Source of the DNA: Oceaniferula flava
GTDB lineage: Bacteria; Verrucomicrobiota; Verrucomicrobiia; Verrucomicrobiales; Akkermansiaceae
Direction: 5' to 3'
Length of the DNA: 64,000 bases
Assembly (NCBI RefSeq): GCF_016811075.1
Contig: NZ_JAFBGL010000006.1
Coordinates: 186,001 to 250,000 of the forward strand
A program made the translations under genes and the position numbers. Positions 1 to 64,000 of this stretch are shown here, one piece after another. Numbering within the stretch: the stretch's first letter is position 1; the number at the start of each line of letters is the position of its first letter. The notes under the pieces were generated by a model. It searched no databases and was not told the DNA's origin. It worked only from the letters and a program-made list of their open reading frames with translations.

Positions 1-2
1 GG

Positions 3-533
3 CTGCAATCGTGGGTGTTCTTCTCCGCCGTGGCCTGGCTGCCGACCCTGCTGCAATCGCGCGGGATGGAGGAAATCACCGCGGCGAACTGGGTGGTGAC
101 GATGCAGCTGCTAGGCTGTGCCGCCAGCCTGGTGGTGCCCACCTTGGCGGGTCGGTCCGCCTCCCAAACGGTTTGGACTTCCGTCTGCGCGATCACCGCG
201 ATCCTCGGCTTGATCGGTGTCGTGTTTCTCCCGGGGATAGGCCAGATTTTGTCGTTACTGCTGCTGGGGCTGGGTTTGAATGCCGGTTTTGGCATGGTGC
301 TTCTGGTCATCGCCCTGCGCAGTGAAAGCCCGGAAGTGGCGGCGAGTTTGTCGTCGATGGCTCAGGCGACAGGTTACCTGCTGTCATCGCCTGGGCCGTG
401 GTTGGTGGGTTTGCTGAGCACCACCTCCGGCGGCTGGACGCTGGCATTTGGCGTGGTGATTTTGATGGCCTGCATCGGAGGCGTCGCCGGGTATTTGTCG
501 GGTCGTCCCGGTGAGCTGTCGTTTAACGAATAA
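3..533 (+). CDS. MFS transporter, CynX/NimT-like, C-terminal part
   Basis: The reading frame is already open at base 3, so this is the C-terminal part of a longer gene. The visible 176 residues are very hydrophobic and form about five or six membrane helices. The segment near the window edge (SWVFFSAVAWLPTLLQSRGM) resembles the conserved periplasmic loop of CynX/NimT-type major facilitator transporters, which carry cyanate, nitroimidazole or unknown small anions. The glycine-rich helices and the lack of a soluble C-terminal domain fit the end of the second six-helix bundle. The substrate cannot be deduced. The gene stops at TAA, 66 bases before the next plus-strand gene, with no clear terminator. 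Confidence 0.8.
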   Translation: MQSWVFFSAVAWLPTLLQSRGMEEITAANWVVTMQLLGCAASLVVPTLAGRSASQTVWTSVCAITAILGLIGVVFLPGIGQILSLLLLGLGLNAGFGMVLLVIALRSESPEVAASLSSMAQATGYLLSSPGPWLVGLLSTTSGGWTLAFGVVILMACIGGVAGYLSGRPGELSFNE

Positions 534-599
534 ATTTTGCTGCGAGCGGGCTAGATCCCCGCTAACCTTGCCACTCACACAGCCTCAATCCATTTTTCC

Positions 600-1190
600 A
601 TGCCAGCCGCCAGCCATTCCATTTACGAAGTTTTCGATCACCAAAAACTGGACCTATTCCTCCACTTGTTAGGAGGTCTCGATGCGTCCGAGTCCGTGCT
701 GGTGCTGGTCCATACCCGCGATGTCCTGCACGAGCTGACCTCCGAGTTAGCGCGCGCCGAGGTTTCGGTGGAGTCGGTGCATGGCAATAAGAAGGCGGAG
801 CTGCGCGATCGGGCGCTGAAGGCCTTTGCCGATGGCTCACTGCGCGTGCTGATCACCACGGATGCCGTCGGGCGGAACCTGGATCTGACGGGCGTGCAGC
901 ACGTGATTCGCTACGATTTTCCTGAAAATTCCGAGAGCTACGGCTACTACGCCGAGCTCGCCGCCGGCCAGGTGATCAGCCTGATGCTACCGAAACAGGC
1001 GACCCAGCTGGCGAAATTGGAAAGTGCCCACGGCGCGGCAATTCCGCTGCTCATGGCCGAGGGATTCCCCTACGCCAGCCAGCCGGACCACAGCAAGTCG
1101 CCACGGAAAAAGGGAGGCAAGGCGAAGGGCATCCGATCGAAGCCGCTGCAGAATAAAAAACCCAAGCTCAAGAACAAGCGGGGCCGCTAG
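600..1190 (+). CDS. Stand-alone helicase C-terminal (RecA2-like) domain protein
   Basis: This 196-residue protein contains only the second RecA-like domain of a superfamily 2 RNA helicase. Motif IV is seen as VLVLVHTRD near residues 34-42, and motif V as LITTDAVGRNLDL near residues 83-95. Motif VI, normally HRxGRxGR, is replaced by YYAELAAG, so the arginine fingers are missing. There is no Walker A or DEAD domain upstream: an in-frame TAG lies at 552. The tail from about residue 160 is rich in Lys/Arg/Ser, like the RNA-binding tails of DEAD-box proteins. It probably cannot hydrolyse ATP alone. It may be a helicase remnant or an RNA-binding accessory protein. It ends 23 bases from the convergent phosphatase gene. 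Confidence 0.75.
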   Translation: MPAASHSIYEVFDHQKLDLFLHLLGGLDASESVLVLVHTRDVLHELTSELARAEVSVESVHGNKKAELRDRALKAFADGSLRVLITTDAVGRNLDLTGVQHVIRYDFPENSESYGYYAELAAGQVISLMLPKQATQLAKLESAHGAAIPLLMAEGFPYASQPDHSKSPRKKGGKAKGIRSKPLQNKKPKLKNKRGR

Positions 1191-1212
1191 TGGCGCGGTC
1201 GTTTAAGCCGGT

Positions 1213-2655
1213 TTAGATCTCCACTTTTTCAAGGATCTTACCCTCTGGATCGATCAGGCGGAAGGTGACCTTGTGCTGTCCATTTTCGACCCTAAACTCC
1301 AGTTCACCGAGGGCCCAGAAGCCAACGCCGCGGTAGGCAAAGAGCTGCGTCGAGCGATCTTTGGCTACGCCGCCGCCGGGAACGCCACCTAGAGCGCCAA
1401 CGCCGAACTCGATGAGGTCCTTGCCATTGGGACGTTTGATTCGGAAGGCATGGGCACCGTGGCGATCGCCGGAGAAGAGCAGCACTTTTTTGTCCTCCAA
1501 GCCGTCGATCAGCTGGTAGATTTCCTCCCGACCTTCACGATCCCAGGTGCCCCAGCTGTCTTTGCCCTGAGAGATGTAATCGCTCCACATAGTGCCACTG
1601 CTGATGAGAATGACGGGGGATTGGGACTCCTTGAGAGTTTTTTTGAGCCAGTCGGTTTGGTCTTTTCCGAGGAAGGAATACAGCTGCCCTTGTTTCTCGT
1701 GACTGCGGCACGAGCGGGTATCGAGCATGATCAGTTGGGTATCGCCGATGACGGTTTGAAAATAGATGCCCTCGCGTGGGATGTCGCTTTCAGGGTTGTT
1801 CCACATGCGTTTCCAGTTCTTCCGCATGGCCTTCACGGGGATGGGGGTGGAGCTTTTCGCGTGATAGTCGCCCGAGGTGTCGTTGCCGAAGTAATCGTGA
1901 TCGTCCCAGGAGGTATAGGTCGGCACGTTGGCGGCGAGTCGCTGCCAGACCGGGGAGACATCGCGCAGTAGGTAGTCGATGTTGCGCGTGGGGATCGTCT
2001 TCCGACCATCCACCGCCAAGTCGCCTAGCAGAACCATGGCGCGGTTGCCGCGTTGCCGCACCATGTCCAGCAGCTCAGGGCGGTGCAGGCCGATCTTGTG
2101 GAAGTCGGCGCCGATGGCAATCTTGTAGGAAGCCGCGCTTCCGGCAGCCGGGGCGGTGGTGAACTTGCCGCTGCCGAGTGAGACTCCCTGGTCGTTAAAA
2201 ATTTCGTAGCTGTAGGCGGTATCGGCTTTCAGTCCGCTGCAAGCCACAGTGTTGATGCGTTTTTTGTCGTCCTGGACGAACTCCTGTTGGCTGCCGGAGG
2301 CGCTGAGCACCACCTTGAGGCCAGTGGGCACTGGGCTGTGAACTTTGATGCTGACACCCGAATCGCTGATGGTGCCGAGCATGGGACTGCCGATGATGGC
2401 GTGGCCGTATTTCTGACAGACCTTTGCAAGCTGGTCGGCGTCCTCGGCCAAGATGGCCGCGCGTGCCTCGGTGTAGAATGCCTGCACCTCCTTCGGCTGA
2501 TCTTCGAACTGGTTGAGGATTTTCAAATCGATGACCGTGCGGCCGTCATGGGCTTCTCTCAAGCTCACAAACTTGGGGTCCTTGGGGCCGGGAACTTTGG
2601 CAAGGCAGGGTGCGACTGCGGTGCAAGCTGCGAGGAAAACAAACAAAGATTTCAT
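1213..2655 (-). CDS. Secreted PhoD-like alkaline phosphatase family protein
   Basis: The chosen start (ATG at 2655) gives a clean signal peptide, MKSLFVFLAACTAVAPCLA; the longer frame adds an implausible Arg-rich leader. After a mixed N-terminal region there is a fibronectin-like stretch and then a metallophosphoesterase domain. The metal-binding pattern is recognisable: GADFHK, LLGDLAVDG, and WDDHDYFGND, which corresponds to the PhoD WDDHE/DHDY motif, followed by SGDRHGAH near the C-terminus. PhoD-type enzymes hydrolyse phosphomonoesters or diesters outside the cytoplasm, usually to scavenge phosphate. At 480 residues the length suits the family. No Pho-box-like promoter was identified. The substrate is inferred from family only. 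Confidence 0.85.
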   Translation of the reverse strand: MKSLFVFLAACTAVAPCLAKVPGPKDPKFVSLREAHDGRTVIDLKILNQFEDQPKEVQAFYTEARAAILAEDADQLAKVCQKYGHAIIGSPMLGTISDSGVSIKVHSPVPTGLKVVLSASGSQQEFVQDDKKRINTVACSGLKADTAYSYEIFNDQGVSLGSGKFTTAPAAGSAASYKIAIGADFHKIGLHRPELLDMVRQRGNRAMVLLGDLAVDGRKTIPTRNIDYLLRDVSPVWQRLAANVPTYTSWDDHDYFGNDTSGDYHAKSSTPIPVKAMRKNWKRMWNNPESDIPREGIYFQTVIGDTQLIMLDTRSCRSHEKQGQLYSFLGKDQTDWLKKTLKESQSPVILISSGTMWSDYISQGKDSWGTWDREGREEIYQLIDGLEDKKVLLFSGDRHGAHAFRIKRPNGKDLIEFGVGALGGVPGGGVAKDRSTQLFAYRGVGFWALGELEFRVENGQHKVTFRLIDPEGKILEKVEI

Positions 2656-2756
2656 AATGCGCAAGATACTGTGGATCGCTGGCCATTCTTGCACCGGATG
2701 CCTGCGCGTTCTCTCACTTGCCAAGTCCGCAGGCTTTCACTAGCGTGCCGACCGTC

Positions 2757-3434
2757 ATGAGAACATTAGCCATCGGAGACATACATGGATGCATCGCCCC
2801 CCTGAAACAGCTCTGGGAAGTGATCGATCCCCAACCTGAGGACCGCATTATTTTTATGGGAGATTACGTCGACCGTGGTCCGGATTCCAAAGGGGTGATT
2901 GATTTTCTGATCGAGCTGCAGCAACAGGATTTCAACATCACTCTGCTCTCTGGCAACCATGAGGAGAAGTTCGCGCTCTCACGGATCGACAAAACTGATC
3001 TGGCGCATTGGTTGGAGGCTTGGGGTGGCGTGGAGACCTTGGAATCCTATGGCCCGGGTGGCATGGACGATGTGCCGGCGTCGCACTGGGAGTTTGTCCG
3101 CACACTGAAACCCTACGTGGAAACCGACAGCCATATCTTCGTGCACGCCAACCTGGAGGCGGATGTGCCGCTCAGCGAGCAGCTGCCATTCACCATGATT
3201 CATAAGAAGTTCGGCACGCCAAAACCCCACATGTCCGGCAAGGTCATGATCTGCGGCCACACCGCCCAGAAGAACCATGTGCCACTGAATCTGGGGCACG
3301 CCGTGTGCATCGATACCGACCCTGGTCGTGGCGGCTGGCTCACCTGTCTTGAGGTGGAAACCAGTCACTACTGGCAAGTGAACGCCGAGGGCGAGGTGCG
3401 CGAAGCCGAGCTCGGAGAGCCTGAATCGATCTGA
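2757..3434 (+). CDS. Serine/threonine protein phosphatase, PP1/bacteriophage lambda type
   Basis: This is a 225-residue cytoplasmic metallophosphoesterase. The three signature motifs are intact: GDIHG near residues 7-11, GDYVDRG near 39-45, and GNHE near 69-72. C-terminal His residues appear in ICGHTAQ. These ligate the two metal ions that activate water for dephosphorylation. The family includes bacterial PrpA/PrpB and the lambda phosphatase. The ATG at 2757 places GDIHG at the usual distance from the N-terminus, so it was chosen over the upstream in-frame start. The gene diverges from the PhoD-like gene about 100 bases away. Targets could be phosphoproteins or nucleotides (ApaH-like); the length favours a protein phosphatase. 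Confidence 0.85.
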   Translation: MRTLAIGDIHGCIAPLKQLWEVIDPQPEDRIIFMGDYVDRGPDSKGVIDFLIELQQQDFNITLLSGNHEEKFALSRIDKTDLAHWLEAWGGVETLESYGPGGMDDVPASHWEFVRTLKPYVETDSHIFVHANLEADVPLSEQLPFTMIHKKFGTPKPHMSGKVMICGHTAQKNHVPLNLGHAVCIDTDPGRGGWLTCLEVETSHYWQVNAEGEVREAELGEPESI

Positions 3435-3446
3435 GCTGGCTGACGG

Positions 3447-4838
3447 TTAGGAATCGGACGGCTTGCCGAGGTGGATCAGCTTTTTGTTGATGAATTCCAG
3501 GATGCCGAGCTGCGAGAGTTCGCGGCCGTAGCCTGAATTCTTTGTGCCGCCGAAGGGGAGTTCGGCTTGGGACTTTGTCGGGCGGTTGATGAACACCATG
3601 CCGGTGTCGATTTGCTCCGCCACTTTGCGTGCTCGCTCGATGTCCGCACTGAACACGGAGCCGCCGAGGCCGTAGGACGAGTGGTTGGCGAGCTCGATGG
3701 CTTCGGCTTCATCCTTCACCACGTAGACGGTGGCCACGGGACCGAACAGCTCTTCATCAAAGGTGGGCATGTCCGGTGTCACATCGGTGAGAATAGTGGG
3801 CTGGTAGAACGCTCCTTTTTCCAAAGCACCCTCGGTAGCTCGACCGCCGCCGGTGACCACGGTGGCACCGGCATCGATGGATCTCTGAACCTGCTCGGCG
3901 AGTCGCACCGCGGCGCCTTCGGTGGAGAGCGGGCCGAGGTCGGTGCTGTCGTCGAGCGGATCGCCCAGCGTCATGGACTCGACCTGTTTTTTAAATCCCT
4001 CGAGGAAGGATTCGGCGAGTGGCTCGACCACGATAAAGCGTTTCGATGCCACGCAGGACTGGCCGTTGTTCACCATACGGCCTTTCACCGCCATCTTCAC
4101 AACCTGATCCAAGTCCGCGTCATCGAGGACGATGAAGGCATCATTGCCGCCGAGCTCGAGCACCGAGCGCTTGATGTTCTTTCCTGCCTCTGCAGCCACC
4201 GAGGCACCGGCAGCTTCGCTTCCTGTTAGGGAGACGCCGGCGATTTTATCATCCCCGATGATGGTGGCGACAAACTCCGAGGGGATGAACAAATTGGTGA
4301 ACACGCCTTGCGGAAATCCACACTGCGTGAACAGCTTCTCAATGGCTTTGGCACACTGGGGAACGCAGCTGGCGTGTTTGATTAAGCAGGTATTGCCGGC
4401 CATGATGTTAGGGGTGGCAAATCGGATGACCTGGTAGAAGGGGAAGTTCCACGGCATAACTCCCAGAAGTGCCCCAATCGGCGCATGCTGAATATAGGCA
4501 TCGGCGTCCTCCACATCCATCGGTTGATCGGCGAGAAATTCCTCGGCCCCATTGGCGTAGAACTCCGCGATGTGGGCGCAGTATTCAATTTCTCCCATCG
4601 CCTCTTCCAGACGTTTGCCCATTTCCAGGGAAATCATCTTGGCGTATTCTGTCTGGTATTCGCGCAGTCGGGCCGACAGCTTGAGCATCATCTTTTTACG
4701 ATAGTCAAAGCTGGTTTGGCGCCAGGAACCGAAGGCATCGTGGGCGGTCGAGACGGCTTGCATCGCCTCCTCCCTGGTCATGGGTTCAAAGGTTTTCAGG
4801 ACTTCGCCGTTGGTGGGATTGATGGACCTAATTGACAT
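3447..4838 (-). CDS. NAD(P)-dependent aldehyde dehydrogenase, succinate-semialdehyde dehydrogenase type
   Basis: A complete aldehyde dehydrogenase of 463 residues. The catalytic cysteine is C262 in the NNGQSCVASKRF motif and the general base is E228 in LELGGNDAF. The cofactor-binding turn is GSEAAG near residues 206-211, and the MPWNFPFYQ segment near 128-136 is typical. The short length, lacking the N-terminal extension of E. coli GabD, matches the Sad/GabD2 group that oxidises succinate semialdehyde to succinate. Substrate assignment is by family resemblance. It is a single gene, convergent with the Ser/Thr phosphatase (12-base gap) and divergent from yjdM. Confidence 0.85.
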   Translation of the reverse strand: MSIRSINPTNGEVLKTFEPMTREEAMQAVSTAHDAFGSWRQTSFDYRKKMMLKLSARLREYQTEYAKMISLEMGKRLEEAMGEIEYCAHIAEFYANGAEEFLADQPMDVEDADAYIQHAPIGALLGVMPWNFPFYQVIRFATPNIMAGNTCLIKHASCVPQCAKAIEKLFTQCGFPQGVFTNLFIPSEFVATIIGDDKIAGVSLTGSEAAGASVAAEAGKNIKRSVLELGGNDAFIVLDDADLDQVVKMAVKGRMVNNGQSCVASKRFIVVEPLAESFLEGFKKQVESMTLGDPLDDSTDLGPLSTEGAAVRLAEQVQRSIDAGATVVTGGGRATEGALEKGAFYQPTILTDVTPDMPTFDEELFGPVATVYVVKDEAEAIELANHSSYGLGGSVFSADIERARKVAEQIDTGMVFINRPTKSQAELPFGGTKNSGYGRELSQLGILEFINKKLIHLGKPSDS

Positions 4839-4944
4839 ATCTTACCCATAAGCCCTCGATCATGGTCGGTCAAAAAATTTGATCGTCTTACGCGCTATAT
4901 AACTCCGGACTTGTTAGTTGGGGGATTTTTGTATAGCTCGGGCC

Positions 4945-5289
4945 ATGGCTACGATTTCTTGTCCGATTTGCACTGTTGATGATGTCCTTGAACATAAAGA
5001 TAAATACGAATGCATGACCTGTGGTCACGAGTGGGATAAAGAGGTGACCGAGGAAGAGGATGCCGATGAGGAGCGCGTGGTCAAGGACGCCTACGGCAAT
5101 GTGCTCGAAACCGGCGACGTGGTTCAGATGATCAAAGACCTGAAGCTCAAAGGAACTTCTAAAGTCCTGAAAAGTGGGATGAAATCCAAGCCGATCCGCA
5201 TCGTCGACGGCGACCACGAAATCGACTGCCGCATGGACGGTGTCTCGATTGCGCTGAAGGCTCAGTTTGTCAAGAAGGTGCAGAAATAG
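4945..5289 (+). CDS. yjdM: Zinc-ribbon YjdM/PhnA family protein
   Basis: A 114-residue cytoplasmic protein. The N-terminal zinc ribbon has two Cys pairs, CPIC at residues 6-9 and CMTCGHEW near 22-29. A highly acidic linker follows, and then a compact C-terminal beta domain (GNVLETGDVVQMIKDLKLKG) characteristic of YjdM, formerly called PhnA. The old phosphonate-use assignment is doubtful; the family role is unknown. The start at 4945 is chosen because MATISCPIC matches the family N-terminus. The stop lies only three bases from the stop of the convergent unknown gene. Confidence 0.88.
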   Translation: MATISCPICTVDDVLEHKDKYECMTCGHEWDKEVTEEEDADEERVVKDAYGNVLETGDVVQMIKDLKLKGTSKVLKSGMKSKPIRIVDGDHEIDCRMDGVSIALKAQFVKKVQK

Positions 5290-5292
5290 CGC

Positions 5293-5787
5293 CTAGCTCG
5301 TCTCGCGTGATTCCACCGTCAGCACGCCTCGCCAATCGCGGCGCAGGCGGATCCGTTCGCGCACCCGGTCTTTCGATTTCAGTCCTCCGTATTCGATGCT
5401 GAGGTCTGCGCTCATGCGGCGGATTTGCATCTTGGTGAAGCGCAGCACCGGGTCACGTTTCTCCCGGAGGAAGCAGAACAACGGCACATCGTGCTGGTCG
5501 GCATTCCACAGATAAGTGGCAGGAGGAAAATCATCGATCTCCGCGAGCGCCATGAAGACCTCGCGCAGTTCCGTCTCCGTGTGCTCCTTGGTGAGCCGAC
5601 GCACTGCCGATTTGCATCGCCAGCTTTCCATCAGTGCGAGCTTGGGATCGGCGCGGTCTTCTTCGATCTCGCGCAGTGCTAACAGAAATTGCTGACGCAT
5701 GCCCTCGATCCATTGCTCGCGGGTGATTTCACCGGATTGATACCAGGCAAACAGACGGTTGGGCGACGGCAGGTTACGCGGATTCAT
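5293..5787 (-). CDS. Protein of unknown function, 164 residues
   Basis: No family recognised. The protein is soluble, with no signal peptide or membrane segment, and is rich in Arg and Glu. The N-terminal half (residues 10-90) looks alpha-helical, including LFAWYQSGEITREQWIEGMR, and the C-terminal half is more basic with alternating charge. A repeated pattern of acidic and basic residues suggests a cytoplasmic, possibly nucleic-acid-associated protein, but this is speculation. It lies 29 bases downstream of the pseudouridine synthase on the same strand, so the two may be co-transcribed. Confidence 0.7.
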   Translation of the reverse strand: MNPRNLPSPNRLFAWYQSGEITREQWIEGMRQQFLLALREIEEDRADPKLALMESWRCKSAVRRLTKEHTETELREVFMALAEIDDFPPATYLWNADQHDVPLFCFLREKRDPVLRFTKMQIRRMSADLSIEYGGLKSKDRVRERIRLRRDWRGVLTVESRETS

Positions 5788-5816
5788 GTGAGGACTAGCT
5801 TATCATTGATCGCCGA

Positions 5817-6515
5817 TTATGCGAGTTCGGGAAAACATTGCGCGAAGGAGGGATCGACCGGTGCATGGATGCTGATGGTGTCGTTACTGATCGGATGGCA
5901 AAAGCGGATCCCTTGCGACTGGAGTAGCATTCGACTGCCGGTGCCGAGCTGTTCGCCCAAGCGATTGCAGCGGTCGATGCCGCCGTAGCGGTAGTCGCCA
6001 ACGATGGGTAAGCCGATATGTTCCAGGTGCCGACGAATCTGGTGGTAGCGGCCGGTGTGAGGGGTGGCCTCGATCAATGAGAGGGTGTCGGCCTGTTCTC
6101 CGGCGAGGGCATTTGGCTGGCGAGAGCTCATCAGCCTGAAGCTGGTGTGGGCCTCGCGGATCGGTTGGGTCTCTGATTTCTGAATCGGCTCGCGGCACTC
6201 CCATGCGTTCTGCTTAGGGATGCCATTGACTACCGCCCAGTAGGTCTTCTGCACCTCGTGACGTTCCAGCGCGCGGTGCAGGTGCTTGGCGACCACGGAG
6301 TCGATGCCAAAGAGCAGCACCCCGGTGGTGGGGCGATCGATGCGGTGCACGTTATACACTTTCCGCCCAATCTGATCGCGGAGAATCTTCATCGTTACCA
6401 GGTCGCCATCCTGAGGGGCGTCCGCGGGGTGCACCAGGTGCCCGGCAGGTTTATCGACGGCGATCAGCCAATCGTCCTGATAGAGAATCGGCAGTGGTGG
6501 GATCTCGGTTTCCAT
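5817..6515 (-). CDS. truC: RluA-family pseudouridine synthase, TruC-like
   Basis: Converts uridine to pseudouridine in RNA. The catalytic Asp lies in HRIDRPTTGVLLF. The preceding segment LIAVDKPAGHLVHP and the later HTGRYHQIRRHLEHIG and PIVGDYRYG motifs are all standard for the RluA family. The HRIDRPTTGVLL form and the short length without an S4 domain are closest to TruC, which modifies tRNA U65. The start METEIPPLPILY at 6515 is favoured, though an in-frame ATG at 6554 exists. No S4 domain is seen. The gene diverges from the anchored methyltransferase downstream on the plus strand. Confidence 0.8.
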   Translation of the reverse strand: METEIPPLPILYQDDWLIAVDKPAGHLVHPADAPQDGDLVTMKILRDQIGRKVYNVHRIDRPTTGVLLFGIDSVVAKHLHRALERHEVQKTYWAVVNGIPKQNAWECREPIQKSETQPIREAHTSFRLMSSRQPNALAGEQADTLSLIEATPHTGRYHQIRRHLEHIGLPIVGDYRYGGIDRCNRLGEQLGTGSRMLLQSQGIRFCHPISNDTISIHAPVDPSFAQCFPELA

Positions 6516-6625
6516 GGGCGCCGTGAACATGGCGGCAGACGCTGAAGATTTCAACCCCGACGACTACCGAGCTCGCTTTTTGATTGCCCGTGGGGGTGGA
6601 GTCGGCAGGATATCGGTCCACGCCC

Positions 6626-7408
6626 ATGGACGCCTACACCCAGAAACGCCTGCTGATCCTTACGCTTCTGTTAGGAGGAGTGATCGGTGGTATGATGTCG
6701 CTCAGCGATAAGGTGAAGCGTGAAAATGCGGCGGCTGAGGACGAGTCGACAGCCATCTCCTTCACCCCCACCCCCTATGATTACCAACTGCGTGAACCGT
6801 CAACGGATGGCACGGGGAAAATCTACATGGGCCGCGAAATCTCCCAGGTGATGGGGCATGAGGGGATCGATTGGCTTGAGCGCTCGACCCGCGAGCAGGA
6901 AGAAAACCCAAAGCGGGCAGTGCAGGGGCTGACGCTGAAACCGGATGCGGTGGTGGCCGACATCGGTGCCGGCTCTGGCTACTACACCTTTCGCATTGCA
7001 CCCTTGGTGCCGGAGGGCAAGGTGATCGGGGTGGATGTTCAGCCTGAGATGGTGGCCTATCTTTATCAAAAAAGTCAGCAGCTGGCAGTGACCAACGTGG
7101 AAGCGCATTTGGGAAACGTGGATAACATCCGTCTGCCCGAGGCCTCACTGGATGCGGCGATCTTGGTGGATGCCTACCACGAATTTTCTCATCCCAACGA
7201 GGTGATGCAGTCGGTTTACCACGCGATGAAACCGGGTGGTCGGCTTTACTTGTTAGAATACCGGGCGGAAGACGACAGCGTGCCGATCAAGCCGCTGCAC
7301 AAGATGTCGCAAGCGCAGGCGATCAAAGAAATGGAAGCGGTCGGTTTCCGTCACCTGCGCACCGAGGATTTTCTTCCGTGGCAGCATTTCATCGTCTTTG
7401 AGAAGTAG
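6626..7408 (+). CDS. Class I SAM-dependent methyltransferase with N-terminal membrane segment
   Basis: The SAM-binding motif I is VVADIGAGSGYYTFRIAP, followed by VIGVDVQPEM (motif II) and MKPGGRLYLLEYR (post-motif). The protein is 260 residues from the ATG at 6626. Residues 8-26 (RLLILTLLLGGVIGGMMSL) form a single membrane segment or uncleaved signal anchor, with charged residues on both sides. A SAM enzyme outside the cytoplasm would lack cofactor, so the domain may face inward as a tail behind an N-out anchor. The substrate is unknown. The start is chosen because the longer frame begins with an unlikely GTG in the opposite gene's leader. Confidence 0.78.
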   Translation: MDAYTQKRLLILTLLLGGVIGGMMSLSDKVKRENAAAEDESTAISFTPTPYDYQLREPSTDGTGKIYMGREISQVMGHEGIDWLERSTREQEENPKRAVQGLTLKPDAVVADIGAGSGYYTFRIAPLVPEGKVIGVDVQPEMVAYLYQKSQQLAVTNVEAHLGNVDNIRLPEASLDAAILVDAYHEFSHPNEVMQSVYHAMKPGGRLYLLEYRAEDDSVPIKPLHKMSQAQAIKEMEAVGFRHLRTEDFLPWQHFIVFEK

Positions 7409-7458
7409 CGGGCGCTAATTTCCTGTGCTTTCCAGTCGATGCGGAATACAAGGCCTGC

Positions 7459-8193
7459 ATGCGACCGCTCTTTGAAGAAATCGATTACCAGTCCACGCCC
7501 TTGGGCGATGTTATTTTACGTCGCCGCACCATGATGACGCTGGATAACTTGGAAGTCTACGAGATCATGCTCGGTGAGGATTTCCTGATGTCGAGTTTGT
7601 TCACGGTGGTGGAAGAAGAGCTGTCGCGGCTCGGTCTCGCTGCCACCCAGAAGGTCTTTCCTGACACCAAGCTGGATGTGGTGGTCGGTGGTCTGGGGCT
7701 TGGCTACACCGCCAAAGTGGCCCTCGATCATGCCTCGGTAGGCTCGCTCAATGTGGTCGATTATTTACAACCGGTGATCGACTGGCATCAGCGCGGACTG
7801 GTGCCGCTCGGCCCGGAACTCACCGCCGATCCACGCTGTCGTTTTGTTCATGGCGACTTTTTCAAATGCGCCCTCAGCGATGGTCCGGGTTTCGATCCGG
7901 ATGACGCCGGGATGAAGTTTCACGCGGTGCTTCTCGACATCGATCACTCGCCAGACCATTTGCTCAATGAGGCGCATGGCAACTTCTATCAGGCGGAAGG
8001 GCTCAAGCAGCTGGCTGGCCGACTGCACGATGGCGGCGTGTTCGGGCTGTGGTCCGATGACCCGCCTGAGGAAAAGTTCATGGCAGCGCTGAACGAGGTG
8101 TTTGCCTCGGTGGAGACCTACGTGGTGCCCTTCAAGAACCCGATCTTGGGTCGCGACTCGGAGAGCACGGTCTACGTCGCCCGACGCGCCTAG
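7459..8193 (+). CDS. Spermidine synthase-like SAM-fold protein
   Basis: A 244-residue soluble protein with the spermidine synthase/methyltransferase Rossmann core: LDVVVGGLGLGYTAKVAL as the glycine-rich loop, VVDYLQPVIDWHQ as the acidic ribose-binding strand, and FHAVLLDIDHSP as the catalytic strand. The N-terminal beta domain is short. True SpeE proteins carry a D(T/S)xDP motif; here it reads DIDHSP, so polyamine synthesis is uncertain and a methyltransferase role is possible. It follows the anchored methyltransferase by 50 bases and may be co-transcribed with it. The stop is 12 bases from the convergent unknown gene. Confidence 0.75.
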   Translation: MRPLFEEIDYQSTPLGDVILRRRTMMTLDNLEVYEIMLGEDFLMSSLFTVVEEELSRLGLAATQKVFPDTKLDVVVGGLGLGYTAKVALDHASVGSLNVVDYLQPVIDWHQRGLVPLGPELTADPRCRFVHGDFFKCALSDGPGFDPDDAGMKFHAVLLDIDHSPDHLLNEAHGNFYQAEGLKQLAGRLHDGGVFGLWSDDPPEEKFMAALNEVFASVETYVVPFKNPILGRDSESTVYVARRA

Positions 8194-8205
8194 GCGACTC
8201 GCTGA

Positions 8206-9417
8206 TTATTTGGCAAAGCGGATCGAGTGCATCACCTGCTGGGCGAAGCCATTGCGCAGGCGGTCTTTCAAGCTGTTAGGCTCGCCGGCTGAGCCATTGA
8301 GCATCAGCACCGCTGCTGCACCCTCGGCTTTACCTTCCTGGAGGATGCCGGCGAATTTGACAAAAAACTTCCTGCCATCCTGATGCGCCATCTGGGTGAC
8401 GATGATGCCGGCATGATAAGGCCCGACCTTGGTTTGATAACGCCCGATGATTTTGGCGTCCTGGTATCCTTGGAAAAACTTGGGGACCATCTGCTTTTCC
8501 AAGAGCGTCACGGCCCGGTGCACGCGGGCGTTCATCGGCGCAGTGGGATCCACGGCGAGGCTGGTGAAACGCACGCTTTGAAGATATTCCTTATCGGCAT
8601 TGGTCAGGGTGAAGCGCACGGTTTCGGGCACTTGCGGGTGACCCATGATCATGACGTGCTCGGTGGTCGGTAAGGTGACGGAAAATGGAGCGGCAATAAT
8701 TTTGTCCGACCCCTTGGACTTGGCAAAACTGGCATCCACATTGACCAGCTTTCCTTTGCCAGTGATGTTATCGACTTTTTCCTCAATGGTGCGCAATGGG
8801 GGCAATTTTTTCGGTTCAGCCTTTGGGCTGGCCGGTCCACCCTGCTGTGGTGGGAATTTAAACCCAGGATAGTTCGCAGCCATCAATTCTTGGTTCCAGT
8901 GCTTCTTGCTCAGCGTGACGAGTTTACGAAACGGTTCCTCCTTTTCAGGTTTGGCCCGTAGAGTGAAGTGCCGAGCGAGCAGGGCTTTGCCGTTTTTAGC
9001 TGGGTAATAAACGAAGGTGTTGAACTTGATCATGCGCTCATTTTTCTCGTAGTAGCTGATGCCTGAGAGCTTGGGGTCTTTGATAGGAATGATCTCAGCA
9101 CTCACGCCTTCCTTGGCCAAATTAGCCTTCATGTTGTTCACATATTGAGCTGCATCATGGATGCCGGGGTAGACATACATACTGACCTTATGCGTCCAGG
9201 TGGTGGGCGTTTGTTTAGGCAGGTAGTAGCTATTGATGAGCACTGTTTTCCCCTGAGTCACCATCCCTCGGGTGTAGGTTTGTTTGGAAAAAGTGAGAGT
9301 GACCTCCTGATCTTCCTTAACAGGCGCAGCGGCTGGAGCTTGGGCTAGGATTACGTGTGGCGATGCCAGCATCAAGGCTGAGGAAACTAACAGATGGGGG
9401 TATTTCAAGAGTTTCAT
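8206..9417 (-). CDS. Secreted protein of unknown function, 403 residues
   Basis: No family recognised. The ATG at 9417 gives a signal peptide (MKLLKYPHLLVSSALMLASP, cleaved near AQAPAAAP). The mature protein has two alpha/beta-looking halves joined by a Pro-rich linker around residues 190-215 (PGFKFPPQQGGPASPKAEPK). The pattern of Lys-rich, amphipathic strands with aromatic residues suggests a periplasmic or outer-membrane-associated protein. It lies about 105 bases downstream of the large sulfatase on the same strand and might be part of its transcription unit, but no functional link is shown. Confidence 0.72.
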   Translation of the reverse strand: MKLLKYPHLLVSSALMLASPHVILAQAPAAAPVKEDQEVTLTFSKQTYTRGMVTQGKTVLINSYYLPKQTPTTWTHKVSMYVYPGIHDAAQYVNNMKANLAKEGVSAEIIPIKDPKLSGISYYEKNERMIKFNTFVYYPAKNGKALLARHFTLRAKPEKEEPFRKLVTLSKKHWNQELMAANYPGFKFPPQQGGPASPKAEPKKLPPLRTIEEKVDNITGKGKLVNVDASFAKSKGSDKIIAAPFSVTLPTTEHVMIMGHPQVPETVRFTLTNADKEYLQSVRFTSLAVDPTAPMNARVHRAVTLLEKQMVPKFFQGYQDAKIIGRYQTKVGPYHAGIIVTQMAHQDGRKFFVKFAGILQEGKAEGAAAVLMLNGSAGEPNSLKDRLRNGFAQQVMHSIRFAK

Positions 9418-9522
9418 AATCGACACTCTCTCATAAGATATCAAATGCAGGAAGCCTATTCAGATGTGAATAGATGGTTGTTATCAGTAGATTGTGATGA
9501 TTTCTGCCAAGCCGATTGCCGT

Positions 9523-12500
9523 TTATTCTGCCAAGATTCTTAGAAATCGTTTGTCGGTGGGCGTCGTGCTGTCGTCTGCTTCGATCATGACACGTTGGAA
9601 ATCGCTTCCTAACAGAGGGTGGCTTTCCGCTGAGATTTCTGTGGATGGTAGCGTCCAGCTACTGAGGTCATTCGATACCTGCACAGTATAAGTGAGCGCA
9701 TGGCTGCCAGACACACGGCGGTTGTAGGTGACCTCTAATTTTCCTGAGCTTGAGTTAAAACTAACTTCGGGAGTTGGTAGACTTGGGTCTGCGATATGAG
9801 GGTTACCTCCGAAGGCATACTCTGAGAGGGCGCTGACACCATCCAGATCGCCGTCGCTTGTCCACGCAGGCAAGTGGTTGCCATGATGTCGATACCACCA
9901 TGCGCCGGCTGCTTGTTCATTGGCGTTAACAAGTGTGACGATTTCGCTGGAAGTGAGCGCTGCGTGGAAAATTTTCAGCTCGTCAATCTCGCCGCCGAAG
10001 TTGTAGCCGGAAGCATGGGGCGATGCCCCGATCATGATCGCAGAGCCGGCCGCGGTGTTGATGCTGGCGCTGCTGGAGTTGCTGACATTCTCCAACATTC
10101 CATCGACGTAAAGCCTGGCTTCATTGACATCGGTGCTGCCATTCTGATCGAAGTCATCGACCACGACCGCCACGTGGTGCCAGCTGCCATCGTTCAAGGT
10201 GGTGCTGCCTTTGATGAAGCCGTTTTGCACTTCCAGTCGGAGCACTTGGTTGGTGCCGTTGTCCAAGCGGAAGCTAAAGCGTTCGCCAGTGTTGTTTTCG
10301 CCGTAGCTGAAGATGACTTGGTTTTCGGCCGCTGCTCCCGGGGGCGATTTGATCCAGGCCCCGACTGTGCGCGCGCTGCTGCCGGTGGGCACGCTGATGT
10401 CGGTGAGCGAGACGGCATCGCTGGTGCCATTGAAGCTCAGTGCGAAGCCATGTTTTCCCGCAACGTGCGCCGCCTCGGGAGCAGTGAAGGCGGCCATGCT
10501 GCCGGCTAACAATCCGCCAGCTTCATAGACTGAGGCGCCCGAGGTTTCATTGAGTGGGAACCAGAGGTCAGTGGTGGCCACGTTGACATCCACCGTCACG
10601 CTGGCTGTGGCGGTGAACTGGCCATCGGTCAGCTGGTAGCTAAACTGGTCACTGCCAAACTTTCCAGCGGTGGCCGTGTATTCAACCTGGTTGCCGATGA
10701 TTTGGACGCTGCCAAAATGTGGCTGGGTGACCGACTGAATGCTCAGTGCCGACGGGGCACCGTCATCGGAGTCGTTGGCAAGCACAGGAATGCTGACCGG
10801 TGTTGTGCCCGTGGTGCTGGTCCGGTCTGGGTTGGCGATCGGTTCCGGCGGGGGTGTTCCAAAGCGATAGAACGCACTGTTAGAAATTGTTTGCTGGCTG
10901 ATCCCCGGGCCGGAATACTGCAGGTTGATGTCGTGGTTGCCGCTGCTGTGTTTGTATAGCACCCGAACAGGATGCAGCCCTGCCTGCAATCGCATGCTGC
11001 CGGTTTGCGGGCTGCCATCGTGGTGGAAGTCGTCATCAATGACATGGCTGTCGTGGATCCAGAGCATGCCGCCGGACGCATTGGTGCCGACGCTGCTGTC
11101 GGTGGTCATCTGAAAAGTATAAGTGCCCTCGCTAGGGATGGAAATATAGCCGGTAAATTCTAACAATAAATCCTGATCCTGAGGGCGCTGGGTGAGATCA
11201 AGATGGGTGCAATCGCCACTGGCCACCGGGGTGAGGTAGGCAGTTTCAGGCACCCAGTCCCACTGACCGGTGTAGGCGCGGTAATTCAGTCCATTGACCG
11301 CACTGGTCGGCGGATTGGGTGCAGCAAACTCGCTGCTGAGGTAGCTGCGGGTGTAATCCCCGTCGGTGCGGATCTGCAGGACCTTGTCCTTCATGTTCTG
11401 CTGCAGATCGACTTTCGAGGCTGCGAGGTTAGTGGTTTCGCCAGGATCGGCATCGACATCGTAGATGAGGAAATCCTGACTGTGAGAGGTGATGTTGTAG
11501 CGGATCCCTTTGTAGCGCGTGCCATCGCTATCATCGAGAAAGACGACCTGCATTTCTGCCCGCTGGCTATTTTTATGCACAGGGAAATCCGCGTAGTTAG
11601 GGGTCGAGCCGTTGTTCTGGTATTCGAAGTAAAGATAGCCCTTGTCCAGCTGGGTGCCGCTGCCGGTGAGTTCCGGGAGCAGTGAGACACCACTAGACCA
11701 CGCAGGTGGTGTCAGGCCCGCGGCGTCACTCAATGTCGGCATCCAGTCCCAGAAGGCGGAAGGTCGCGTCGAGTTCAGACCTTCGGTGTTCGGGTTGTTG
11801 TCGCCGATCTGAGTGGGCCACCAGGCAAAGGTGGGCATGCGGATGCCGCCCTCCCAGGTGTCACGTTTGATCCCTTCAAAGTTGCCGTAGGAATCGAAAT
11901 TTTGCGGATCATGTTTCACCGACCCACCGCTTCCCGACTCGTTGTGGGTGCCGTTGTCCGAAGTGAAGATGACCAAGGTATTGTCCGCGATATTCAAGTC
12001 GCGCAGGGTTTGCAGGATGTCGCCCATGGCTTGGTCGATGCGTCTGACCATGGTGGCGTGGCGGGCGGCGGCATTCCCCAGGGAGGCGTAGTCTGGGTGG
12101 ATGTAGCTGTCGTTGGTGCCTGAGTTGGTATTGAGCGGCCAGCTCAGCCCACCGGTGATGCCGGAGCCGGCTGGATAGGCCTGGGTGGGGACTTGCAGCT
12201 GAGCGTGCGGGGCATCGTATGCGAGGTAGATGAAGAAGGGCGTTTCCGGATCGCTGTCGGCCCGATCTTGAATGATCTGCTTGGTTTTCGCGGTCCACAG
12301 ATCGGTGGTGTAGGCGTGGTCGAGCCCCGTGGTGACGGCGCTGGTCTGCTCGATCACCGTTCCGCCATTGCCCGGGTAATGCTGGTGACCGTGGCCGTGG
12401 CGGATGTATCCGTAGAAATAGTCGAAGCCTCTCGAGTTGGGCCTTCCGTCCACCGTGGGGCTGGTTCCCCCGACGCCCCATTTGCCCACGCAGGCGGTGT

Positions 12501-12903
12501 AGTATCCTGCGGTTTGCAGCACCGTGCCGAGGGTGTGGTTGTCAGAGATGACTTTGTCGAAGGAGTTGTTCCGGATGTTGGCATGGCCCTGGTCTCTCCC
12601 TTGGAGCAGCGACCCCCGGGCCGGCGCGCAGACGGGCGCGCTGGTGTAATGCCGCGTGAGCTTGGCGCCTTCGGCGGCCATGCGGTCGATGTTCGGGGTG
12701 AAGATAAATGCCTCTTCGCTGCCATTGATGAGCCCGTCTCCGGCAGTGCCTCCGCCGGCTCCGTTGTCCCGGGTCGATTGGTGCAGGTTATACAGATCAC
12801 CAAAGCCCAGGTCATCGGTCATGACGAGGATGATATTGGGAGCGGCGTGCAGGGACTGGGTCAGGAGAGCCAGGCCAAGGAGGAGTTTTTTAAGGGGGAG
12901 CAT
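9523..12903 (-). CDS. Multidomain secreted sulfatase (sulfatase, PA14, cadherin/Ig-like, LamG)
   Basis: A 1126-residue exported enzyme. Residues 1-20 are a signal peptide. The sulfatase domain (about 21-510) starts with APNIILVMTDDLGFGD and holds the formylglycine motif C92-A-P-A-R96, plus FTSDNG (metal-binding Asp-Asn) and KWGVGG. A PA14-like carbohydrate-binding domain follows at about 535-680, then an Ig/cadherin-like repeat at about 688-772 and a LamG/concanavalin fold at about 778-990. The C-terminus carries GDLDGVSALSEYAFGGNP, a calcium/dockerin-like loop common in this phylum, then a final beta domain. It likely removes sulfate from algal or host polysaccharide. The Cys form requires maturation by a formylglycine-generating enzyme or anSME not identified here. 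No sorting tail is present. Confidence 0.88.
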   Translation of the reverse strand: MLPLKKLLLGLALLTQSLHAAPNIILVMTDDLGFGDLYNLHQSTRDNGAGGGTAGDGLINGSEEAFIFTPNIDRMAAEGAKLTRHYTSAPVCAPARGSLLQGRDQGHANIRNNSFDKVISDNHTLGTVLQTAGYYTACVGKWGVGGTSPTVDGRPNSRGFDYFYGYIRHGHGHQHYPGNGGTVIEQTSAVTTGLDHAYTTDLWTAKTKQIIQDRADSDPETPFFIYLAYDAPHAQLQVPTQAYPAGSGITGGLSWPLNTNSGTNDSYIHPDYASLGNAAARHATMVRRIDQAMGDILQTLRDLNIADNTLVIFTSDNGTHNESGSGGSVKHDPQNFDSYGNFEGIKRDTWEGGIRMPTFAWWPTQIGDNNPNTEGLNSTRPSAFWDWMPTLSDAAGLTPPAWSSGVSLLPELTGSGTQLDKGYLYFEYQNNGSTPNYADFPVHKNSQRAEMQVVFLDDSDGTRYKGIRYNITSHSQDFLIYDVDADPGETTNLAASKVDLQQNMKDKVLQIRTDGDYTRSYLSSEFAAPNPPTSAVNGLNYRAYTGQWDWVPETAYLTPVASGDCTHLDLTQRPQDQDLLLEFTGYISIPSEGTYTFQMTTDSSVGTNASGGMLWIHDSHVIDDDFHHDGSPQTGSMRLQAGLHPVRVLYKHSSGNHDINLQYSGPGISQQTISNSAFYRFGTPPPEPIANPDRTSTTGTTPVSIPVLANDSDDGAPSALSIQSVTQPHFGSVQIIGNQVEYTATAGKFGSDQFSYQLTDGQFTATASVTVDVNVATTDLWFPLNETSGASVYEAGGLLAGSMAAFTAPEAAHVAGKHGFALSFNGTSDAVSLTDISVPTGSSARTVGAWIKSPPGAAAENQVIFSYGENNTGERFSFRLDNGTNQVLRLEVQNGFIKGSTTLNDGSWHHVAVVVDDFDQNGSTDVNEARLYVDGMLENVSNSSSASINTAAGSAIMIGASPHASGYNFGGEIDELKIFHAALTSSEIVTLVNANEQAAGAWWYRHHGNHLPAWTSDGDLDGVSALSEYAFGGNPHIADPSLPTPEVSFNSSSGKLEVTYNRRVSGSHALTYTVQVSNDLSSWTLPSTEISAESHPLLGSDFQRVMIEADDSTTPTDKRFLRILAE

Positions 12904-12972
12904 GAGGTGCGACTACCATATAAAAACGCCCCCAGGACTTTGTCCAGCGAGCGTTTCGGAGAGGGTGCTTGA

Positions 12973-13053
12973 TTACTTCCGGCGGCGCATCATCAAGGCC
13001 AGGCCGGCGACGCCAAGCAGGGCTCTGGAGCTGGGTTCAAGATCTAACGAAAA
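12973..13053 (-). pseudogene. Orphan PEP-CTERM sorting tail (gene remnant)
   Basis: Reading the minus strand from 13053 to 12973 gives a 26-codon frame ending in LEPSSRALLGVAGLALMM, then RRRK and a TAA stop. This is the complete signature of a PEP-CTERM sorting signal: Pro-Glu-like motif, one membrane helix, Arg cluster. It is preceded immediately by in-frame TAA and TAG codons (13054-13059), so there is no protein in front of it. It sits between the CvfB-like gene and the sulfatase start on the same strand. The simplest reading is the surviving 3' end of a deleted exported-protein gene. Confidence 0.6.
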
Positions 13054-13078
13054 TTACTAACAGTATTGCCGCGTGCAA

Positions 13079-13915
13079 CTATTTCACCTGCCGGATGCCA
13101 TCCTTGCCGATGGTGATGCGGCGCTTTCGGAAGAGAGCACCGGTAGCGCGTTTGAAGGCTTTTTTGCTGACACCTAATTCCGCATAGATCACTTCCGCCG
13201 GACTGGCATCGCAGAGCTCCCAGTAGCCGCCACGGGCGTCCAGCTCTTCTTCGATTCTGGCTTCGAGGTCGTCGATTTTAGCTTGGCCTGGTTTGTAAAG
13301 TGAGAGGTCCACCTTGCCGTCAGCACGCAGGCCGGTGATGTATCCCACGGTTTGCTCTCCGGATTGGAGGTCTTGGAAAACTTCGTTGGCAAAAAGGACT
13401 CCTGCGTATTCGCCATTGATGATGGCCTTGTAGCCGAGGTCGGTTTTTCCGAAAATACGCAAGTCCACCTCCTGGCCCACCTCATAGTCGGGGCGCTCTT
13501 TTTTGAGGAAGCGTGTGATCCGCCGACTGGCGACGATGCGTCCGCTCTTTTCATCGACATAGACGTAGACGGCATAGCTTTTCCCCACATCCAGACGATT
13601 CAGCTGCTCGCGGAAGGGGACCAACAAATCCTTGGCCAAACCCCAATCGAGGAAGGAACCGATGGGGGTGACGTTGACACAGCGCAGGGTGGCAAACTCA
13701 CCGGGCATGGCGAGCGGCTTGCGCATGGTGGCGATCGGTCGGTCTTCGGAATCGCAGTAAAGAAAGACCTCCACCGCTTCGCCCAGCTTCACATCGCCGG
13801 TGGTTTCGTGGCGTGGCAGCAGGATCTCGCCATTGACGCCCTCGGAATCGAGGAATAGTCCGGGGCCACTTTCTCGTAATACTTTCAACCGTGCGCGTTC
13901 GCCAATGTCTGCCAT
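13079..13915 (-). CDS. cvfB: CvfB-like S1-domain RNA-binding protein
   Basis: The 278-residue protein from ATG at 13915 begins MADIGERARLKVL, the usual CvfB N-terminus; the longer frame adds 54 residues not typical of the family. It contains tandem S1-like OB folds, with EGVNGEILLPRHE near residues 24-36, FLDWGLAKDLLVPFREQ near 87-104 and GYKAIINGEYAGVLFANEVF near 165-185. A winged-helix-like C-terminus (AEVIYAELGVSKKAFKRATG) follows. The family binds RNA and affects virulence or stress genes in Staphylococcus (CvfB/YitL). Here a role in RNA regulation is inferred from family only. Confidence 0.85.
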   Translation of the reverse strand: MADIGERARLKVLRESGPGLFLDSEGVNGEILLPRHETTGDVKLGEAVEVFLYCDSEDRPIATMRKPLAMPGEFATLRCVNVTPIGSFLDWGLAKDLLVPFREQLNRLDVGKSYAVYVYVDEKSGRIVASRRITRFLKKERPDYEVGQEVDLRIFGKTDLGYKAIINGEYAGVLFANEVFQDLQSGEQTVGYITGLRADGKVDLSLYKPGQAKIDDLEARIEEELDARGGYWELCDASPAEVIYAELGVSKKAFKRATGALFRKRRITIGKDGIRQVK

Positions 13916-14034
13916 GCGCGCAACATAGGTGAGATCGGCGCCTCTAGCGATCAAATAAGCGTTCGCCGCCCGTGAATCCACCGTCATGAGAAAAGCCTGT
14001 ATTGGGGCGGTAGTCTGCCTGTAGAGTGGTGCGC

Positions 14035-15468
14035 ATGAAACGTTTTCCCCTTCACCCCACGGTCGCCGCTCTGGCACTGCTGGCCAGCTCTGCCGTGGAT
14101 GCCCGGCAGCCGAACATTATTTATATCAACACCGACGACTGGGGCATCGGTAAGGTGCCGGCCTACCAAATGGACTCCGCCAGTGAGAAAATCATCAAGA
14201 CGCCGAACATTGACCGACTCAAGGAGGACGGCATGCAGTTCACCAATGCCTATGCCGGCAATGCCGTCTGTGGTCCTTCGCGCTGCTCCCTGATCACTGG
14301 CAAGCACCCGGGCCATGCTGTGTGGCGGGCGAACCGGAGGACGATGCCGAAAGAGCTGTGGCCACCGTCGTATCCTCTGTTAGGTGAGGTCGCGCGTCGG
14401 GCCGGCTACACCACCGCCGGATTTGGAAAGCTCAGCCCCGGGGGGCACTCGACGCCCGAGGAGATCACCGGCTGCGGCTGGGACTACTGGCTCGGCTTCC
14501 TCGGTCACGTCGACTGCCGCGATTACTACGCCAATTTTATCTGGGAAAATGGCCAACGCATTCGCTTGCCGAAAAATACCCGCGCGGTGCTGAAGGGCAC
14601 CTCGTTCAAGGAGAAACCGATCGGTTCAGGTGTCGTAGGCGAAGGCAAAGGAACCTTCATCGAGGATCTCTACACCGATAAAATCATCGAGTTCATGACG
14701 TCCAACAAGGATAAGCCATTCTTCGTTTACTTCGCCAGCACGGTGCCGCACGGAGGCCCTCCCGGTGGTATGCGGGTGCCGAGCCTCGAAGGTTACGACA
14801 AGGTGGAAAACTTGACCGTTTACGAGCAGGTCTACTGTGCTCTGATGACCCGTCACGATCGCAATGTCGGCCGCATCCGCGAGGCGGTGAAGCAGCTGGG
14901 GCTGGAAAAGGACACCCTCATCATCTGGACCTCCGACAATGGCGATGAAGACAGCTACTACAAGCGCACCAAGACCTTTGATGGCAATGGTCCCTTTCGC
15001 ATGATGAAGCGCTCGCTCTACGAGGGCGGCATCCGGGTGCCACTGATCGCCTACTGGCCGGGCACCATCAAACCGGGCACCACTACGGACGTGCAGACCA
15101 CTCAACGCGATGTCATGCCGACCCTGGCCGATGCCGGAGGCAAGCCGAAGACTGAGGAAATGGACGGCATTTCCATCCTCCCCACCTTGCAAGGCCAGCC
15201 GGAGCAGCAGGCCAAGCGGGACTACATTTACTTCGAGTTCTACGAACGTGGAAAACAGCAATCGGTCCGCATGGGCGACTGGAAAGCCTATCGCAAAGGT
15301 GGTTGGGAAGGAAAGATCGAGCTCTACGACCTCGCCAAAGATCGTGAAGAACAACACGACCTCGCCGCCCAGCACCCTGAGTTGGTCAAGCGCATGGCCG
15401 AGATCATGAGAAAAGAGCACAGCCCCAGTCCCATCTGGAATCTCGACCCCGAAGACGAGAAGGACTGA
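14035..15468 (+). CDS. Secreted sulfatase
   Basis: The 477-residue protein has a signal peptide (MKRFPLHPTVAALALLASSA) and then the sulfatase start QPNIIYINTDDWGIG. The formylglycine motif is C79-G-P-S-R83 followed by CSLITGKHPGH. Other family markers are GKLSPGG, FASTVPHGGPP and WTSDNGDEDS (metal ligands), and a C-terminal YDLAKDREEQHDLA block. The start at 14035 is preferred over 14026 because it begins the signal peptide directly. It is a single-domain sulfatase, unlike the large neighbour, and likely acts on a different sulfated glycan. A hairpin terminator follows. Confidence 0.87.
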   Translation: MKRFPLHPTVAALALLASSAVDARQPNIIYINTDDWGIGKVPAYQMDSASEKIIKTPNIDRLKEDGMQFTNAYAGNAVCGPSRCSLITGKHPGHAVWRANRRTMPKELWPPSYPLLGEVARRAGYTTAGFGKLSPGGHSTPEEITGCGWDYWLGFLGHVDCRDYYANFIWENGQRIRLPKNTRAVLKGTSFKEKPIGSGVVGEGKGTFIEDLYTDKIIEFMTSNKDKPFFVYFASTVPHGGPPGGMRVPSLEGYDKVENLTVYEQVYCALMTRHDRNVGRIREAVKQLGLEKDTLIIWTSDNGDEDSYYKRTKTFDGNGPFRMMKRSLYEGGIRVPLIAYWPGTIKPGTTTDVQTTQRDVMPTLADAGGKPKTEEMDGISILPTLQGQPEQQAKRDYIYFEFYERGKQQSVRMGDWKAYRKGGWEGKIELYDLAKDREEQHDLAAQHPELVKRMAEIMRKEHSPSPIWNLDPEDEKD

Positions 15469-15502
15469 TGGCTCGTCGATCCGAAGACTGGGTCACAAAG
15501 AA

Positions 15503-15545
15503 AAAGCCCCGCACCCTGCAATCATCGGGCACGGGGCTTTATCAT
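15503..15545 (+). terminator. Hairpin downstream of the sulfatase gene
   Basis: The inverted repeat AAAGCCCCG / CGGGGCTTT (15503-15511 and 15532-15540) is separated by 20 bases and lies about 35 bases after the sulfatase stop. The 3' arm ends in TTT but continues ATCAT, so it is a weak or partly factor-dependent terminator. Confidence 0.65.
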
Positions 15546-15790
15546 CAGCCAACATAAAAAACTTGAGCGGCGTTGGAGAGATCGAGGAGATCCTTCCATC
15601 CGCTACCTAAGTTAAAGCAATCGTTGTGCCGATATATTACCAATCTACTAAACTTTTAGATGGATTGGCGGCTTTTAATTAAAGAATCTGTATAAGTTGC
15701 CTAATGCACTCTATTTTAACGGATTGTAACGACCGTTTAAGTGTCGAGAAGCACCCAAGTCCAGAAGATGTGAGACGCGGGCGGCGTTGA
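15546..15790. other. Non-coding gap between sulfatase and DUF1552 gene
   Basis: Together with the terminator this makes a gene-free stretch of about 320 bases. It is A+T-rich in its middle (15620-15730), with a run around TTTTAATTAAAG. No plausible reading frame, tRNA or repeat was seen. The convergent gene ends at 15791. Confidence 0.6.
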
Positions 15791-17197
15791 TTATCCCAGC
15801 TTGGGTAGCTCCTGGGTGGCATCGCCGATACGTTTGACGGGGGCTCCGACGCGTTTCAGCATCCCGTGGTAGAGGCCGCAGAGCGGGGTGCCCTTGTCGT
15901 ATTCTAGATGCCGGCCGGTCTTCAGCGTGCCGCCGGCTTTGCCTGCCACCACGGTGGGAATGTTGTGGGGGCTGTGCGCATTGCCATCGCGGATGCCGGA
16001 GCCGAACATGACCATGGAATTGTCCAGCAGGTTGCCGTTGCCCTCTTTGATCTTTTTCATCTGCTCCAGCATGTAGCCGTATTGTTCCACGTGCCAGGTG
16101 TTGATCCGCTGGTATTGGTCCAGCTGCTTGGGATTCTTTTTGTGGTGGGAAAGTTGGTGGTGGCCGCCGCTGACCCCATCAAGGAAGGAGAAGTTCCGGC
16201 CACTGACGGCATTGCCAAACATGAAGGTGGAGACCCGGGTGGCATCTGCCCAGAAGGCGAGCACCATGATGTCCATCATCAGACGCACGTGATCGGTGTG
16301 ATTGAAGCGCGGCATCGAGTGCAGTTCTTCTTCGCGGGTTGCCTTGCCCATGGTTTTGGAAATGTGGCGGTCGATCTCTTCCATCCGCTTGAGCACGTCC
16401 TTCGGAAGGTTGTTTCCAGCCCTTAGTTCATTGGCTTCGTGTTCGATCCGGCGTTCCACTTCGCGCACGCTCTGCAGGTATTCTTCGATCTTTTGTTGGT
16501 CGTGCTGGCCGAGCTGTTTTTGCAGGCGTTTGGCATCGTCGTGCACTAGATCGAGCACCGATTGTTCATCGCTGGAGCGTGGCTTGCCTTGGCTGGAGCG
16601 ACTGCGGAACAGGCGGTCAAAGGCGACCCGCGGGTTGATCTCGCAGGGCAGCGGGGCGACGGGTGTTTTCCAGGCAATGTGGGAGGCGTAGAGGCGGGTG
16701 TAGTTGACATTGGTGTCCACTCCGTTGGCCGTGCGCTCGCAGCCGAGCTCCAGAGAGGGCAGCTTGGTATCCTGGCCAATGGCCCGCGCGGCGATCTGAT
16801 CGATGGAAACGCCATTGGCATTGATGTCAGAGCCGGTGGTTTTGGTGATGGTGGTTCCGGTCAGCCAGCCGGCGGTTTTCACGTAGTGACCATCGCCGGT
16901 GAAGGAGGCCTTGTTCGAGAGGCCGCTGAGCACAAGGATGTCCTCCTTGAGCGATTCCAGAGGGCTTAGGATGGGAGAAAGTTGGGGATTGTTGCCGGAG
17001 CCTGTGGGCGTCCATTTGTCGGGTCGCACGCCATTGGGCATGAACAGGCAGGCCATCCGCACTGGTGTGGCACCGTCACGCCCGGCGGCGCAAAGAGGCG
17101 TCATGGCTTCGAGAAAGGGCAGCGCCATGGTGGCACCGATGCCTTTGAGCATGGTGCGGCGCGGGAGTTGCCAGTTGTTGCGTTGGATATTGGCCAT
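15791..17197 (-). CDS. Tat-exported DUF1552 protein
   Basis: A 468-residue protein of the DUF1552 family, found mainly in Planctomycetes and Verrucomicrobia. The N-terminus (RRTMLKGIGATMALPFLEAM) is a twin-arginine signal, so the protein is exported folded. Characteristic blocks include CLFMPNGVRPDKW, SGLSNKASFTGDGHY and MVMFGSGIRDGNAHSPHNIP near the C-terminus. Its function is unknown; it nearly always travels with a DUF1592-type cytochrome. Here that partner is 12 bases upstream on the same strand, which indicates one operon. A role in an extracellular oxidation or degradation pathway is inferred from context. Confidence 0.9.
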   Translation of the reverse strand: MANIQRNNWQLPRRTMLKGIGATMALPFLEAMTPLCAAGRDGATPVRMACLFMPNGVRPDKWTPTGSGNNPQLSPILSPLESLKEDILVLSGLSNKASFTGDGHYVKTAGWLTGTTITKTTGSDINANGVSIDQIAARAIGQDTKLPSLELGCERTANGVDTNVNYTRLYASHIAWKTPVAPLPCEINPRVAFDRLFRSRSSQGKPRSSDEQSVLDLVHDDAKRLQKQLGQHDQQKIEEYLQSVREVERRIEHEANELRAGNNLPKDVLKRMEEIDRHISKTMGKATREEELHSMPRFNHTDHVRLMMDIMVLAFWADATRVSTFMFGNAVSGRNFSFLDGVSGGHHQLSHHKKNPKQLDQYQRINTWHVEQYGYMLEQMKKIKEGNGNLLDNSMVMFGSGIRDGNAHSPHNIPTVVAGKAGGTLKTGRHLEYDKGTPLCGLYHGMLKRVGAPVKRIGDATQELPKLG

Positions 17198-17209
17198 GGG
17201 GGGATGTTT

Positions 17210-19150
17210 TTATCGGGTTGAACTTCGGTTTTGGAAGGGATGGGACTCGGCGATGGCAATAATCAATGCCTGCATGTGGTAGTCCTTGGTCTTGATCGTT
17301 TTCAGCAAATCGCTCACCACCGGCTCATCGTAGTATTCCAGCGGGCGACCCAAGGCGTAAGCTAACATCTTGCGACAGAGGTTGCGAGCGATCTTGTCCT
17401 TATCCTGCATCAGGATGCTTTTCAGCTCGGAGGGAGAGGAAAAGCGGGTGCCGTCCGGGAGCTCGGCCGCGGAGTCGACCGCTTGTCCATTGACGCCCAC
17501 GCTTCGCCAGCGGCCGATCGGATCGTAGTTCTCCAGACCGAACCCCAGAGGATCGATCTTGGCGTGGCAGCTGGCGCACTTCGCCTTGCTGCGGTGGATT
17601 TCCAGCTGCTTGCGGAAGCTGAGTCCCTCGGATGATTTGTCGTCCGCAGGGAGCTCACCGGCATCGGGCGGCGGCGGCGGTGGTGCGCTGCCGAGGATGG
17701 TGGAGAGGATCCAGGTGCCTCGTTTCACCGGACTGGTGCGCAGCGGTAACGAGGTGGTAACCAGCACGCTGCCCATACCGATGATGCCGCCACGGTTGCG
17801 ATCGCTGAGGGCCACTTTCCTCAGCTGATTGCCGGTCACTCCGGGGATGCCGTAGTGCGCTGCCAGCTCGGCATTGAGGAAGGCGTAGTCGGCATCGATG
17901 AGCTCGGTGACGGGGCGGTTCTCGCGGATGAGGTGGTTGAAAAATGCCACCGATTCATGATACATCGAGGCCCGCAGCGAGCGGGTGAACTGGGGGAAGC
18001 GCTTTTTATCCGGCTCGGCGCGATCGATCAGTTCCTCGAAGCCAATCCACTGGCCGGCGAAGTGACGCGCCATGGCAGTGGATTTCTTCGAGGCCAGCAT
18101 GCGGCGGATCTGGCCGCTGAGCACACCTGGGTCGCGCAATTTGCCTTCGTTGGCGAGTTTGAATAGCTCGGGGTCAGGCATCGACGACCAGAGGAAATAC
18201 GACAGTCGGGTGGCGAGCTCGAAGTCGTTCAGTGGCCATTGTTTTTTCCCGGGTTCATCGTGCTGGATGCGGAACAGGAACTTCGGGTTCACCAGCAATG
18301 AGGTGAGTGGCGTGCGGAGCGCTTTTTCAAAATCGGGCTCTTGTTTCATGCGGGCGTCGAAGGTCGCCAGCAGGGGATCGATTTCGGCATCCTCCACCTT
18401 GCGGCGGAAGGCGAGGGCGGCGTGGTAGCTGAGCACCTTCCGGGCTGCCTGACGGGGTGAGTTTTTCCGCTCGGCGGCACTGACAAAGATGACTTTCTTG
18501 CGCAAGGAGTCGCTCTGGTAAACGGCATCCATGACCCGGATAGCCGCCTTGAGGTAGCTCTCCATCAGCACCGGCGGCAGGAAGAGGGTGTCGGCTGTGT
18601 TATCGAATCCCTCACCGCCGGAGGCATCGGCAGGGAAGGTTTTGCCCGGCTGGAAGTTTACCCCGAAGAGGTCGCGCACGGTGTAGTTGTATTCGTTTCG
18701 ATTGAGCCGGCGGATGGTCACGCGGCCGGCGGTTTTGGGGAGCTTGCCGGAGCGGATGACGTTGAGCAGGTGATCGATGCTTTGGGTTAGCAGCAGCTTT
18801 TCGCTGTCGTCCGGAAAATCATCGGCCTCGAAGGGTGGCATGTCGTCGTTTTCCATCTGCTCCGCAATCTTTGCCAGCAGCTTGTGCGAGCGCAGTGCCT
18901 GATCGGTGTTCAGCAAATTGTGGAAGGCGATGCCGGCCTCCTGTTTTTCCTCGCCGTGGCATTCGTAGCAGTATTTGCGCAGCACCGGCACGGCGTCGCG
19001 CGGGAAATACGGATCCGCCGCTGCCTGGGAAACGAGGCAGGGCCATGCAGCAGCGAGCCAAGAAAGCGTGGCGAGACGGAGGGACATTCCAAACATCAAC
19101 GTAACGAAGTGGGAAATCTTACACTTCATGACGCGCAATCGTGCAATCAT
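17210..19150 (-). CDS. DUF1592-family planctomycete-type cytochrome protein
   Basis: Exported protein of 646 residues, or 639 from the alternative ATG at 19129, with a signal peptide around SLRLATLSWLAAAWPCLVSQ. A c-type heme motif CYECH (CxxCH) lies in the N-terminal Planctomycete cytochrome domain, followed by a second conserved CASCH near the C-terminus. The middle carries DUF1587 (RLNRNEYNYTVRDL), DUF1595, DUF1592 (ATRLSYFLWSSMPD), DUF1588 (RGGIIGMGSVLVTTSLPLRTSP) and DUF1585 (CRKMLAYALGRPLEYYDE). This is the standard order. The Pro-run PPPPPPDAG near residue 495 is a linker. It is the first gene of the DUF1592/DUF1552 pair and probably transfers electrons outside the cytoplasm. Confidence 0.9.
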   Translation of the reverse strand: MIARLRVMKCKISHFVTLMFGMSLRLATLSWLAAAWPCLVSQAAADPYFPRDAVPVLRKYCYECHGEEKQEAGIAFHNLLNTDQALRSHKLLAKIAEQMENDDMPPFEADDFPDDSEKLLLTQSIDHLLNVIRSGKLPKTAGRVTIRRLNRNEYNYTVRDLFGVNFQPGKTFPADASGGEGFDNTADTLFLPPVLMESYLKAAIRVMDAVYQSDSLRKKVIFVSAAERKNSPRQAARKVLSYHAALAFRRKVEDAEIDPLLATFDARMKQEPDFEKALRTPLTSLLVNPKFLFRIQHDEPGKKQWPLNDFELATRLSYFLWSSMPDPELFKLANEGKLRDPGVLSGQIRRMLASKKSTAMARHFAGQWIGFEELIDRAEPDKKRFPQFTRSLRASMYHESVAFFNHLIRENRPVTELIDADYAFLNAELAAHYGIPGVTGNQLRKVALSDRNRGGIIGMGSVLVTTSLPLRTSPVKRGTWILSTILGSAPPPPPPDAGELPADDKSSEGLSFRKQLEIHRSKAKCASCHAKIDPLGFGLENYDPIGRWRSVGVNGQAVDSAAELPDGTRFSSPSELKSILMQDKDKIARNLCRKMLAYALGRPLEYYDEPVVSDLLKTIKTKDYHMQALIIAIAESHPFQNRSSTR

Positions 19151-19187
19151 GGCCGATCGCTGGCGGCGAGTGGCCTACATCAGAGAA

Positions 19188-21044
19188 TCACGACTCCCGC
19201 TCCAGGTAGAGCGTGGCTTTCGGGGGCAGGTTCCCCAGTGGCAAGCCGAGCGTGGGAAGCTCGGCGGCAGTCGACTTGGTGGCGGTGGCGGAGCCCAAGC
19301 GATCCGTGAAGCTGAGGTGCTCGGCGCTGTTATTCATCCACTGGAGCGCGTTTTCGGGGATCTGGACGTGGACGTTGACCAAGGTTTCCGACGGATGAAG
19401 GTTCACCACCACGAGGAAGGTTTGGCCGCTGGCGGCATCGTAGCGCAGGTAGCTGTAGAGCCAGTGGCCGGAAACAAACTCGCCGCCGTGCCGACCGTAG
19501 TTTGGGTTGTTATGGTTGGCAAAGTTCAGCCCGTAGAACTCGCCGGCGGTGAATGCCGGTTCAGCGCAGAGCCGGAGGAGGCGGGAGTAGAAATTACGCA
19601 GCTCCTTGCGCGGCTGGTTCAGCTTGGCGCCATCGTAGCGGTGGTTGTTGACCCAAGGGGTGAAGCTGGGCATCGACCAGTAGTCAAAAATACTCGTCCG
19701 TGCATTGTCCCCGCAGAACCCCTCGGCATCCAGAGCCGCTTCCCCTGTTTCCTGACCATTGTAGATCATGATGGGACCGCGACCGAGGCCAAAGAGAATG
19801 GCGCAGACGGGCCGACCAATATCCATCCCGGCAGCCGCCCACTCGCGGGGCGAGGCGATCCGCACTTCATCGTGGTTTTCCGCGTAGCGCAGGGCGCTGT
19901 GGAATCGTGGACAGAATGGGCTGGTGGCTTCATCGAGATCATTGGCCCACTTGCCATGTTCGATCACCGCCTTGAGCACATCGTAGCTGGGGGCATCATA
20001 GACGGCATTGAAGCCGGCTGTGAGGAGCTCATCGAGCACATTGCCGTCGGTCAGTTTCGCCGGGTCGTTATCGTAGGCTTCCGCCATGAAGAACACAGAA
20101 GCATTGCGCTGGCGGCAGCGGCGGATCTGCCAGTGCCAGTACGGCATCGGCACCATGTGCGCCATGTCCACGCGGAAACCTTCCACTCCCATGTCCTGCC
20201 AGTAAGCGAGGATGGAATCCATTTTCTGCCAGGTGTCCGGGGTCATCGAGAGGATGGCATCGGGGGCTGGCAGCGGGTGGATCAGCTGGCACGGCGGACC
20301 GACGCTGAAGTCGTGACCGTAGTTCAGCTTGATGGTTTCATACCAGTCGTTGCGTGAGGGCGACCAGGTGATGGCATTGTTACCGGTGACCTTGCCGTGC
20401 TCGCTTTCCGGTGGGTAGGGGAGCGGGCCGTCATCGGATGGTAACTTCAGCGGCTTGCCGCCCCCCGGGTGGAGATCGCCAAGGTAGTAGAAGTTGTTGT
20501 TAGGATCGAAAAAATGCGAGGTGTCATCGTCTTTTCCGAAGGATAACTCCGGATGAACATCGCTGGCGTAGGAGCGGGCGACGTGGTTCGGGATGAAGTC
20601 GATGATGGCTTTCAGCCCGTGGCTGCCGATGCGCTTGAGCAGGGCCTGAAACTCGGCGAGACGGTTCTCCGGCTCTACCGCGTAGTCCGGGCAGACGTCA
20701 AAGTAGTCCCGCACCGCATAAGGTGAGCCGGCCTTGCCCTTGAGTAAGCCGGGGAAATCGCCGGGTCGGTCCGGGTAGGAGGTGGAACTCGCTTGTTCTA
20801 ACACCCCGGTCAGCCAGACGTGGGTGATGCCGAGCTGCTTGAGTGAGAGCAATGCGGCGTCGTTGATGTCATTGAACTTGCCGCAGCCGTTTTCCTCAAT
20901 CGTGCCGTGGGGTTTTCGCGTCTCGTTGGTGTTGCCGAAGTGGCGCACCATGAGCTGATAGATATGTGGGCGGGTCGGTTTTTCCACGTTGTTGAGTGTG
21001 ATGGCTGTGCCGGTGATTGCAAGGAGGAGCTGGTGATTTCTCAA
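19188..21044 (-). CDS. GH13 alpha-amylase family glycoside hydrolase
   Basis: A 618-residue protein with a complete (beta/alpha)8 GH13 catalytic domain. Region I is AIIDFIPNHV. Region II is GFRVDMAH with nucleophile D293. Region III is FFMAEAYDN with acid/base E322. Region IV is ALRYAENHDE with D392. The C-terminal beta domain (about 500-618) follows. The first 18 residues are mildly hydrophobic but not a strong signal peptide, so location is uncertain. It likely acts on alpha-1,4 glucans or trehalose/sucrose-like substrates; the subfamily cannot be set here. It lies 20 bases downstream of ruvX, in a probable unit with the GTP-mannose gene. Confidence 0.88.
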   Translation of the reverse strand: MRNHQLLLAITGTAITLNNVEKPTRPHIYQLMVRHFGNTNETRKPHGTIEENGCGKFNDINDAALLSLKQLGITHVWLTGVLEQASSTSYPDRPGDFPGLLKGKAGSPYAVRDYFDVCPDYAVEPENRLAEFQALLKRIGSHGLKAIIDFIPNHVARSYASDVHPELSFGKDDDTSHFFDPNNNFYYLGDLHPGGGKPLKLPSDDGPLPYPPESEHGKVTGNNAITWSPSRNDWYETIKLNYGHDFSVGPPCQLIHPLPAPDAILSMTPDTWQKMDSILAYWQDMGVEGFRVDMAHMVPMPYWHWQIRRCRQRNASVFFMAEAYDNDPAKLTDGNVLDELLTAGFNAVYDAPSYDVLKAVIEHGKWANDLDEATSPFCPRFHSALRYAENHDEVRIASPREWAAAGMDIGRPVCAILFGLGRGPIMIYNGQETGEAALDAEGFCGDNARTSIFDYWSMPSFTPWVNNHRYDGAKLNQPRKELRNFYSRLLRLCAEPAFTAGEFYGLNFANHNNPNYGRHGGEFVSGHWLYSYLRYDAASGQTFLVVVNLHPSETLVNVHVQIPENALQWMNNSAEHLSFTDRLGSATATKSTAAELPTLGLPLGNLPPKATLYLERES

Positions 21045-21064
21045 AAGCCCGCCAGACCGCCCCG

Positions 21065-21487
21065 TCAGTAATTTTGCCCCAGCCAGTTATTGAGGATCTC
21101 CACAGCGGCCGCCTGATCGATGATGCTTTTCTGCTTTTTGGCATTCCGACCTGCCTGATGCAGCTTCTCGGCGGCGGACATGGTGGTCATGGTCTCATCG
21201 CAGTAGTGCAGTGGGATTTCTGGTAGGCGCTTTTTCAGTAAATTGCCAAACTTTCGCACCTTGATCGCGGCCGGTCCTTCAGTGCCGTTCATGTTCAGCG
21301 GCAGGCCTAACACAATCTGCCGGACTTGCCGCTGCGCCACTAACTCGACCACCCGCTCGATGGCATCCGTGGTCTTCACCTGGATGGTTTCCACCGGGTG
21401 TGCCATGATGCCCACCGGATCCGTGGCGGCAACACCGATGCGCGCTTCTCCGTGGTCGAGGCAGAGGACTGGGTGATCGGGGTCCAT
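21065..21487 (-). CDS. ruvX: Putative pre-16S rRNA nuclease / Holliday junction resolvase RuvX
   Basis: A 140-residue YqgF/RuvX protein. The RNase H-like fold is marked by LCLDHGEARIGVAATD at the N-terminus, VLGLPLNMNGTEGPA in the centre and HYCDETMTTMSAAEKL near the C-terminus. These give the acidic residues D10, E99 and a later D that bind metal. The family trims 16S rRNA precursors and is essential in many bacteria. It sits 9 bases downstream of the guanylyltransferase and 20 bases upstream of the GH13 gene, consistent with one operon. Confidence 0.92.
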   Translation of the reverse strand: MDPDHPVLCLDHGEARIGVAATDPVGIMAHPVETIQVKTTDAIERVVELVAQRQVRQIVLGLPLNMNGTEGPAAIKVRKFGNLLKKRLPEIPLHYCDETMTTMSAAEKLHQAGRNAKKQKSIIDQAAAVEILNNWLGQNY

Positions 21488-21496
21488 GGGATGGGT

Positions 21497-22570
21497 CTAG
21501 AGAAGCTCGTCCGGCAGCTGGGCGCCGAGGTTCTTGATAGCGTCCGCCTGGTGACGGTTGGCGATCAGTAGGGCATCGTCTGTCTGCACCACAATCAGGT
21601 CATCGACACCCAGCAGGGCAATCTTGGAGTCCTTGCGGGCGTTGAAGATGATGTTGTTCTCGCTGTCGATCTCGGCGAGCTCAGTATTGGTCTGATTGTT
21701 GTCGCCCTGGGTTTCGAGATACTTCGCGACGGAAATCCAGGAGCCGACATCGTCCCAATCGAAGGTGGCCTCGATGTTGAGCACGCGGCTGGCTTTTTCC
21801 ATCAGCGCGTAGTCGATGGAGATCGGTGTCAGGCTGGGGAATGTTTCATCGACCGTCTGGCGCACATCGTTGCTGGAGCGCAGCTCGTGAATGAATCCGG
21901 CCAGCTCTGGGGTGTGTTTTTCCAGCTCCTGGGTGACGGTGTGGACCGACCAGATAAACATGCCCGCATTCCAGGCGAAGTTCCCTTGGGAAAGGAATTT
22001 CTCGGCGAGGTCGGAGTTGGGTTTTTCGCGAAAGCGGGTCACTTCATGCGGTAGATTGCTGAGTTCCGGGCCGTCGATTTTGGCAGGCTCGCCGCGTTCG
22101 ATGTATCCGAAGGACGGGCAGGGCCAGGTGGGCTTGATGCCCACGGTCACCAGCGCCTCGTTGTTCTCCGCGGCTGCGAGGGCGTCGCGCATGATCGATT
22201 GATACGCGTCGGTGTCCTCAATCAGCTGGTCTGAGGGCAGCACCATCATGGTGGCGTGAGGGTCGCGGGCGGCAATCAGGCCGATGCCCAGAGCCACTGC
22301 CGGAGCGGTGTCGCGTTTCGCCGGTTCGGCAAAAATATTCTCGGCAGGCAGCTCGGCAGCCACTTCGCGCACGGCAGCCTCTTGCAGGGAGTTGGTGAGG
22401 ATCAGGATGTTTTCCTTCGGCACCAGCCCCTCGAGACGGGAGATGGTTTTATTCAGTAAAGTGGTGTCGCCGAAGAGGTTGAGAAGCTGCTTCGGGCGCG
22501 CATTTCTCGACAAGGGCCAGAAGCGTGTGCCGCTGCCTCCGGCGAGAATCAGTGCGTAGTGGTTGCTCAT
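21497..22570 (-). CDS. manC: Mannose-1-phosphate guanylyltransferase
   Basis: Makes GDP-mannose from mannose-1-phosphate and GTP, for polysaccharide or glycoprotein synthesis. The nucleotide-binding signature GGSGTRFWPLSR is at residues 11-22, followed by RPKQLL at 25-30. FREKP near 171-175 is the sugar-1-phosphate site. The 357-residue length means the C-terminal isomerase domain of bifunctional ManC/AlgA is absent, so it is the monofunctional type. It is the first gene of the manC-ruvX-GH13 group. Confidence 0.9.
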   Translation of the reverse strand: MSNHYALILAGGSGTRFWPLSRNARPKQLLNLFGDTTLLNKTISRLEGLVPKENILILTNSLQEAAVREVAAELPAENIFAEPAKRDTAPAVALGIGLIAARDPHATMMVLPSDQLIEDTDAYQSIMRDALAAAENNEALVTVGIKPTWPCPSFGYIERGEPAKIDGPELSNLPHEVTRFREKPNSDLAEKFLSQGNFAWNAGMFIWSVHTVTQELEKHTPELAGFIHELRSSNDVRQTVDETFPSLTPISIDYALMEKASRVLNIEATFDWDDVGSWISVAKYLETQGDNNQTNTELAEIDSENNIIFNARKDSKIALLGVDDLIVVQTDDALLIANRHQADAIKNLGAQLPDELL

Positions 22571-22670
22571 GCAAAAATAATGCTAGAGAGCCGCGCGATG
22601 AAAAGACATAAAGAATGAAAATACGGGCATTTACGCTTTCATCCTTTGTTTCACGGAGTAGAATGCAGCC

Positions 22671-22994
22671 ATGTCACAGGATCAGACAGAAAATAAGAAC
22701 TGGATGGAAACCAGCGCATCATTCGCTCCCGTCGTTTTGGCCGGTGCTGCCGGTGTGCTTGCAGGCGATTTATTGAACCGCGAGGCTCGCCGCCCCGTCG
22801 CTTTCACCTTGGCCGCCATCGGCGCTTGCGCGCTTGCTCCGATCGTGGTGGGCACAGTGGTGGATCTGGTCAACGGCCCGAACAGCCGCTACGGCTCGCG
22901 CCGGACGCTACGCCGCATCCGTGATGCCGGCGTGCGCCCCGACGAATTCGAAGATCTGGACGCCGATATGGGCGAAGAGATGTTCGTTGGCTAA
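22671..22994 (+). CDS. Small membrane protein of unknown function
   Basis: A 107-residue protein with two hydrophobic stretches, about residues 17-35 (APVVLAGAAGVLAGDLLNRE) and 42-62 (VAFTLAAIGACALAPIVVGT), separated by a short basic loop. The C-terminal 40 residues are charged and Arg-rich, then acidic. No family recognised. It is transcribed divergently from manC across a 100-base gap, and a strong terminator follows. Confidence 0.72.
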   Translation: MSQDQTENKNWMETSASFAPVVLAGAAGVLAGDLLNREARRPVAFTLAAIGACALAPIVVGTVVDLVNGPNSRYGSRRTLRRIRDAGVRPDEFEDLDADMGEEMFVG

Positions 22995-23020
22995 TTCCTG
23001 GCATACGAATTTTAATCACA

Positions 23021-23052
23021 GGCTCCACCGGCAGGCTCGGTGGAGCCTTTTT
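23021..23052 (+). terminator. Rho-independent terminator
   Basis: GGCTCCACCG at 23021-23030 pairs perfectly with CGGTGGAGCC at 23038-23047, with a 7-base loop, followed by TTTTT. It lies 27 bases after the stop of the small membrane protein. Confidence 0.92.
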
Positions 23053-23241
23053 GTCGTTATCGAGCAGGTATGGGCTCGGCGACGCAGATTGGTTCCGTGA
23101 CCCCGTTCGCAGCACACCGCATGCTGCCGCAGCGTCTTGAAAACGAGTCCATCGCGTAGCCTGGACACTGGCTGGAAGCGGCCGAGGTTTAGCTGAAAAT
23201 CCGTTGACCACGTCGCTCACGCGGTACAACATACCGTCCGT
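23053..23241 (+). promoter_or_regulatory. Intergenic region with a possible promoter
   Basis: This spacer precedes the SH3 lipoprotein. TTGACC lies at about 23200, and 15-17 bases downstream TACAAC/CAACAT can serve as a -10 element, about 15 bases before the ATG. The match is fair and has no other support. Confidence 0.35.
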
Positions 23242-23796
23242 ATGAAATATTTAGGTCTCATCACACTTCCATCCATCGCGCTTGCTCTGATCAGCTGCGA
23301 ATCCATGAACAAGCCACTCGATGGCGGAGATCTCAGCAACCCTCTGGACCCTCCTGGCAGCGGTATTGGAATTGCTACCACATCTGACCCTTACGGCCCA
23401 ACATTCACCGCTGGCACCTTCCTGCAGACGGTGTCACCGCAGACCGCTTTCTTCACTTCCTTCCCGAAACAAGAGACCCAACCAGCCAAGACCCTGCCTG
23501 ACTTTACCGACGTCAAAGTGATCTCCACCAAGGGCTCTTACGTTAAGGTTGAAGTCGTCGATACCGGCGAAGTTGGCTACGTGCCATCCGTCATGCTCGG
23601 CGAAAAACGCTCACCGAACGAAGTGCCAGTGACTCCAGGTGCCGGCGAGGTTGAGGTCACCCCCGGCATCGCTCCCGACCCTGTTGGCAGCGATCCTTCA
23701 CCGAGCCTCGACATCCCCGGCGGTGTGGCTCCCGATCCTGAAGTGCCCGGTATCAAACCACCGGAAATCGTGAACCCGAACCTCCCGGCCGAGTAA
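23242..23796 (+). CDS. SH3-like domain lipoprotein with Pro-rich tail
   Basis: A 184-residue secreted lipoprotein. The signal ends in a lipobox-like LALISC (C19), implying a lipidated N-terminus. Residues 50-115 resemble a bacterial SH3 (SH3b) domain: ALISTKGSYVKVEV-like strands and GEVGYVPSVMLGE. Residues 125-184 are a low-complexity Pro/Val/Gly/Asp tail (VPVTPG, APDPVG, APDPEVPG) that probably spans the cell wall or periplasm. SH3b domains often bind peptidoglycan. A clear terminator follows at 23833. Confidence 0.78.
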   Translation: MKYLGLITLPSIALALISCESMNKPLDGGDLSNPLDPPGSGIGIATTSDPYGPTFTAGTFLQTVSPQTAFFTSFPKQETQPAKTLPDFTDVKVISTKGSYVKVEVVDTGEVGYVPSVMLGEKRSPNEVPVTPGAGEVEVTPGIAPDPVGSDPSPSLDIPGGVAPDPEVPGIKPPEIVNPNLPAE

Positions 23797-23832
23797 TCCA
23801 TCGAGGTCACTAACAGGTTTAACACACTTTTT

Positions 23833-23865
23833 CAGGCGGCATCGATAGACGATGCCGCCTGTTTT
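23833..23865 (+). terminator. Rho-independent terminator
   Basis: CAGGCGGCATCG (23833-23844) pairs exactly with CGATGCCGCCTG (23850-23861) across a 5-base loop, followed by TTTT. It closes the SH3 lipoprotein transcript. Confidence 0.92.
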
Positions 23866-23934
23866 CCTTCCCTTTTAAACAGCATTTGAAATGGAGGCTT
23901 CCCGAACTCCGTAATCAAGCGAACAAAGACAACA

Positions 23935-25218
23935 ATGAGTGAGAACTTTTCTAATTTCGGCCAACGCCTGTGCATGGGCAGCGGCATCGAAGAACTGATG
24001 GACGATCTGGGCAATGCCCTGGTCAATGGCGGCCCGGATACCAAAATGTTAGGTGGCGGTCAGCCAGCCCACATCCCCGAGGTCAACGCGCTCTGGCGCA
24101 GACGTATGGAGGAAATCCTGAGTTCCCCCGGCGGCATGGAGAAAATGCTGGCGAACTACGATCCGCCGCGCGGCAACCCGATCTTCCTCGAATCCATCGC
24201 CCAGCTTTTCCGCGAGAACTTCGGCTGGGACATCAGCGCGAAAAACATCGCCATCACCGCCGGTGGCCAGACCGCCTTCTTCTTCCTCTTCAACGCCCTC
24301 GCCGGTGAGTTCAAAGACGGCTCGAAGAAAAAAATCCTGCTGCCGCTGGTGCCGGAATACATCGGTTACTCGAATCAATCGGTCGGCTCCGACATCTTCC
24401 GTGCGGTGAAGCCGATGATTGAGAAAATTGGCGAGCACGATTTCAAATACCGCGTCGATTTTGACAACCTCAACGTCGATGACGACATCGCCGCGATCTG
24501 TGTGTCGCGCCCGACCAACCCCACCGGCAACGTCCTCACCGATAACGAGATCGCCAAGCTTCGTGCCCTGGCCGATGAAAAAGGCATCCCATTGATCATC
24601 GATAATGCTTACGGTGCACCCTTCCCCAACATCATTTTCACCGAGGCCACACCGGTCTGGAACGATAACATCGTGCTGACCCTCAGCCTGTCCAAAATCG
24701 GGCTGCCTGGCACCCGCACCGGCATCGTGATTGCCCGTGAGGAAATTGCGGCCGCGGTGTCATCGATGAGTGCCATCGTGGGGCTCGCCAACGGCAATGT
24801 CGGCCAGCAGATCATGCAGCCTCTGGTTGAGAGCGGTGAGATTCTCAAGCTCAGCAACGAGGTGGTGAAGCCGTTTTACGTCGAAAAATCCCGCCAGGCA
24901 CGCGCCTGGGTGGAAGAGGCCTTTGATCCGGAACTGCCCTACCGCGTCCACCTCAGCGAGGGTGCCTTGTTCCTCTGGCTGTGGTTTGAGGACCTGCCGA
25001 TCACCACGGCGGAGCTCTACGAACGCTTGAAAAAACGGGGCGTGCTGGTGGTTTCCGGCCACTACTTCTTCTTCGGCCTCGAGGATGAATCCTGGCAGCA
25101 TCGCCACGAGTGCATTCGCATGACCTACACCATGGACGAGCGCACTGTCCAAGGTGGCATCCAAATCATCGCCGAAGAGGTGGCCGCCGCCTACGCAGGC
25201 AAGACCGTGGAGGTATAA
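23935..25218 (+). CDS. avtA: Valine--pyruvate transaminase (AvtA-like PLP aminotransferase)
   Basis: A 427-residue fold-type I aminotransferase. The N-terminal block MSENFSNFGQRLCMGSGIEE matches the AvtA start. The substrate strand is LGGGQPAHIPEV, the PLP-ring Asn/Asp region is SRPTNPTGNVL, and the Schiff-base lysine lies in LSLSKIGLPGTRTG. AvtA transfers an amino group between valine/alanine and 2-oxo acids. Specificity is inferred from the N-terminal match. It lies 70 bases after a strong terminator, so it has its own promoter. Confidence 0.85.
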   Translation: MSENFSNFGQRLCMGSGIEELMDDLGNALVNGGPDTKMLGGGQPAHIPEVNALWRRRMEEILSSPGGMEKMLANYDPPRGNPIFLESIAQLFRENFGWDISAKNIAITAGGQTAFFFLFNALAGEFKDGSKKKILLPLVPEYIGYSNQSVGSDIFRAVKPMIEKIGEHDFKYRVDFDNLNVDDDIAAICVSRPTNPTGNVLTDNEIAKLRALADEKGIPLIIDNAYGAPFPNIIFTEATPVWNDNIVLTLSLSKIGLPGTRTGIVIAREEIAAAVSSMSAIVGLANGNVGQQIMQPLVESGEILKLSNEVVKPFYVEKSRQARAWVEEAFDPELPYRVHLSEGALFLWLWFEDLPITTAELYERLKKRGVLVVSGHYFFFGLEDESWQHRHECIRMTYTMDERTVQGGIQIIAEEVAAAYAGKTVEV

Positions 25219-25245
25219 AACAAAAAAGCGTTCTGTAATCGCTCT

Positions 25246-26247
25246 ATGGGCACAACCACGATGTTCATGATTACACACACTTCTTTCTTCACATCAAGAA
25301 ATGGAAAACTGCTGCTCGGCGCACTGCTTGCGTTTTGCGCCGGGCCATTGACTGCCGGAGAAAAACCCACCACCGAGCCGCCCGTCCGCGCCGGCTGGGT
25401 GACCGATTTTGATTCCGCCATGCAATCGGCCCGCGCCGAGGGCAAGGACCTCCTGCTGGAGTTCACCCGCGCCAAGGGCTGCGGCTGGTGCATCCGGCTG
25501 GAAAAGGAGGTGCTCACCCAGGAGTCGTTTCAAAAGCAGGTGCCCAAGGACTTCGTGCTGGTGGAGCTGGAGTTCCCCCGCGACCGCGAGCTGCCGGAGG
25601 AGCTGAAGAAGCAGAATAAGCGCCTCTTCCGTCACTACGGCGTGCGCACCTTCCCCTACGTCGTGCTCTGCGATGCCTCGGGCCGACCCTACGCCGGCAT
25701 CAAGTATGAGAACAGCAACGCCGAGGATTTCCTGAAAACCATCACCTCTTTCCAGAAACAGCGGAACTTGCGCGATCAGACACTGGCCGCCGCTGCCGAG
25801 CTGGAGGGCGATGCCAAGGCGCGGATGCTGGAAAAGGGACTTTCCTACGTCGATGCCAGCTTTCACCGTCATTACCCGGAAGTGATCGATGCCATCAGCC
25901 AGGCCGACCCGGATGACACCAGCGGCGTGGTCGCCAAGGTGCGGAGCCAGCAGGTGAGCGCGGAGCTGGCCAGTCTGCTGGGACCACTTTATAAAAAGGA
26001 AAAATTCGATGAGGTGCCGGCCTCGGTGGATCAATACATCGATGGCAAAAAGCTACAGGGCGAGTCGCTACAAGTGGCTCTCGTGTTCAAAACCCAGGCA
26101 CTTTACTACACCAAGCAGCGCACGGAGGCGATGAAGGTGGCCGAGGAGATCCTCGCGATCAACGACACCAGCCACGCCGGTCGCTACGCAAAAATGTTAG
26201 TCAAACGCATCCAGCACCTGCAGGCGAAAGAGGCCGCCGGTGAGTAG
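25246..26247 (+). CDS. Secreted thioredoxin-fold protein with CGWC motif
   Basis: A 333-residue exported protein. The N-terminal hydrophobic stretch GKLLLGALLAFCAGPLTAG is a signal peptide, the exact start being 25246 or the ATG at 25261. A Thioredoxin_7-like domain at about residues 50-165 holds the active site AKGCGWCIRLE (C-G-W-C), then the cis-Pro strand VRTFPYVVL. The C-terminal half is helical and Lys/Glu-rich, possibly TPR-like. It probably reduces or isomerises disulfides outside the cytoplasm. It follows avtA by 27 bases and may be co-transcribed. Confidence 0.78.
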   Translation: MGTTTMFMITHTSFFTSRNGKLLLGALLAFCAGPLTAGEKPTTEPPVRAGWVTDFDSAMQSARAEGKDLLLEFTRAKGCGWCIRLEKEVLTQESFQKQVPKDFVLVELEFPRDRELPEELKKQNKRLFRHYGVRTFPYVVLCDASGRPYAGIKYENSNAEDFLKTITSFQKQRNLRDQTLAAAAELEGDAKARMLEKGLSYVDASFHRHYPEVIDAISQADPDDTSGVVAKVRSQQVSAELASLLGPLYKKEKFDEVPASVDQYIDGKKLQGESLQVALVFKTQALYYTKQRTEAMKVAEEILAINDTSHAGRYAKMLVKRIQHLQAKEAAGE

Positions 26248-26259
26248 TCGGGTGACCGA

Positions 26260-29139
26260 TTAGCGGGTGAAGATGTCTTCCGCTACGAGCTCGCGGACGG
26301 GACCTATTTTTTTCAGCGCATCGAGATCGACCCTGCTGCGGTCGCCAAGGATGGAGATGCGTTTCGGGCGGGATTTGACGTGTTGCCGGTAGAATCCTAA
26401 CAACTCTTTCAGCTGCGTCGATGGCACTTGCTGGTAGGCGCGTTGGCTGAGGTCGAAATCCACTCCCCGGCGTTGCCAGAATTGCACCGTGGAGACACGA
26501 TTTCGGAAGTCATTGCGCTCGGCGCGCAGGCGGGCGATCAGGGCGTCGCGGGTTTCCTTGAAGCGGACATCCGACTCGGGCAATTGATCGAACAACTGGA
26601 GGAACTTGGTCAGAGCCTTCTCCGTTTTATCCGCCTGGCAAGCGATGCTACCGACGGCGAGGTAGTGGTCGCCCACCCAGCGTGGCGAGCTGAGATAGCC
26701 GGAGGCGGAATAGGCGAGCCCTCGAGCTTCGCGGAGTTCTTGGAACACCACGCTACTCATACCGCCGCCAAAGTATTCGTTGAACACATTGAGCACCACT
26801 AGATCGTCCGGGCTAAGGCCATCGAGCTTTGACTCGATCCACACCTGTGCCTGGGCCATCTCGCGATGGTAAAAGAGGATTTCCACAGGCTCTTGGATCG
26901 GCTGGACAGGGCGATTTGGCTCGGCCGGAGCCTTTGCCGTCGGCTTCAGCACGGGCGTTTTTTCCCGCCACTGGTTTTCGGTGAGTTGGCCGACGTAGGA
27001 GATGTCGTGGGGGAGTTTGAGCAATTGGGCCAGTGATGACTTCAGCGTCTCCACGCTGAGCTGATCGAGCTGCTCACTGCTGGTGCGCTTGAGGTATTTC
27101 GATTGCTCGCCGTAGCGGTGGTAGCGTGCCATCGCGTGGATGATGGTGCCGGGCTCTTCCATCGCTTCGGCGCGGGAGATTTTAAAATCGGCCACGAGTT
27201 TCTTCAGCGTCGCTTCTTGAAACTGGCTGTCGTGGAGCCACTGCCAGAGCAGTTTCATGCCTGGCTCGTATGAGCTCGCTAGGCCCGAAAGGGTGATCTC
27301 GGTGAAGTTCTCGTTGACGTAGAAATCGGCGCTGACTCCCAGCTGATACCATCGTTTGCCAAGCTCGGTGGACGACATCTGAGCGGTGCCTGATTTTTCT
27401 AACAAATCAAAAGCTGTCAGCAGCAAATCATCGTGCAGGCTGCCCTTGGGAAAGGTCCAGGTGATGCTGAAAAGGTCGTTCACCGGGTTCTGCGTGGTGT
27501 AGTAAGTGACGCCGTTGATAGGACCGGATTGTTGGTAATCTTTGCCCTTCTGCATGAAGCTCGGGCTGAGAGGGGTGGTGGGGAGCGCTAAGACGGATCG
27601 GGCGAAGGCGCTTTCGCTGGAGGAGTTCAGCGGCACGGCATCGATCGGTGGTTTTTCGATGTGTTGGATGTCGGCTTTACCCTTCACGAGGTAGCCAACC
27701 ACGTAGTTCTCGCCGAAGTATTGATTCGCCACGCGGACGACGTCCTCGCGGGTCACTGCGGCGAGGCGGGCGTGGTCTTGGATCGCCTCTGCCCATGGCT
27801 GGCGGGCAATGAAAGAATCCCGGATCATGGCCACCCGGTTTTCATTTGTTTCGTAGGAGGATTCAGTGACGGATTGGAGATTGGTGATGATCGCGGGGAT
27901 CAGCCAGTCCTCGAATTTCCCTTGCTGAATGAGTCTGATTTGGTTTAGCAGCAGGGCTTCCACGTCCTCCAAGGCCTGTCCGTCACGTGGGCTGCCCCAA
28001 AGATACTGGGCGCCCGCCTCGTTCAGCTGGTTCACATAGCTGCCGGCGGAGCGGACCTTCTGCGGACTGACCAGGTTCAGGTTGATCAGGCCGGCCACCG
28101 AGTTATCAAGGATCATATCGAAGATCATCAAGGCCTCGGCATCCGGGTGCTGATTGGGCACCGTTTGCCATGCCAGGGTGACAAACTCCTCGCCTTCGTG
28201 CTGCACGGTGACGCGCTGGATGCCATCGATTGCACGCAGCGGCTGCGCTTTGACTTGTGGCACTGGCTTGGCTGGCCATGGGCCGAAGTATCGATCGATG
28301 ACCGCGATGGTCTCGTCCATTTCGATATCGCCACTGATGATGATGGCCATGTTTCCCGGCACGTAGTATTTCTGAAAGTAATCGCGGATTCTCACCAGCG
28401 ATGGTTTTTTGAGATGTTCGGGCAAACCCAACACCGTCTGGCTGCCGTAGGTGTGGCCGGGGAAAAGCAAGCGCTCAACGGCCTCGGAAATCATGCGTGC
28501 CCCGCTATCGAGCGAGGTGTTTTTTTCTTCGTAAACGGCCTCGAGTTCAGTGTGGAAAAGCCGGAAGACCGGGTCGGAGAAACGTTCGGATTCGATCGTG
28601 GCCCAGCGTTCTAACTGGTTCGCCGGAAGATCCACCTTGTAAATCGTTTCCTCGTAATAGGTGTGCGCATTAACATTGGTGCCACCGATGAATTTGTAAA
28701 TCCGGTCGATGTCATTGGCCACCGCATACTTCGCCGCCTCGGTGGAGGTGCGATTGATTTTCTGATAGATCTCTTTGCGTTTGGCGGCATCTGTTTCCAC
28801 GAAATGCTGCTCGTAGAGACGAGTGATTTTTTCCAGATAAGGACGTTCCTTGGAGTAGTCGAGCGTGCCCATTTTGGAGCTGCCCTTGAACATTAAATGC
28901 TCGAGGTAGTGGGCGAGGCCGGTGCAGTCGGCCGGATCCGTGCTGCTGCCCGCGCGCACGGCAATCTCCGCATACAAACGAGGTGTTTCCGCATTGCGCG
29001 TGAGGTAGACGGTGAGGCCATTGTCCAGCTGGTAAACCCGCACCTGCATCGCATCGATGTCGTGGATCAGCTTGGGGGCCGCATGCAGCTGCGGAAGCAC
29101 AACAAGCAGCAAGATCAACATGGCGGCAAATTTTCTCAT
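26260..29139 (-). CDS. M16-family (pitrilysin-like) zinc peptidase, two-module
   Basis: A 959-residue exported peptidase from the ATG at 29139, with signal MRKFAAMLILLLVVLPQLHA. The inverted zinc motif is H77-Y-L-E-H81, with the third ligand near EAVYEEKN (about E204). Two more M16 repeat domains follow, which form the clamp seen in pitrilysin. The C-terminal module has no HxxEH, as usual for the inactive half. Such enzymes degrade peptides in the periplasm. The longer frame up to 29298 is a low-complexity artefact. It is convergent with the CGWC protein, 12 bases away. Confidence 0.88.
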   Translation of the reverse strand: MRKFAAMLILLLVVLPQLHAAPKLIHDIDAMQVRVYQLDNGLTVYLTRNAETPRLYAEIAVRAGSSTDPADCTGLAHYLEHLMFKGSSKMGTLDYSKERPYLEKITRLYEQHFVETDAAKRKEIYQKINRTSTEAAKYAVANDIDRIYKFIGGTNVNAHTYYEETIYKVDLPANQLERWATIESERFSDPVFRLFHTELEAVYEEKNTSLDSGARMISEAVERLLFPGHTYGSQTVLGLPEHLKKPSLVRIRDYFQKYYVPGNMAIIISGDIEMDETIAVIDRYFGPWPAKPVPQVKAQPLRAIDGIQRVTVQHEGEEFVTLAWQTVPNQHPDAEALMIFDMILDNSVAGLINLNLVSPQKVRSAGSYVNQLNEAGAQYLWGSPRDGQALEDVEALLLNQIRLIQQGKFEDWLIPAIITNLQSVTESSYETNENRVAMIRDSFIARQPWAEAIQDHARLAAVTREDVVRVANQYFGENYVVGYLVKGKADIQHIEKPPIDAVPLNSSSESAFARSVLALPTTPLSPSFMQKGKDYQQSGPINGVTYYTTQNPVNDLFSITWTFPKGSLHDDLLLTAFDLLEKSGTAQMSSTELGKRWYQLGVSADFYVNENFTEITLSGLASSYEPGMKLLWQWLHDSQFQEATLKKLVADFKISRAEAMEEPGTIIHAMARYHRYGEQSKYLKRTSSEQLDQLSVETLKSSLAQLLKLPHDISYVGQLTENQWREKTPVLKPTAKAPAEPNRPVQPIQEPVEILFYHREMAQAQVWIESKLDGLSPDDLVVLNVFNEYFGGGMSSVVFQELREARGLAYSASGYLSSPRWVGDHYLAVGSIACQADKTEKALTKFLQLFDQLPESDVRFKETRDALIARLRAERNDFRNRVSTVQFWQRRGVDFDLSQRAYQQVPSTQLKELLGFYRQHVKSRPKRISILGDRSRVDLDALKKIGPVRELVAEDIFTR

Positions 29140-29200
29140 GCCGTCCACTTTAGCAGGTATGAGAATAGCCCGCGAGCACCGAGTTGATGGTCGCGGTGAC

Positions 29201-29238
29201 AAAAAAATCCGCAGCAACCCGTGACGGCTGCTGCGGAT
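29201..29238 (-). terminator. Rho-independent terminator of the DUF481 gene
   Basis: ATCCGCAGCA at 29207-29216 pairs with TGCTGCGGAT at 29229-29238 across a 12-base loop. On the minus strand the stem is followed by TTTTTT (29201-29206). It lies 44 bases after the DUF481 stop. Confidence 0.85.
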
Positions 29239-29281
29239 GGGTGAATGAGAGAAGCTGGCACTGCGCGGCTCAGCGCGGCAA

Positions 29282-30697
29282 CTACAGGGCGAACTCAAAG
29301 CCGGCGATCAGCTTCAGGTCATTGGCGTCCCGACCTTCGGCTGGCTCGTTATCGTAGATGTTTTCTAGCAGTAGCTTGAGCTTGGTGCTGTCGCTGATGG
29401 AGTGGTCAAAGCCCAGTTGCGAGGTCAGCACGAAGTTGGCAGTGTCCTGCACCTCGCCACGCCAAGTGACCGAGCTGTAAATCCGGGTGCGATCGTTGAA
29501 CTGCTTGTCTGCCTTGAGCGTGGCGTAGGCGGCGAGGTAGGTGTCGTTTTCCCCGGCCTTCTTTTCGGTGACCACCGAAGGGCCGACTTCGAGCGAGACG
29601 AAGGTGGCACCTTCCTCGTAGAGGAATCGTCCCAGGTAAGGAGAGAGAGCCAAACGGTAGTCGAGATCTGCTACGGGATCGTATTCGGCATCAAAACGCA
29701 GACCTGCGAAGTAGGGCTTCTTGAAGGAATACTGGTGGTGTGCATTGAAAGTGGCTGATTCCGCTGTGCGGACGCCATCGGACTCACCGTAGTAGCCGTT
29801 CAGGCCGATCTCGCTGGAGCTGAGAGCCGACTTACGCTTGGCCAGTATACCGAGGGCCACGGATGACGCATCGGTATTTCCTGAGGCATACGAACCACCG
29901 AGGAGCGCGGTGGTCACCCAGTCGCCTTCAGTGATCTTGCGCTTTTTGTGCACGTCTTCAAGCGATGGAGCATCGCTGCCGCCGGGGCTGAAGGAATACC
30001 CAAGGCCGACGGTGATGAGTTGGTCGTCGGCTTCGTTGCCGTCGCTGACCTGGCTGTAATGGATGGCCTTGGCGGCGATACGGAAGGACCACGGTCCGCT
30101 AAGCTTGGACTCGATCCCTACCTCGGCGGTGTAAATCGCATTGCTGAGATCGCCAAGCTCGGCACTGGCTTTCAACGATTGGAAAAAGCGGGTGTCCTTG
30201 GAGATTTTCCAATCGAAATATTGGGCGGCTTTGTAGGCGGCATATTGCTCGCTGCTATCATTGCGCTTTTCGAAAATGAAACCCGGTCCGATCTCAGCAC
30301 GCAGCTTGTAGCGGTCGGTATCAATGAAATGGTAGCCCAAGAGGCCGTAGACACCGGCGCGGTAATCGACTCCAGCCATGGGATCATAGAGAAAGTCGGT
30401 GGAGGCTCCGTAATACCAGCGTGAATCAGGGAATTCCCGAGCGAACTTCAGCTCGTTGGCGATCTGGTTATTACTGCGGATGCCGTCGTCTTCACCGTAA
30501 ATGGCGTCGAATTCGTTCGAGTAGGTTGTGAGACCGTCTTTTTTGATGCTATCGAAACCAAAGGCGGTGTTCAAGGTGTCGGAATTGCCCGAGGTGAGAC
30601 TGAGCGAGAAGTTGCCGTTGTGTTTCCAGTCGCTGCTTTCAGCGAAAGTCAGACTGGTAAGGGAGAGGGAAAGTAGTGTCAGGTAGTTGAACTGCAT
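29282..30697 (-). CDS. Duplicated DUF481 outer-membrane protein
   Basis: A 471-residue protein from ATG 30697 with a signal peptide MQFNYLTLLSLSLTSLTFA. It has two tandem DUF481 domains, about residues 25-240 and 255-471. The first starts NGNFSLSLTSGNSDT and the second GDWVTTALLGGSYASGNTD; each has the SGN motif then a run of amphipathic beta strands, with parallel landmarks (YDPMAGVDYR and YDPVADLDYR). DUF481 proteins (YdiY type) are predicted 12-16-strand barrels of unknown role. The duplicate would make a larger pore or two barrels in one chain. Its own terminator follows. Confidence 0.85.
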   Translation of the reverse strand: MQFNYLTLLSLSLTSLTFAESSDWKHNGNFSLSLTSGNSDTLNTAFGFDSIKKDGLTTYSNEFDAIYGEDDGIRSNNQIANELKFAREFPDSRWYYGASTDFLYDPMAGVDYRAGVYGLLGYHFIDTDRYKLRAEIGPGFIFEKRNDSSEQYAAYKAAQYFDWKISKDTRFFQSLKASAELGDLSNAIYTAEVGIESKLSGPWSFRIAAKAIHYSQVSDGNEADDQLITVGLGYSFSPGGSDAPSLEDVHKKRKITEGDWVTTALLGGSYASGNTDASSVALGILAKRKSALSSSEIGLNGYYGESDGVRTAESATFNAHHQYSFKKPYFAGLRFDAEYDPVADLDYRLALSPYLGRFLYEEGATFVSLEVGPSVVTEKKAGENDTYLAAYATLKADKQFNDRTRIYSSVTWRGEVQDTANFVLTSQLGFDHSISDSTKLKLLLENIYDNEPAEGRDANDLKLIAGFEFAL

Positions 30698-30772
30698 GGG
30701 ATGTAAATGGTGCTGTCGTGTCGGCGGGGGCAAACAAAAAACGGCCTTCGACAATTTTGCAACACTACAAAG

Positions 30773-30805
30773 AAAAAGAGCGGCGGGTTTAACCCCACCG
30801 CTCTT
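30773..30805 (-). terminator. Rho-independent terminator of the sigma factor gene
   Basis: AAGAGCGG (30776-30783) pairs with CCGCTCTT (30798-30805), with an inner GGG/CCC. On the minus strand the hairpin is followed by TTTTT CTTTG. It lies 70 bases after the sigma factor stop and before the DUF481 gene. Confidence 0.85.
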
Positions 30806-30874
30806 CACACCTACGATCCCAATCTTCGATATCTCGACTTTAAAAAGCTCCGATATCTTGGATTGTGTATTTAT

Positions 30875-31858
30875 TTATGAAACCTCCGCGCGAGCCTCCA
30901 TGAGAGGTTCAGGCATTGGTTCCTCCTTCCTATGCAATGCTTTACGCATTTTATCAAGCGCAATGTTTTGCAATTGGCGGATTCTTTCACGAGTGACGCC
31001 GAATTCGACGCCTACCTCTTCGAGAGTCATGGGTTTCTTACCATCGAGGCCGAATCGGGCGTCGATGATGCGGTGCTCGCGGTCGTCCAGAACCTCCAGG
31101 AGCTCATCGAGCTCACCGTGCATGTTCTTGTTATCGAGGGCGGCAAAGGGGTCGACGGCGCGTTCATCGCCGATGATGTCGCTGAACTCCGAGCTGTCGT
31201 CTTCGTGCACCGGTGCGTTCAACGAAGTTGGACGTTTGGCAGCACGTTTCAGCAGGGCGAGCTTCTTGCGTGGGATACCCAGTTCTTCAGCCAGCTCTTC
31301 TTCCGTAGGCTCACGACCGATGGCCTCGGCGAGCATGGTGGAGATCCGGCGCATGCGGGCAATTTTATCGACCATATGAACCGGGAGGCGAATGGTTTTA
31401 CTCTGGTTAGCCAGAGCTCGCTTGATGGATTGTTTGATCCACCACGATCCGTAAGTGGAGAGTTTACCCCCTTTGTTCGGATCGAAGCGTTCCACGGCCT
31501 TCATCAGGCCAATGTTGCCTTCGGAAATAAGGTCGGCCAATGGCAGGCCATAGCCGCTGTAATCCTGGGCGATTTTCACCACCAGGCGAAGGTTGGCGCG
31601 GATCATGTGGGCGCGGGCCTTTTTGTCTCCTTTTTTGATCCGAGCCGCTAACTTCACTTCCTCTTCCGGAGTGAGTAGCTCGGTTTTGGAGATCTCCCGC
31701 AAGTAGAGGCGCAGGCTGTTATCTGTTTCAAATTTAGACATGGTATCGTTGGATTGATTGTTTCTGGGAGACGCGGCGGTTGATTGGCGTTCTTCCCGGG
31801 GTGTGGTGGTGTTTTCGGCTGCTTGATAAGGATGGTTGAGGGTGACTGCTGTATTCAT
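30875..31858 (-). CDS. rpoD: Sigma-70 family RNA polymerase sigma factor (primary or group 2)
   Basis: A 327-residue sigma factor, or 288 from the alternative ATG at 31741 (MSKFETDNSL). Region 1.2 is DNSLRLYLREISKTELL. Regions 2.1-2.4 include NLRLVVKIAQDYSGYGLPLA, DLISEGNIGLMKAVERFDP and the DNA-melting GKLSTYGSWWIKQSI. Region 3 follows, and 4.2 is EEVGVEFGVTRERIRQLQN. Region 1.1 and the long non-conserved insert of true RpoD are absent, so it is either a short primary sigma factor or a group 2 factor such as RpoS. It has a strong terminator and an unusual A+T-rich upstream region. Confidence 0.85.
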   Translation of the reverse strand: MNTAVTLNHPYQAAENTTTPREERQSTAASPRNNQSNDTMSKFETDNSLRLYLREISKTELLTPEEEVKLAARIKKGDKKARAHMIRANLRLVVKIAQDYSGYGLPLADLISEGNIGLMKAVERFDPNKGGKLSTYGSWWIKQSIKRALANQSKTIRLPVHMVDKIARMRRISTMLAEAIGREPTEEELAEELGIPRKKLALLKRAAKRPTSLNAPVHEDDSSEFSDIIGDERAVDPFAALDNKNMHGELDELLEVLDDREHRIIDARFGLDGKKPMTLEEVGVEFGVTRERIRQLQNIALDKMRKALHRKEEPMPEPLMEARAEVS

Positions 31859-32308
31859 CGTCTTATGGTCATTTTGAGTAACGCGACGGCTGATTGGATG
31901 ATTTAGTCAACTTTTCACTATGAGTGCATCTTCATTAAGTTAAACGACGCTGGAAGCGAAATTGTTGCATAAAAATGTCTTCACTTTGTAAAGTATTTGT
32001 CACGTAAGGTATGACTTATCTGTGCAGTATTTATTCCATCTAATTTAGAATTGTTCTAATCGGCTTACTGTAAGGAGGTTGGCGATTTTGGGGCAGGTTG
32101 ACGTGTTGGGCGAGAGGGGGTAAAGTGCATCCTTGGGTGGTTTTGAGTGTGCATTATGCACCCGTTTAGAAGTCGGACGATTACAATGGCGGCTGCAGTT
32201 TGGAATCTGACGTTTGAAACGAGTGACCATGACAGAAAGAGTCCACTTATTCGCCTGAACAGAGCTTTCGCTCTTTACCCTGCCAGAGTCGCTCAGGTAG
32301 AATGAGGC
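31859..32308. promoter_or_regulatory. Divergent regulatory region between sigma factor and yifB
   Basis: About 450 gene-free bases, with an A+T-rich core at 31960-32060. Palindromes are visible: TTAGAA-TTG-TTCTAA at 32045-32059 and GTGCATTATGCAC at 32149-32161. The half-site GTGCAT recurs at 31924 and 32125. An AGAGC-TTTC-GCTCT stem lies at about 32262-32275. This suggests operators for either the sigma factor or yifB. No confident -10/-35 pair was assigned. Confidence 0.4.
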
Positions 32309-33847
32309 ATGATTGTGCGCCTGTATTCGTCAGCCTTGCTCGGTGTGGAAGGGATGGAAGTGGAGGTTGAGGTCAGTGCCTTCAATGCCGAGAAACCCGC
32401 GATTAACGTGGTCGGCCTGCCGGATGCGGCGGTGCGTGAGAGCTCCCAACGAGTTACCTCCGCCCTCAGCAATTCCGCTCTGGGATGGGCCAAGGGGGTG
32501 AAAACAGTGAACCTAGCACCTGCCGATTTGAAAAAGGAAGGGCCGCGCTTCGACCTGCCGATTGCATTAGCTCTGGCCGAAACGGCGGGCGAAGACCGTG
32601 TTCACGAGCCGCAGCGTTACTGCATCGCGGGAGAACTGGCCCTGGATGGCATGGTGCGCCCGATCCGTGGCGTGCTGCCAATGGCCTTGGAAGCGAAAAA
32701 ACGAGGCCGCACCCGCGTCATCGTGCCGGCAGCCAATGCCGCCGAAGCTGCGGTGGTGGAGGGGCTAGAGGTTTACGGCGTGGAAAACCTGCGCGAAGCC
32801 TGGGACTTCATCACCGGTCAACGCATCCTGCAGCCGTATGATCTCGATCGGCAAGCCTTGTTCGATACCCACCGGCGATACGAGATAGGACTGGAAGATG
32901 TCAAAGGGCAGCACCAGGTGAAACGGGCGCTCGAGGTGGCCGCGGCGGGTGGACATAATTTACTGATGGTCGGCCCGCCGGGCACTGGCAAATCGATGAT
33001 CGCCAAGCGGCTGCCGACGATTCTCCCGGATCTCACCGAGGCGGAGGCGATCGATGCCACGAAGATTCACTCGATTGCCGGATTGTTGGGGAAAGAGGAT
33101 GCCTTGTTAGTCACTCGGCCCTTCAGGGCGCCGCACCACACGATCTCGGATGTGGGTTTGTTAGGCGGTGGTGCGAACCCCGGCCCTGGTGAAGTCTCGC
33201 TGGCTCACAACGGGGTGCTTTTTCTGGATGAACTTCCGGAGTTTCGCCGCCAGACGCTGGAGGTGCTGCGCCAGCCCTTGGAGGATGGTTATGTGACGAT
33301 TTCCCGCGCTGCCGGCACCCTGACTTTTCCCAGCGACTTTATGCTGGTTGCCGCGATGAATCCCTGCCCCTGTGGTTATTATGGCGATGCCAAACGCGAA
33401 TGCCGCTGCTCGCCACCGCAGATCGAAAAATACCGGCAGCGCATTTCCGGCCCCTTGTTAGACAGGATCGATCTCCACGTCGAGGTGCCGCTGGTGGAAT
33501 ACCGTGATTTGGCATCCGATGAAATCGGCGAGAGCTCAGGCGATGTCAGGCAGAGAGTTGAGGCTGCCCGCGTTCGGCAGCAAGAGCGGTTTGGTAGCGG
33601 AGCAAACATTAGCTGCAATGCCGCCATGCCCAGCAAGGTGATGCGTGAGCACTGCCGCGTTGATGCCACTGCATCCGGCTATCTCGAACACGCGATGAAC
33701 GAGCTCAACTTTTCAGCGAGGGCGCATGACCGGATTCTCAAAGTCGCGCGCACCTTGGCGGACTTGGCGGGAATGGAGCAAATTGCCGCGGAACATATTC
33801 TCGAAGCGATTCAGTATCGTTCCTTGGACCGGAAGTTGATGATGTGA
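32309..33847 (+). CDS. comM: YifB/ComM family magnesium-chelatase-like AAA ATPase
   Basis: A 512-residue protein. The N-terminal domain (residues 1-170) is Lon-protease-like and begins with [20 protein letters not shown] and [14 protein letters not shown]. The AAA core has Walker [15 protein letters not shown] near residue 221 and Walker [12 protein letters not shown], with the VSLAHNGVL block between them. A zinc-like [15 protein letters not shown] cluster lies near residue 352, then a C-terminal lid. ComM drives branch migration during natural transformation. No other competence gene is in the window. A bidirectional terminator follows. Confidence 0.92.
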
Positions 33848-33848
33848 T
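33827..33848. repeat. Direct repeat copy A at the yifB 3' end
   Basis: This 22-base segment runs over the yifB stop codon. It recurs at 34468-34489 with two mismatches; the last 14 bases, GTTGATGATGTGAT, are identical in both. The pair brackets the Cys-peptide gene. Confidence 0.5.
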
Positions 33849-33914
33849 CAACCTGTTCGCAGGCCCCTCGTCTCAGAGCTTTGGCGACGCATAAGAATCT
33901 GAAAAAGGGTCTCA

Positions 33915-33960
33915 AAAAAATTTCAGCCGTCCCGGTAATCCGAAACGGCTGAAATTTTGT
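33915..33960. terminator. Bidirectional terminator between yifB and the Cys-repeat gene
   Basis: AAATTTCAGCCGT (33918-33930) pairs with ACGGCTGAAATTT (33945-33957), a 13-base perfect stem with a 14-base loop. A-runs on the left and T-runs on the right let it act for both strands. Confidence 0.85.
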
Positions 33961-33976
33961 GAGTTAAAGAAAAGGA

Positions 33977-34207
33977 TTAGGCCTCTTTCTTTTTGCAACC
34001 GCCTTTGCAGCCGTCACCATCGGTGGTCACGGTGAGTGCTGTGGCTTCTTTCTTTTTGCAGCCACCCTTGCAGCCGTCATCAGTGGTCACAGTGAGGGTT
34101 GTTGCTTCCTTCTTTTTGCAGCCGCCTTTGCAACCTCCGTCGCATTCGGCTGAAAGTGTGGAGAAAGTCGCGGCGAGGGCGAATGTGGATGTAATGAGTA
34201 GTTTCAT
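33977..34207 (-). CDS. Small secreted Cys-repeat peptide
   Basis: A 76-residue peptide of unknown family. Residues 1-20 (MKLLITSTFALAATFSTLSA) are a signal peptide. The mature part has three copies of GCKGGCKKKEA, at about 25-35, 45-55 and 66-76. They are separated by ATTLTVTTD-like linkers with periods of 20 and 21 residues. There are seven cysteines (22, 26, 30, 46, 50, 67, 71) in CxxxC pairs and nine lysines just after them. It could bind metal, form disulfide-linked aggregates, or be a modified precursor peptide; none is shown. It has its own terminator and a palindromic leader. The repeats make frameshift-free DNA tandem units of about 60 bases. Confidence 0.8.
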   Translation of the reverse strand: MKLLITSTFALAATFSTLSAECDGGCKGGCKKKEATTLTVTTDDGCKGGCKKKEATALTVTTDGDGCKGGCKKKEA

Positions 34208-34229
34208 AATAAGTGTAGTTTAGTTTTTT

Positions 34230-34241
34230 GCTCAATTGAGC
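34230..34241. promoter_or_regulatory. Perfect 12-base palindrome in the Cys-peptide leader
   Basis: GCTCAATTGAGC is a perfect dyad 22 bases upstream of the Cys-peptide ATG on the minus strand. A TATAAC -10-like element lies just upstream at 34244-34249, so the palindrome overlaps the expected transcript start. This suits an operator or a small 5' hairpin. No known regulator motif is claimed. Confidence 0.5.
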
Positions 34242-34467
34242 CGTTATAAACCAAGAAAGATTATCTTAGGTTCTTAGGGTAAGCGATGTGGAGTCGGTAT
34301 TTGTTTGCTGATTTGAGTTTATTTCTAATCACAATGGCCAACCCAAATGACCTCTAGCCTGATTTTTTCTGAAAATGAAGCTGATATTGTGACTGCATCG
34401 AACCTTACAGAATCGGGCGAATGGGGATGAGTAAGGGCGAAAGCATCGCCATTAGAGCTCTAGCTCG

Positions 34468-34489
34468 ACCGCAGGTTGATGATGTGATA
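34468..34489. repeat. Direct repeat copy B upstream of the methyltransferase gene
   Basis: Matches 33827-33848 in 20 of 22 positions. It lies 11 bases before the methyltransferase start. The 640 bases between the copies hold the terminator and the Cys-peptide gene. Confidence 0.5.
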
Positions 34490-34500
34490 GACCATCCAGC

Positions 34501-35337
34501 ATGACCACTAACGTAGAACTTCACCATGGCGACTGCCTGCAAGGGATGGGGCAGCTCCCTGCCGGGCAGGTGGACTTGGTGGTCACTTCTCCACCTTATA
34601 ATCTGGGCATCGATTACAACACCTACCGCGATACCAGCGAGCGTCAGGCGTTCATCGCCTGGTGTCTCGAGTGGGCGGCGGAGGTGAAGCGGGTCATGGC
34701 GGATGATGCATCGTTTTTCCTCAACGTCGGCGCTGTGCCGAAGAATCCGCTGCTGCCCCACCAGCTGTTACTGGCGCTGACCGACGGTGACGACCCGCTG
34801 TTCATCCTGCAAAATACCTTCCACTGGGTGAAATCCATCAGCGTGGAAACCCGCGGGGGGGACACCATCAGCACCGGGCATTTCAAACCGATCAATAGCA
34901 AGCGCTACGTCAACGACTGCCACGAATACGTCTTCCACTTGACCAAATCCGGGGAGGTAACGCTCGACCGCAAAGGCGCGGGGGTCCCCTACGTGCACAA
35001 GTCCAACATCAGCCGCTGGGGGCACACCGAGGGCGAAGACAAACGCTGCCGGGGCAACACCTGGTTCATCCCCTACGATACGATTAAAAACCGCTCGAGA
35101 GACCGGCCTCACCCCGCCACTTTCCCCGTGGGGCTGGTGCAGCAGTGCATCCGAATTCACGGCAAGGGTGAAAATACCCACCTGCTCGATCCCTTCAACG
35201 GCATCGGCACCTCGGCGCTGGCTGCGGTGCGATCTGGGATCATTTCCTACACCGGATTTGACATTGACGCCGATTACCTCGATGTCACCCGCGAACGACT
35301 CCGCGCGGAACATGAAGAACCGGCCGAAACTACCTGA
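34501..35337 (+). CDS. Orphan site-specific DNA methyltransferase (N6-adenine or N4-cytosine type)
   Basis: A 278-residue enzyme with catalytic motif IV as TSPPY at residues 29-33 and the SAM-binding motif I as FNGIG at about 232-236. This catalytic-then-SAM order is the beta class. The TSPPYN form is common in N4-cytosine and some N6-adenine enzymes. The middle segment (about 60-200) would be the target recognition domain, with HEYVFHLTKSGEVTLDR and RGNTWFIPYDT. No restriction endonuclease is adjacent, so it may be a solitary, possibly regulatory methylase. One base separates its stop from the next start, so translation is probably coupled to dus. Confidence 0.85.
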   Translation: MTTNVELHHGDCLQGMGQLPAGQVDLVVTSPPYNLGIDYNTYRDTSERQAFIAWCLEWAAEVKRVMADDASFFLNVGAVPKNPLLPHQLLLALTDGDDPLFILQNTFHWVKSISVETRGGDTISTGHFKPINSKRYVNDCHEYVFHLTKSGEVTLDRKGAGVPYVHKSNISRWGHTEGEDKRCRGNTWFIPYDTIKNRSRDRPHPATFPVGLVQQCIRIHGKGENTHLLDPFNGIGTSALAAVRSGIISYTGFDIDADYLDVTRERLRAEHEEPAETT

Positions 35338-35338
35338 T

Positions 35339-36376
35339 ATGCTGACCCCCGTCCCCACGTTGGCGCTTGCCCCCATGCAGGACGTGACCGACCTGCCGTT
35401 CATGCGCGTGATGCAGCGTTTCGGTGGACCGGATGTGTATGTCACCGAGTATTTTCGCGTCCATGCGGCCTACCATTTGGAAAAACACATTCTGCGCAGC
35501 ATCACCGAGAGCCACACGGGTCGCCCCGTTTACGCCCAGATGATTGGGCAGGATATTTCCGCCCTGGTGCGCTGTGCTAAGGAGCTGCTGCGGTATCCCG
35601 TGGCCGGTGTGGACCTAAACCTCGGCTGCCCGGCTCCCGTGGTCTGCCGTAAAGATGCCGGTGGGGGACTGCTGCGGAAAAAAGAACACCTGCACGCGAT
35701 GCTGGGCGCACTGCGTGAGGTCATCCCTGGAAAATTCACCGTTAAAACTCGAGTCGGCTACCACAGCCATGAAGAGTTCAGCGAATTGTTGGAGCTTTTT
35801 CAAAGCCACGAGATCGACACCCTGACCATCCACGGGCGCACCGTGCTGGAGCGCTATCGCACGCCGATCCATACCGACTGCATTCAGCAGGCTGTCCAGC
35901 AGATGGACTGCCCGGTGATCGCCAATGGCAATGTGGTGGATGTGGAGACCGGCACCGGTCTGATCGAGCGCACCGGCGCGGCCGGGCTGATGATCGGTCG
36001 GGGCGCGATCCGGCACCCGTGGATCTTCGATCAGCTTCGCGCCGTTTGGGCTGGCGAGCCAGTGCGGGAGATTCTTCGCAGTGACCTGTTAGAATACATC
36101 ATGGACCTCTACCAGGAACTGGCTGGCTACCAACAGCACTCGGGGCAGGGGGCCTTTGACGAGCGCAAGCACGTCAACCGGATGAAAAAATACATGGTTT
36201 ACATCGCGCAAGGTCTGGATCCGGAGTTCGAATACCAAATCCGCCGCGCCTTCACCGAGCACGACTTCCACTCGATCTGCCATAGCTTTTTGGAAAACGA
36301 CACTCCTCTCCCTGTCCGCCCGCCGCTCGATTCCAAGCTGTTCTGCGGATTCGATGCATTGCGCTCCGGGAACTAA
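35339..36376 (+). CDS. dus: tRNA-dihydrouridine synthase
   Basis: Reduces uridine to dihydrouridine in tRNA using FMN. The 345-residue protein has the FMN-barrel start TLALAPMQDVTDLPF, the substrate motif LNLGCPAPVVCRKDAGGGLL, the phosphate strand VKTRVGYHSHEEF, HGRT, and the C-terminal IGRGAIRHPWIF. ATG 35339 is chosen because it directly precedes the barrel; the upstream in-frame ATG at 35312 lies inside the methylase. DusB-like subfamily is probable but not certain. Confidence 0.9.
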   Translation: MLTPVPTLALAPMQDVTDLPFMRVMQRFGGPDVYVTEYFRVHAAYHLEKHILRSITESHTGRPVYAQMIGQDISALVRCAKELLRYPVAGVDLNLGCPAPVVCRKDAGGGLLRKKEHLHAMLGALREVIPGKFTVKTRVGYHSHEEFSELLELFQSHEIDTLTIHGRTVLERYRTPIHTDCIQQAVQQMDCPVIANGNVVDVETGTGLIERTGAAGLMIGRGAIRHPWIFDQLRAVWAGEPVREILRSDLLEYIMDLYQELAGYQQHSGQGAFDERKHVNRMKKYMVYIAQGLDPEFEYQIRRAFTEHDFHSICHSFLENDTPLPVRPPLDSKLFCGFDALRSGN

Positions 36377-36393
36377 CGTGGTATCTATCAGCT

Positions 36394-37194
36394 GTGCCCG
36401 ACCCCCAGAAAGCCAGCCCCTCCGTGGAGCCGATCATCAGCGTCCGCGGCCTGCACCGCTACTTTGGCGAGAAACACGTGCTGCGTGGTGCCGACCTCGA
36501 TATTTACCCCGGCGAGACGATCTGCATGTTAGGCACCTCTGGTGGCGGCAAGAGCGTGATGGTGAAGCACATGCTCGGGCTGATGCAGCCGGACGAAGGC
36601 AGTGTCATCATCGATGGCACCGAAATCTCACAGATGAGTGAACGGAAGCTCGGGCCGGTGCGCAAAAAGGTGGGGATGATGTTTCAAAATGGAGCCCTGT
36701 TCGATTCCATGAACGTCGCCCAGAACATCGCCTTTCCCCTGCGTGAAGGAGGTATCAAGGATCTCGATACCTTGAACCGACGCATCGCGGAAGTGTTGGA
36801 AATTGTCCGCCTTCCTGGCCAGGAGGAAACTATGCCCTCGGACCTCTCCGGTGGGATGCGCAAGCGCGTGGCTCTCGCGCGGGCCATTGTCGATCACCCG
36901 GCCTGCGTCTGTTATGATGAACCACACGCCGGCCTGGACCCAGTCACCGCGGATTCCATCGATCATCTGATCAAGCGCCTGCAGAACGAGCACGGCATCA
37001 CTAACATCGTGATCACCCACGAGCTCCGCAGTGTGTTCCGGATTGCCGACCGCATTGCCTTCATGAAAGACGGCCAAGTTTACTGGCAGGGGACGCCGAA
37101 AGAGATGAAATCCAGCGATGACCCTGTGCTGATGCAGTTCCTCTCCGGTGTGGATAGCAGTGGGGAAAAATGGGCCAGTGGCGATAGCGACTGA
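36394..37194 (+). CDS. mlaF: ABC transporter ATPase, MlaF-like
   Basis: A 266-residue ATPase starting at a GTG. Walker A is LGTSGGGKSVMVKH, the signature LSGGMRKRVALARAI, and Walker B VCYDEPHAGLDP, where His replaces the usual Thr. The switch His is ITHELR. The short GGGKS variant and the MlaD neighbour 45 bases downstream mark it as MlaF, the ATPase for phospholipid transport between membranes. The permease MlaE is not encoded here, so it must lie elsewhere. Confidence 0.85.
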   Translation: MPDPQKASPSVEPIISVRGLHRYFGEKHVLRGADLDIYPGETICMLGTSGGGKSVMVKHMLGLMQPDEGSVIIDGTEISQMSERKLGPVRKKVGMMFQNGALFDSMNVAQNIAFPLREGGIKDLDTLNRRIAEVLEIVRLPGQEETMPSDLSGGMRKRVALARAIVDHPACVCYDEPHAGLDPVTADSIDHLIKRLQNEHGITNIVITHELRSVFRIADRIAFMKDGQVYWQGTPKEMKSSDDPVLMQFLSGVDSSGEKWASGDSD

Positions 37195-37239
37195 CGATTG
37201 CCACTTGCCAGTTAGCCCAAATCAAGGGAAGCTACCACC

Positions 37240-38271
37240 ATGCCAGCTCGGGAAAAACGACGCGAAACCAAGGCCGGACTCTTTGTCCTGATCGGCCTTG
37301 TGCTGTTGGGCGTGCTGGTGGTGCAGTTTGGCCGCTTTGGAGATCGTTTCACCGGCCACTACCCACTCTACATTGAATTTCCTGACACCGCGGGCATTAT
37401 CAAGGGCAGCGATGTCCGTTTCCGCGGTGCGAAAATTGGCCGCGTGGCCACCGTGCCGGAGCTTGTTCTCGGTGTCGGATCCAGCACGGTAAAAATGGAG
37501 ATGAGCATCCGCGACGATGTGCAAATCCCTATTGAATCAACTTTCCAGATCGGTTCCAGCGGCTTGTTGGGAGATAAATTTATCGAGATCTCGCCTCCGG
37601 AGCAGGAAAGTGGCGAGTTTTTTCAGCCGGGAGACAGCATCATGGGTGCCGGTGCTGGTGGCTTTGATGCGATCAAATCAGACGCCGAAAATATCGCCAA
37701 GGACGCGAGTCAGATGATCAAGGACGCCAAGGAGACGTTCAAAAAAATCGACGAAGCTCTGGATGAGATCACCGTTGTCGGCAAGAACCTGAACGTCACC
37801 ATGGAAAAGGTGAACAGCAAGTTTCTCTCAGACGATAACCTCGATCACCTGAGCAATGCGATGGCCAACTTCGATGCCGCGTCCAAGAATCTGAGCGAGG
37901 CCTCCAAGGAGCTGAAGCCCACCATCACCGATGCGAAAAAAGCGATCGCCAGTCTCAACCAAGCCGCCGATTCCGCCGACACTCTGTTCGTGGATGCGCG
38001 CAAGGAGGTGAAGAATATCGAACCGGCACTGCGTGAGCTGCCGAAGGCGGTGCAGAGCATCAGCCGCGCCGCCGGCAAGGCGGAGGAAACCATGGAAGCT
38101 CTGCAGAATGAAAACGGCCTCGTCGGAGCGATGGCCTACGACGAGGAAACCGGCGCCAATGCCAAAGATTTCGTCCGCAACCTCAAACGCTACGGCATCC
38201 TCCGCTACCGTGATGATGCCACGAAAGACGAACGCGACCCGCGCAACAAATTTCGCGGCAGCCGGCGATAG
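37240..38271 (+). CDS. mlaD: MlaD/MCE-family lipid-binding protein
   Basis: A 343-residue protein with an N-terminal anchor (AGLFVLIGLVLLGVLVVQFG, about residues 9-30) and an MCE domain at about 35-115 (HYPLYIEFPDTAGIIKGSDV; KMEMSIRDDVQIPIESTFQI). The C-terminal part (130-300) is a long amphipathic helix-rich segment, with repeats such as DAAKNLSEASKEL, which probably makes a periplasmic coiled-coil needle or ring. It binds phospholipids in transport between membranes. It follows mlaF directly. Confidence 0.88.
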   Translation: MPAREKRRETKAGLFVLIGLVLLGVLVVQFGRFGDRFTGHYPLYIEFPDTAGIIKGSDVRFRGAKIGRVATVPELVLGVGSSTVKMEMSIRDDVQIPIESTFQIGSSGLLGDKFIEISPPEQESGEFFQPGDSIMGAGAGGFDAIKSDAENIAKDASQMIKDAKETFKKIDEALDEITVVGKNLNVTMEKVNSKFLSDDNLDHLSNAMANFDAASKNLSEASKELKPTITDAKKAIASLNQAADSADTLFVDARKEVKNIEPALRELPKAVQSISRAAGKAEETMEALQNENGLVGAMAYDEETGANAKDFVRNLKRYGILRYRDDATKDERDPRNKFRGSRR

Positions 38272-38335
38272 ACGCTGGACATTGTGTCGCAGCCACTTGT
38301 AAGCAGTAGCCGCACACGCACCACCCTAGAACAAC

Positions 38336-39157
38336 ATGGAAAAAGACCCACAAGAACCCCGCATTTACCTGCTGCCGAACCTGATGACCGCCGGCAACCT
38401 TTGCTGTGGATTTTTCGCGGTGTTGACGATTTTCAAAGGCATGGAGCTGGACGATTTTTCCGCGGCCTATCCCTTTTATGAAAAAGCCATTTTGCTGATT
38501 TTTGGTTCCTGTCTTTTTGATCTGTTGGACGGCCGGCTCGCTCGAATGGGCGGTCAGGAATCGCCCTTCGGTCAGGAGTTTGATTCCATTGCGGACGTGG
38601 TTTCCTTTGGCATGGCGCCCGCCCTGCTCGTGTCCAAGGCGGTGTTGTTTAACCTCGAGGGGCGTGTCGGTTGGGCGATTGCTTTCATCTATTTGCTCTG
38701 CGGTGCAATGCGTCTGGCCCGCTTCAACTGCCTGGCGAACATGCCCAAGAAAGAGGGCGACACCAATGACTTCCGCGGCATCCCCATTCCCATGGCCGCC
38801 GGGTTTATCGCCTCGATTACTTTCCTACTGATCTATTTCAGTAAAAACGATCGCGGACACGACCTCGGCTACTGGAACTACGTGCTGGGAGCAGTCATGC
38901 TCGGGCTTTCCGCCCTGATGCTGAGCAACGTGCGCTACCCGAGCTTCAAGAAAATCGATTTCCAGACTAAGGGGACTTTCCTGAGCATCATCGGTGGGGC
39001 TATTCTGATTGTGCTCTTACTCAACGAGCAGACCCGCTGGTATACTCCCACCGCGATCTTCTCGATCTACCTGATCTACGGCCTGGCACGCCCCTTGATT
39101 TCCAAGAATTGGCGACGCAGCATCGAGCACGGACTGGACAGTGAGGACGATCACTGA
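38336..39157 (+). CDS. pssA: CDP-diacylglycerol--serine O-phosphatidyltransferase
   Basis: A 273-residue membrane enzyme that makes phosphatidylserine. The CDP-alcohol phosphotransferase signature is read in DLLDGRLARMGGQ, then GQEFDSIAD, giving the DGxxAR...G...D...D pattern. It has about seven to eight hydrophobic helices. Its position next to mlaF-mlaD groups phospholipid synthesis with transport. The stop is 28 bases from the convergent LytTR regulator, without a clear terminator. Confidence 0.9.
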   Translation: MEKDPQEPRIYLLPNLMTAGNLCCGFFAVLTIFKGMELDDFSAAYPFYEKAILLIFGSCLFDLLDGRLARMGGQESPFGQEFDSIADVVSFGMAPALLVSKAVLFNLEGRVGWAIAFIYLLCGAMRLARFNCLANMPKKEGDTNDFRGIPIPMAAGFIASITFLLIYFSKNDRGHDLGYWNYVLGAVMLGLSALMLSNVRYPSFKKIDFQTKGTFLSIIGGAILIVLLLNEQTRWYTPTAIFSIYLIYGLARPLISKNWRRSIEHGLDSEDDH

Positions 39158-39185
39158 GCCTAGCTTTAGCATCGCGTGATAGGGA

Positions 39186-39890
39186 TCAGTTTTCGATACT
39201 GGCTTTCAGTCGCCGCCGCGCAGTGGATCCAATCCGGTGCTGGTGCTCATTTTTAAAATTGATGGTCGCCGTGCGATCCGGGCCGAGCCGCGTGTAGTGA
39301 TCAATCTGGTCGAGATTGACGATGGTGGACCGATCGAGAGTGACAAAGAGAGGCGACGGTAAAAGCTTCCCCCACTCGTGCATCCTCCGTGTGCTGATGA
39401 ACTCCGAATCGCTGATATCTCTGACGATGGTGTAGTCGCGATCTGCCGTGACCAGGGTGATGTGATCGATTGGCACCATCTGAGTTTTGGTGCCATTGTG
39501 CAGCGGCAGCGCCATTTTTCTAGCGCGGTGTTGAGGCTCACCCTGCCCCTGCGGCAAGCGCTCCAAGGCGCGGCAGAGTTTTTCGTGGGTGATCGGCTTG
39601 GTGAGGTAGTCGCTCGCACCCACTTCAAAGGCCTGTAGCGCATGCTCGGTGCACAGCGTGGAGCAGATAATGTAGGGGCTGTAGTCCAGCAGATGCACAT
39701 GCTCGAGGCTATTCTGACAGTCCAGCTGCAGATCCAGCATGATCAGTTCCGGCTGCATGTTGTTAGCCAGCTCAATCCCCTGATGAATTGACTCTGCCGT
39801 TGCGATTACCTCATAGCCTTCGAAGGCGGCTAACAGAAGCTTGAGGTTCTCCATTTCTATCTCATTGTCTTCAATGATCAGAATCGTCAT
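39186..39890 (-). CDS. LytTR-family response regulator
   Basis: A 234-residue regulator from ATG 39890. The receiver domain (1-115) has IIEDNE with acidic residues at the phosphorylation pocket, LIMLDLQLD carrying the phospho-acceptor Asp, and SDYLTKPI with the conserved Lys. The C-terminal LytTR domain (about 135-234) binds DNA by the HAATTRSS-type fold, seen as ITLVTADRDYTIV and STRRMHEWGKLL. It overlaps the small upstream membrane gene by 20 bases, so their translation is coupled. It likely works with the NMT1-domain kinase just upstream. Confidence 0.85.
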   Translation of the reverse strand: MTILIIEDNEIEMENLKLLLAAFEGYEVIATAESIHQGIELANNMQPELIMLDLQLDCQNSLEHVHLLDYSPYIICSTLCTEHALQAFEVGASDYLTKPITHEKLCRALERLPQGQGEPQHRARKMALPLHNGTKTQMVPIDHITLVTADRDYTIVRDISDSEFISTRRMHEWGKLLPSPLFVTLDRSTIVNLDQIDHYTRLGPDRTATINFKNEHQHRIGSTARRRLKASIEN

Positions 39891-40170
39891 AGTGAATGGC
39901 TGTGCTGTTATTGACTTCCATCGGAGGTGCATTAATCGGTACAGGTAGAGGCTTATTCAGGTTCGTGCCATCTTCATCAACCGTGTCAATCTGCTCAGAT
40001 TGGACTTCGGAGCAGTCGTTATGATCAAACTCACTGGTTTCCGGCGGCGACGCCAGCATAAAAGCGAACCAGAGTAAAAACGGACACGTAAACACCACAA
40101 AGATTCCTACAGCGCCCTTCATCAGGGAGAGGGAAGGAGTATCGTGATGATGGAATGAATGATTACTCAT
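39871..40170 (-). CDS. Small single-pass membrane protein in the signalling cassette
   Basis: A 99-residue unknown. The N-terminus has SFHHHDT then one membrane helix at about 18-40 (GAVGIFVVFTCPFLLWFAFML). The C-terminal 55 residues are acidic and exposed, with one Cys at about 53. The gene lies between the kinase and the regulator and overlaps the regulator start, so it is probably a component of the same pathway, perhaps a modulator of the kinase. No family recognised. Confidence 0.65.
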   Translation of the reverse strand: MSNHSFHHHDTPSLSLMKGAVGIFVVFTCPFLLWFAFMLASPPETSEFDHNDCSEVQSEQIDTVDEDGTNLNKPLPVPINAPPMEVNNSTAIHYDDSDH

Positions 40171-40387
40171 GCGCTTGATTAGAAAATGACAGCTGGGACC
40201 GCCGCATTCCGCATACTCGGTGCGGGTTCTCGTTAGACTGTCCGATTTGAGAATAAACTATCAGAAAACCTGAAGCACAGAGAGACTGCCTCTGCGAAAT
40301 GTATGAAAATCACTGCGAAACGTTCGTTTACTACCTCAATGAGGGTTTGTTCATTGATGAAACTAACAAAGTTGCGAGGTGATCTAA

Positions 40388-42292
40388 CTATCGCGATGCC
40401 ATTTCAGGTAAAGAATTGAGTGGAACGGCGATGGAAAATACCGCTCCAGACGGCTGAGCCGGACTCACCTCGATGCTGCCTCCCAGCAGCTCCACGTTAC
40501 GTTTGACAATGGATAGTCCGAGTCCGGTGGAAGTGTGGCCGGTGACACTTCGTTCGGATTGGCCGAACATCTTGAAGAGCTCCCTTTGTTTGTCGGGAGA
40601 AATGCCGGGTCCATGATCGCTCACTGTGAATTTCAGTGACTCGGGCTGAATGGAGAGAGCGAGCGTAACCGTTCCTCTCTCCGGTGAAAACTTGATGGCG
40701 TTGTGGAGGAGGTTAAGTAAAATTTGGGAGACGCGTGCGCGGTCCATTTCGAGAGTTCTCTGGTCACCTTGCCATGAGACATCGATGGAGACTTCCTTTT
40801 CATCAGCCAAAGCCTGCACCAGGTTCACCATGCTCGTGCAGCATTCCTCCAAGTTCAAGGTCTCCGGATGCACGCTCACGGCATTCATTTCCAAGGCGGA
40901 ATGATCGAGGATATTGTGCAGCATCAACATCAGGAATTCCCCACCAGAATTGAGCTGACGGAGGAAGCGGTTGAACTTATCAGGTAAATTCAACGACTGG
41001 CTGTGGTGGTTGAAGATCTGGCTGAGGCTAATCATCGCACTCACCGGGGCTTTGAGATCGTGGCTGACATTGGTGATGAACCACGTTTTTTTGAGGTTGG
41101 CCTCTTCGGCGATCTGCTTGGCCTCGTTGAGTTTGGAATTCGTCGTCTGAAGGTGCTTTTCAGCATCCAAGCGGAGGGCGACTTCTTCCTTCAAGCGAAC
41201 GTTCAGGCTCCGGAAGTAAAACGATATCACCGCGAGAATCAGCACGGCGGTGAGAACGGAGAGGAGGACTGGCCAGAACCATTTCGGGAGCTGTTTCGGT
41301 TGTTCATCGAAGATAAAGCCAGAGAGGTCCGGTTTCTTGCTGAGCATGCCGGTTTCCAGAAAAGTGTCCGAGATGTGGTTCCAGCGCTCCGGGTTCATAT
41401 GTCCGGGGCGAACCAGGTTGGTCATCAAGTCCTGCGTCACGCGGGCCTCGTAGCGGAGTTTCTCACGGTTGTTGCCGGTGGGATACTCCTCGAGGATGAG
41501 GTTGATGGCTGTCTCGGGATCACGGAGGGCTTCCTGCCAGCCACGGATGGTGGCTTGACGAAATGCCTGCACCATTTCTTTTCGTTCATCGAGTGTCTGT
41601 CTGGCGGTGAAAAAATTATCCCCATAGAAATCGACGCCATAGGTGCGCGGGGAGAAGGTGTTGAACTCGATGCCATCCTCTAGCAGCGTGTAGGGCTCGT
41701 CGGTCTGATAGGCGGAGATGGAGCTGACGTTTTGGGATTTTTCCAAAATATCCAGCGCGTTATCGGGTCGGGCAATGATGTTGAGATTTTCTGATGCCAG
41801 TCCAGCCCTGCGGAGCATCGCCATGAGATCTCCCGAGTGGGCTTCGATCATCAGCGGGCCTTGGGCGACGGTTTCGATGGTGTCCGAAGACCGTTGTGTG
41901 CGTGTAATCAGCACCAGGGGTGAGTGCTGGTAGATCACTCCGAGCACTACCACGGGCTTTCCTGCGGCGTAATCGAGCAGTAAGCTGCTGGTGCCCACGC
42001 CAAAGTCGGCATTTCCTGAGAGCACTTCTTGGGTGACATCGAGAGTGGGGGTGCCGGGGCGGATTTCCAGATCGATCCCTTGGTCGGAATAATAACCCAA
42101 ATGTTTCGCCATGTAGTAACCGGCAAATTGAAACTGGTGACTCCATTTCAACTGGAGAACCACACGCTCAGTTGCCTGACTTTCTGCTTTTACAACATTG
42201 GTTAGTGTTAGAAAAGTGACTAACACTATCACTGAGCATCGCCGTATAAGCTTCGGGTTGATCAGTGCAAAAAGGGAAAACACAAGCTCCAT
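40388..42292 (-). CDS. Sensor histidine kinase with periplasmic NMT1/THI5-like domain
   Basis: A 634-residue fusion. Residues 14-37 form a signal/anchor. The periplasmic part (about 43-320) is an NMT1/SsuA-type solute-binding domain: QLKWSHQFQFAGYYMAKHLG, then SGNADFGVGTSSLLL and AISAYQTDEP-like strands. A membrane helix lies at 338-360. Then come a dimer helix with H411 in ITNVSHDLKAPVSAM, and an ATP domain with N-box NLLHNAIKFSPE (about 526-537), DHGPGISP (559) and TGLGLSIVKRN. The solute domain is expected to sense pyrimidine, nitrate, sulfonate or similar ligands. An inverted repeat of 9-base arms lies within its signal-peptide codons. Confidence 0.88.
   Translation of the reverse strand: MELVFSLFALINPKLIRRCSVIVLVTFLTLTNVVKAESQATERVVLQLKWSHQFQFAGYYMAKHLGYYSDQGIDLEIRPGTPTLDVTQEVLSGNADFGVGTSSLLLDYAAGKPVVVLGVIYQHSPLVLITRTQRSSDTIETVAQGPLMIEAHSGDLMAMLRRAGLASENLNIIARPDNALDILEKSQNVSSISAYQTDEPYTLLEDGIEFNTFSPRTYGVDFYGDNFFTARQTLDERKEMVQAFRQATIRGWQEALRDPETAINLILEEYPTGNNREKLRYEARVTQDLMTNLVRPGHMNPERWNHISDTFLETGMLSKKPDLSGFIFDEQPKQLPKWFWPVLLSVLTAVLILAVISFYFRSLNVRLKEEVALRLDAEKHLQTTNSKLNEAKQIAEEANLKKTWFITNVSHDLKAPVSAMISLSQIFNHHSQSLNLPDKFNRFLRQLNSGGEFLMLMLHNILDHSALEMNAVSVHPETLNLEECCTSMVNLVQALADEKEVSIDVSWQGDQRTLEMDRARVSQILLNLLHNAIKFSPERGTVTLALSIQPESLKFTVSDHGPGISPDKQRELFKMFGQSERSVTGHTSTGLGLSIVKRNVELLGGSIEVSPAQPSGAVFSIAVPLNSLPEMASR
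42203..42228. repeat. Inverted repeat inside the NMT1-kinase signal-peptide codons
   Basis: TAGTGTTAG at 42203-42211 and CTAACACTA at 42220-42228 form a perfect 9-base stem with an 8-base loop. It lies about 65-90 bases after the kinase ATG on the minus strand. Both arms contain the TGTTAG hexamer. It could fold in the mRNA or bind a dimeric protein. Confidence 0.6.
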
Positions 42293-42534
42293 CCAATGGC
42301 GAATGGGGCAAGAACTCCATGAAAAAACGCCGCCTCGTGATATTCATTAAGGAAATGATTGGCGCTCATCTTTCGGCTTGGTGAGGTGAATTGTTTGCGC
42401 GGAATAAAACAGTGCGTTCCTTCTCGTATGTGATGAGTGGGCAACTCCATTCGGGCTAACTATTTGACTTGATATAAACTGATCTTAAAGTGCGTATGCC
42501 TGCCAGTCGATCAAACCATCCTCCGCTTGAATTC

Positions 42535-43152
42535 ATGACCCCTTCCGCCCCCCTCCGCGTCACCTTGCCCATGCTGTTGGCGCTTGTCCTCTGTCAGGTT
42601 TCCCAAGCTCGCACCGTCAATCGCGTGATCATCGATGCCGGTCACGGGGGAAAGGACAAGGGAGCTCACCGGGGCAAGGTTTATGAGAAGACGCTGGCTC
42701 TCTCGGTAGCGAAACAAACCGAAGCGCTGCTCAAGAAGAAAGGCATGCCGGTGACCATGACGCGCCGCAGCGATGTTTTCATCTCGCTGACCAATCGCGC
42801 AGCCATCGCGAATCGTTATAAGAACTGCGTCTTTATCAGCATCCATTTCAACGCCCACAAGAGCAATGCCTATCATGGGGTGGAGACATACTACTACGGC
42901 ACCGAGGGCAGCAAGCTCGCGGCGCACATTCACCTGCGGATGTTGAGTCGATTGAAAATCCGCAACCGCGACACCCGTCAGCGGAAGGATCTTGCGGTGC
43001 TGCGTCGCACCCGCTGCCCTGCTGTGCTGATCGAGTGCGGCTACATTAGCAATGCTTACGAGCGCAAACGCTGCCTCAGCGCTTCCTACCAGCAGAACTG
43101 TGCGCGCGCGATTGCCGACGGCATCATCGCTTATAAAAACTTCAAACAGTAA
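42535..43152 (+). CDS. N-acetylmuramoyl-L-alanine amidase (Amidase_3)
   Basis: A 205-residue exported zinc amidase that cleaves the amide bond between MurNAc and L-Ala in peptidoglycan. The ATG at 42535 gives a signal peptide (RVTLPMLLALVLCQVSQA). Zinc ligands are in VIIDAGHGGKDKG, the KVYEK Glu and the SIHFNAH His; the catalytic Glu is in LIECGYISN. No SPOR or LysM domain is present. It diverges from the NMT1 kinase. A paralogue lies at 46599. Confidence 0.88.
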   Translation: MTPSAPLRVTLPMLLALVLCQVSQARTVNRVIIDAGHGGKDKGAHRGKVYEKTLALSVAKQTEALLKKKGMPVTMTRRSDVFISLTNRAAIANRYKNCVFISIHFNAHKSNAYHGVETYYYGTEGSKLAAHIHLRMLSRLKIRNRDTRQRKDLAVLRRTRCPAVLIECGYISNAYERKRCLSASYQQNCARAIADGIIAYKNFKQ

Positions 43153-43171
43153 ATTCACCTAACCATAATCT

Positions 43172-43555
43172 ATGAAAACAATAACATTGATACTCGCCCT
43201 TTCCTTCGCCAGCCTCATCAGCGCATTTGCGCATGACCACGGTGATAAGAAAGCGCCATTCCGCCACGTCGTCTGTTTCAAGTTCAAGGCTGATGCCACA
43301 CCTGAGCAGATCAAAACCGTGGAAAAAGCTTTTGCCGCGTTGCCATCGAAAATCGATACCATCAAAGGTTACGAATGGGGCACCAGCCTCGGTGGTGTGG
43401 AGCGTGCCAAGGGGTTCACTCACTGCTTTGTGGTGACCTTTGATAATCAGGCTGGCCTTGATGCCTACTCACCTCACGACGCGCACCAAGCTTTCATCAA
43501 GCTGTTCAAGCCCTTCGTCGAAGACGTCTTTGTGTTCGATTACATCGCCCAGTAA
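43172..43555 (+). CDS. Exported Dabb-domain protein
   Basis: A 127-residue protein with a signal peptide (KTITLILALSFASLISAFA) and a stress-responsive dimeric alpha/beta barrel (Dabb): HVVCFKFKADATPEQIKTV, GYEWGTSLGGV, THCFVVTFDNQAGLDAY and HQAFIKLFKPFVEDVFVFDY. Role unknown; the export is unusual but common in this phylum. It lies 20 bases after the amidase and is probably co-transcribed. It ends in a strong terminator. Confidence 0.85.
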   Translation: MKTITLILALSFASLISAFAHDHGDKKAPFRHVVCFKFKADATPEQIKTVEKAFAALPSKIDTIKGYEWGTSLGGVERAKGFTHCFVVTFDNQAGLDAYSPHDAHQAFIKLFKPFVEDVFVFDYIAQ

Positions 43556-43577
43556 GCGATTCGTTTCAACTTATCCG

Positions 43578-43616
43578 AAAAAACCCACGCTGTATGTTCA
43601 CAGCGTGGGTTTTTTC
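43578..43616 (+). terminator. Rho-independent terminator
   Basis: ACCCACGCTGT (43583-43593) pairs perfectly with ACAGCGTGGGT (43600-43610) across a 6-base loop, followed by TTTTT. It ends the amidase-Dabb transcript. Confidence 0.93.
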
Positions 43617-43673
43617 GTGCTGATGTGGCACGCGTGTCAGGTCACGCGGGTGCGGCGCTCTCCGGTAGAGGGG

Positions 43674-44546
43674 TTAGGGGGCGGTTGGCTTCGGCGTCGT
43701 GGCGAAACCTTGCTGCTTCATCCACTTCAGGCAGAGGCCAGGCCAAGTTTTAATCTCCGCGTTGGGGCGTGAACCTCCCATGCCAAAGCCATGTCCACCA
43801 CTTGGGAAAATGTGTGCTTCTAACGAGGCATCCATGGCATTGAGCTTGGTCTTGAGCAGTTGACTGCTTGGGAAATAGGGATCGTTTTTGGCCACCGCGA
43901 GAAAGATCGGTGGGCTGTCCTTGGTGAAGTTTAGCTCCGGAGCCAGCTCCGTGGTGCTTTTTCCCTTCTGCAGATAGGCCGGGTAAATGAGGATGCCAAA
44001 GTTGGGCTGGGCGCTGAGGGGCTGGTAGGTTTTTTCATCGGGGTAATTCCGCGGGGGATTACCTAACAATGTGGCGGCAAGATGCCCGCCAGCGGAAAAT
44101 CCCATGACGCCGATCTGATGGGGGTCGAGTCCCCAGTCCTTGGCGTTGGCGCGGATCATGGTCATGGCGCGCTGTGCGTCCTGCAAGGGGGCGGCATGTT
44201 TCGGCTGTCCTTTGCGTCGGGGGACGCGGTATTTCAGTAGCACTGCCGTGACGCCCTGCTTGCTGAGCCACTTACAGAGGGCGGTGCCTTCATGGGCGAT
44301 AGCCAGCACGTTGTAGCCGCCGCCGGGGCAGACAAGGACGGCGGTGCCGGTCGCCTTGGATTTTTCCGGATGGTAGACTTCAAGTGTCGGCTTTGTGACC
44401 TCGCTGATACGCGTCATCGAGTCCTTTTTCTTGACGGTCTTTTCAGGCCCGGCCGTGGTTTCTCCGGGTGCCAAGCCTGGCCAGAGTGGGATGGGTGCGG
44501 CGTGGGCGCTGACGGTGAGGGTGAGCAGGAGGAGGATCTTTTTCAT
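43674..44546 (-). CDS. Exported alpha/beta hydrolase (acetylxylan-esterase-like)
   Basis: A 290-residue esterase from ATG 44546 with a signal peptide MKKILLLLTLTVSAHA. The oxyanion segment is VLVCPGGGYNVLA, the nucleophile elbow is MGFSAGGHLA, and the catalytic His is SGGHGFGMGG. This suits the BD-FAE / Axe7 esterase group acting on plant cell-wall acetyl or feruloyl esters. The ATG overlaps the upstream gene's TGA (ATGA), so the two are translationally coupled. Confidence 0.85.
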   Translation of the reverse strand: MKKILLLLTLTVSAHAAPIPLWPGLAPGETTAGPEKTVKKKDSMTRISEVTKPTLEVYHPEKSKATGTAVLVCPGGGYNVLAIAHEGTALCKWLSKQGVTAVLLKYRVPRRKGQPKHAAPLQDAQRAMTMIRANAKDWGLDPHQIGVMGFSAGGHLAATLLGNPPRNYPDEKTYQPLSAQPNFGILIYPAYLQKGKSTTELAPELNFTKDSPPIFLAVAKNDPYFPSSQLLKTKLNAMDASLEAHIFPSGGHGFGMGGSRPNAEIKTWPGLCLKWMKQQGFATTPKPTAP

Positions 44547-45667
44547 GACTTGGAAGCAGCCTCGGCTTCTTGGATCAATGCGTCCAGTGCTTTTTCCATG
44601 GCTTCGCCACGCAGTCCACGATGGCGGATCACGCCTTTGTGATCGATGATGTAGAGTGATGGCCAGGCTGAGACGTTCCAGCGGTCTGAGATTTTGAAGT
44701 CTTTTTGCTGATTGTTGAAGCTGCGCCAAGTGACGGTGCGTTTTTCCACCAGCTGCTTGAGCTTTGTGGGGTTGTCCGAGTTCACTCCGATCATTACGAA
44801 GGGGCGGTCTTGCCATTTCTCTACGAGCTTGCGCTCGTGAGGGACCATGGCCATGCAAGGGCCACACCAGCTGCCCCAGAAGGTGAGTTGAACCACCTTG
44901 CCTCGGTAATCACTGAGTTTGAAGATGGTGCCTGTGTGGTCGTCGCCGATGATTTCCGGTGCCTGACTGCCGACAGAGAGGTTGTTTTTCTCAAACATCA
45001 CGGCTGAAATGCGGCCCGCCAGTGATTTTGAGACTTCGGCCACGCGTGGGTTCTCATTGAGTTTGGTGAGAATAGCGAAGGCTTTGTCGAGATAGGCCTG
45101 CTTGGCCTCTGGGCTGAGCCGACGGTTGTATTTCGTGCGGTTCTGTAAATTGACGGCGAGATAATACTGGCAGAAATAGCGGGTGTCCTCGCGGTTGGTT
45201 TGATCATGCAGTGTTTGCAGTGCCTTTGCCTGATCTTCGGAAAATCCGCGCGACAGCGAACGGGCGTAGAGGTTGATGATGGGATCGTCCAAGTAGTGCG
45301 CCTTGAACAGATCGGCGATCTCGCCTAGCTGATCACGGGTGCGGCATTTGCTGAGCGACCAGGTGAGCCCCTTTTTAGACATGGCGTCGTTGGGGTTTTT
45401 GACCACCTCGGTGAGAATTCGGTCGATGTAAGGGCCCGATGCCGGCATTTGGCGATACAGGGCGCTTGCTTTGCTTTTGTCCTTCAGAGCTTTGATCTTA
45501 TCGGTGATCTCGACCTCCGCGGTGTTGAATTCGGTCATGTTTTTCTCGATGACTGCGGCGGAGAATGAGGCCTTTGCGGTGGCGGGTGCATTCTCGGCCT
45601 CCGGTGCTGCGGCACTCAGTCCGGTCAATGGGGCGAACAGGGCGCAGATCAGGATCTTCGGGTTCAT
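44543..45667 (-). CDS. Exported TlpA-like thioredoxin protein
   Basis: A 374-residue exported redox protein from ATG 45667, with signal NPKILICALFAPLTGLSAAA. The N-terminal 215 residues are helical (ITDKIKALKDKSKASAL and tandem charged helices). The C-terminal TlpA-like domain (about 235-370) has the SDYRGKVVQLTFWGSWCGPC motif, active site W-C-G-P-C, and the cis-Pro strand WNVSAWPSLYII. It probably supplies reductant for cytochrome maturation or protein repair. Its stop overlaps the start of the esterase gene by four bases. Confidence 0.85.
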   Translation of the reverse strand: MNPKILICALFAPLTGLSAAAPEAENAPATAKASFSAAVIEKNMTEFNTAEVEITDKIKALKDKSKASALYRQMPASGPYIDRILTEVVKNPNDAMSKKGLTWSLSKCRTRDQLGEIADLFKAHYLDDPIINLYARSLSRGFSEDQAKALQTLHDQTNREDTRYFCQYYLAVNLQNRTKYNRRLSPEAKQAYLDKAFAILTKLNENPRVAEVSKSLAGRISAVMFEKNNLSVGSQAPEIIGDDHTGTIFKLSDYRGKVVQLTFWGSWCGPCMAMVPHERKLVEKWQDRPFVMIGVNSDNPTKLKQLVEKRTVTWRSFNNQQKDFKISDRWNVSAWPSLYIIDHKGVIRHRGLRGEAMEKALDALIQEAEAASKS

Positions 45668-45789
45668 GAATCTTGAGTAATCCTGTTTGGATTCCCTTGC
45701 AAATAGAAAGCAGCGCATTGGCGGATCCTTGAGTGGCGAGGCATTTTTTAGCGTTGGAAATTTCATCGACCGGTCCTAGGGTCGCGCTC

Positions 45790-46572
45790 ATGCCAGACAT
45801 CCATCCGAGTGCCATTGTCAGTGACCAAGCAACCCTAGCTGATGACGTCACCGTGGGGCCCTTTTCCATCATCGATGCCGGAGTAAATATCGGGGCAGGC
45901 TGCCAAATTGGTGCTCATGTATGGGTGACCGGTAACACCGTGATGGGGGCTGACAATCATATTGGATACGGGTCAATTGTCGGCACGGACCCTCAGGACG
46001 CTTCTTTTGACTCATCGTTGGAAAGCAATGTGGTGCTTGGCGATGGCAATCGGATCCGGGAGTATGTCACCATCCACCGCAGCACCGCGGCCGGAGGCAG
46101 CACGACGGTGGGGAACTCGAACTTTCTGATGACCGGGGTGCATCTGGCGCACGATGTTCAGATGGGCGATTTCAATAACCTCGCGAACAATGTGCTGCTC
46201 GCCGGTCACATCATCATCGGCAACCGAGTCTTTCTCGGTGGTGGTGCCGCTTTTCACCAATTTCTTCACATTGGCGACTTTGCCATTGTGCAGGGGAATT
46301 CCGCCATCAGCCGTGACGTGCCGCCATTTTGCACCGCGCACGGGCGGAACGAACTGGCCGGGCTGAACGTGATCGGTCTGCGTCGCGGTGGTTTCAGCGC
46401 GGAAGATCGGGCCGATATCAAGAGGGCCTATCAACTTCTGTTCCGCAGTGGTGGTAACCTGCGTGAAGCCTTGGCCGAAGCTGAAAACCGCAGCTGGTGT
46501 GATGCTGCCGAGGTGCTACTGGCCGCCGCCCGTCATCCCTCCCGTAAGGGCTTGATCACAGGTAAGTCCTGA
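45790..46572 (+). CDS. lpxA: UDP-N-acetylglucosamine acyltransferase
   Basis: First enzyme of lipid A synthesis, transferring a hydroxyacyl group to UDP-GlcNAc. The 260-residue protein is a left-handed parallel beta helix of hexapeptide repeats (ADDVTVGPFSIID, GAGCQIGAHVWVTG). The catalytic His is H121 in GVHLAHDV, matching E. coli H125. The start MPDIHPSAIV at 45790 is the family N-terminus. The presence of lpxA supports a Gram-negative outer membrane. It is convergent with the second amidase. Confidence 0.93.
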   Translation: MPDIHPSAIVSDQATLADDVTVGPFSIIDAGVNIGAGCQIGAHVWVTGNTVMGADNHIGYGSIVGTDPQDASFDSSLESNVVLGDGNRIREYVTIHRSTAAGGSTTVGNSNFLMTGVHLAHDVQMGDFNNLANNVLLAGHIIIGNRVFLGGGAAFHQFLHIGDFAIVQGNSAISRDVPPFCTAHGRNELAGLNVIGLRRGGFSAEDRADIKRAYQLLFRSGGNLREALAEAENRSWCDAAEVLLAAARHPSRKGLITGKS

Positions 46573-46598
46573 TTGATCCGATCGCTGATGCAGCGTAA

Positions 46599-47213
46599 TT
46601 ATCGGCTGCGTTTGTAGCTCAAAATCCCTTCACCGATGCCCTCGGCAATGGATTGCCGGAACCAGCCTTTTTTCATCCGGTTGCGCTCGCTGCTGTTGGA
46701 AACGAAGCCTCCTTCCACGAGGATGGCGGGGTTCTTGGAATGGCGCAGGACGTAGAACCGGGCATACTTCACGCCACGGTTGATGGTGGCGATCTTGGAC
46801 ATCATTTTCGACTGCACGTGAGTGGCGAGTTTTTTACCTTCGGCCCCATAATAAAAAGTTTCCAAGCCATGGGGGCTGGTCTTGCTCGCGTGGTTGTAGT
46901 GGATGCTGACGAAGATGGAGTTCCTGTATTTATTGCCGAAACTGGCGCGTCCGGGGAGCGAAATGAAGACGTCGCTGCGGCGGGTCATTTTCGTCCGAAT
47001 ACCTCGTTGCTTGAGCCAATATTCGAGCCTCAGCGCGGTATCTAGCGCCAGGTGTTTCTCGTATACTTTGCCGCTGAGACCTCCTTTGTCATGGCCTCCG
47101 TGTCCGGCATCAATGATGACGTAACGAAAATTCTTCGCTTGGGCGAGGCCGGCGAAGAGAGCGAGAGCGAGGAGGATGATCAGCGGGGTTTTGTGCGTTG
47201 GGCGGGAGATCAT
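46599..47213 (-). CDS. N-acetylmuramoyl-L-alanine amidase (Amidase_3), second copy
   Basis: A 204-residue exported amidase, paralogous to the gene at 42535. Signal TPLIILLALALFAGLAQA. Zinc ligands are in VIIDAGHGGHDKG, KVYEK and SIHYNH; the catalytic Glu is in ILVEGGFVSN. The TRRSDVFISL block is identical to its paralogue. The nearby copy suggests local duplication, then divergence. It is the last gene of a run of minus-strand genes from 51144. Confidence 0.88.
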   Translation of the reverse strand: MISRPTHKTPLIILLALALFAGLAQAKNFRYVIIDAGHGGHDKGGLSGKVYEKHLALDTALRLEYWLKQRGIRTKMTRRSDVFISLPGRASFGNKYRNSIFVSIHYNHASKTSPHGLETFYYGAEGKKLATHVQSKMMSKIATINRGVKYARFYVLRHSKNPAILVEGGFVSNSSERNRMKKGWFRQSIAEGIGEGILSYKRSR

Positions 47214-47295
47214 TCAGCGTGTGGCGGTGGATTGGCTGGAAGTGAAGTGGGGCGAAGTTGAGGAGAGCAGAAGGGGCGCTGGAGGCGCGGTCAGG

Positions 47296-48186
47296 CTATT
47301 TATACATGAACGGAGGGCGTTCGGAAATGTTGCGAATTATTTTCCGTTTCTCTGCCTCTGCCTTGGGGTTGTAGGGCACACTGCCGGCAACTTGAACTTC
47401 ACCATTCCCAAAGGCCATCAGACGAGGGTCTCCGGAGGCTCCTCGTTTGTGGTAGCTGGACGAGAGCACCTGGCCGTTCGGTGAGATGATCGTGTGGGCG
47501 AAGAGGTTGGGTTTCACCTGGTAGAGCGCGTGCATGTTGCTTTTGCCATCGAGAGTGGCTTTGGGGCGGCGGAAATTGATCACCTTGCCGAGTGGCTGGG
47601 TGGCAATGTGGCGGCCGTTGTTTTGATTGAAGATCTGGGCATAGAGTTCGTGACCTTGGTTGGCCGAGAAGTTTACCAATTTATACTCACGGATTTGACC
47701 TGGTTGGCTGGGAAGTCCGGCGCGCTGAACCCAGACGGCACGACCTCCGGTGACGGTGAAGTGCACCCGGTTCGAGGTGTAACCATTGGTGGTGGACCCC
47801 GGCATTCTGACCGCTGCGGTGCAGGTGTAGTTCCCCATGTTCCCCAGTGCGTAGGTGGTGGAAAGGGTGATGGTGCGGGCGACCGTTTGGCCGACCGGGA
47901 TGACGGTGGGGCGATAGCTGATGCGGCGTGCGGGTGGGACCACGCGACCGCGAGAGGTCATCTGAAAGCTAAGCCATGAAAGGTGGCTATTTCCCGAGAG
48001 CACCAGCTGCCGACCGGAGTGGTTGGTGATGTGGATGGTGGCGGTCACCGGCTCGTTGAGCAGGTAGTTCGTCTTGTTCATCTTCATCACTACAGCCACC
48101 TGGGCATGCGCCTGAACGAAGGCGAATAGGCCGAACAGGATAGCCAGTAGCGTGCGATGGCGGGGTGTGGTGGACTGGAAATTCAT
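47296..48186 (-). CDS. Secreted protein of unknown function with Ig-like N-terminal region
   Basis: A 296-residue protein with a signal peptide (LLAILFGLFAFVQAHA). Residues 25-140 (YLLNEPVTATIHITNHSGRQ, then LVLSG) resemble an extracellular Ig-like, BsuPI-type beta domain. Residues 155-296 have a second beta-rich region with several YRV/ALYQVK strands. No family is assigned. It lies 36 bases downstream of the pseudokinase-SUMF1 gene on the same strand and could be a partner of it. Confidence 0.7.
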   Translation of the reverse strand: MNFQSTTPRHRTLLAILFGLFAFVQAHAQVAVVMKMNKTNYLLNEPVTATIHITNHSGRQLVLSGNSHLSWLSFQMTSRGRVVPPARRISYRPTVIPVGQTVARTITLSTTYALGNMGNYTCTAAVRMPGSTTNGYTSNRVHFTVTGGRAVWVQRAGLPSQPGQIREYKLVNFSANQGHELYAQIFNQNNGRHIATQPLGKVINFRRPKATLDGKSNMHALYQVKPNLFAHTIISPNGQVLSSSYHKRGASGDPRLMAFGNGEVQVAGSVPYNPKAEAEKRKIIRNISERPPFMYK

Positions 48187-48222
48187 AGGTGCTTACTGAT
48201 GTAGGAAATTCAGGGCCTGCCG

Positions 48223-49767
48223 TCAATCACCCTCTGAGCTGCGTTCAGGGGAGACTCCGCAGGTGCGGAAGCCGAGGTCCGGGCGGCGCAGGCTACGATC
48301 GTCCACCCACTCGTGGGCGCGGGCGCCGTATTTGGGCTTCAGGTAGGAGGCTCCGCAGAGGATGAAGCGGGCCGGCTTCGAGGGATCGGCGGGGTCGAAG
48401 ACCGCCTTGCGAGTCCACTCGCTGACATTGCCTGCCATGCCGTGGACACCGAGCGAGGTTTTTTCCGTTTGATCGACCGCTTTCCAGCCGGTGCCGCCTA
48501 GTTTGGCAGGGTCCGCGCCGGCAGAACAGGAGCCATACCACTCGTCACGTGTTGGCAGGCGGTGGCCTTTCCACTCGGCATAGGCATAGGCATCCCACCA
48601 GTCGATTCCTACCACCGGGTAGTTCAGGTCCACCGGCAGGCCATTCCATTGACCTCCGGCGCTGGCTTCGGCGTAGAGCGAGTCCCAATCGTCCGGGAGA
48701 TGGTCGGTTTTTTCCTCTGGCTGGTCGTCGTGCTGATAGACGGCGCGTTGCTCTGGGCTGATGACCGAGAGGGCGTTGAGGAATTTGGCATACTCGCCGA
48801 TGGTGACTTCATGCGCACCGATCCAGAATTCATTCATCGTTACGGTCGTGCCCAGTGGTCCGGGGTATTGACCCGCGGGGATGCGGACGAGGTCCTCGAG
48901 CTGGCGTTCAGGTGGGGCGACTTTGCGGTTAGAGAGGTAATAGACCAGGCCAATGACAATCGCGAGGGTGGCCACGGCGATGGCGATCTTGGCGATAGTG
49001 GCACTGGAAATGAGCGGCCGCATCGGCATGGTCGAGCTAGCAATCTTGGCCTTGTTTCTTGGCTCGGCCAGCTGGCGCTCGATGCCGTCGGCCAGCTCGT
49101 AGATTTGATCCCAGCTCAATGGCTGGTCACGGTGGCCGTCTGCCATGAAGCCGAGTAGCGAGTCGGTGCGGGTCGAGCCCGGTTGGTTCGGCGTCAGCAA
49201 GTCCCGCAGTAACTGACCTAACAGTTGCTTGTCCTGCGTGGCAACTGATGGGTCTGGCTCGCCACTAATCGCCATGTTGACGAGTCGCGCGTGGAACTTT
49301 TCATCGATGATGACATCATGGGCAGTCAGCGGTAGGGTGGCGATCCCCTGGCTTTCTAGACTTTTAGAGGTATCGGCCAGGCTGCGAATGATGCGTGCCA
49401 TCTGCAGTGGCGGAATACTGAGCCCCTGCTCGTAATGCTCGCTGAGTGGCTGACCGGGGAGTTTTTCGCGGGCAAAGAAACATTGTCCCTCAGAGTGGAT
49501 GGCTTCTAACACTGAGCTGATCAGCGGGTGATCAACCGTGGCCTTGGCTCGCACATCTTCAAGGAAAGGCTCGGTGAGTGTGGGGTCATTACGTTGTTCT
49601 CCGTAGAGATTGCAAATGATTACTTCGCGCTGCACGGAGACCTGTGTGGCGTGCCAGGTAGCGGTCGCCTTGCCCTGATAGATGAGCTTGCCAATCTTGT
49701 AATCACCCATCTCCCGGCCTTCGGTGAGGTCTTCGGGAGTCAGCGCATTTTGAGTATCTGTGGACAT
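48223..49767 (-). CDS. Pseudokinase fused to a SUMF1/FGE-like domain
   Basis: A 514-residue protein from ATG 49767. Residues 15-205 have the layout of a protein-kinase domain (GDYKIGKLIYQGKATATWHA; LPGQPLSEHYEQGLSIPPLQ) but lack a proper catalytic loop: the HRD region reads AHDVIID and DFG reads LVNMAIS, so it should be inactive. A membrane helix lies at about 250-275 (AKIAIAVATLAIVIGLVYYL). A formylglycine-generating-enzyme/EgtB-like fold follows at about 290-510 (IPAGQYPGPLG; VGIDWWDAYAYAEWKGHRLP; MAGNVSEWTRKA). The usual C-x4-C copper pair is absent (CGASYLKPKYG), so it is unlikely to mature the sulfatases. It may bind cell-surface ligands. Confidence 0.82.
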   Translation of the reverse strand: MSTDTQNALTPEDLTEGREMGDYKIGKLIYQGKATATWHATQVSVQREVIICNLYGEQRNDPTLTEPFLEDVRAKATVDHPLISSVLEAIHSEGQCFFAREKLPGQPLSEHYEQGLSIPPLQMARIIRSLADTSKSLESQGIATLPLTAHDVIIDEKFHARLVNMAISGEPDPSVATQDKQLLGQLLRDLLTPNQPGSTRTDSLLGFMADGHRDQPLSWDQIYELADGIERQLAEPRNKAKIASSTMPMRPLISSATIAKIAIAVATLAIVIGLVYYLSNRKVAPPERQLEDLVRIPAGQYPGPLGTTVTMNEFWIGAHEVTIGEYAKFLNALSVISPEQRAVYQHDDQPEEKTDHLPDDWDSLYAEASAGGQWNGLPVDLNYPVVGIDWWDAYAYAEWKGHRLPTRDEWYGSCSAGADPAKLGGTGWKAVDQTEKTSLGVHGMAGNVSEWTRKAVFDPADPSKPARFILCGASYLKPKYGARAHEWVDDRSLRRPDLGFRTCGVSPERSSEGD

Positions 49768-49917
49768 GGTGTGAGGATAGGACTGCCTGGCGAGGCTCAA
49801 GTCCCGCGCATGCTAGCCTATCCCCATATACACGCAAAGAGGATTAGGGGAAATTTCCACCCGATTTCTGACATGTAGACCTCTCTGGCTGTTTTTCCGG
49901 TTAGACAAGGTGGCCTG

Positions 49918-51144
49918 TTAGCGTGTTGGCAGCGGGGGCAGGCGTGGATCGTCTCCATAGCCGCCGTTGAGGTCCGGCAGCAGGCTGTTGTTGTCCAGTG
50001 GAAGATCGAGCGGGAGGTCGTCCAGTGGGTCGCCAGGGCGAGGTTCGGGGAGAGGGCGCATTTTCCCACCGTGCACCGCATTGAGTCGGCGGGGATGGGC
50101 TTGCTGATCGATCACTTCACCTTCATAAATGAGTTCCACCACGTAACCGTAGAATTCGCGTCGACCTAACAAATGGGCATCTGCCAAGTCCGCCTCGGGG
50201 ATGGCGTAGGACACCTGCAAGGTTTCTTCGTTACCGGGGTTTTGCCAATCGACTTGGTTATCGCCCCACGCAGGAGTGATCACGGCATTGGTATCGGCTT
50301 TGACAATTTCCCCGCCGTTCACACGATCATAGAAGTGCACTTGCACCTCGACGTCGTCCGGGTTGATCACCTTATCTGGGCGCGCCAGCAGAGTGATCGA
50401 AACATCGACGTGACGACCTGCGAGTGGTCCCCTGGCCTTGCGTGTTTTCATCGGGCCGATAGCGATGGCGTTTTTCTGCGTGCCCATGCCCATTCCCTTG
50501 ATTAATTTGGCGGCGGCCAGGCGATAAAAGACGCCGGCTTTGATCCCCATTTGTTGGATCTGTTGGTAGTGGTCGGCCGCCTTGGGATAGATTCCCATGT
50601 CTTCGAACAAGAGCGCTTTGTGATACATGACTGCTGGCTCGGCAGGATCGATCCTGCCAGCTTCATCCAGCTTCAGCATCGCCCGCATGACATCGCCATC
50701 GAGTTGGATGGATCGCGCTTCTTGCACCAAGCGTTCCACCCGAGGGTTGGCAATCGGCTGGTGCATGTTCATCAGCTCGGCAGGGAGTGCTGGAGCGGGG
50801 ATCGCCGGGCGTGGGCGGGCTGGGGTGGCTGGCACTCTCAGTGGTGCCGGTGGGTAATCGGCCGGAGTATCTGACACGCTGGCGAGGATTTCGGCCAGAG
50901 TTCGCGGTTCGATAGGCTTCGGAGCGGCACTCACTGTAACTCGAGGCCGTTCCTCAACCTGCGCCACCTCCAAGGGCTGCCCGCTGCGCACGGTCAGGGC
51001 GGTCCCCACGGTGATCAACTGGGCAAAGGCGATCAGCGCCAATAGCCAGCAAGCGATGGGGAAGGTGGGTCGCCGGTGACGACTGGGAGAGGGCGCATTA
51101 GCCGACTGGTGATCAGTCACTTGTGCGCGAGTGGATTGACTCAT
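49918..51144 (-). CDS. Membrane-anchored protein with TPR-like repeats, unknown
   Basis: A 408-residue protein. One membrane helix lies at about 29-51 (IACWLLALIAFAQLITVGTA), so it is a type II anchor. A Pro-rich linker reaches residue 125. Residues 140-215 look like two or three tetratricopeptide helices (AMLKLDEAGRIDPAEPAVMY; GIYPKAADHYQQIQQ). A beta-rich domain at 220-360 (DVSITLLARPDKVINPDDVE) and an acidic tail follow. No family assigned. It is the first of the minus-strand run that includes the pseudokinase gene, 150 bases away. Confidence 0.72.
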   Translation of the reverse strand: MSQSTRAQVTDHQSANAPSPSRHRRPTFPIACWLLALIAFAQLITVGTALTVRSGQPLEVAQVEERPRVTVSAAPKPIEPRTLAEILASVSDTPADYPPAPLRVPATPARPRPAIPAPALPAELMNMHQPIANPRVERLVQEARSIQLDGDVMRAMLKLDEAGRIDPAEPAVMYHKALLFEDMGIYPKAADHYQQIQQMGIKAGVFYRLAAAKLIKGMGMGTQKNAIAIGPMKTRKARGPLAGRHVDVSITLLARPDKVINPDDVEVQVHFYDRVNGGEIVKADTNAVITPAWGDNQVDWQNPGNEETLQVSYAIPEADLADAHLLGRREFYGYVVELIYEGEVIDQQAHPRRLNAVHGGKMRPLPEPRPGDPLDDLPLDLPLDNNSLLPDLNGGYGDDPRLPPLPTR

Positions 51145-51261
51145 AGGTGGCGGGCACTCTAGGAAATCCCCTCCGCCGATGTCAATACGGGAAAATCTCC
51201 ACGGTGGGGGACAAAGGAATCCTTGCGCAGACAGGGCTTTCCACCTTCATTGGCCATAGGC

Positions 51262-52560
51262 ATGCCGCAAGATACGAGTTCAGGAAATGTTGAACCGCCC
51301 CGTCCGCTTGAGCTGGAGATGACTCCGGCCGAGGTGGCGGCGGCCTTGCAGCATCTGCCGGGGATCACCTTTTTTGACACCTCCGGGAACTTGCCCTCCC
51401 GCAGTCATGCTCCGGTATCCATCGTGGCTGCCCGACCGCGGCAGCTGATTTCCGGTGATATTCATCAGGCGGCGGATGTGCAGCGTCTGCGCGAGGCATT
51501 GGCCGGTTGGCAGGTGCACGCCCCATCGCTGGGCTTTCCAGCTGGAGGTGCCTGTGGCTGGATTGATTACGAAGGGGCGTTCTGCTTTGGCATCTATCCG
51601 GAAATGTTGATCTATCAGCACGACCGCCAATGCTGGTGGCAGTGCGGTCGGCTCAGTGAGGAACTGCGTGAGCCTGCGGCCCCATCCTCATTGCCTGCCA
51701 TCAGCGAGTTCACACCGTCGACCACGAAGGCGCAGTATGAAGATGGGGTGCGCCGCATTCACGAATACATTGCCGCTGGCGATATCTACCAGGTGAACCT
51801 CACCCAGCGCTTCTCGGCCCCGCTTTCGCACGCAGAGGGGTCGCTTTTTCCTCTCTACGAGCAGCTGCGGCAGCGCACTCCCTCGCCATTGGCCATCTGG
51901 ATGAAGTTGGCGGAGCGCGAGGTCCTTTCGTCGTCGCCGGAAACTTTCCTGCGCATGAGTGGGCGGCAAATCGAGACCCGTCCGATCAAGGGCACCCGTC
52001 CGCGCTATGCTGATCCAGAACGCGACGCCGCCTCCGCCAGCGAGCTACTGGCCTCCGAGAAAGAGAAAGCCGAGCTCATCATGATCACCGATCTTGAGCG
52101 CAACGATCTCGGGCAGGTTTGTGAATTTGGCTCGGTCCGGGTGGCCGACATGCTGGCGCTGGAGAAGCTGGAGCAAGTTTATCATCTGGTTTCCACCGTC
52201 ACCGGGACGCTGCGGGAGGAAATCGACCACCTCGATGCCCTGGCGGCCTGTTTCCCCGGCGGGAGTATTACCGGAGCCCCGAAGAAGCGCTCCATGGAGA
52301 TCATCGAGGAACTGGAGCCGGTGCCGCGCGGACTCTACACAGGGGCGATCGGCTACCTCGGTTTCAATGGGGAAAGTCAGTTTAACATCCCCATCCGCAC
52401 TCTTGTTAGGGAAAACGAGACCTTGCACTACCATGTGGGAGCGGGCATCGTTGCCGACTCGGATCCCGCCGCTGAGTATCAAGAGACCTTGGACAAGGCA
52501 AAGGGGATCCGACTGGCTATCGAGCAGTTTCAGACGTCGATGCCGGATCTTTCCTCCTAA
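51262..52560 (+). CDS. pabB: Aminodeoxychorismate synthase component I
   Basis: Makes 4-amino-4-deoxychorismate for folate, with a glutamine amidotransferase (PabA) that is not in this window. The 432-residue protein from ATG 51262 has the chorismate-enzyme block: PIKGTRPRYADPERD near residue 245, then LITDLERNDLG (read as MITDLERNDLGQVCEFG), GGSITGAPKKRSMEIIEELE and the C-terminal VGAGIVADSDP. The Trp-dependent N-terminal domain is shorter than in TrpE, so PabB is favoured. An anthranilate synthase is the alternative. Confidence 0.88.
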   Translation: MPQDTSSGNVEPPRPLELEMTPAEVAAALQHLPGITFFDTSGNLPSRSHAPVSIVAARPRQLISGDIHQAADVQRLREALAGWQVHAPSLGFPAGGACGWIDYEGAFCFGIYPEMLIYQHDRQCWWQCGRLSEELREPAAPSSLPAISEFTPSTTKAQYEDGVRRIHEYIAAGDIYQVNLTQRFSAPLSHAEGSLFPLYEQLRQRTPSPLAIWMKLAEREVLSSSPETFLRMSGRQIETRPIKGTRPRYADPERDAASASELLASEKEKAELIMITDLERNDLGQVCEFGSVRVADMLALEKLEQVYHLVSTVTGTLREEIDHLDALAACFPGGSITGAPKKRSMEIIEELEPVPRGLYTGAIGYLGFNGESQFNIPIRTLVRENETLHYHVGAGIVADSDPAAEYQETLDKAKGIRLAIEQFQTSMPDLSS

Positions 52561-52572
52561 TCACACTTACCG

Positions 52573-53310
52573 ATGACCTCACGCTGCGCCGTCCGGATTT
52601 TCCTGTTTATCACCTTGCCGCTGGCATGGTCCGCCTGCTCGCCCAGTGTCACCGAACACGAGGTCACGCCCGCCAAGAATGGGGAGTATGTGATTTTGCT
52701 GCACGGCTTGGCCCGGTCGCCCCAATCCATGGAACCGCTGGCGCAGGCATTGCAGGAGGAAGGCTACGGAACCTGCAACACCGGTTATCCATCGACCAAG
52801 CGCACCGTTCCAGAGCTCTCAGGCACCTCGCTGCGTGAGGCGGTGGCGAAATGCAGGCAGCTGGGCGCGCGCAAAATCCACTTCATCGGCCACTCAATGG
52901 GCGCGATGCTGGCTCGCTACCATCTGGTGGTTGAACCACCCAAGGAAGCGGGTCGACTGATCCAGCTGGCCCCTCCGAATCAAGGGAGTGAGGTGGTGGA
53001 TAATCTGGTCGACCGGCCTATTTTCAAAGCCGTAAACGGCCCGGCTGGGAGCACCCTGGGCACCGACCCGCGCTCGCTCGCCGCCAAACTGCCCGCGCTC
53101 ACCCACGAGACTCTGATTATTGCTGGTCGGCGATCGGTGAACCCGATCAATTCCCTGATGATCCCCGGCCCGGACGACGGTAAAGTCTCGGTGGAAAATA
53201 CCAAGGCCACGGGCATGAAACGCCATATCGTGCTGGCCTGCTCGCATCCGGTGATCATGAAGAAAAGGCGCACCATCGAGGAGTGCATACGCTTTCTCCA
53301 AGGCGGCTGA
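52573..53310 (+). CDS. Lipoprotein alpha/beta hydrolase (lipase/esterase type)
   Basis: A 245-residue protein with a lipoprotein signal ending LAWSAC (C22). The alpha/beta hydrolase motifs are VILLHGLARSPQSM (oxyanion), the nucleophile elbow IGHSMGAMLARY, and a late His in LACSHPVIMK. A charge-relay Asp lies near GPDDGKVS. It resembles the PGAP1/LipA esterase group and may act on membrane lipids or esters. It follows pabB by 12 bases. Confidence 0.82.
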   Translation: MTSRCAVRIFLFITLPLAWSACSPSVTEHEVTPAKNGEYVILLHGLARSPQSMEPLAQALQEEGYGTCNTGYPSTKRTVPELSGTSLREAVAKCRQLGARKIHFIGHSMGAMLARYHLVVEPPKEAGRLIQLAPPNQGSEVVDNLVDRPIFKAVNGPAGSTLGTDPRSLAAKLPALTHETLIIAGRRSVNPINSLMIPGPDDGKVSVENTKATGMKRHIVLACSHPVIMKKRRTIEECIRFLQGG

Positions 53311-53420
53311 ATCCGCTGGTGATGGGGCTTGGCGGCGATGCCGACTTTCTAATTAGATTGACGCTTGGGCATGAATCACTAGGGTGCTGCCCTACCGCCT
53401 CACCACCACCTATTTTTATT

Positions 53421-53648
53421 ATGCGTTCTATTTCCCTACTATTTGTCGCCGCCCTGCTGGCTCTGACCCCATCATGCTCCCTGCTCAGCAGCCTGCTGAA
53501 AATTCCAGCCAGTGCCGTGCAAATGGCGACCCGCACCGTGGGCCTCAGCGGTCTCACCGATGAAGCTCCCCAGCCTGAAGAGGACGCCGAACTTGGTGCC
53601 CTGAACGAGCCAGCTGCCGAGGTTGATGCCGTGGGCAACGACCAGTAA
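53421..53648 (+). CDS. Small lipoprotein of unknown function
   Basis: A 75-residue protein from ATG 53421 with a lipoprotein signal (LFVAALLALTPSC, Cys 19). The mature part is short: an amphipathic region, then an acidic Glu/Asp-rich tail (PQPEEDAELGALNEP). No family recognised. It lies about 110 bases after the lipase gene; the intervening sequence may hold its own promoter. A bidirectional terminator follows. Confidence 0.65.
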   Translation: MRSISLLFVAALLALTPSCSLLSSLLKIPASAVQMATRTVGLSGLTDEAPQPEEDAELGALNEPAAEVDAVGNDQ

Positions 53649-53673
53649 TTCCTAAACTGGCGATTATCATTCA

Positions 53674-53715
53674 CAAAAAAAAGCGCGACCTGGTGACAGG
53701 CCGCGCTTTTTTGTA
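53674..53715. terminator. Bidirectional terminator
   Basis: AAAAAAGCGCG pairs with CGCGCTTTTTT, with a small bulge and an inner CC/GG. A-runs and T-runs flank the stem. It serves the small lipoprotein (plus) and the superoxide dismutase (minus). Confidence 0.88.
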
Positions 53716-53734
53716 GGATCGATAATCGGGTCGA

Positions 53735-54391
<657 letters not shown>

Positions 54392-54571
54392 AATATTTAA
54401 GTTAGATAGGTTTTTAAGTTGTTGGGTTGTCTTTGGCTTCGTGCGGGATTATTCATCCGTTAGCAGCAAACGCTGTCGACGCGGGTACTATGACGTAGCT
54501 AAGTGTCATCGCAAGTAAAACTCTGTGCAGCGCCTGCTGCCTGCTCGAATCTCATTCTTCATTTTCCTCTT

Positions 54572-56116
54572 ATGATCACACCTGAATTGCTCCCTTACAT
54601 TACTACCGGAGTGGGCCTGCTCACCGGATTTATTATTACCTGGCTGCTGATGAACGCCAAGGTGAAGTCCCAGGCTAGCGTGGCCGCCGAGAAGCTGTTG
54701 TCGTCCAGCGAGAAAAACCAACAGCTGATCCACGATCTCGAAACTCTGCGCAAGAAATACGATGACCTTCAGGTGGTGGAGTCAGCCCTCCGCCAGACCG
54801 GCACCGAACTCGAGGTGCGTTTGAAGGAGGAGAAAAAAGCAGCGGACGAGAAGCAAGCGATGTTGGAAAAGGCGGAGGCCCGTCTGACCGATACCTTCAA
54901 AGCACTTTCCGCCGATGCTCTGAAATCGACCCAAGACCAGTTCCTCTCGATGGCGAAAAACAGCCTGAAGGTGCAGCAGCAGGAGGCGTCCAGCGAGCTG
55001 GAGAAACGCAAGACTGCGGTCGAACAGCTGGTAAAACCCATCTCCCAAACGCTGGAAAAAGTTCAAAACCAGATCTCCGAAAGCGAGAAGATGCGCGAGG
55101 GCGACAAGCAGGCGCTGAAACAGCAAATCGTGCACATCACCGAGGCCAACCTTGGCCTGCAGAAAGAAACCTCCAAGCTGGTGAAGGCCCTGCGGCAACC
55201 GACCGGACGAGGTCAGTGGGGCGAGATGCAGCTGCGCCGGGTGGTGGAAATGGCAGGCATGCAGGAGCACTGCGACTTCGAAACGCAGACCACGACCACC
55301 AACGACGAAGGAAAACGCCTGCGTCCAGACCTCATCGTCAAGCTCCCGGGTGGCCAGCAGATTGTGGTCGATTCCAAAGCCCCGATGGATGCCTACCTTG
55401 ACGGCATCGAAGCCGATGATGATGACCAGCGTGCCACGGCCATGGCGCGTCATGCCGCCCAGGTGCGCAACCACATCCAACAGCTCAGCAGCAAACGCTA
55501 TCAGGACCAGTTCGCGACCACTCCGGAATTTGTCGTCCTTTTCCTCCCCAGCGAGGCCTTCTTCTCCGCTGCCCTTGCCGAGGACTCCACTCTGATCGAA
55601 CAAGGTGTCGATCAAGGCGTCATCCTCGCCACTCCCACCACGCTCATCGCGCTGCTGCGCGCCGTTTCCTTCGGCTGGCGTCAGGAGGCGCTGGCGCAGA
55701 ATGCACGTGAGATTTCGGCAGTCGGTCGCGAGCTCTACACCCGCCTCGGTGCCTTCGCCGGTCACGTGCAGAAGTTGGGTCGCAGCCTGAACTCGGCCGT
55801 TGGCGATTACAATAAAACGGTGGGCTCGTTGGAAACCAGAATCCTCACCGGCGCCCGCAAGTTCGAAGCCCTGGGCGCCTCTCCGGAGAGCAGCCAGATC
55901 GAAGTGGTCGAAGGTTTGGAGTCGGTTCCCCGTGAGATCCGCTCCGATCTGCCGGTTTACGAGAACCCGGAAATCCCCAGCGGCGAAGACTTCGCCATCG
56001 CCAACAGCGATCACCAGGACAAAGCCTTCGGCTTCCAGGGTTTCACCAGCCCCGGCGATTCGAATCAGCCTGACCCCAGCTCTGCCGCAGACGATCTGAG
56101 ATCGGCATTTGAGTAG
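54572..56116 (+). CDS. rmuC: DNA recombination protein RmuC
   Basis: A 514-residue protein. An N-terminal membrane helix (PYITTGVGLLTGFIITWLLM) is followed by a long coiled coil at about 30-190. The RmuC nuclease-like domain occupies about 200-420, with markers GRGQWGEMQLRRVVEM, LPGGQQIVVDSKAPMDAYLD and LPSEAFFSAAL. RmuC limits inversions at short inverted repeats. The C-terminal 90 residues are low-complexity and acidic. ATG 54572 gives the membrane helix at once. Confidence 0.9.
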   Translation: MITPELLPYITTGVGLLTGFIITWLLMNAKVKSQASVAAEKLLSSSEKNQQLIHDLETLRKKYDDLQVVESALRQTGTELEVRLKEEKKAADEKQAMLEKAEARLTDTFKALSADALKSTQDQFLSMAKNSLKVQQQEASSELEKRKTAVEQLVKPISQTLEKVQNQISESEKMREGDKQALKQQIVHITEANLGLQKETSKLVKALRQPTGRGQWGEMQLRRVVEMAGMQEHCDFETQTTTTNDEGKRLRPDLIVKLPGGQQIVVDSKAPMDAYLDGIEADDDDQRATAMARHAAQVRNHIQQLSSKRYQDQFATTPEFVVLFLPSEAFFSAALAEDSTLIEQGVDQGVILATPTTLIALLRAVSFGWRQEALAQNAREISAVGRELYTRLGAFAGHVQKLGRSLNSAVGDYNKTVGSLETRILTGARKFEALGASPESSQIEVVEGLESVPREIRSDLPVYENPEIPSGEDFAIANSDHQDKAFGFQGFTSPGDSNQPDPSSAADDLRSAFE

Positions 56117-56163
56117 GAAAATCGATCAGTGCGGAGCTTGGCGTTTTTGATCGGATATCGCCC

Positions 56164-56898
56164 TCACTTTCGAGGGAGGCGGCTCACCGTGAAGTTATCG
56201 ATCAGCAGGTGACTGTTCACCGTGCGGAAACCGAAATGCCCACTCGTGAGAGGGTCGCTGTCCTCCAGCTTGAAGATGACTTCTCCATCGCGTGAGTAGC
56301 TGGTGGTTTTGCCATCGGCGATGATTTTAATACGCAGAGTTTTGCCGCGTTTGTTGAGGTAGCGCGCGTCTTTGAGGTCGTGCTCGGGGAGCAGGGGGCG
56401 ACTGCCATCGCCCGGATAACGGCGGAAGCGGGTGCTGGTGTTGCGATTGCCACCGTAGCCAACGTAGTAGAGCTTGAGGTCATCGTAGTCGGAAAACTTG
56501 CCGCTGCGCTGTTTGTTGAGGGCAGATCCATCGGGAGCATTGGGATCGGTCGCCAGCCAGAAACAATTGAGGTCACTCAGACGGTCCGCCTTTTTCCCAT
56601 CGGGATCTTTTTTCAGCAACACCGTGGCATCATACTCGATCACCAAGGGCGTGCTGAGCTTGTGTTTGAACCAGATCGTGCAGCCTGAGCGATCGATGAT
56701 TTCCATCTGCCCCTTGGTATTGATGCGAACGCTGCCGCCGGCTTGTTGCTGCACCAGCCAGTTCGAGAGGTCGCCGGAAAAGTCATCGTGGTGGAGTGGC
56801 TTGCTAGTCTGGGAAGGCTCGGCCAGCAGCGGGCTGGAGATGAAGGTGGTGACCGCAGCGAGGGCGATCGACTGAAGCATCTGACGTCGTGTGGGCAT
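56164..56898 (-). CDS. Exported DUF6250-like protein (sugar-binding or hydrolase type)
   Basis: A 244-residue exported protein from ATG 56898. The N-terminus (MPTRRQMLQSIALAAVTTF) looks like a twin-arginine signal. The mature domain is a jelly-roll: LHHDDFSGDLSNWLVQQQ, IWFKHKLSTPLVIEYDATVL, LSDLNCFWLATDPNAPDGSA and TSGHFGFRTVNSHLLIDNFT. This layout suits the DUF6250 group of concanavalin-like proteins linked with glycan breakdown. Catalysis is not shown. It lies about 29 bases downstream of the lactonase gene. Confidence 0.8.
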   Translation of the reverse strand: MPTRRQMLQSIALAAVTTFISSPLLAEPSQTSKPLHHDDFSGDLSNWLVQQQAGGSVRINTKGQMEIIDRSGCTIWFKHKLSTPLVIEYDATVLLKKDPDGKKADRLSDLNCFWLATDPNAPDGSALNKQRSGKFSDYDDLKLYYVGYGGNRNTSTRFRRYPGDGSRPLLPEHDLKDARYLNKRGKTLRIKIIADGKTTSYSRDGEVIFKLEDSDPLTSGHFGFRTVNSHLLIDNFTVSRLPRK

Positions 56899-56926
56899 GG
56901 GGAATTGGGGGTTGGAATGGGGGAGC

Positions 56927-58042
56927 TTATTGGCGGAACTCGATGCACATCGCGGAGGGCACTTCGATTTGGTGACCGCTAAAGCTGAGCTTGCCGGTGG
57001 TGCGATCGATTCTGAAAACGGTGACGTTGTTAGAGCGCTGACCGGCGACCAATAACCACTGGCCGCTGGGGTCGAGATTGATGTTGCGGGGGATCCAGAC
57101 TTCCGCATGGATATTCTGGATGCGGGTCAGCTTCCCTTCCTCACCGACGCTGAAAACCGCGATGGAATCTCGCCCTTGCTTGGTGAGATCGCGGTTGGCG
57201 GCGTAGACGAACTGGCCGTCTTTGGAAACGCGGATTTCCGAGCAGGTGACCTTGGTCTTGTCCGCCCCGTCCGGCATCGTGCTGATCACCTGCTTGCGGC
57301 TGAGTTGGCCGCTGCTGGGATCTCGATCGTAAACCGAGATGTCCACGCTGAGTTCATTGAGGACGTAAGCTTGTTTGCCATCTTTGCCGAACTTCATGTG
57401 TCGGGGCCCCGCACCAGGCCGAGCTTCGGTAGCGCCCACCTTGGTGAGTTTCGCGCTTTCGGGGTCGATGGCGTAGGTGATGATTTTATCCATGCCGAGA
57501 TCCACGGCGTAGGCGAAGCGGTTGTTCGGTCCGTGGTAGATCGAGTGTGCGTGCGCTTGCTGCTGACGGTTCGGGTGCTGGCTGGATCCTTCGTGCTGGT
57601 GCAGGGAGGCCAGCTTGCCGAGGCTGCCGTCTTTGCCGACCGGTAACGAGACGATTTTTCCTTCCGAATAATTGGCACCCATCAGCATTCGATCGCTGGC
57701 GTCCAGGCTGATGTGGCAGAGGCTTTTGCCGCCGACGCCTTGCTCGCTGATCTTGTTGAGCTTGCCATCGTCGCCAATTTTCCAAGCAAACACCGCGCCT
57801 TGACCATCTTCTAACTGGGCGGTGGAGTAGATGTATTGCTGGCTGGGGTGCATGCAGATGAATCCGGCATCCTTCACCTTGCCTGCCAGAGTGGCTGGCG
57901 TCAGTGCGCCGGTCGTGTTGTTCAGTTCGGTGGTGAAAACCCCGCCACCTCGGGTGCCCAGATAGACCCGGGTGGAATCATCGGCCGCCGCGGCCATCAG
58001 GGTGCTACTGCTCAGGAGGAGGGCGGTGAGGAATCGCTTCAT
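56927..58042 (-). CDS. Exported lactonase-family (6-phosphogluconolactonase/YbhE-like) beta-propeller protein
   Basis: A 371-residue seven-bladed propeller with a signal peptide (LTALLLSSSTLMAAAADDST). Repeats carry the family phrases VYLGTRGGGVFTTELNNTTG, GAGPRHMKFGKDGKQAYVLN, TCSEIRVSKDGQFVYAANRD and WIPRNINLDPSGQWLLVAGQ. Cytoplasmic YbhE hydrolyses 6-phosphogluconolactone; the exported version probably acts on another lactone or binds ligand. It is the first gene of a two-gene unit with the DUF6250 protein. Confidence 0.85.
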   Translation of the reverse strand: MKRFLTALLLSSSTLMAAAADDSTRVYLGTRGGGVFTTELNNTTGALTPATLAGKVKDAGFICMHPSQQYIYSTAQLEDGQGAVFAWKIGDDGKLNKISEQGVGGKSLCHISLDASDRMLMGANYSEGKIVSLPVGKDGSLGKLASLHQHEGSSQHPNRQQQAHAHSIYHGPNNRFAYAVDLGMDKIITYAIDPESAKLTKVGATEARPGAGPRHMKFGKDGKQAYVLNELSVDISVYDRDPSSGQLSRKQVISTMPDGADKTKVTCSEIRVSKDGQFVYAANRDLTKQGRDSIAVFSVGEEGKLTRIQNIHAEVWIPRNINLDPSGQWLLVAGQRSNNVTVFRIDRTTGKLSFSGHQIEVPSAMCIEFRQ

Positions 58043-58124
58043 GGCGCAAGCATACTAGCTGCTGCCCTCAGAGACATCAAAAAAGGAGATCCTCCCCAAG
58101 CAAGGATGTCATACCACGGAGAGG

Positions 58125-58233
58125 GCGCTCGAACTGCGTTCTCATCTATTCACCAGGGCACAAAAAACGTTACCGGTGTGGGTAACGTTAGAAATCAATG
58201 AATGTTTTTTCAAATGGAGCGGGTGAACGGATT
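58125..58233. repeat. Direct repeat copy A: terminator hairpin plus tRNA-Gly 3' end
   Basis: This copy repeats the 58312-58420 segment at high identity. It includes a full terminator hairpin (58166-58189) and 29 bases matching the 3' end of tRNA-Gly with CCA (TGGAGCGGGTGAACGGATT, near 58215-58233). It then ends; no complete tRNA follows. Confidence 0.85.
58161..58189 (-). terminator. Duplicate tRNA terminator, copy A
   Basis: AACGTTACC / GGTAACGTT (58166-58174, 58181-58189) form a perfect 9-base stem with a GGTGTG loop and T-run on the minus strand. It repeats the functional terminator at 58349. Confidence 0.8.
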
Positions 58234-58311
58234 GCCTGGGGGCTGTGCTGGGTAGTCAGTTTCTTGGGAAACTGTGGGGGGAGAAAGCCGTGATGCACGG
58301 CACTGCGTGGT

Positions 58312-58420
58312 GCGCTCGAACTGCGTTCTCATCCGTTCACCAAGGCACAAAAAAACGTTACCGGTGTGGGTAACGTTAGAAATCAAAAAGCTAGTTTCAA
58401 ATGGAGCGGGTGAACGGATT
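58312..58420. repeat. Direct repeat copy B: terminator hairpin plus tRNA-Gly 3' end
   Basis: Intact counterpart of 58125-58233. It spans the region downstream of the tRNA on the minus strand and runs into the 3' third of the tRNA gene. Confidence 0.85.
58349..58377 (-). terminator. Rho-independent terminator of tRNA-Gly
   Basis: A 9-base perfect stem AACGTTACC (58354-58362) with GGTAACGTT (58369-58377), followed on the minus strand by seven Ts (58349-58355). It lies 25 bases after the tRNA 3' end. Confidence 0.9.
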
Positions 58421-58476
58421 CGAACCGTCGACATCGACCTTGGCAAGGTCGCGCTCTACCACTGAGCTACACCCGC
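58402..58476 (-). tRNA. tRNA-Gly (GCC)
   Basis: On the minus strand the cloverleaf is complete. Acceptor GCGGGTG pairs with CACCCGC, and the D-arm is GCTC-GAGC. The anticodon arm CGACC-TTGCCAA-GGTCG gives anticodon GCC. The T-arm is GACGG-TTCGAAT-CCGTT. The CCA end is encoded in the gene (TGG at 58402-58404). It reads glycine GGC codons. Confidence 0.97.
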
Positions 58477-58523
58477 GTCACAATTTGATGAACCGTTGCC
58501 AGTTCGCTTGCTTGCGCGGGGGT

Positions 58524-58551
58524 TATTTACACTGAGATCAACTTCTGACAA
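58524..58551 (-). promoter_or_regulatory. Likely tRNA-Gly promoter
   Basis: On the minus strand TTGTCA (58551-58546) and TAAATA (58529-58524) are 16 bases apart. The -10 is 47 bases upstream of the tRNA 5' end, a normal leader length. The match is good but is not otherwise supported. Confidence 0.5.
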
Positions 58552-58626
58552 GATCTTTTTTAGTGAAAATGCGATTTTTTTTCGTTTGGTATTTGGATTT
58601 TGGTGAGGAGAACATAAAGAACGTGC

Positions 58627-59412
58627 ATGGACATCCTCAGCGAGATCATGCAGCACAAGCAAAGTGAGGTGGAGCAGATTCTGCCTCAGCTGGAGAAATA
58701 TCGTGCCGCGGCACTGGAGCGCAACGACTTCGGCGGATTCCGCACGGCATTGGATCGTGGGCCCGATCGCTTGGGCATCATTGCCGAGGTGAAGCAGGCG
58801 TCGCCGTCGGCTGGCATTATCGATCCTAACTTCGATCCTCTGCGTCAGGCGAATATGTATATCGATGGAGGAGCCAGTTGCATGTCCGTGTTAACGGATC
58901 AGAAGTATTTCAAGGGATCACTCGCTGATCTAACGAAAATTTCACCAACGTCTAACATTCCACTACTGCGCAAAGATTTCATTTGTCACGAAATCCAGAT
59001 TTACGAAGCCATCATCGCAGGGGCGGATGCCATTCTGCTGATTGTGGCCGCTTTGGATCAGGAGACATTAAAACGTCTGCACCGCGAAGCACTCGATTTC
59101 CAGCTCGATGTGCTGGTGGAGGTGCATGATCTCGAAGAAATGGAGCGAGCACTCGACCTGGGTGCCGATCTGATTGGGATCAATAACCGCAACCTGAAAA
59201 CTTTCAAAACCGACCTCGCCACGACCGAACAACTTGCCGACGAGGTGGGTGATGATGTTCTGTTAGTCAGTGAGTCGGGTATCAAAACGGCGGCCGACTG
59301 CCTCCGGGTGTTAGAAGCCGGTGCCAATGCTGTGCTGGTGGGCGAAACGCTGATGAAGGCGAATAATCCGGCAGAAACCATGCAGCAGTGGCTGGATATC
59401 CGCCTGCCGTAG
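58627..59412 (+). CDS. trpC: Indole-3-glycerol phosphate synthase
   Basis: Fourth step of tryptophan synthesis. A 261-residue TIM barrel: SEIMQHKQSEVEQI, GIIAEVKQASPSAGIIDPNF with the catalytic Lys, LRKDFICHEIQIYEA, VLVEVHDLEEMERA, IGINNRNLKTFK and VSESGIKTAAD. It is a single gene without trpD or trpB beside it. The best ribosome site, GAGGAG, is about 16 bases before the ATG, further than usual, so initiation may be weak or the site may not be the true one. The tRNA-Gly promoter faces away upstream. Confidence 0.93.
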   Translation: MDILSEIMQHKQSEVEQILPQLEKYRAAALERNDFGGFRTALDRGPDRLGIIAEVKQASPSAGIIDPNFDPLRQANMYIDGGASCMSVLTDQKYFKGSLADLTKISPTSNIPLLRKDFICHEIQIYEAIIAGADAILLIVAALDQETLKRLHREALDFQLDVLVEVHDLEEMERALDLGADLIGINNRNLKTFKTDLATTEQLADEVGDDVLLVSESGIKTAADCLRVLEAGANAVLVGETLMKANNPAETMQQWLDIRLP

Positions 59413-59444
59413 TCGGGTCGTCGTCACGGTGCGCAGTGGGCAAC

Positions 59445-59825
59445 TTAGTCGCTCAGCTGCGCTTGGATGGCCTTGAGAATGTCATCCAGACCGGAGGTCT
59501 TGCTGACAAAGGGAAGGCCGCCATTCATCTGGATGCCGCCGGGGTTATCCGGGTTTTCCTCCACCAGTGCGGTGAGCATGAGCACGGGTGTTTTGGCTAA
59601 CATAAAATCCGAACGGATCGCACTGACCACATCGCCACCGTCCATCCCGGGCATGACCAGATCAATGATGCAGATGTCAGGCTGCAGGTTGCGCGCGGTC
59701 TCGAGCGCCTCCCGCGGGTCGTTGATCTGGGTGACCTGATAACCGGATGCCTCCAGGTTCTCTGCCAGCAGTGTGGTGAAATCAACTTCGTCGTCGATTA
59801 ATAGGATTTTGGGATTTTCATTCAT
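59445..59825 (-). CDS. Single-domain response regulator
   Basis: A 126-residue receiver from ATG 59825 with no output domain. Acidic pocket LLIDDEVDF, phospho-acceptor Asp in DICIIDLVMPGMDGGD, and VLMLTALV before the conserved region; the usual Lys of the last strand is seen in PFVSKTSGLDDI. It lies 45 bases downstream of the PAS kinase on the same strand and is its likely partner; it may act by protein contact. Confidence 0.87.
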   Translation of the reverse strand: MNENPKILLIDDEVDFTTLLAENLEASGYQVTQINDPREALETARNLQPDICIIDLVMPGMDGGDVVSAIRSDFMLAKTPVLMLTALVEENPDNPGGIQMNGGLPFVSKTSGLDDILKAIQAQLSD

Positions 59826-59870
59826 ACATAACACTCTCGCTCGGTTTCTCTGGGCAATCAAGTTAGAACG

Positions 59871-62039
59871 CTATTCTTTCATCACTTTCAGGGTCAGGGT
59901 GGCACTGGCGCCACGACAGTCATCGCGGTTGGCCAATAGCAGCTCGCCGCCGTGAAGCTCGGCAATTTTCCGCGAGACGGTGAGGCCCAGCCCGGTGCCC
60001 TTGCCGGTGGCTTTGGTGGTGAAGAAGGGGTCGAACAACTTGTTAAGCACTTCTTCGGGGATGCCTTTGCCGGTGTCGGTGACATGGATGCGGATCATCT
60101 GGTCGCCTTCACGGATCCGCTCTTTCAGTCGGGACCCTTCGTCATGAGCGACATTTTCCATGCTCACCAGCTGGGTGCGGATGGTTAGGGTGCCGCCGCC
60201 TTCCATGGCGTGCATGGCATTGATGAAAATATTCACCAGCACCTGCTCGATCTTGGTCTGATCGGCCTCGACGTTGGGTAGGTTCTCACCGGGGGTGAAA
60301 TCGATGGTGATACCGCTTTTCACCAGTTGGTATTCGATCAATTCCAGCGCTTCGGTCACCAGCCTGTTAGGATCATGGCTTTGTAAATCGATGCGCCGAT
60401 CCGATGAGTAGTCGACCAGACCGCGGACGATTTTTTTCGCCCGATCGATGCCGCGTTTCATCCGTTCGATGGTGTCCTGGCCCTTGCTGTCGTCCTCTGG
60501 AAGTCGGCGTGCGAGCAGCTCTAGGCCCATGCCAATCATCGCCAGCGGGTTCTTCACCTCGTGGGCCACGCCGGCGGCCAGACGGCCTACCGATTCCATT
60601 TTTTCCGCCTGAATCAGCTGTTCGTGGGCGCTGGTGAGGTTTTCGTGAGTTTGCATCAGCTCCTGGTTGAGCTTCTGCAATTCCTTCTCCGCCTGCTTGC
60701 GCACGGTGATGTCGGTGGAGATGCCGCCGACGGCGTAGATGTCGCCGCGCAGGTCGCGCATGGGGAACTTCATCGACACATAATTGCGCTGCTCATCTTT
60801 GACGGTGAGAGTTTCATCAAACTGCAGCGGCTCGCCCCGCTTGATCACCAAGGAGTCATTTTTCTGCAAGCGTTGGACGACCTTGGAATCGCCGATCACC
60901 TCGAGATCGGTTTTTCCCACCACCTCGGCGGCCTTGACGTTGAAAAGCTCCTCAAAGCGGCGGTTGACCATGAGGTATTTGCCGGTGACGGATTTGGCAT
61001 ACATCGGAGAGGGACTGTTATCGACGATTTCCTGCATCCGGTGTTCCGTCTGGCGCAGCGCTTCGCGGGCCTTCTCCTGTTCGGTGACATCGCGGTTGAT
61101 GCCCAGAATGCCGGAGACCTGACCGTCCTTGTCCTTGATCGGGACCTTGGTCGTGATGATATGACGTTTGGCACCGCTGGAGTTCAGCATTTTGTAGGTG
61201 TTGTGGACGACCACTTCCTGCTTGTCCATAACCGCTTTATCGTCGGCCAAGAAGCGCGATGAATGTTCGTTGGGGAAAAAATCGTAGGGAGTTTTCCCCA
61301 CCACGTCGGCCGGGCTCTCAGCGCCGACAAATTCGGCCAGCGCCTTATTCGCGACCCTGTATTTGCCGCGATCGTCGCGGATGTAGATCCCGTCGGGAAT
61401 GCTGTCGAGAAGGGTCCTCAAGGTGTTGCGTTCCTTTTCCAGGGCATTCTGCGCTTCCACCATCTCCGTGATGTTACTGGAAACCCCGAAGGTGCCGATG
61501 GTGCGTCCTTTTTTATCGCGCAGGGGTAGCTTGGAAGTCAGCACCCAGGCATCGCCTCCGCCTTCCAAGTTCTCCTTCTCGATGAAGCGTTCCTTGCCTT
61601 TGCCGCTGGCGAGGATTTGAATTTCGTCTTCGCGGTTTTTCTTAGCATTTTCCGGATCGAGGAACTCGGCATCTGATTGGCCAATCATCTCCTCCGGGGT
61701 CATGCCGGAATAATCGGCGAGCGCCTTGTTCACCTGGATGAATTTCGACTCGCGGTCTTTAAAATAAATCCACGACGGCAGGTGATCCATCAGAGCGTTG
61801 AAATAGCGCTCGGCGACATCGCGCTGATTGCGGGCCCGCTTGAGCGCCTGCTGGCTCTCGAGCAGTTCCAGCCGAGATGATCCAATAGCGCCTACCATCA
61901 GCATTAGCAAAACCAGCCCAAGCCCCAGGCAGCACCACCTGCCCCAGCCGGGAATTTCCTGAGCCACAGCCAAGGCAACTAACAGTATGGCCACCACAGC
62001 GCCCATGAGTGCAAACAGCCGATCATTTCCCAAATTCAC
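59871..62039 (-). CDS. Membrane PAS-domain sensor histidine kinase
   Basis: A 722-residue kinase. Two membrane helices lie at about 9-28 and 35-54, with almost no periplasmic part. Three PAS domains follow, at about 77-195, 205-325 and 333-450, so sensing is probably cytoplasmic (redox, light or small ligands). The dimer domain has H493 in AAGVAHEVKNPLAMI. The ATPase carries NIFINAMHAMEGGG, DTGKGIPEE and GKGTGLGL. It is paired with the single receiver just downstream. Confidence 0.9.
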   Translation of the reverse strand: MNLGNDRLFALMGAVVAILLVALAVAQEIPGWGRWCCLGLGLVLLMLMVGAIGSSRLELLESQQALKRARNQRDVAERYFNALMDHLPSWIYFKDRESKFIQVNKALADYSGMTPEEMIGQSDAEFLDPENAKKNREDEIQILASGKGKERFIEKENLEGGGDAWVLTSKLPLRDKKGRTIGTFGVSSNITEMVEAQNALEKERNTLRTLLDSIPDGIYIRDDRGKYRVANKALAEFVGAESPADVVGKTPYDFFPNEHSSRFLADDKAVMDKQEVVVHNTYKMLNSSGAKRHIITTKVPIKDKDGQVSGILGINRDVTEQEKAREALRQTEHRMQEIVDNSPSPMYAKSVTGKYLMVNRRFEELFNVKAAEVVGKTDLEVIGDSKVVQRLQKNDSLVIKRGEPLQFDETLTVKDEQRNYVSMKFPMRDLRGDIYAVGGISTDITVRKQAEKELQKLNQELMQTHENLTSAHEQLIQAEKMESVGRLAAGVAHEVKNPLAMIGMGLELLARRLPEDDSKGQDTIERMKRGIDRAKKIVRGLVDYSSDRRIDLQSHDPNRLVTEALELIEYQLVKSGITIDFTPGENLPNVEADQTKIEQVLVNIFINAMHAMEGGGTLTIRTQLVSMENVAHDEGSRLKERIREGDQMIRIHVTDTGKGIPEEVLNKLFDPFFTTKATGKGTGLGLTVSRKIAELHGGELLLANRDDCRGASATLTLKVMKE

Positions 62040-62156
62040 CCTATCAGTAAACCACAGGTGCCACGACGATTCCAGTCATTTAGAAATCATCATCTTGGCA
62101 AGAGGTGTGCCACGAAGGTGATCTTCCCAATCTAACACGTGACGGTGCAATCGTGT

Positions 62157-63485
62157 TTAGAGCTGTGTGGAGTCCTTGGAAAGCAGGTTGGTCTCCTCGT
62201 TGCTGGCGATCTCATCGCGCACGGCTTCCTCCAGATCGAGGTCCTTGCCGGTGTCGGTGTCCTCGAAGGACGGCTCACCCTGGCTGGAGGCGGTCGAGCG
62301 ATTTTCGCCACTGGCAGGGGGCTGGTTGATGACGCGGTAGATCGGTTCCGGCATTTCGATGCCTTCCTGGTCGAACTTGGTTTTGATCAGTCGGATCGAT
62401 TCGCTGCGCACCTTGAGGTAGTCGCTCTGGCGCTGGTCAAGCCAGCCGAAGAAGCGCATCTTCACCGAGCTGTCACCGAGTTCCTCGATGATGACGCTCG
62501 GTTTGGGGTCGTCGAGCACGCCGTCGATTTTTTGCAGGATGGAAATGCCGAGTTGTTTCACGCGGACCAGGTCGAGTTCTACCGAGACGCCCACGGCGAA
62601 GTCGAAGCGGCGTTTCGGATTGCGGCTGAAGTTGACGATTTCTTCCTTCAGGATCTTGCCGTTGGGCACCCGCAGGTGGTTGCCGTCCACGGTCATCAGC
62701 ACGGTGTCCCGGGAGGTGAGGCGGACCACGGTGCCCTTGCGACTGCCCACCTCCACGGCGTCGCCGAGCTCGAAGGGGTTCCGCACGCTGAGCAGCATGC
62801 CGGCGATGTAGTTTTCCACGATCCCCTGCATGGCAAAACCGATGGCAATGCCCGCCACGCCGGCGAGTCCCAGCACGGCGGTGACCATGGTGGTGGCATC
62901 GAGCAGTTCCATCGCCAAGGCAATGGCGAGCAGCAGGATGAGCAAGCGCATCAGGCGCTTTACCAGCATCGCCGGCATGCCGTGCAGGCCGAGCTTGGTG
63001 TAGATTTTCTCCCTCGAGGTGAGCCAGCGACCGAGGAAAATGGCGACCGCTACGATCAGCGCGCTGAGGCCGATGAGGGGAAGTTTTTTGACAAAGGTCT
63101 GCCACAAGACGAGCGCCTTTTGCCGCAGCGGACTGAGTCGACCGGAGATCTCGGTGCTGGTTTCGATCTGGTTGCGGACGAAGATGACGCCCTCGGTTTT
63201 TTCCGCCAAGGCGACGGCCGTTTCCGCAGATTCCCCCTCGATCACGGTGCCCTCGAGAATGACTACGCCGCTGATGGTGCTGACCTCGATGTTTTCCAGG
63301 CCACCGATGGCTTGGTAGATATTCAGCAGGCGCTTGCTGATGTTTTGGTCGGCGGTTACCGGCGTGACCTCCACTTTTTCCTCGGTGATGCCACCCTCTT
63401 GGGCGTGCAGCTGGCCGGAGAATGCCGCGATCAGGCAGGCGGCGGTGAGCAGGAGAAGCCGAAGGGGTCGGTGCCAAGGGGTCAT
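62157..63485 (-). CDS. MscS-family mechanosensitive channel with N-terminal BON domain
   Basis: A 442-residue channel from ATG 63485 with a signal peptide (RLLLLTAACLIAAFSGQLHA). Residues 45-110 form a periplasmic BON domain (VVILEGTVIEGESAETAVAL, then EKTEGVIFVRNQI). Membrane helices follow, including MRLLILLLAIALAMELL and the pore helix GLAGVAGIAIGFAMQGIVEN. The MscS beta domain has NPFELGDAVEVGSRKGTVV. The C-terminal 60 residues are acidic and low-complexity. The BON domain may tie the channel to the wall or outer membrane. It lies upstream of the kinase and downstream of the ParA gene. Confidence 0.88.
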   Translation of the reverse strand: MTPWHRPLRLLLLTAACLIAAFSGQLHAQEGGITEEKVEVTPVTADQNISKRLLNIYQAIGGLENIEVSTISGVVILEGTVIEGESAETAVALAEKTEGVIFVRNQIETSTEISGRLSPLRQKALVLWQTFVKKLPLIGLSALIVAVAIFLGRWLTSREKIYTKLGLHGMPAMLVKRLMRLLILLLAIALAMELLDATTMVTAVLGLAGVAGIAIGFAMQGIVENYIAGMLLSVRNPFELGDAVEVGSRKGTVVRLTSRDTVLMTVDGNHLRVPNGKILKEEIVNFSRNPKRRFDFAVGVSVELDLVRVKQLGISILQKIDGVLDDPKPSVIIEELGDSSVKMRFFGWLDQRQSDYLKVRSESIRLIKTKFDQEGIEMPEPIYRVINQPPASGENRSTASSQGEPSFEDTDTGKDLDLEEAVRDEIASNEETNLLSKDSTQL

Positions 63486-63501
63486 GGCCGGAAAGGGGGG
63501 C

Positions 63502-64000
63502 TTAAGTTTGTGCCGCCAGCGGTGGTCCGCAGACCGAGTGGCGAGTGAGGAATTCATCGGTGGCGTCGCCATAGGCCTTGGCTCCGATACCGCTGGGATC
63601 GTGTTCGAAGACAGTCAGTCCGTGGCTGGGTGCCTCGCCGATACGGATCGAGCGGGGGATCACCGTGTTGTAGAGTTGGGCGGGGAAATAATTGGAAACC
63701 TCCTCGACGACTTGGCGTGAGAGGTTGGTGCGGCCGTCATACATGGTCATCAGGATGCCCTCCAGGGTGACGTCCGGATTGGCTCCGGTCTCGCGGATTT
63801 GCTCGATGACCTGGACAATTTTTGCCAGGCCCTCGAGGCCGAACCACTCGCACTGCAGCGGGATCAGGATCTCATCGGCCGCGGCCAGTGCCGAGGTCAT
63901 CAGCACGCCGAGCGACGGCGGGGTGTCCAAGATGCAGAAGTCGAACGAGTTGTGTTGCTTCGAGTTGGCCAGCAGGTTGCGCAGGCGCAGTAAGTGGTCG
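63502..64000 (-). CDS. parA: ParA/Soj-family ATPase, C-terminal part
   Basis: The frame stays open to the window edge at 64000, so the N-terminal Walker A lies outside. The visible 166 residues include the Walker B-like strand FDFCILDTPPSLGVLM, IPLQCEWFGLEGLAKIVQVI, and the later MYDGRTNLSRQVVEEVSNYF and VIPRSIRIGEAPSHGLTV blocks. These are all diagnostic of chromosomal ParA/Soj. It drives origin segregation with a ParB partner, probably just beyond the window. It is 16 bases upstream of the MscS gene. Confidence 0.92.
   Translation of the reverse strand, partial: DHLLRLRNLLANSKQHNSFDFCILDTPPSLGVLMTSALAAADEILIPLQCEWFGLEGLAKIVQVIEQIRETGANPDVTLEGILMTMYDGRTNLSRQVVEEVSNYFPAQLYNTVIPRSIRIGEAPSHGLTVFEHDPSGIGAKAYGDATDEFLTRHSVCGPPLAAQT

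Follow-up and report, generated by a model that had tools for sequence, protein, structure and literature searches.

The Locus and Its Gene

The window, that is the whole stretch of 64,000 nucleotides analysed here, carries on its minus strand a gene whose ORF translates into MKLLITSTFALAATFSTLSA-ECDGGCKGGCKKKEATTLTVTTDDGCKGGCKKKEATALTVTTDGDGCKGGCKKKEA (Table 1). This 76-residue protein combines a signal-peptide-like N-terminus, with a putative cleavage site after SA (...STLSA), and three identical GCKGGCKKKEA units, and it holds seven cysteines in CxxxC spacing. The ORF and the repeat analysis confirm these points of the preliminary description; however, the nine lysines that it had counted in the repeats are 12, with 13 in the entire protein. 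At the DNA level, the tandem repeat (33980-34132, period 60) is one of only two arrays within the window, and the ORF listing gives an antisense ORF of the same length opposite the gene.

Table 1. Features of the repeat-protein gene and its flanks (positions in the window).
Feature	Position	Strand	Basis
76-residue Cys/Lys repeat protein, predicted to be exported	33977..34207	-	ORF; stop 33977, ATG 34205-34207; family profile E 8.1e-11; codon pattern
Predicted signal peptide MKLLITSTFALAATFSTLSA	34148..34207	-	Sequence; same type of N-terminus in relatives examined; model helix 8-19
Mature repeat region ECDG-GCKGGCKKKEA-TTLTVTTDD-GCKGGCKKKEA-TALTVTTDGD-GCKGGCKKKEA	33977..34147	-	Tandem repeat, period 60; units; no confident fold, mean pLDDT 40.7
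12-base palindrome GCTCAATTGAGC in leader	34230..34241		Exact; probably incidental
Candidate -10 element TATAAC	34243..34248	-	Read from sequence; promoter scan at chance level
Bidirectional terminator-like stem-loop	~33917..33958		z -7.0 on the minus strand (the gene's), -5.0 on the plus strand

The gene and yifB (TIGR00368) converge, while an N6/N4 DNA methylase gene (PF01555) and a tRNA-dihydrouridine synthase gene (dus) lie upstream in divergent orientation. The methylase (34501-35337) is Type II-like (PADLOC MTase_II, E 1.9e-78) and is retained in 13 of 14 genomes in the genus, where dus is often its neighbour. In the other genomes of the genus yifB is not found within 1.5 kb, so that the window gene marks an edge of the conserved gene order. 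The terminator that had been described as the gene's own does exist as a strong stem-loop; however, since this structure is bidirectional and lies between the convergent yifB and window genes, the terminator is shared by both.

A perfect palindrome had also been reported over the expected transcript start. It is exact and does overlap the start expected from the TATAAC element; however, chance alone should give about 16 perfect palindromes of 12 bases in 64 kb, and in 47 relatives the upstream regions lack GCTCAATTGAGC. The 3.95-Mb assembly contains a single copy of it, and the promoter-like matches around it are at shuffle level in the promoter scan. The single copy, the lack of conservation and a number within chance led us to reject it as an operator; it is probably incidental, even if a role as a private operator of the window gene is conceivable.

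Codon comparisons between the three units of the window gene gave 14 synonymous differences (five, five and four in the pairwise comparisons) and no non-synonymous one, which argues strongly that the ORF is translated into a protein under selection. Between the Cys-pair cores of all members the pooled pN/pS was 0.26; two members exceed 1, so that selection differs among members of the family.

An Uncatalogued Family in Akkermansiaceae

Relatives were searched with the single sequence, then with profile A1 (five members) and profile A2 (14 members), and matches were accepted at E <= 0.001. The single sequence gave one match below 0.001 outside its own genome (G043, E 6.4e-4, from another family of the order) and several weak matches, some of which proved to have the same architecture. 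A1 found further members, and A2 matched in 98 of the 260 Akkermansiaceae genomes, mostly with one gene per genome. By genus label, counted by eye from the A2 result table, the positive genomes are 66 in g13, 16 in g7, 10 in g11, three in g12, two in the window's own genus g1 and one in g6, and among these 260 genomes g3 had no A2 match. The window protein scores E 8.1e-11 against A2 in its own genome, a value obtained partly by construction, since A2 includes the window sequence. Within its genus only its own genome and G013 score, and 12 of the 13 other genomes do not, so that the gene is dispensable in that genus. In G013, two divergent family paralogues lie within 4 kb (L022, about 7181-11039).

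Judged by its sequence, the window protein has what defines the family, a signal peptide followed by Cys-pair units with a basic/acidic run, and the matches show that most genomes of four Akkermansiaceae genera contain this uncatalogued family. The earlier statement that no family is known for the protein therefore holds for Pfam, NCBIfam and PDB, where neither the window protein nor family members gave a convincing match, but not for the profile search, which found a large uncatalogued one; the repeat search in relatives that had been proposed yields homologues with conserved cysteines. Weak matches in PHROGs, Pfam and NCBIfam (E 0.0025-1), to differing families for each member, were set aside as compositional chance. 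The exact DNA motif TGYAARRRNGGNTGYAARAAR, searched in 387 genomes of the order, hit family repeats in its own genome only, and the other four matches were attributed to chance. Viral contigs gave 27 pattern matches, none of them confirmed as family, and plasmids gave no family match.

When one member was used as query against public genome contigs, seven named loci were matched, and from their titles (Akkermansiaceae, Verrucomicrobia, Akkermansia muciniphila) the family range was taken as Akkermansiaceae. The public MAG records L136-L138, titled Akkermansia muciniphila, carry the family; the first (G308) was placed in g13, and the titles look unreliable. Phylum-wide, clear members are confined to the window's family, and weak look-alikes occur elsewhere. 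These include short signal-peptide Cys/Lys-repeat proteins (L075, L085, L076 and L078) from further genera, families and classes, which are possibly convergent.

In 48 distinct members, the part that follows the signal peptide consists of 3-9 units, most of them 16-26 residues long, counts that are approximate because unit borders were drawn by a regular expression. Exactly two cysteines are found in 250 of 277 units (90%), usually as CxxC, CxxxxC or CxxxC, and after the pair come a run of Lys/Asp/Glu and a short hydrophobic-Ala end, typically KKEGTLA, EEALLA or DPALA; unit length and the sequence outside the Cys pairs vary across the family. The composition is extreme and made up of K, E, D, G, C, A, L and T (25.6% Lys, 10.2% Cys, a single Arg in 5611 residues), and the number of cysteines is even in 39 of the 48 members. 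The window protein is divergent in its GCKGGC spacing, in TTLTV/TALTV in place of TLLA and in its C-terminal KKKEA; set against the hydrophobic-Ala end, its unit end KKKEATTLTV and its protein end are of a divergent form. AlphaFold returned no confident structure for the window protein (pLDDT 40.7) or for a regular family member (39.4), and since the alignments were shallow these low values are weak evidence for disorder.

Across 23 neighbourhoods no neighbour is conserved between genera: apart from the family gene and the frame antisense to it, nothing recurs. No metal gene was seen adjoining a family gene. By this gene context, the family gene stands alone.

A Promoter-Like Motif Upstream of the Family Genes

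Inspection of the 48 family upstream regions suggested the motif GAA(T/C)A-N15..18-(T/C)TCN, which is present in 28 of them, a circular count since the pattern was derived from those regions and then fixed. In the held-out test, 16 of 20 family upstream regions fetched later contained the motif, 73-103 bases ahead of the start; at the background rate of 1.85% of 130-bp windows the binomial P is ~1e-24, kinship being ignored. At other gene starts of the same loci it was found once in 130. The motif occurs in g7 and g13 (loci L042-L163), whereas neither the window gene nor the members examined in g11 and g12 have it. It is a conserved, gene-specific promoter-like element in two genera. Extracytoplasmic-function sigma promoters have the shape GAAC...TCT, which the GAAYA motif appears to resemble. 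This conserved promoter offers a direct way to learn the inducer of the family.

A Putative Exported Cys-Pair Buffer

The explanation that we favour, tentatively and with somewhat less than even confidence, is that of an exported, disordered Cys-pair protein that would buffer thiophilic metals or redox much as a bufferin does, but without the MNIO enzyme; export, disorder, location and buffering are all features that we infer. Among the three earlier suggestions of metal binding, cross-linking and a modified peptide, metal binding appears to be the best. The window protein would be exported by Sec and cleaved after ...STLSA, and its mature part would stay unfolded, either extracellularly or in the periplasm. 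Every repeat would there offer one cysteine pair in a flexible Gly/Lys/Glu setting, as an independent site either for a soft metal (Cu(I), Zn or similar) or for dithiol/disulfide exchange, so that capacity would rise with repeat number; conservation of the pair, and not of the intervening sequence, suits such a buffer. The mode of action would be like that of bufferins or of an exported metallothionein, with no need for MNIO. We count in favour of the buffer the architecture found in 98 of 260 genomes, the two-Cys units with their peculiar composition, the codon pattern, the lack of a predicted stable fold, the gene-specific promoter in two genera and the likeness to the Buf_EGKCG/oxazolin group. 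Against it are the lack of an adjacent metal gene and of a conserved context and the patchy presence in the window's own genus; moreover, CxxC pairs in the periplasm might just be in the oxidised state, and high Lys together with Glu/Asp is not required for binding Cu(I) or Zn.

A structural envelope or matrix protein, forming a disulfide (perhaps also Lys) cross-linked network whose charged repeats bind polysaccharide or surfaces, would account for the export signal, the repeats, the mostly even cysteine numbers, the polyampholyte composition and the lack of enzyme partners. We consider it rather unlikely, as aromatic or adhesive residues are almost absent, there is neither an anchor domain nor a partner locus, and very short members (45 residues in G022, 76 in the window) are poor scaffolds. 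That the gene is a spurious or decaying ORF is hardly credible: it is small, of low complexity, patchy in the genus and opposed by an antisense ORF of equal length, but its homologues in 98 genomes and the purely synonymous codon differences refute the idea, and the terminator is suitably spaced.

Repeated Cys motifs in a precursor with a signal peptide are a typical trait of MNIO substrates (PMC12452194), and the window protein has a sub-threshold match to TIGR04114, so its cysteines might be modified, as in a RiPP precursor of the bufferin or CXXX-repeat type, by an MNIO, radical SAM or unknown enzyme encoded elsewhere. This is improbable. The window's own genome (98.5% complete) has no match to MNIO (PF05114), to the SPASM domain or to the CXXX maturase TIGR04115, which disfavours the modified-peptide suggestion of the preliminary description; MNIO is also absent from six family-positive genomes (G013, G043, G023, G024, G025 and G035), no neighbour is conserved, and Thr is not conserved across genera, which speaks against lanthionines. 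We give similarly little credence to a polyprotein cut at the hydrophobic-Ala ends into several short thiol peptides. At internal unit boundaries, position -1 is Ala in 216 of 230 and -2 is L, V or I in 210, counts that are partly by construction because this motif was used to place the borders; junctions such as DPALA|GKC look like the end of the signal peptide, AFA|GDC, and the protein C-terminus usually falls exactly at the motif. Internal sites, however, lack a preceding hydrophobic stretch, which makes signal peptidase unlikely, no protease is linked, and the window member has TV-TT boundaries and a C-terminal KKKEA. A further reading is distinctly improbable: the family would be an exported thiol system of Akkermansiaceae, independent of any enzyme and served in two genera by a promoter class of its own, and cleavage of the repeats at their Ala ends, which resemble that of the signal peptide, would yield several near-identical Cys-pair peptides as carriers of metal or redox equivalents beyond the inner membrane.

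Comparison with Known Systems

Metallothioneins are usually cytosolic. The family proteins share with bacterial metallothioneins and exported copper storage proteins a small size, a richness in cysteine and likely soft-metal ligands; they differ in having no convincing Pfam match and no PDB match, in being built of tandem two-Cys units and in not forming a four-helix bundle. CXXX-repeat peptides (TIGR04114) also have repeated cysteines with three residues between them, and the weak match covers residues 22-31 of the window protein; however, it reaches 15.3 bits against a curated cut-off of 20, none of the other 13 members scanned matched, and the radical SAM maturase and the SPASM domain are absent from the window's genome.

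Among published systems the Buf_EGKCG/oxazolin group comes closest, although the family is not a member of it. The proteins of that group combine a signal peptide with 17-residue two-Cys repeats in varying number, and metal-related or redox functions have been suggested for them (PMC12452194). Like these HvfA-type, MNIO-modified precursors, the family has a signal peptide, variable two-Cys repeats and Gly/Lys around the cysteines, together with a predicted export and a proposed role in metal or redox; unlike them, it has the EGKCG motif in none of the 48 members, its units have a hydrophobic-Ala end, modelling gave no beta-helix with confidence, and the window gene stands alone in a genome without the MNIO gene that is usually adjacent in that group. 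Another Verrucomicrobiales genome has, at an MNIO locus (L029, about 1130), a bufferin-like Cys-rich precursor (MSTKHLIASAAFAGLLSGAYA...). If metal buffering without MNIO is true of the family, it would represent a second route to the job that bufferins do.
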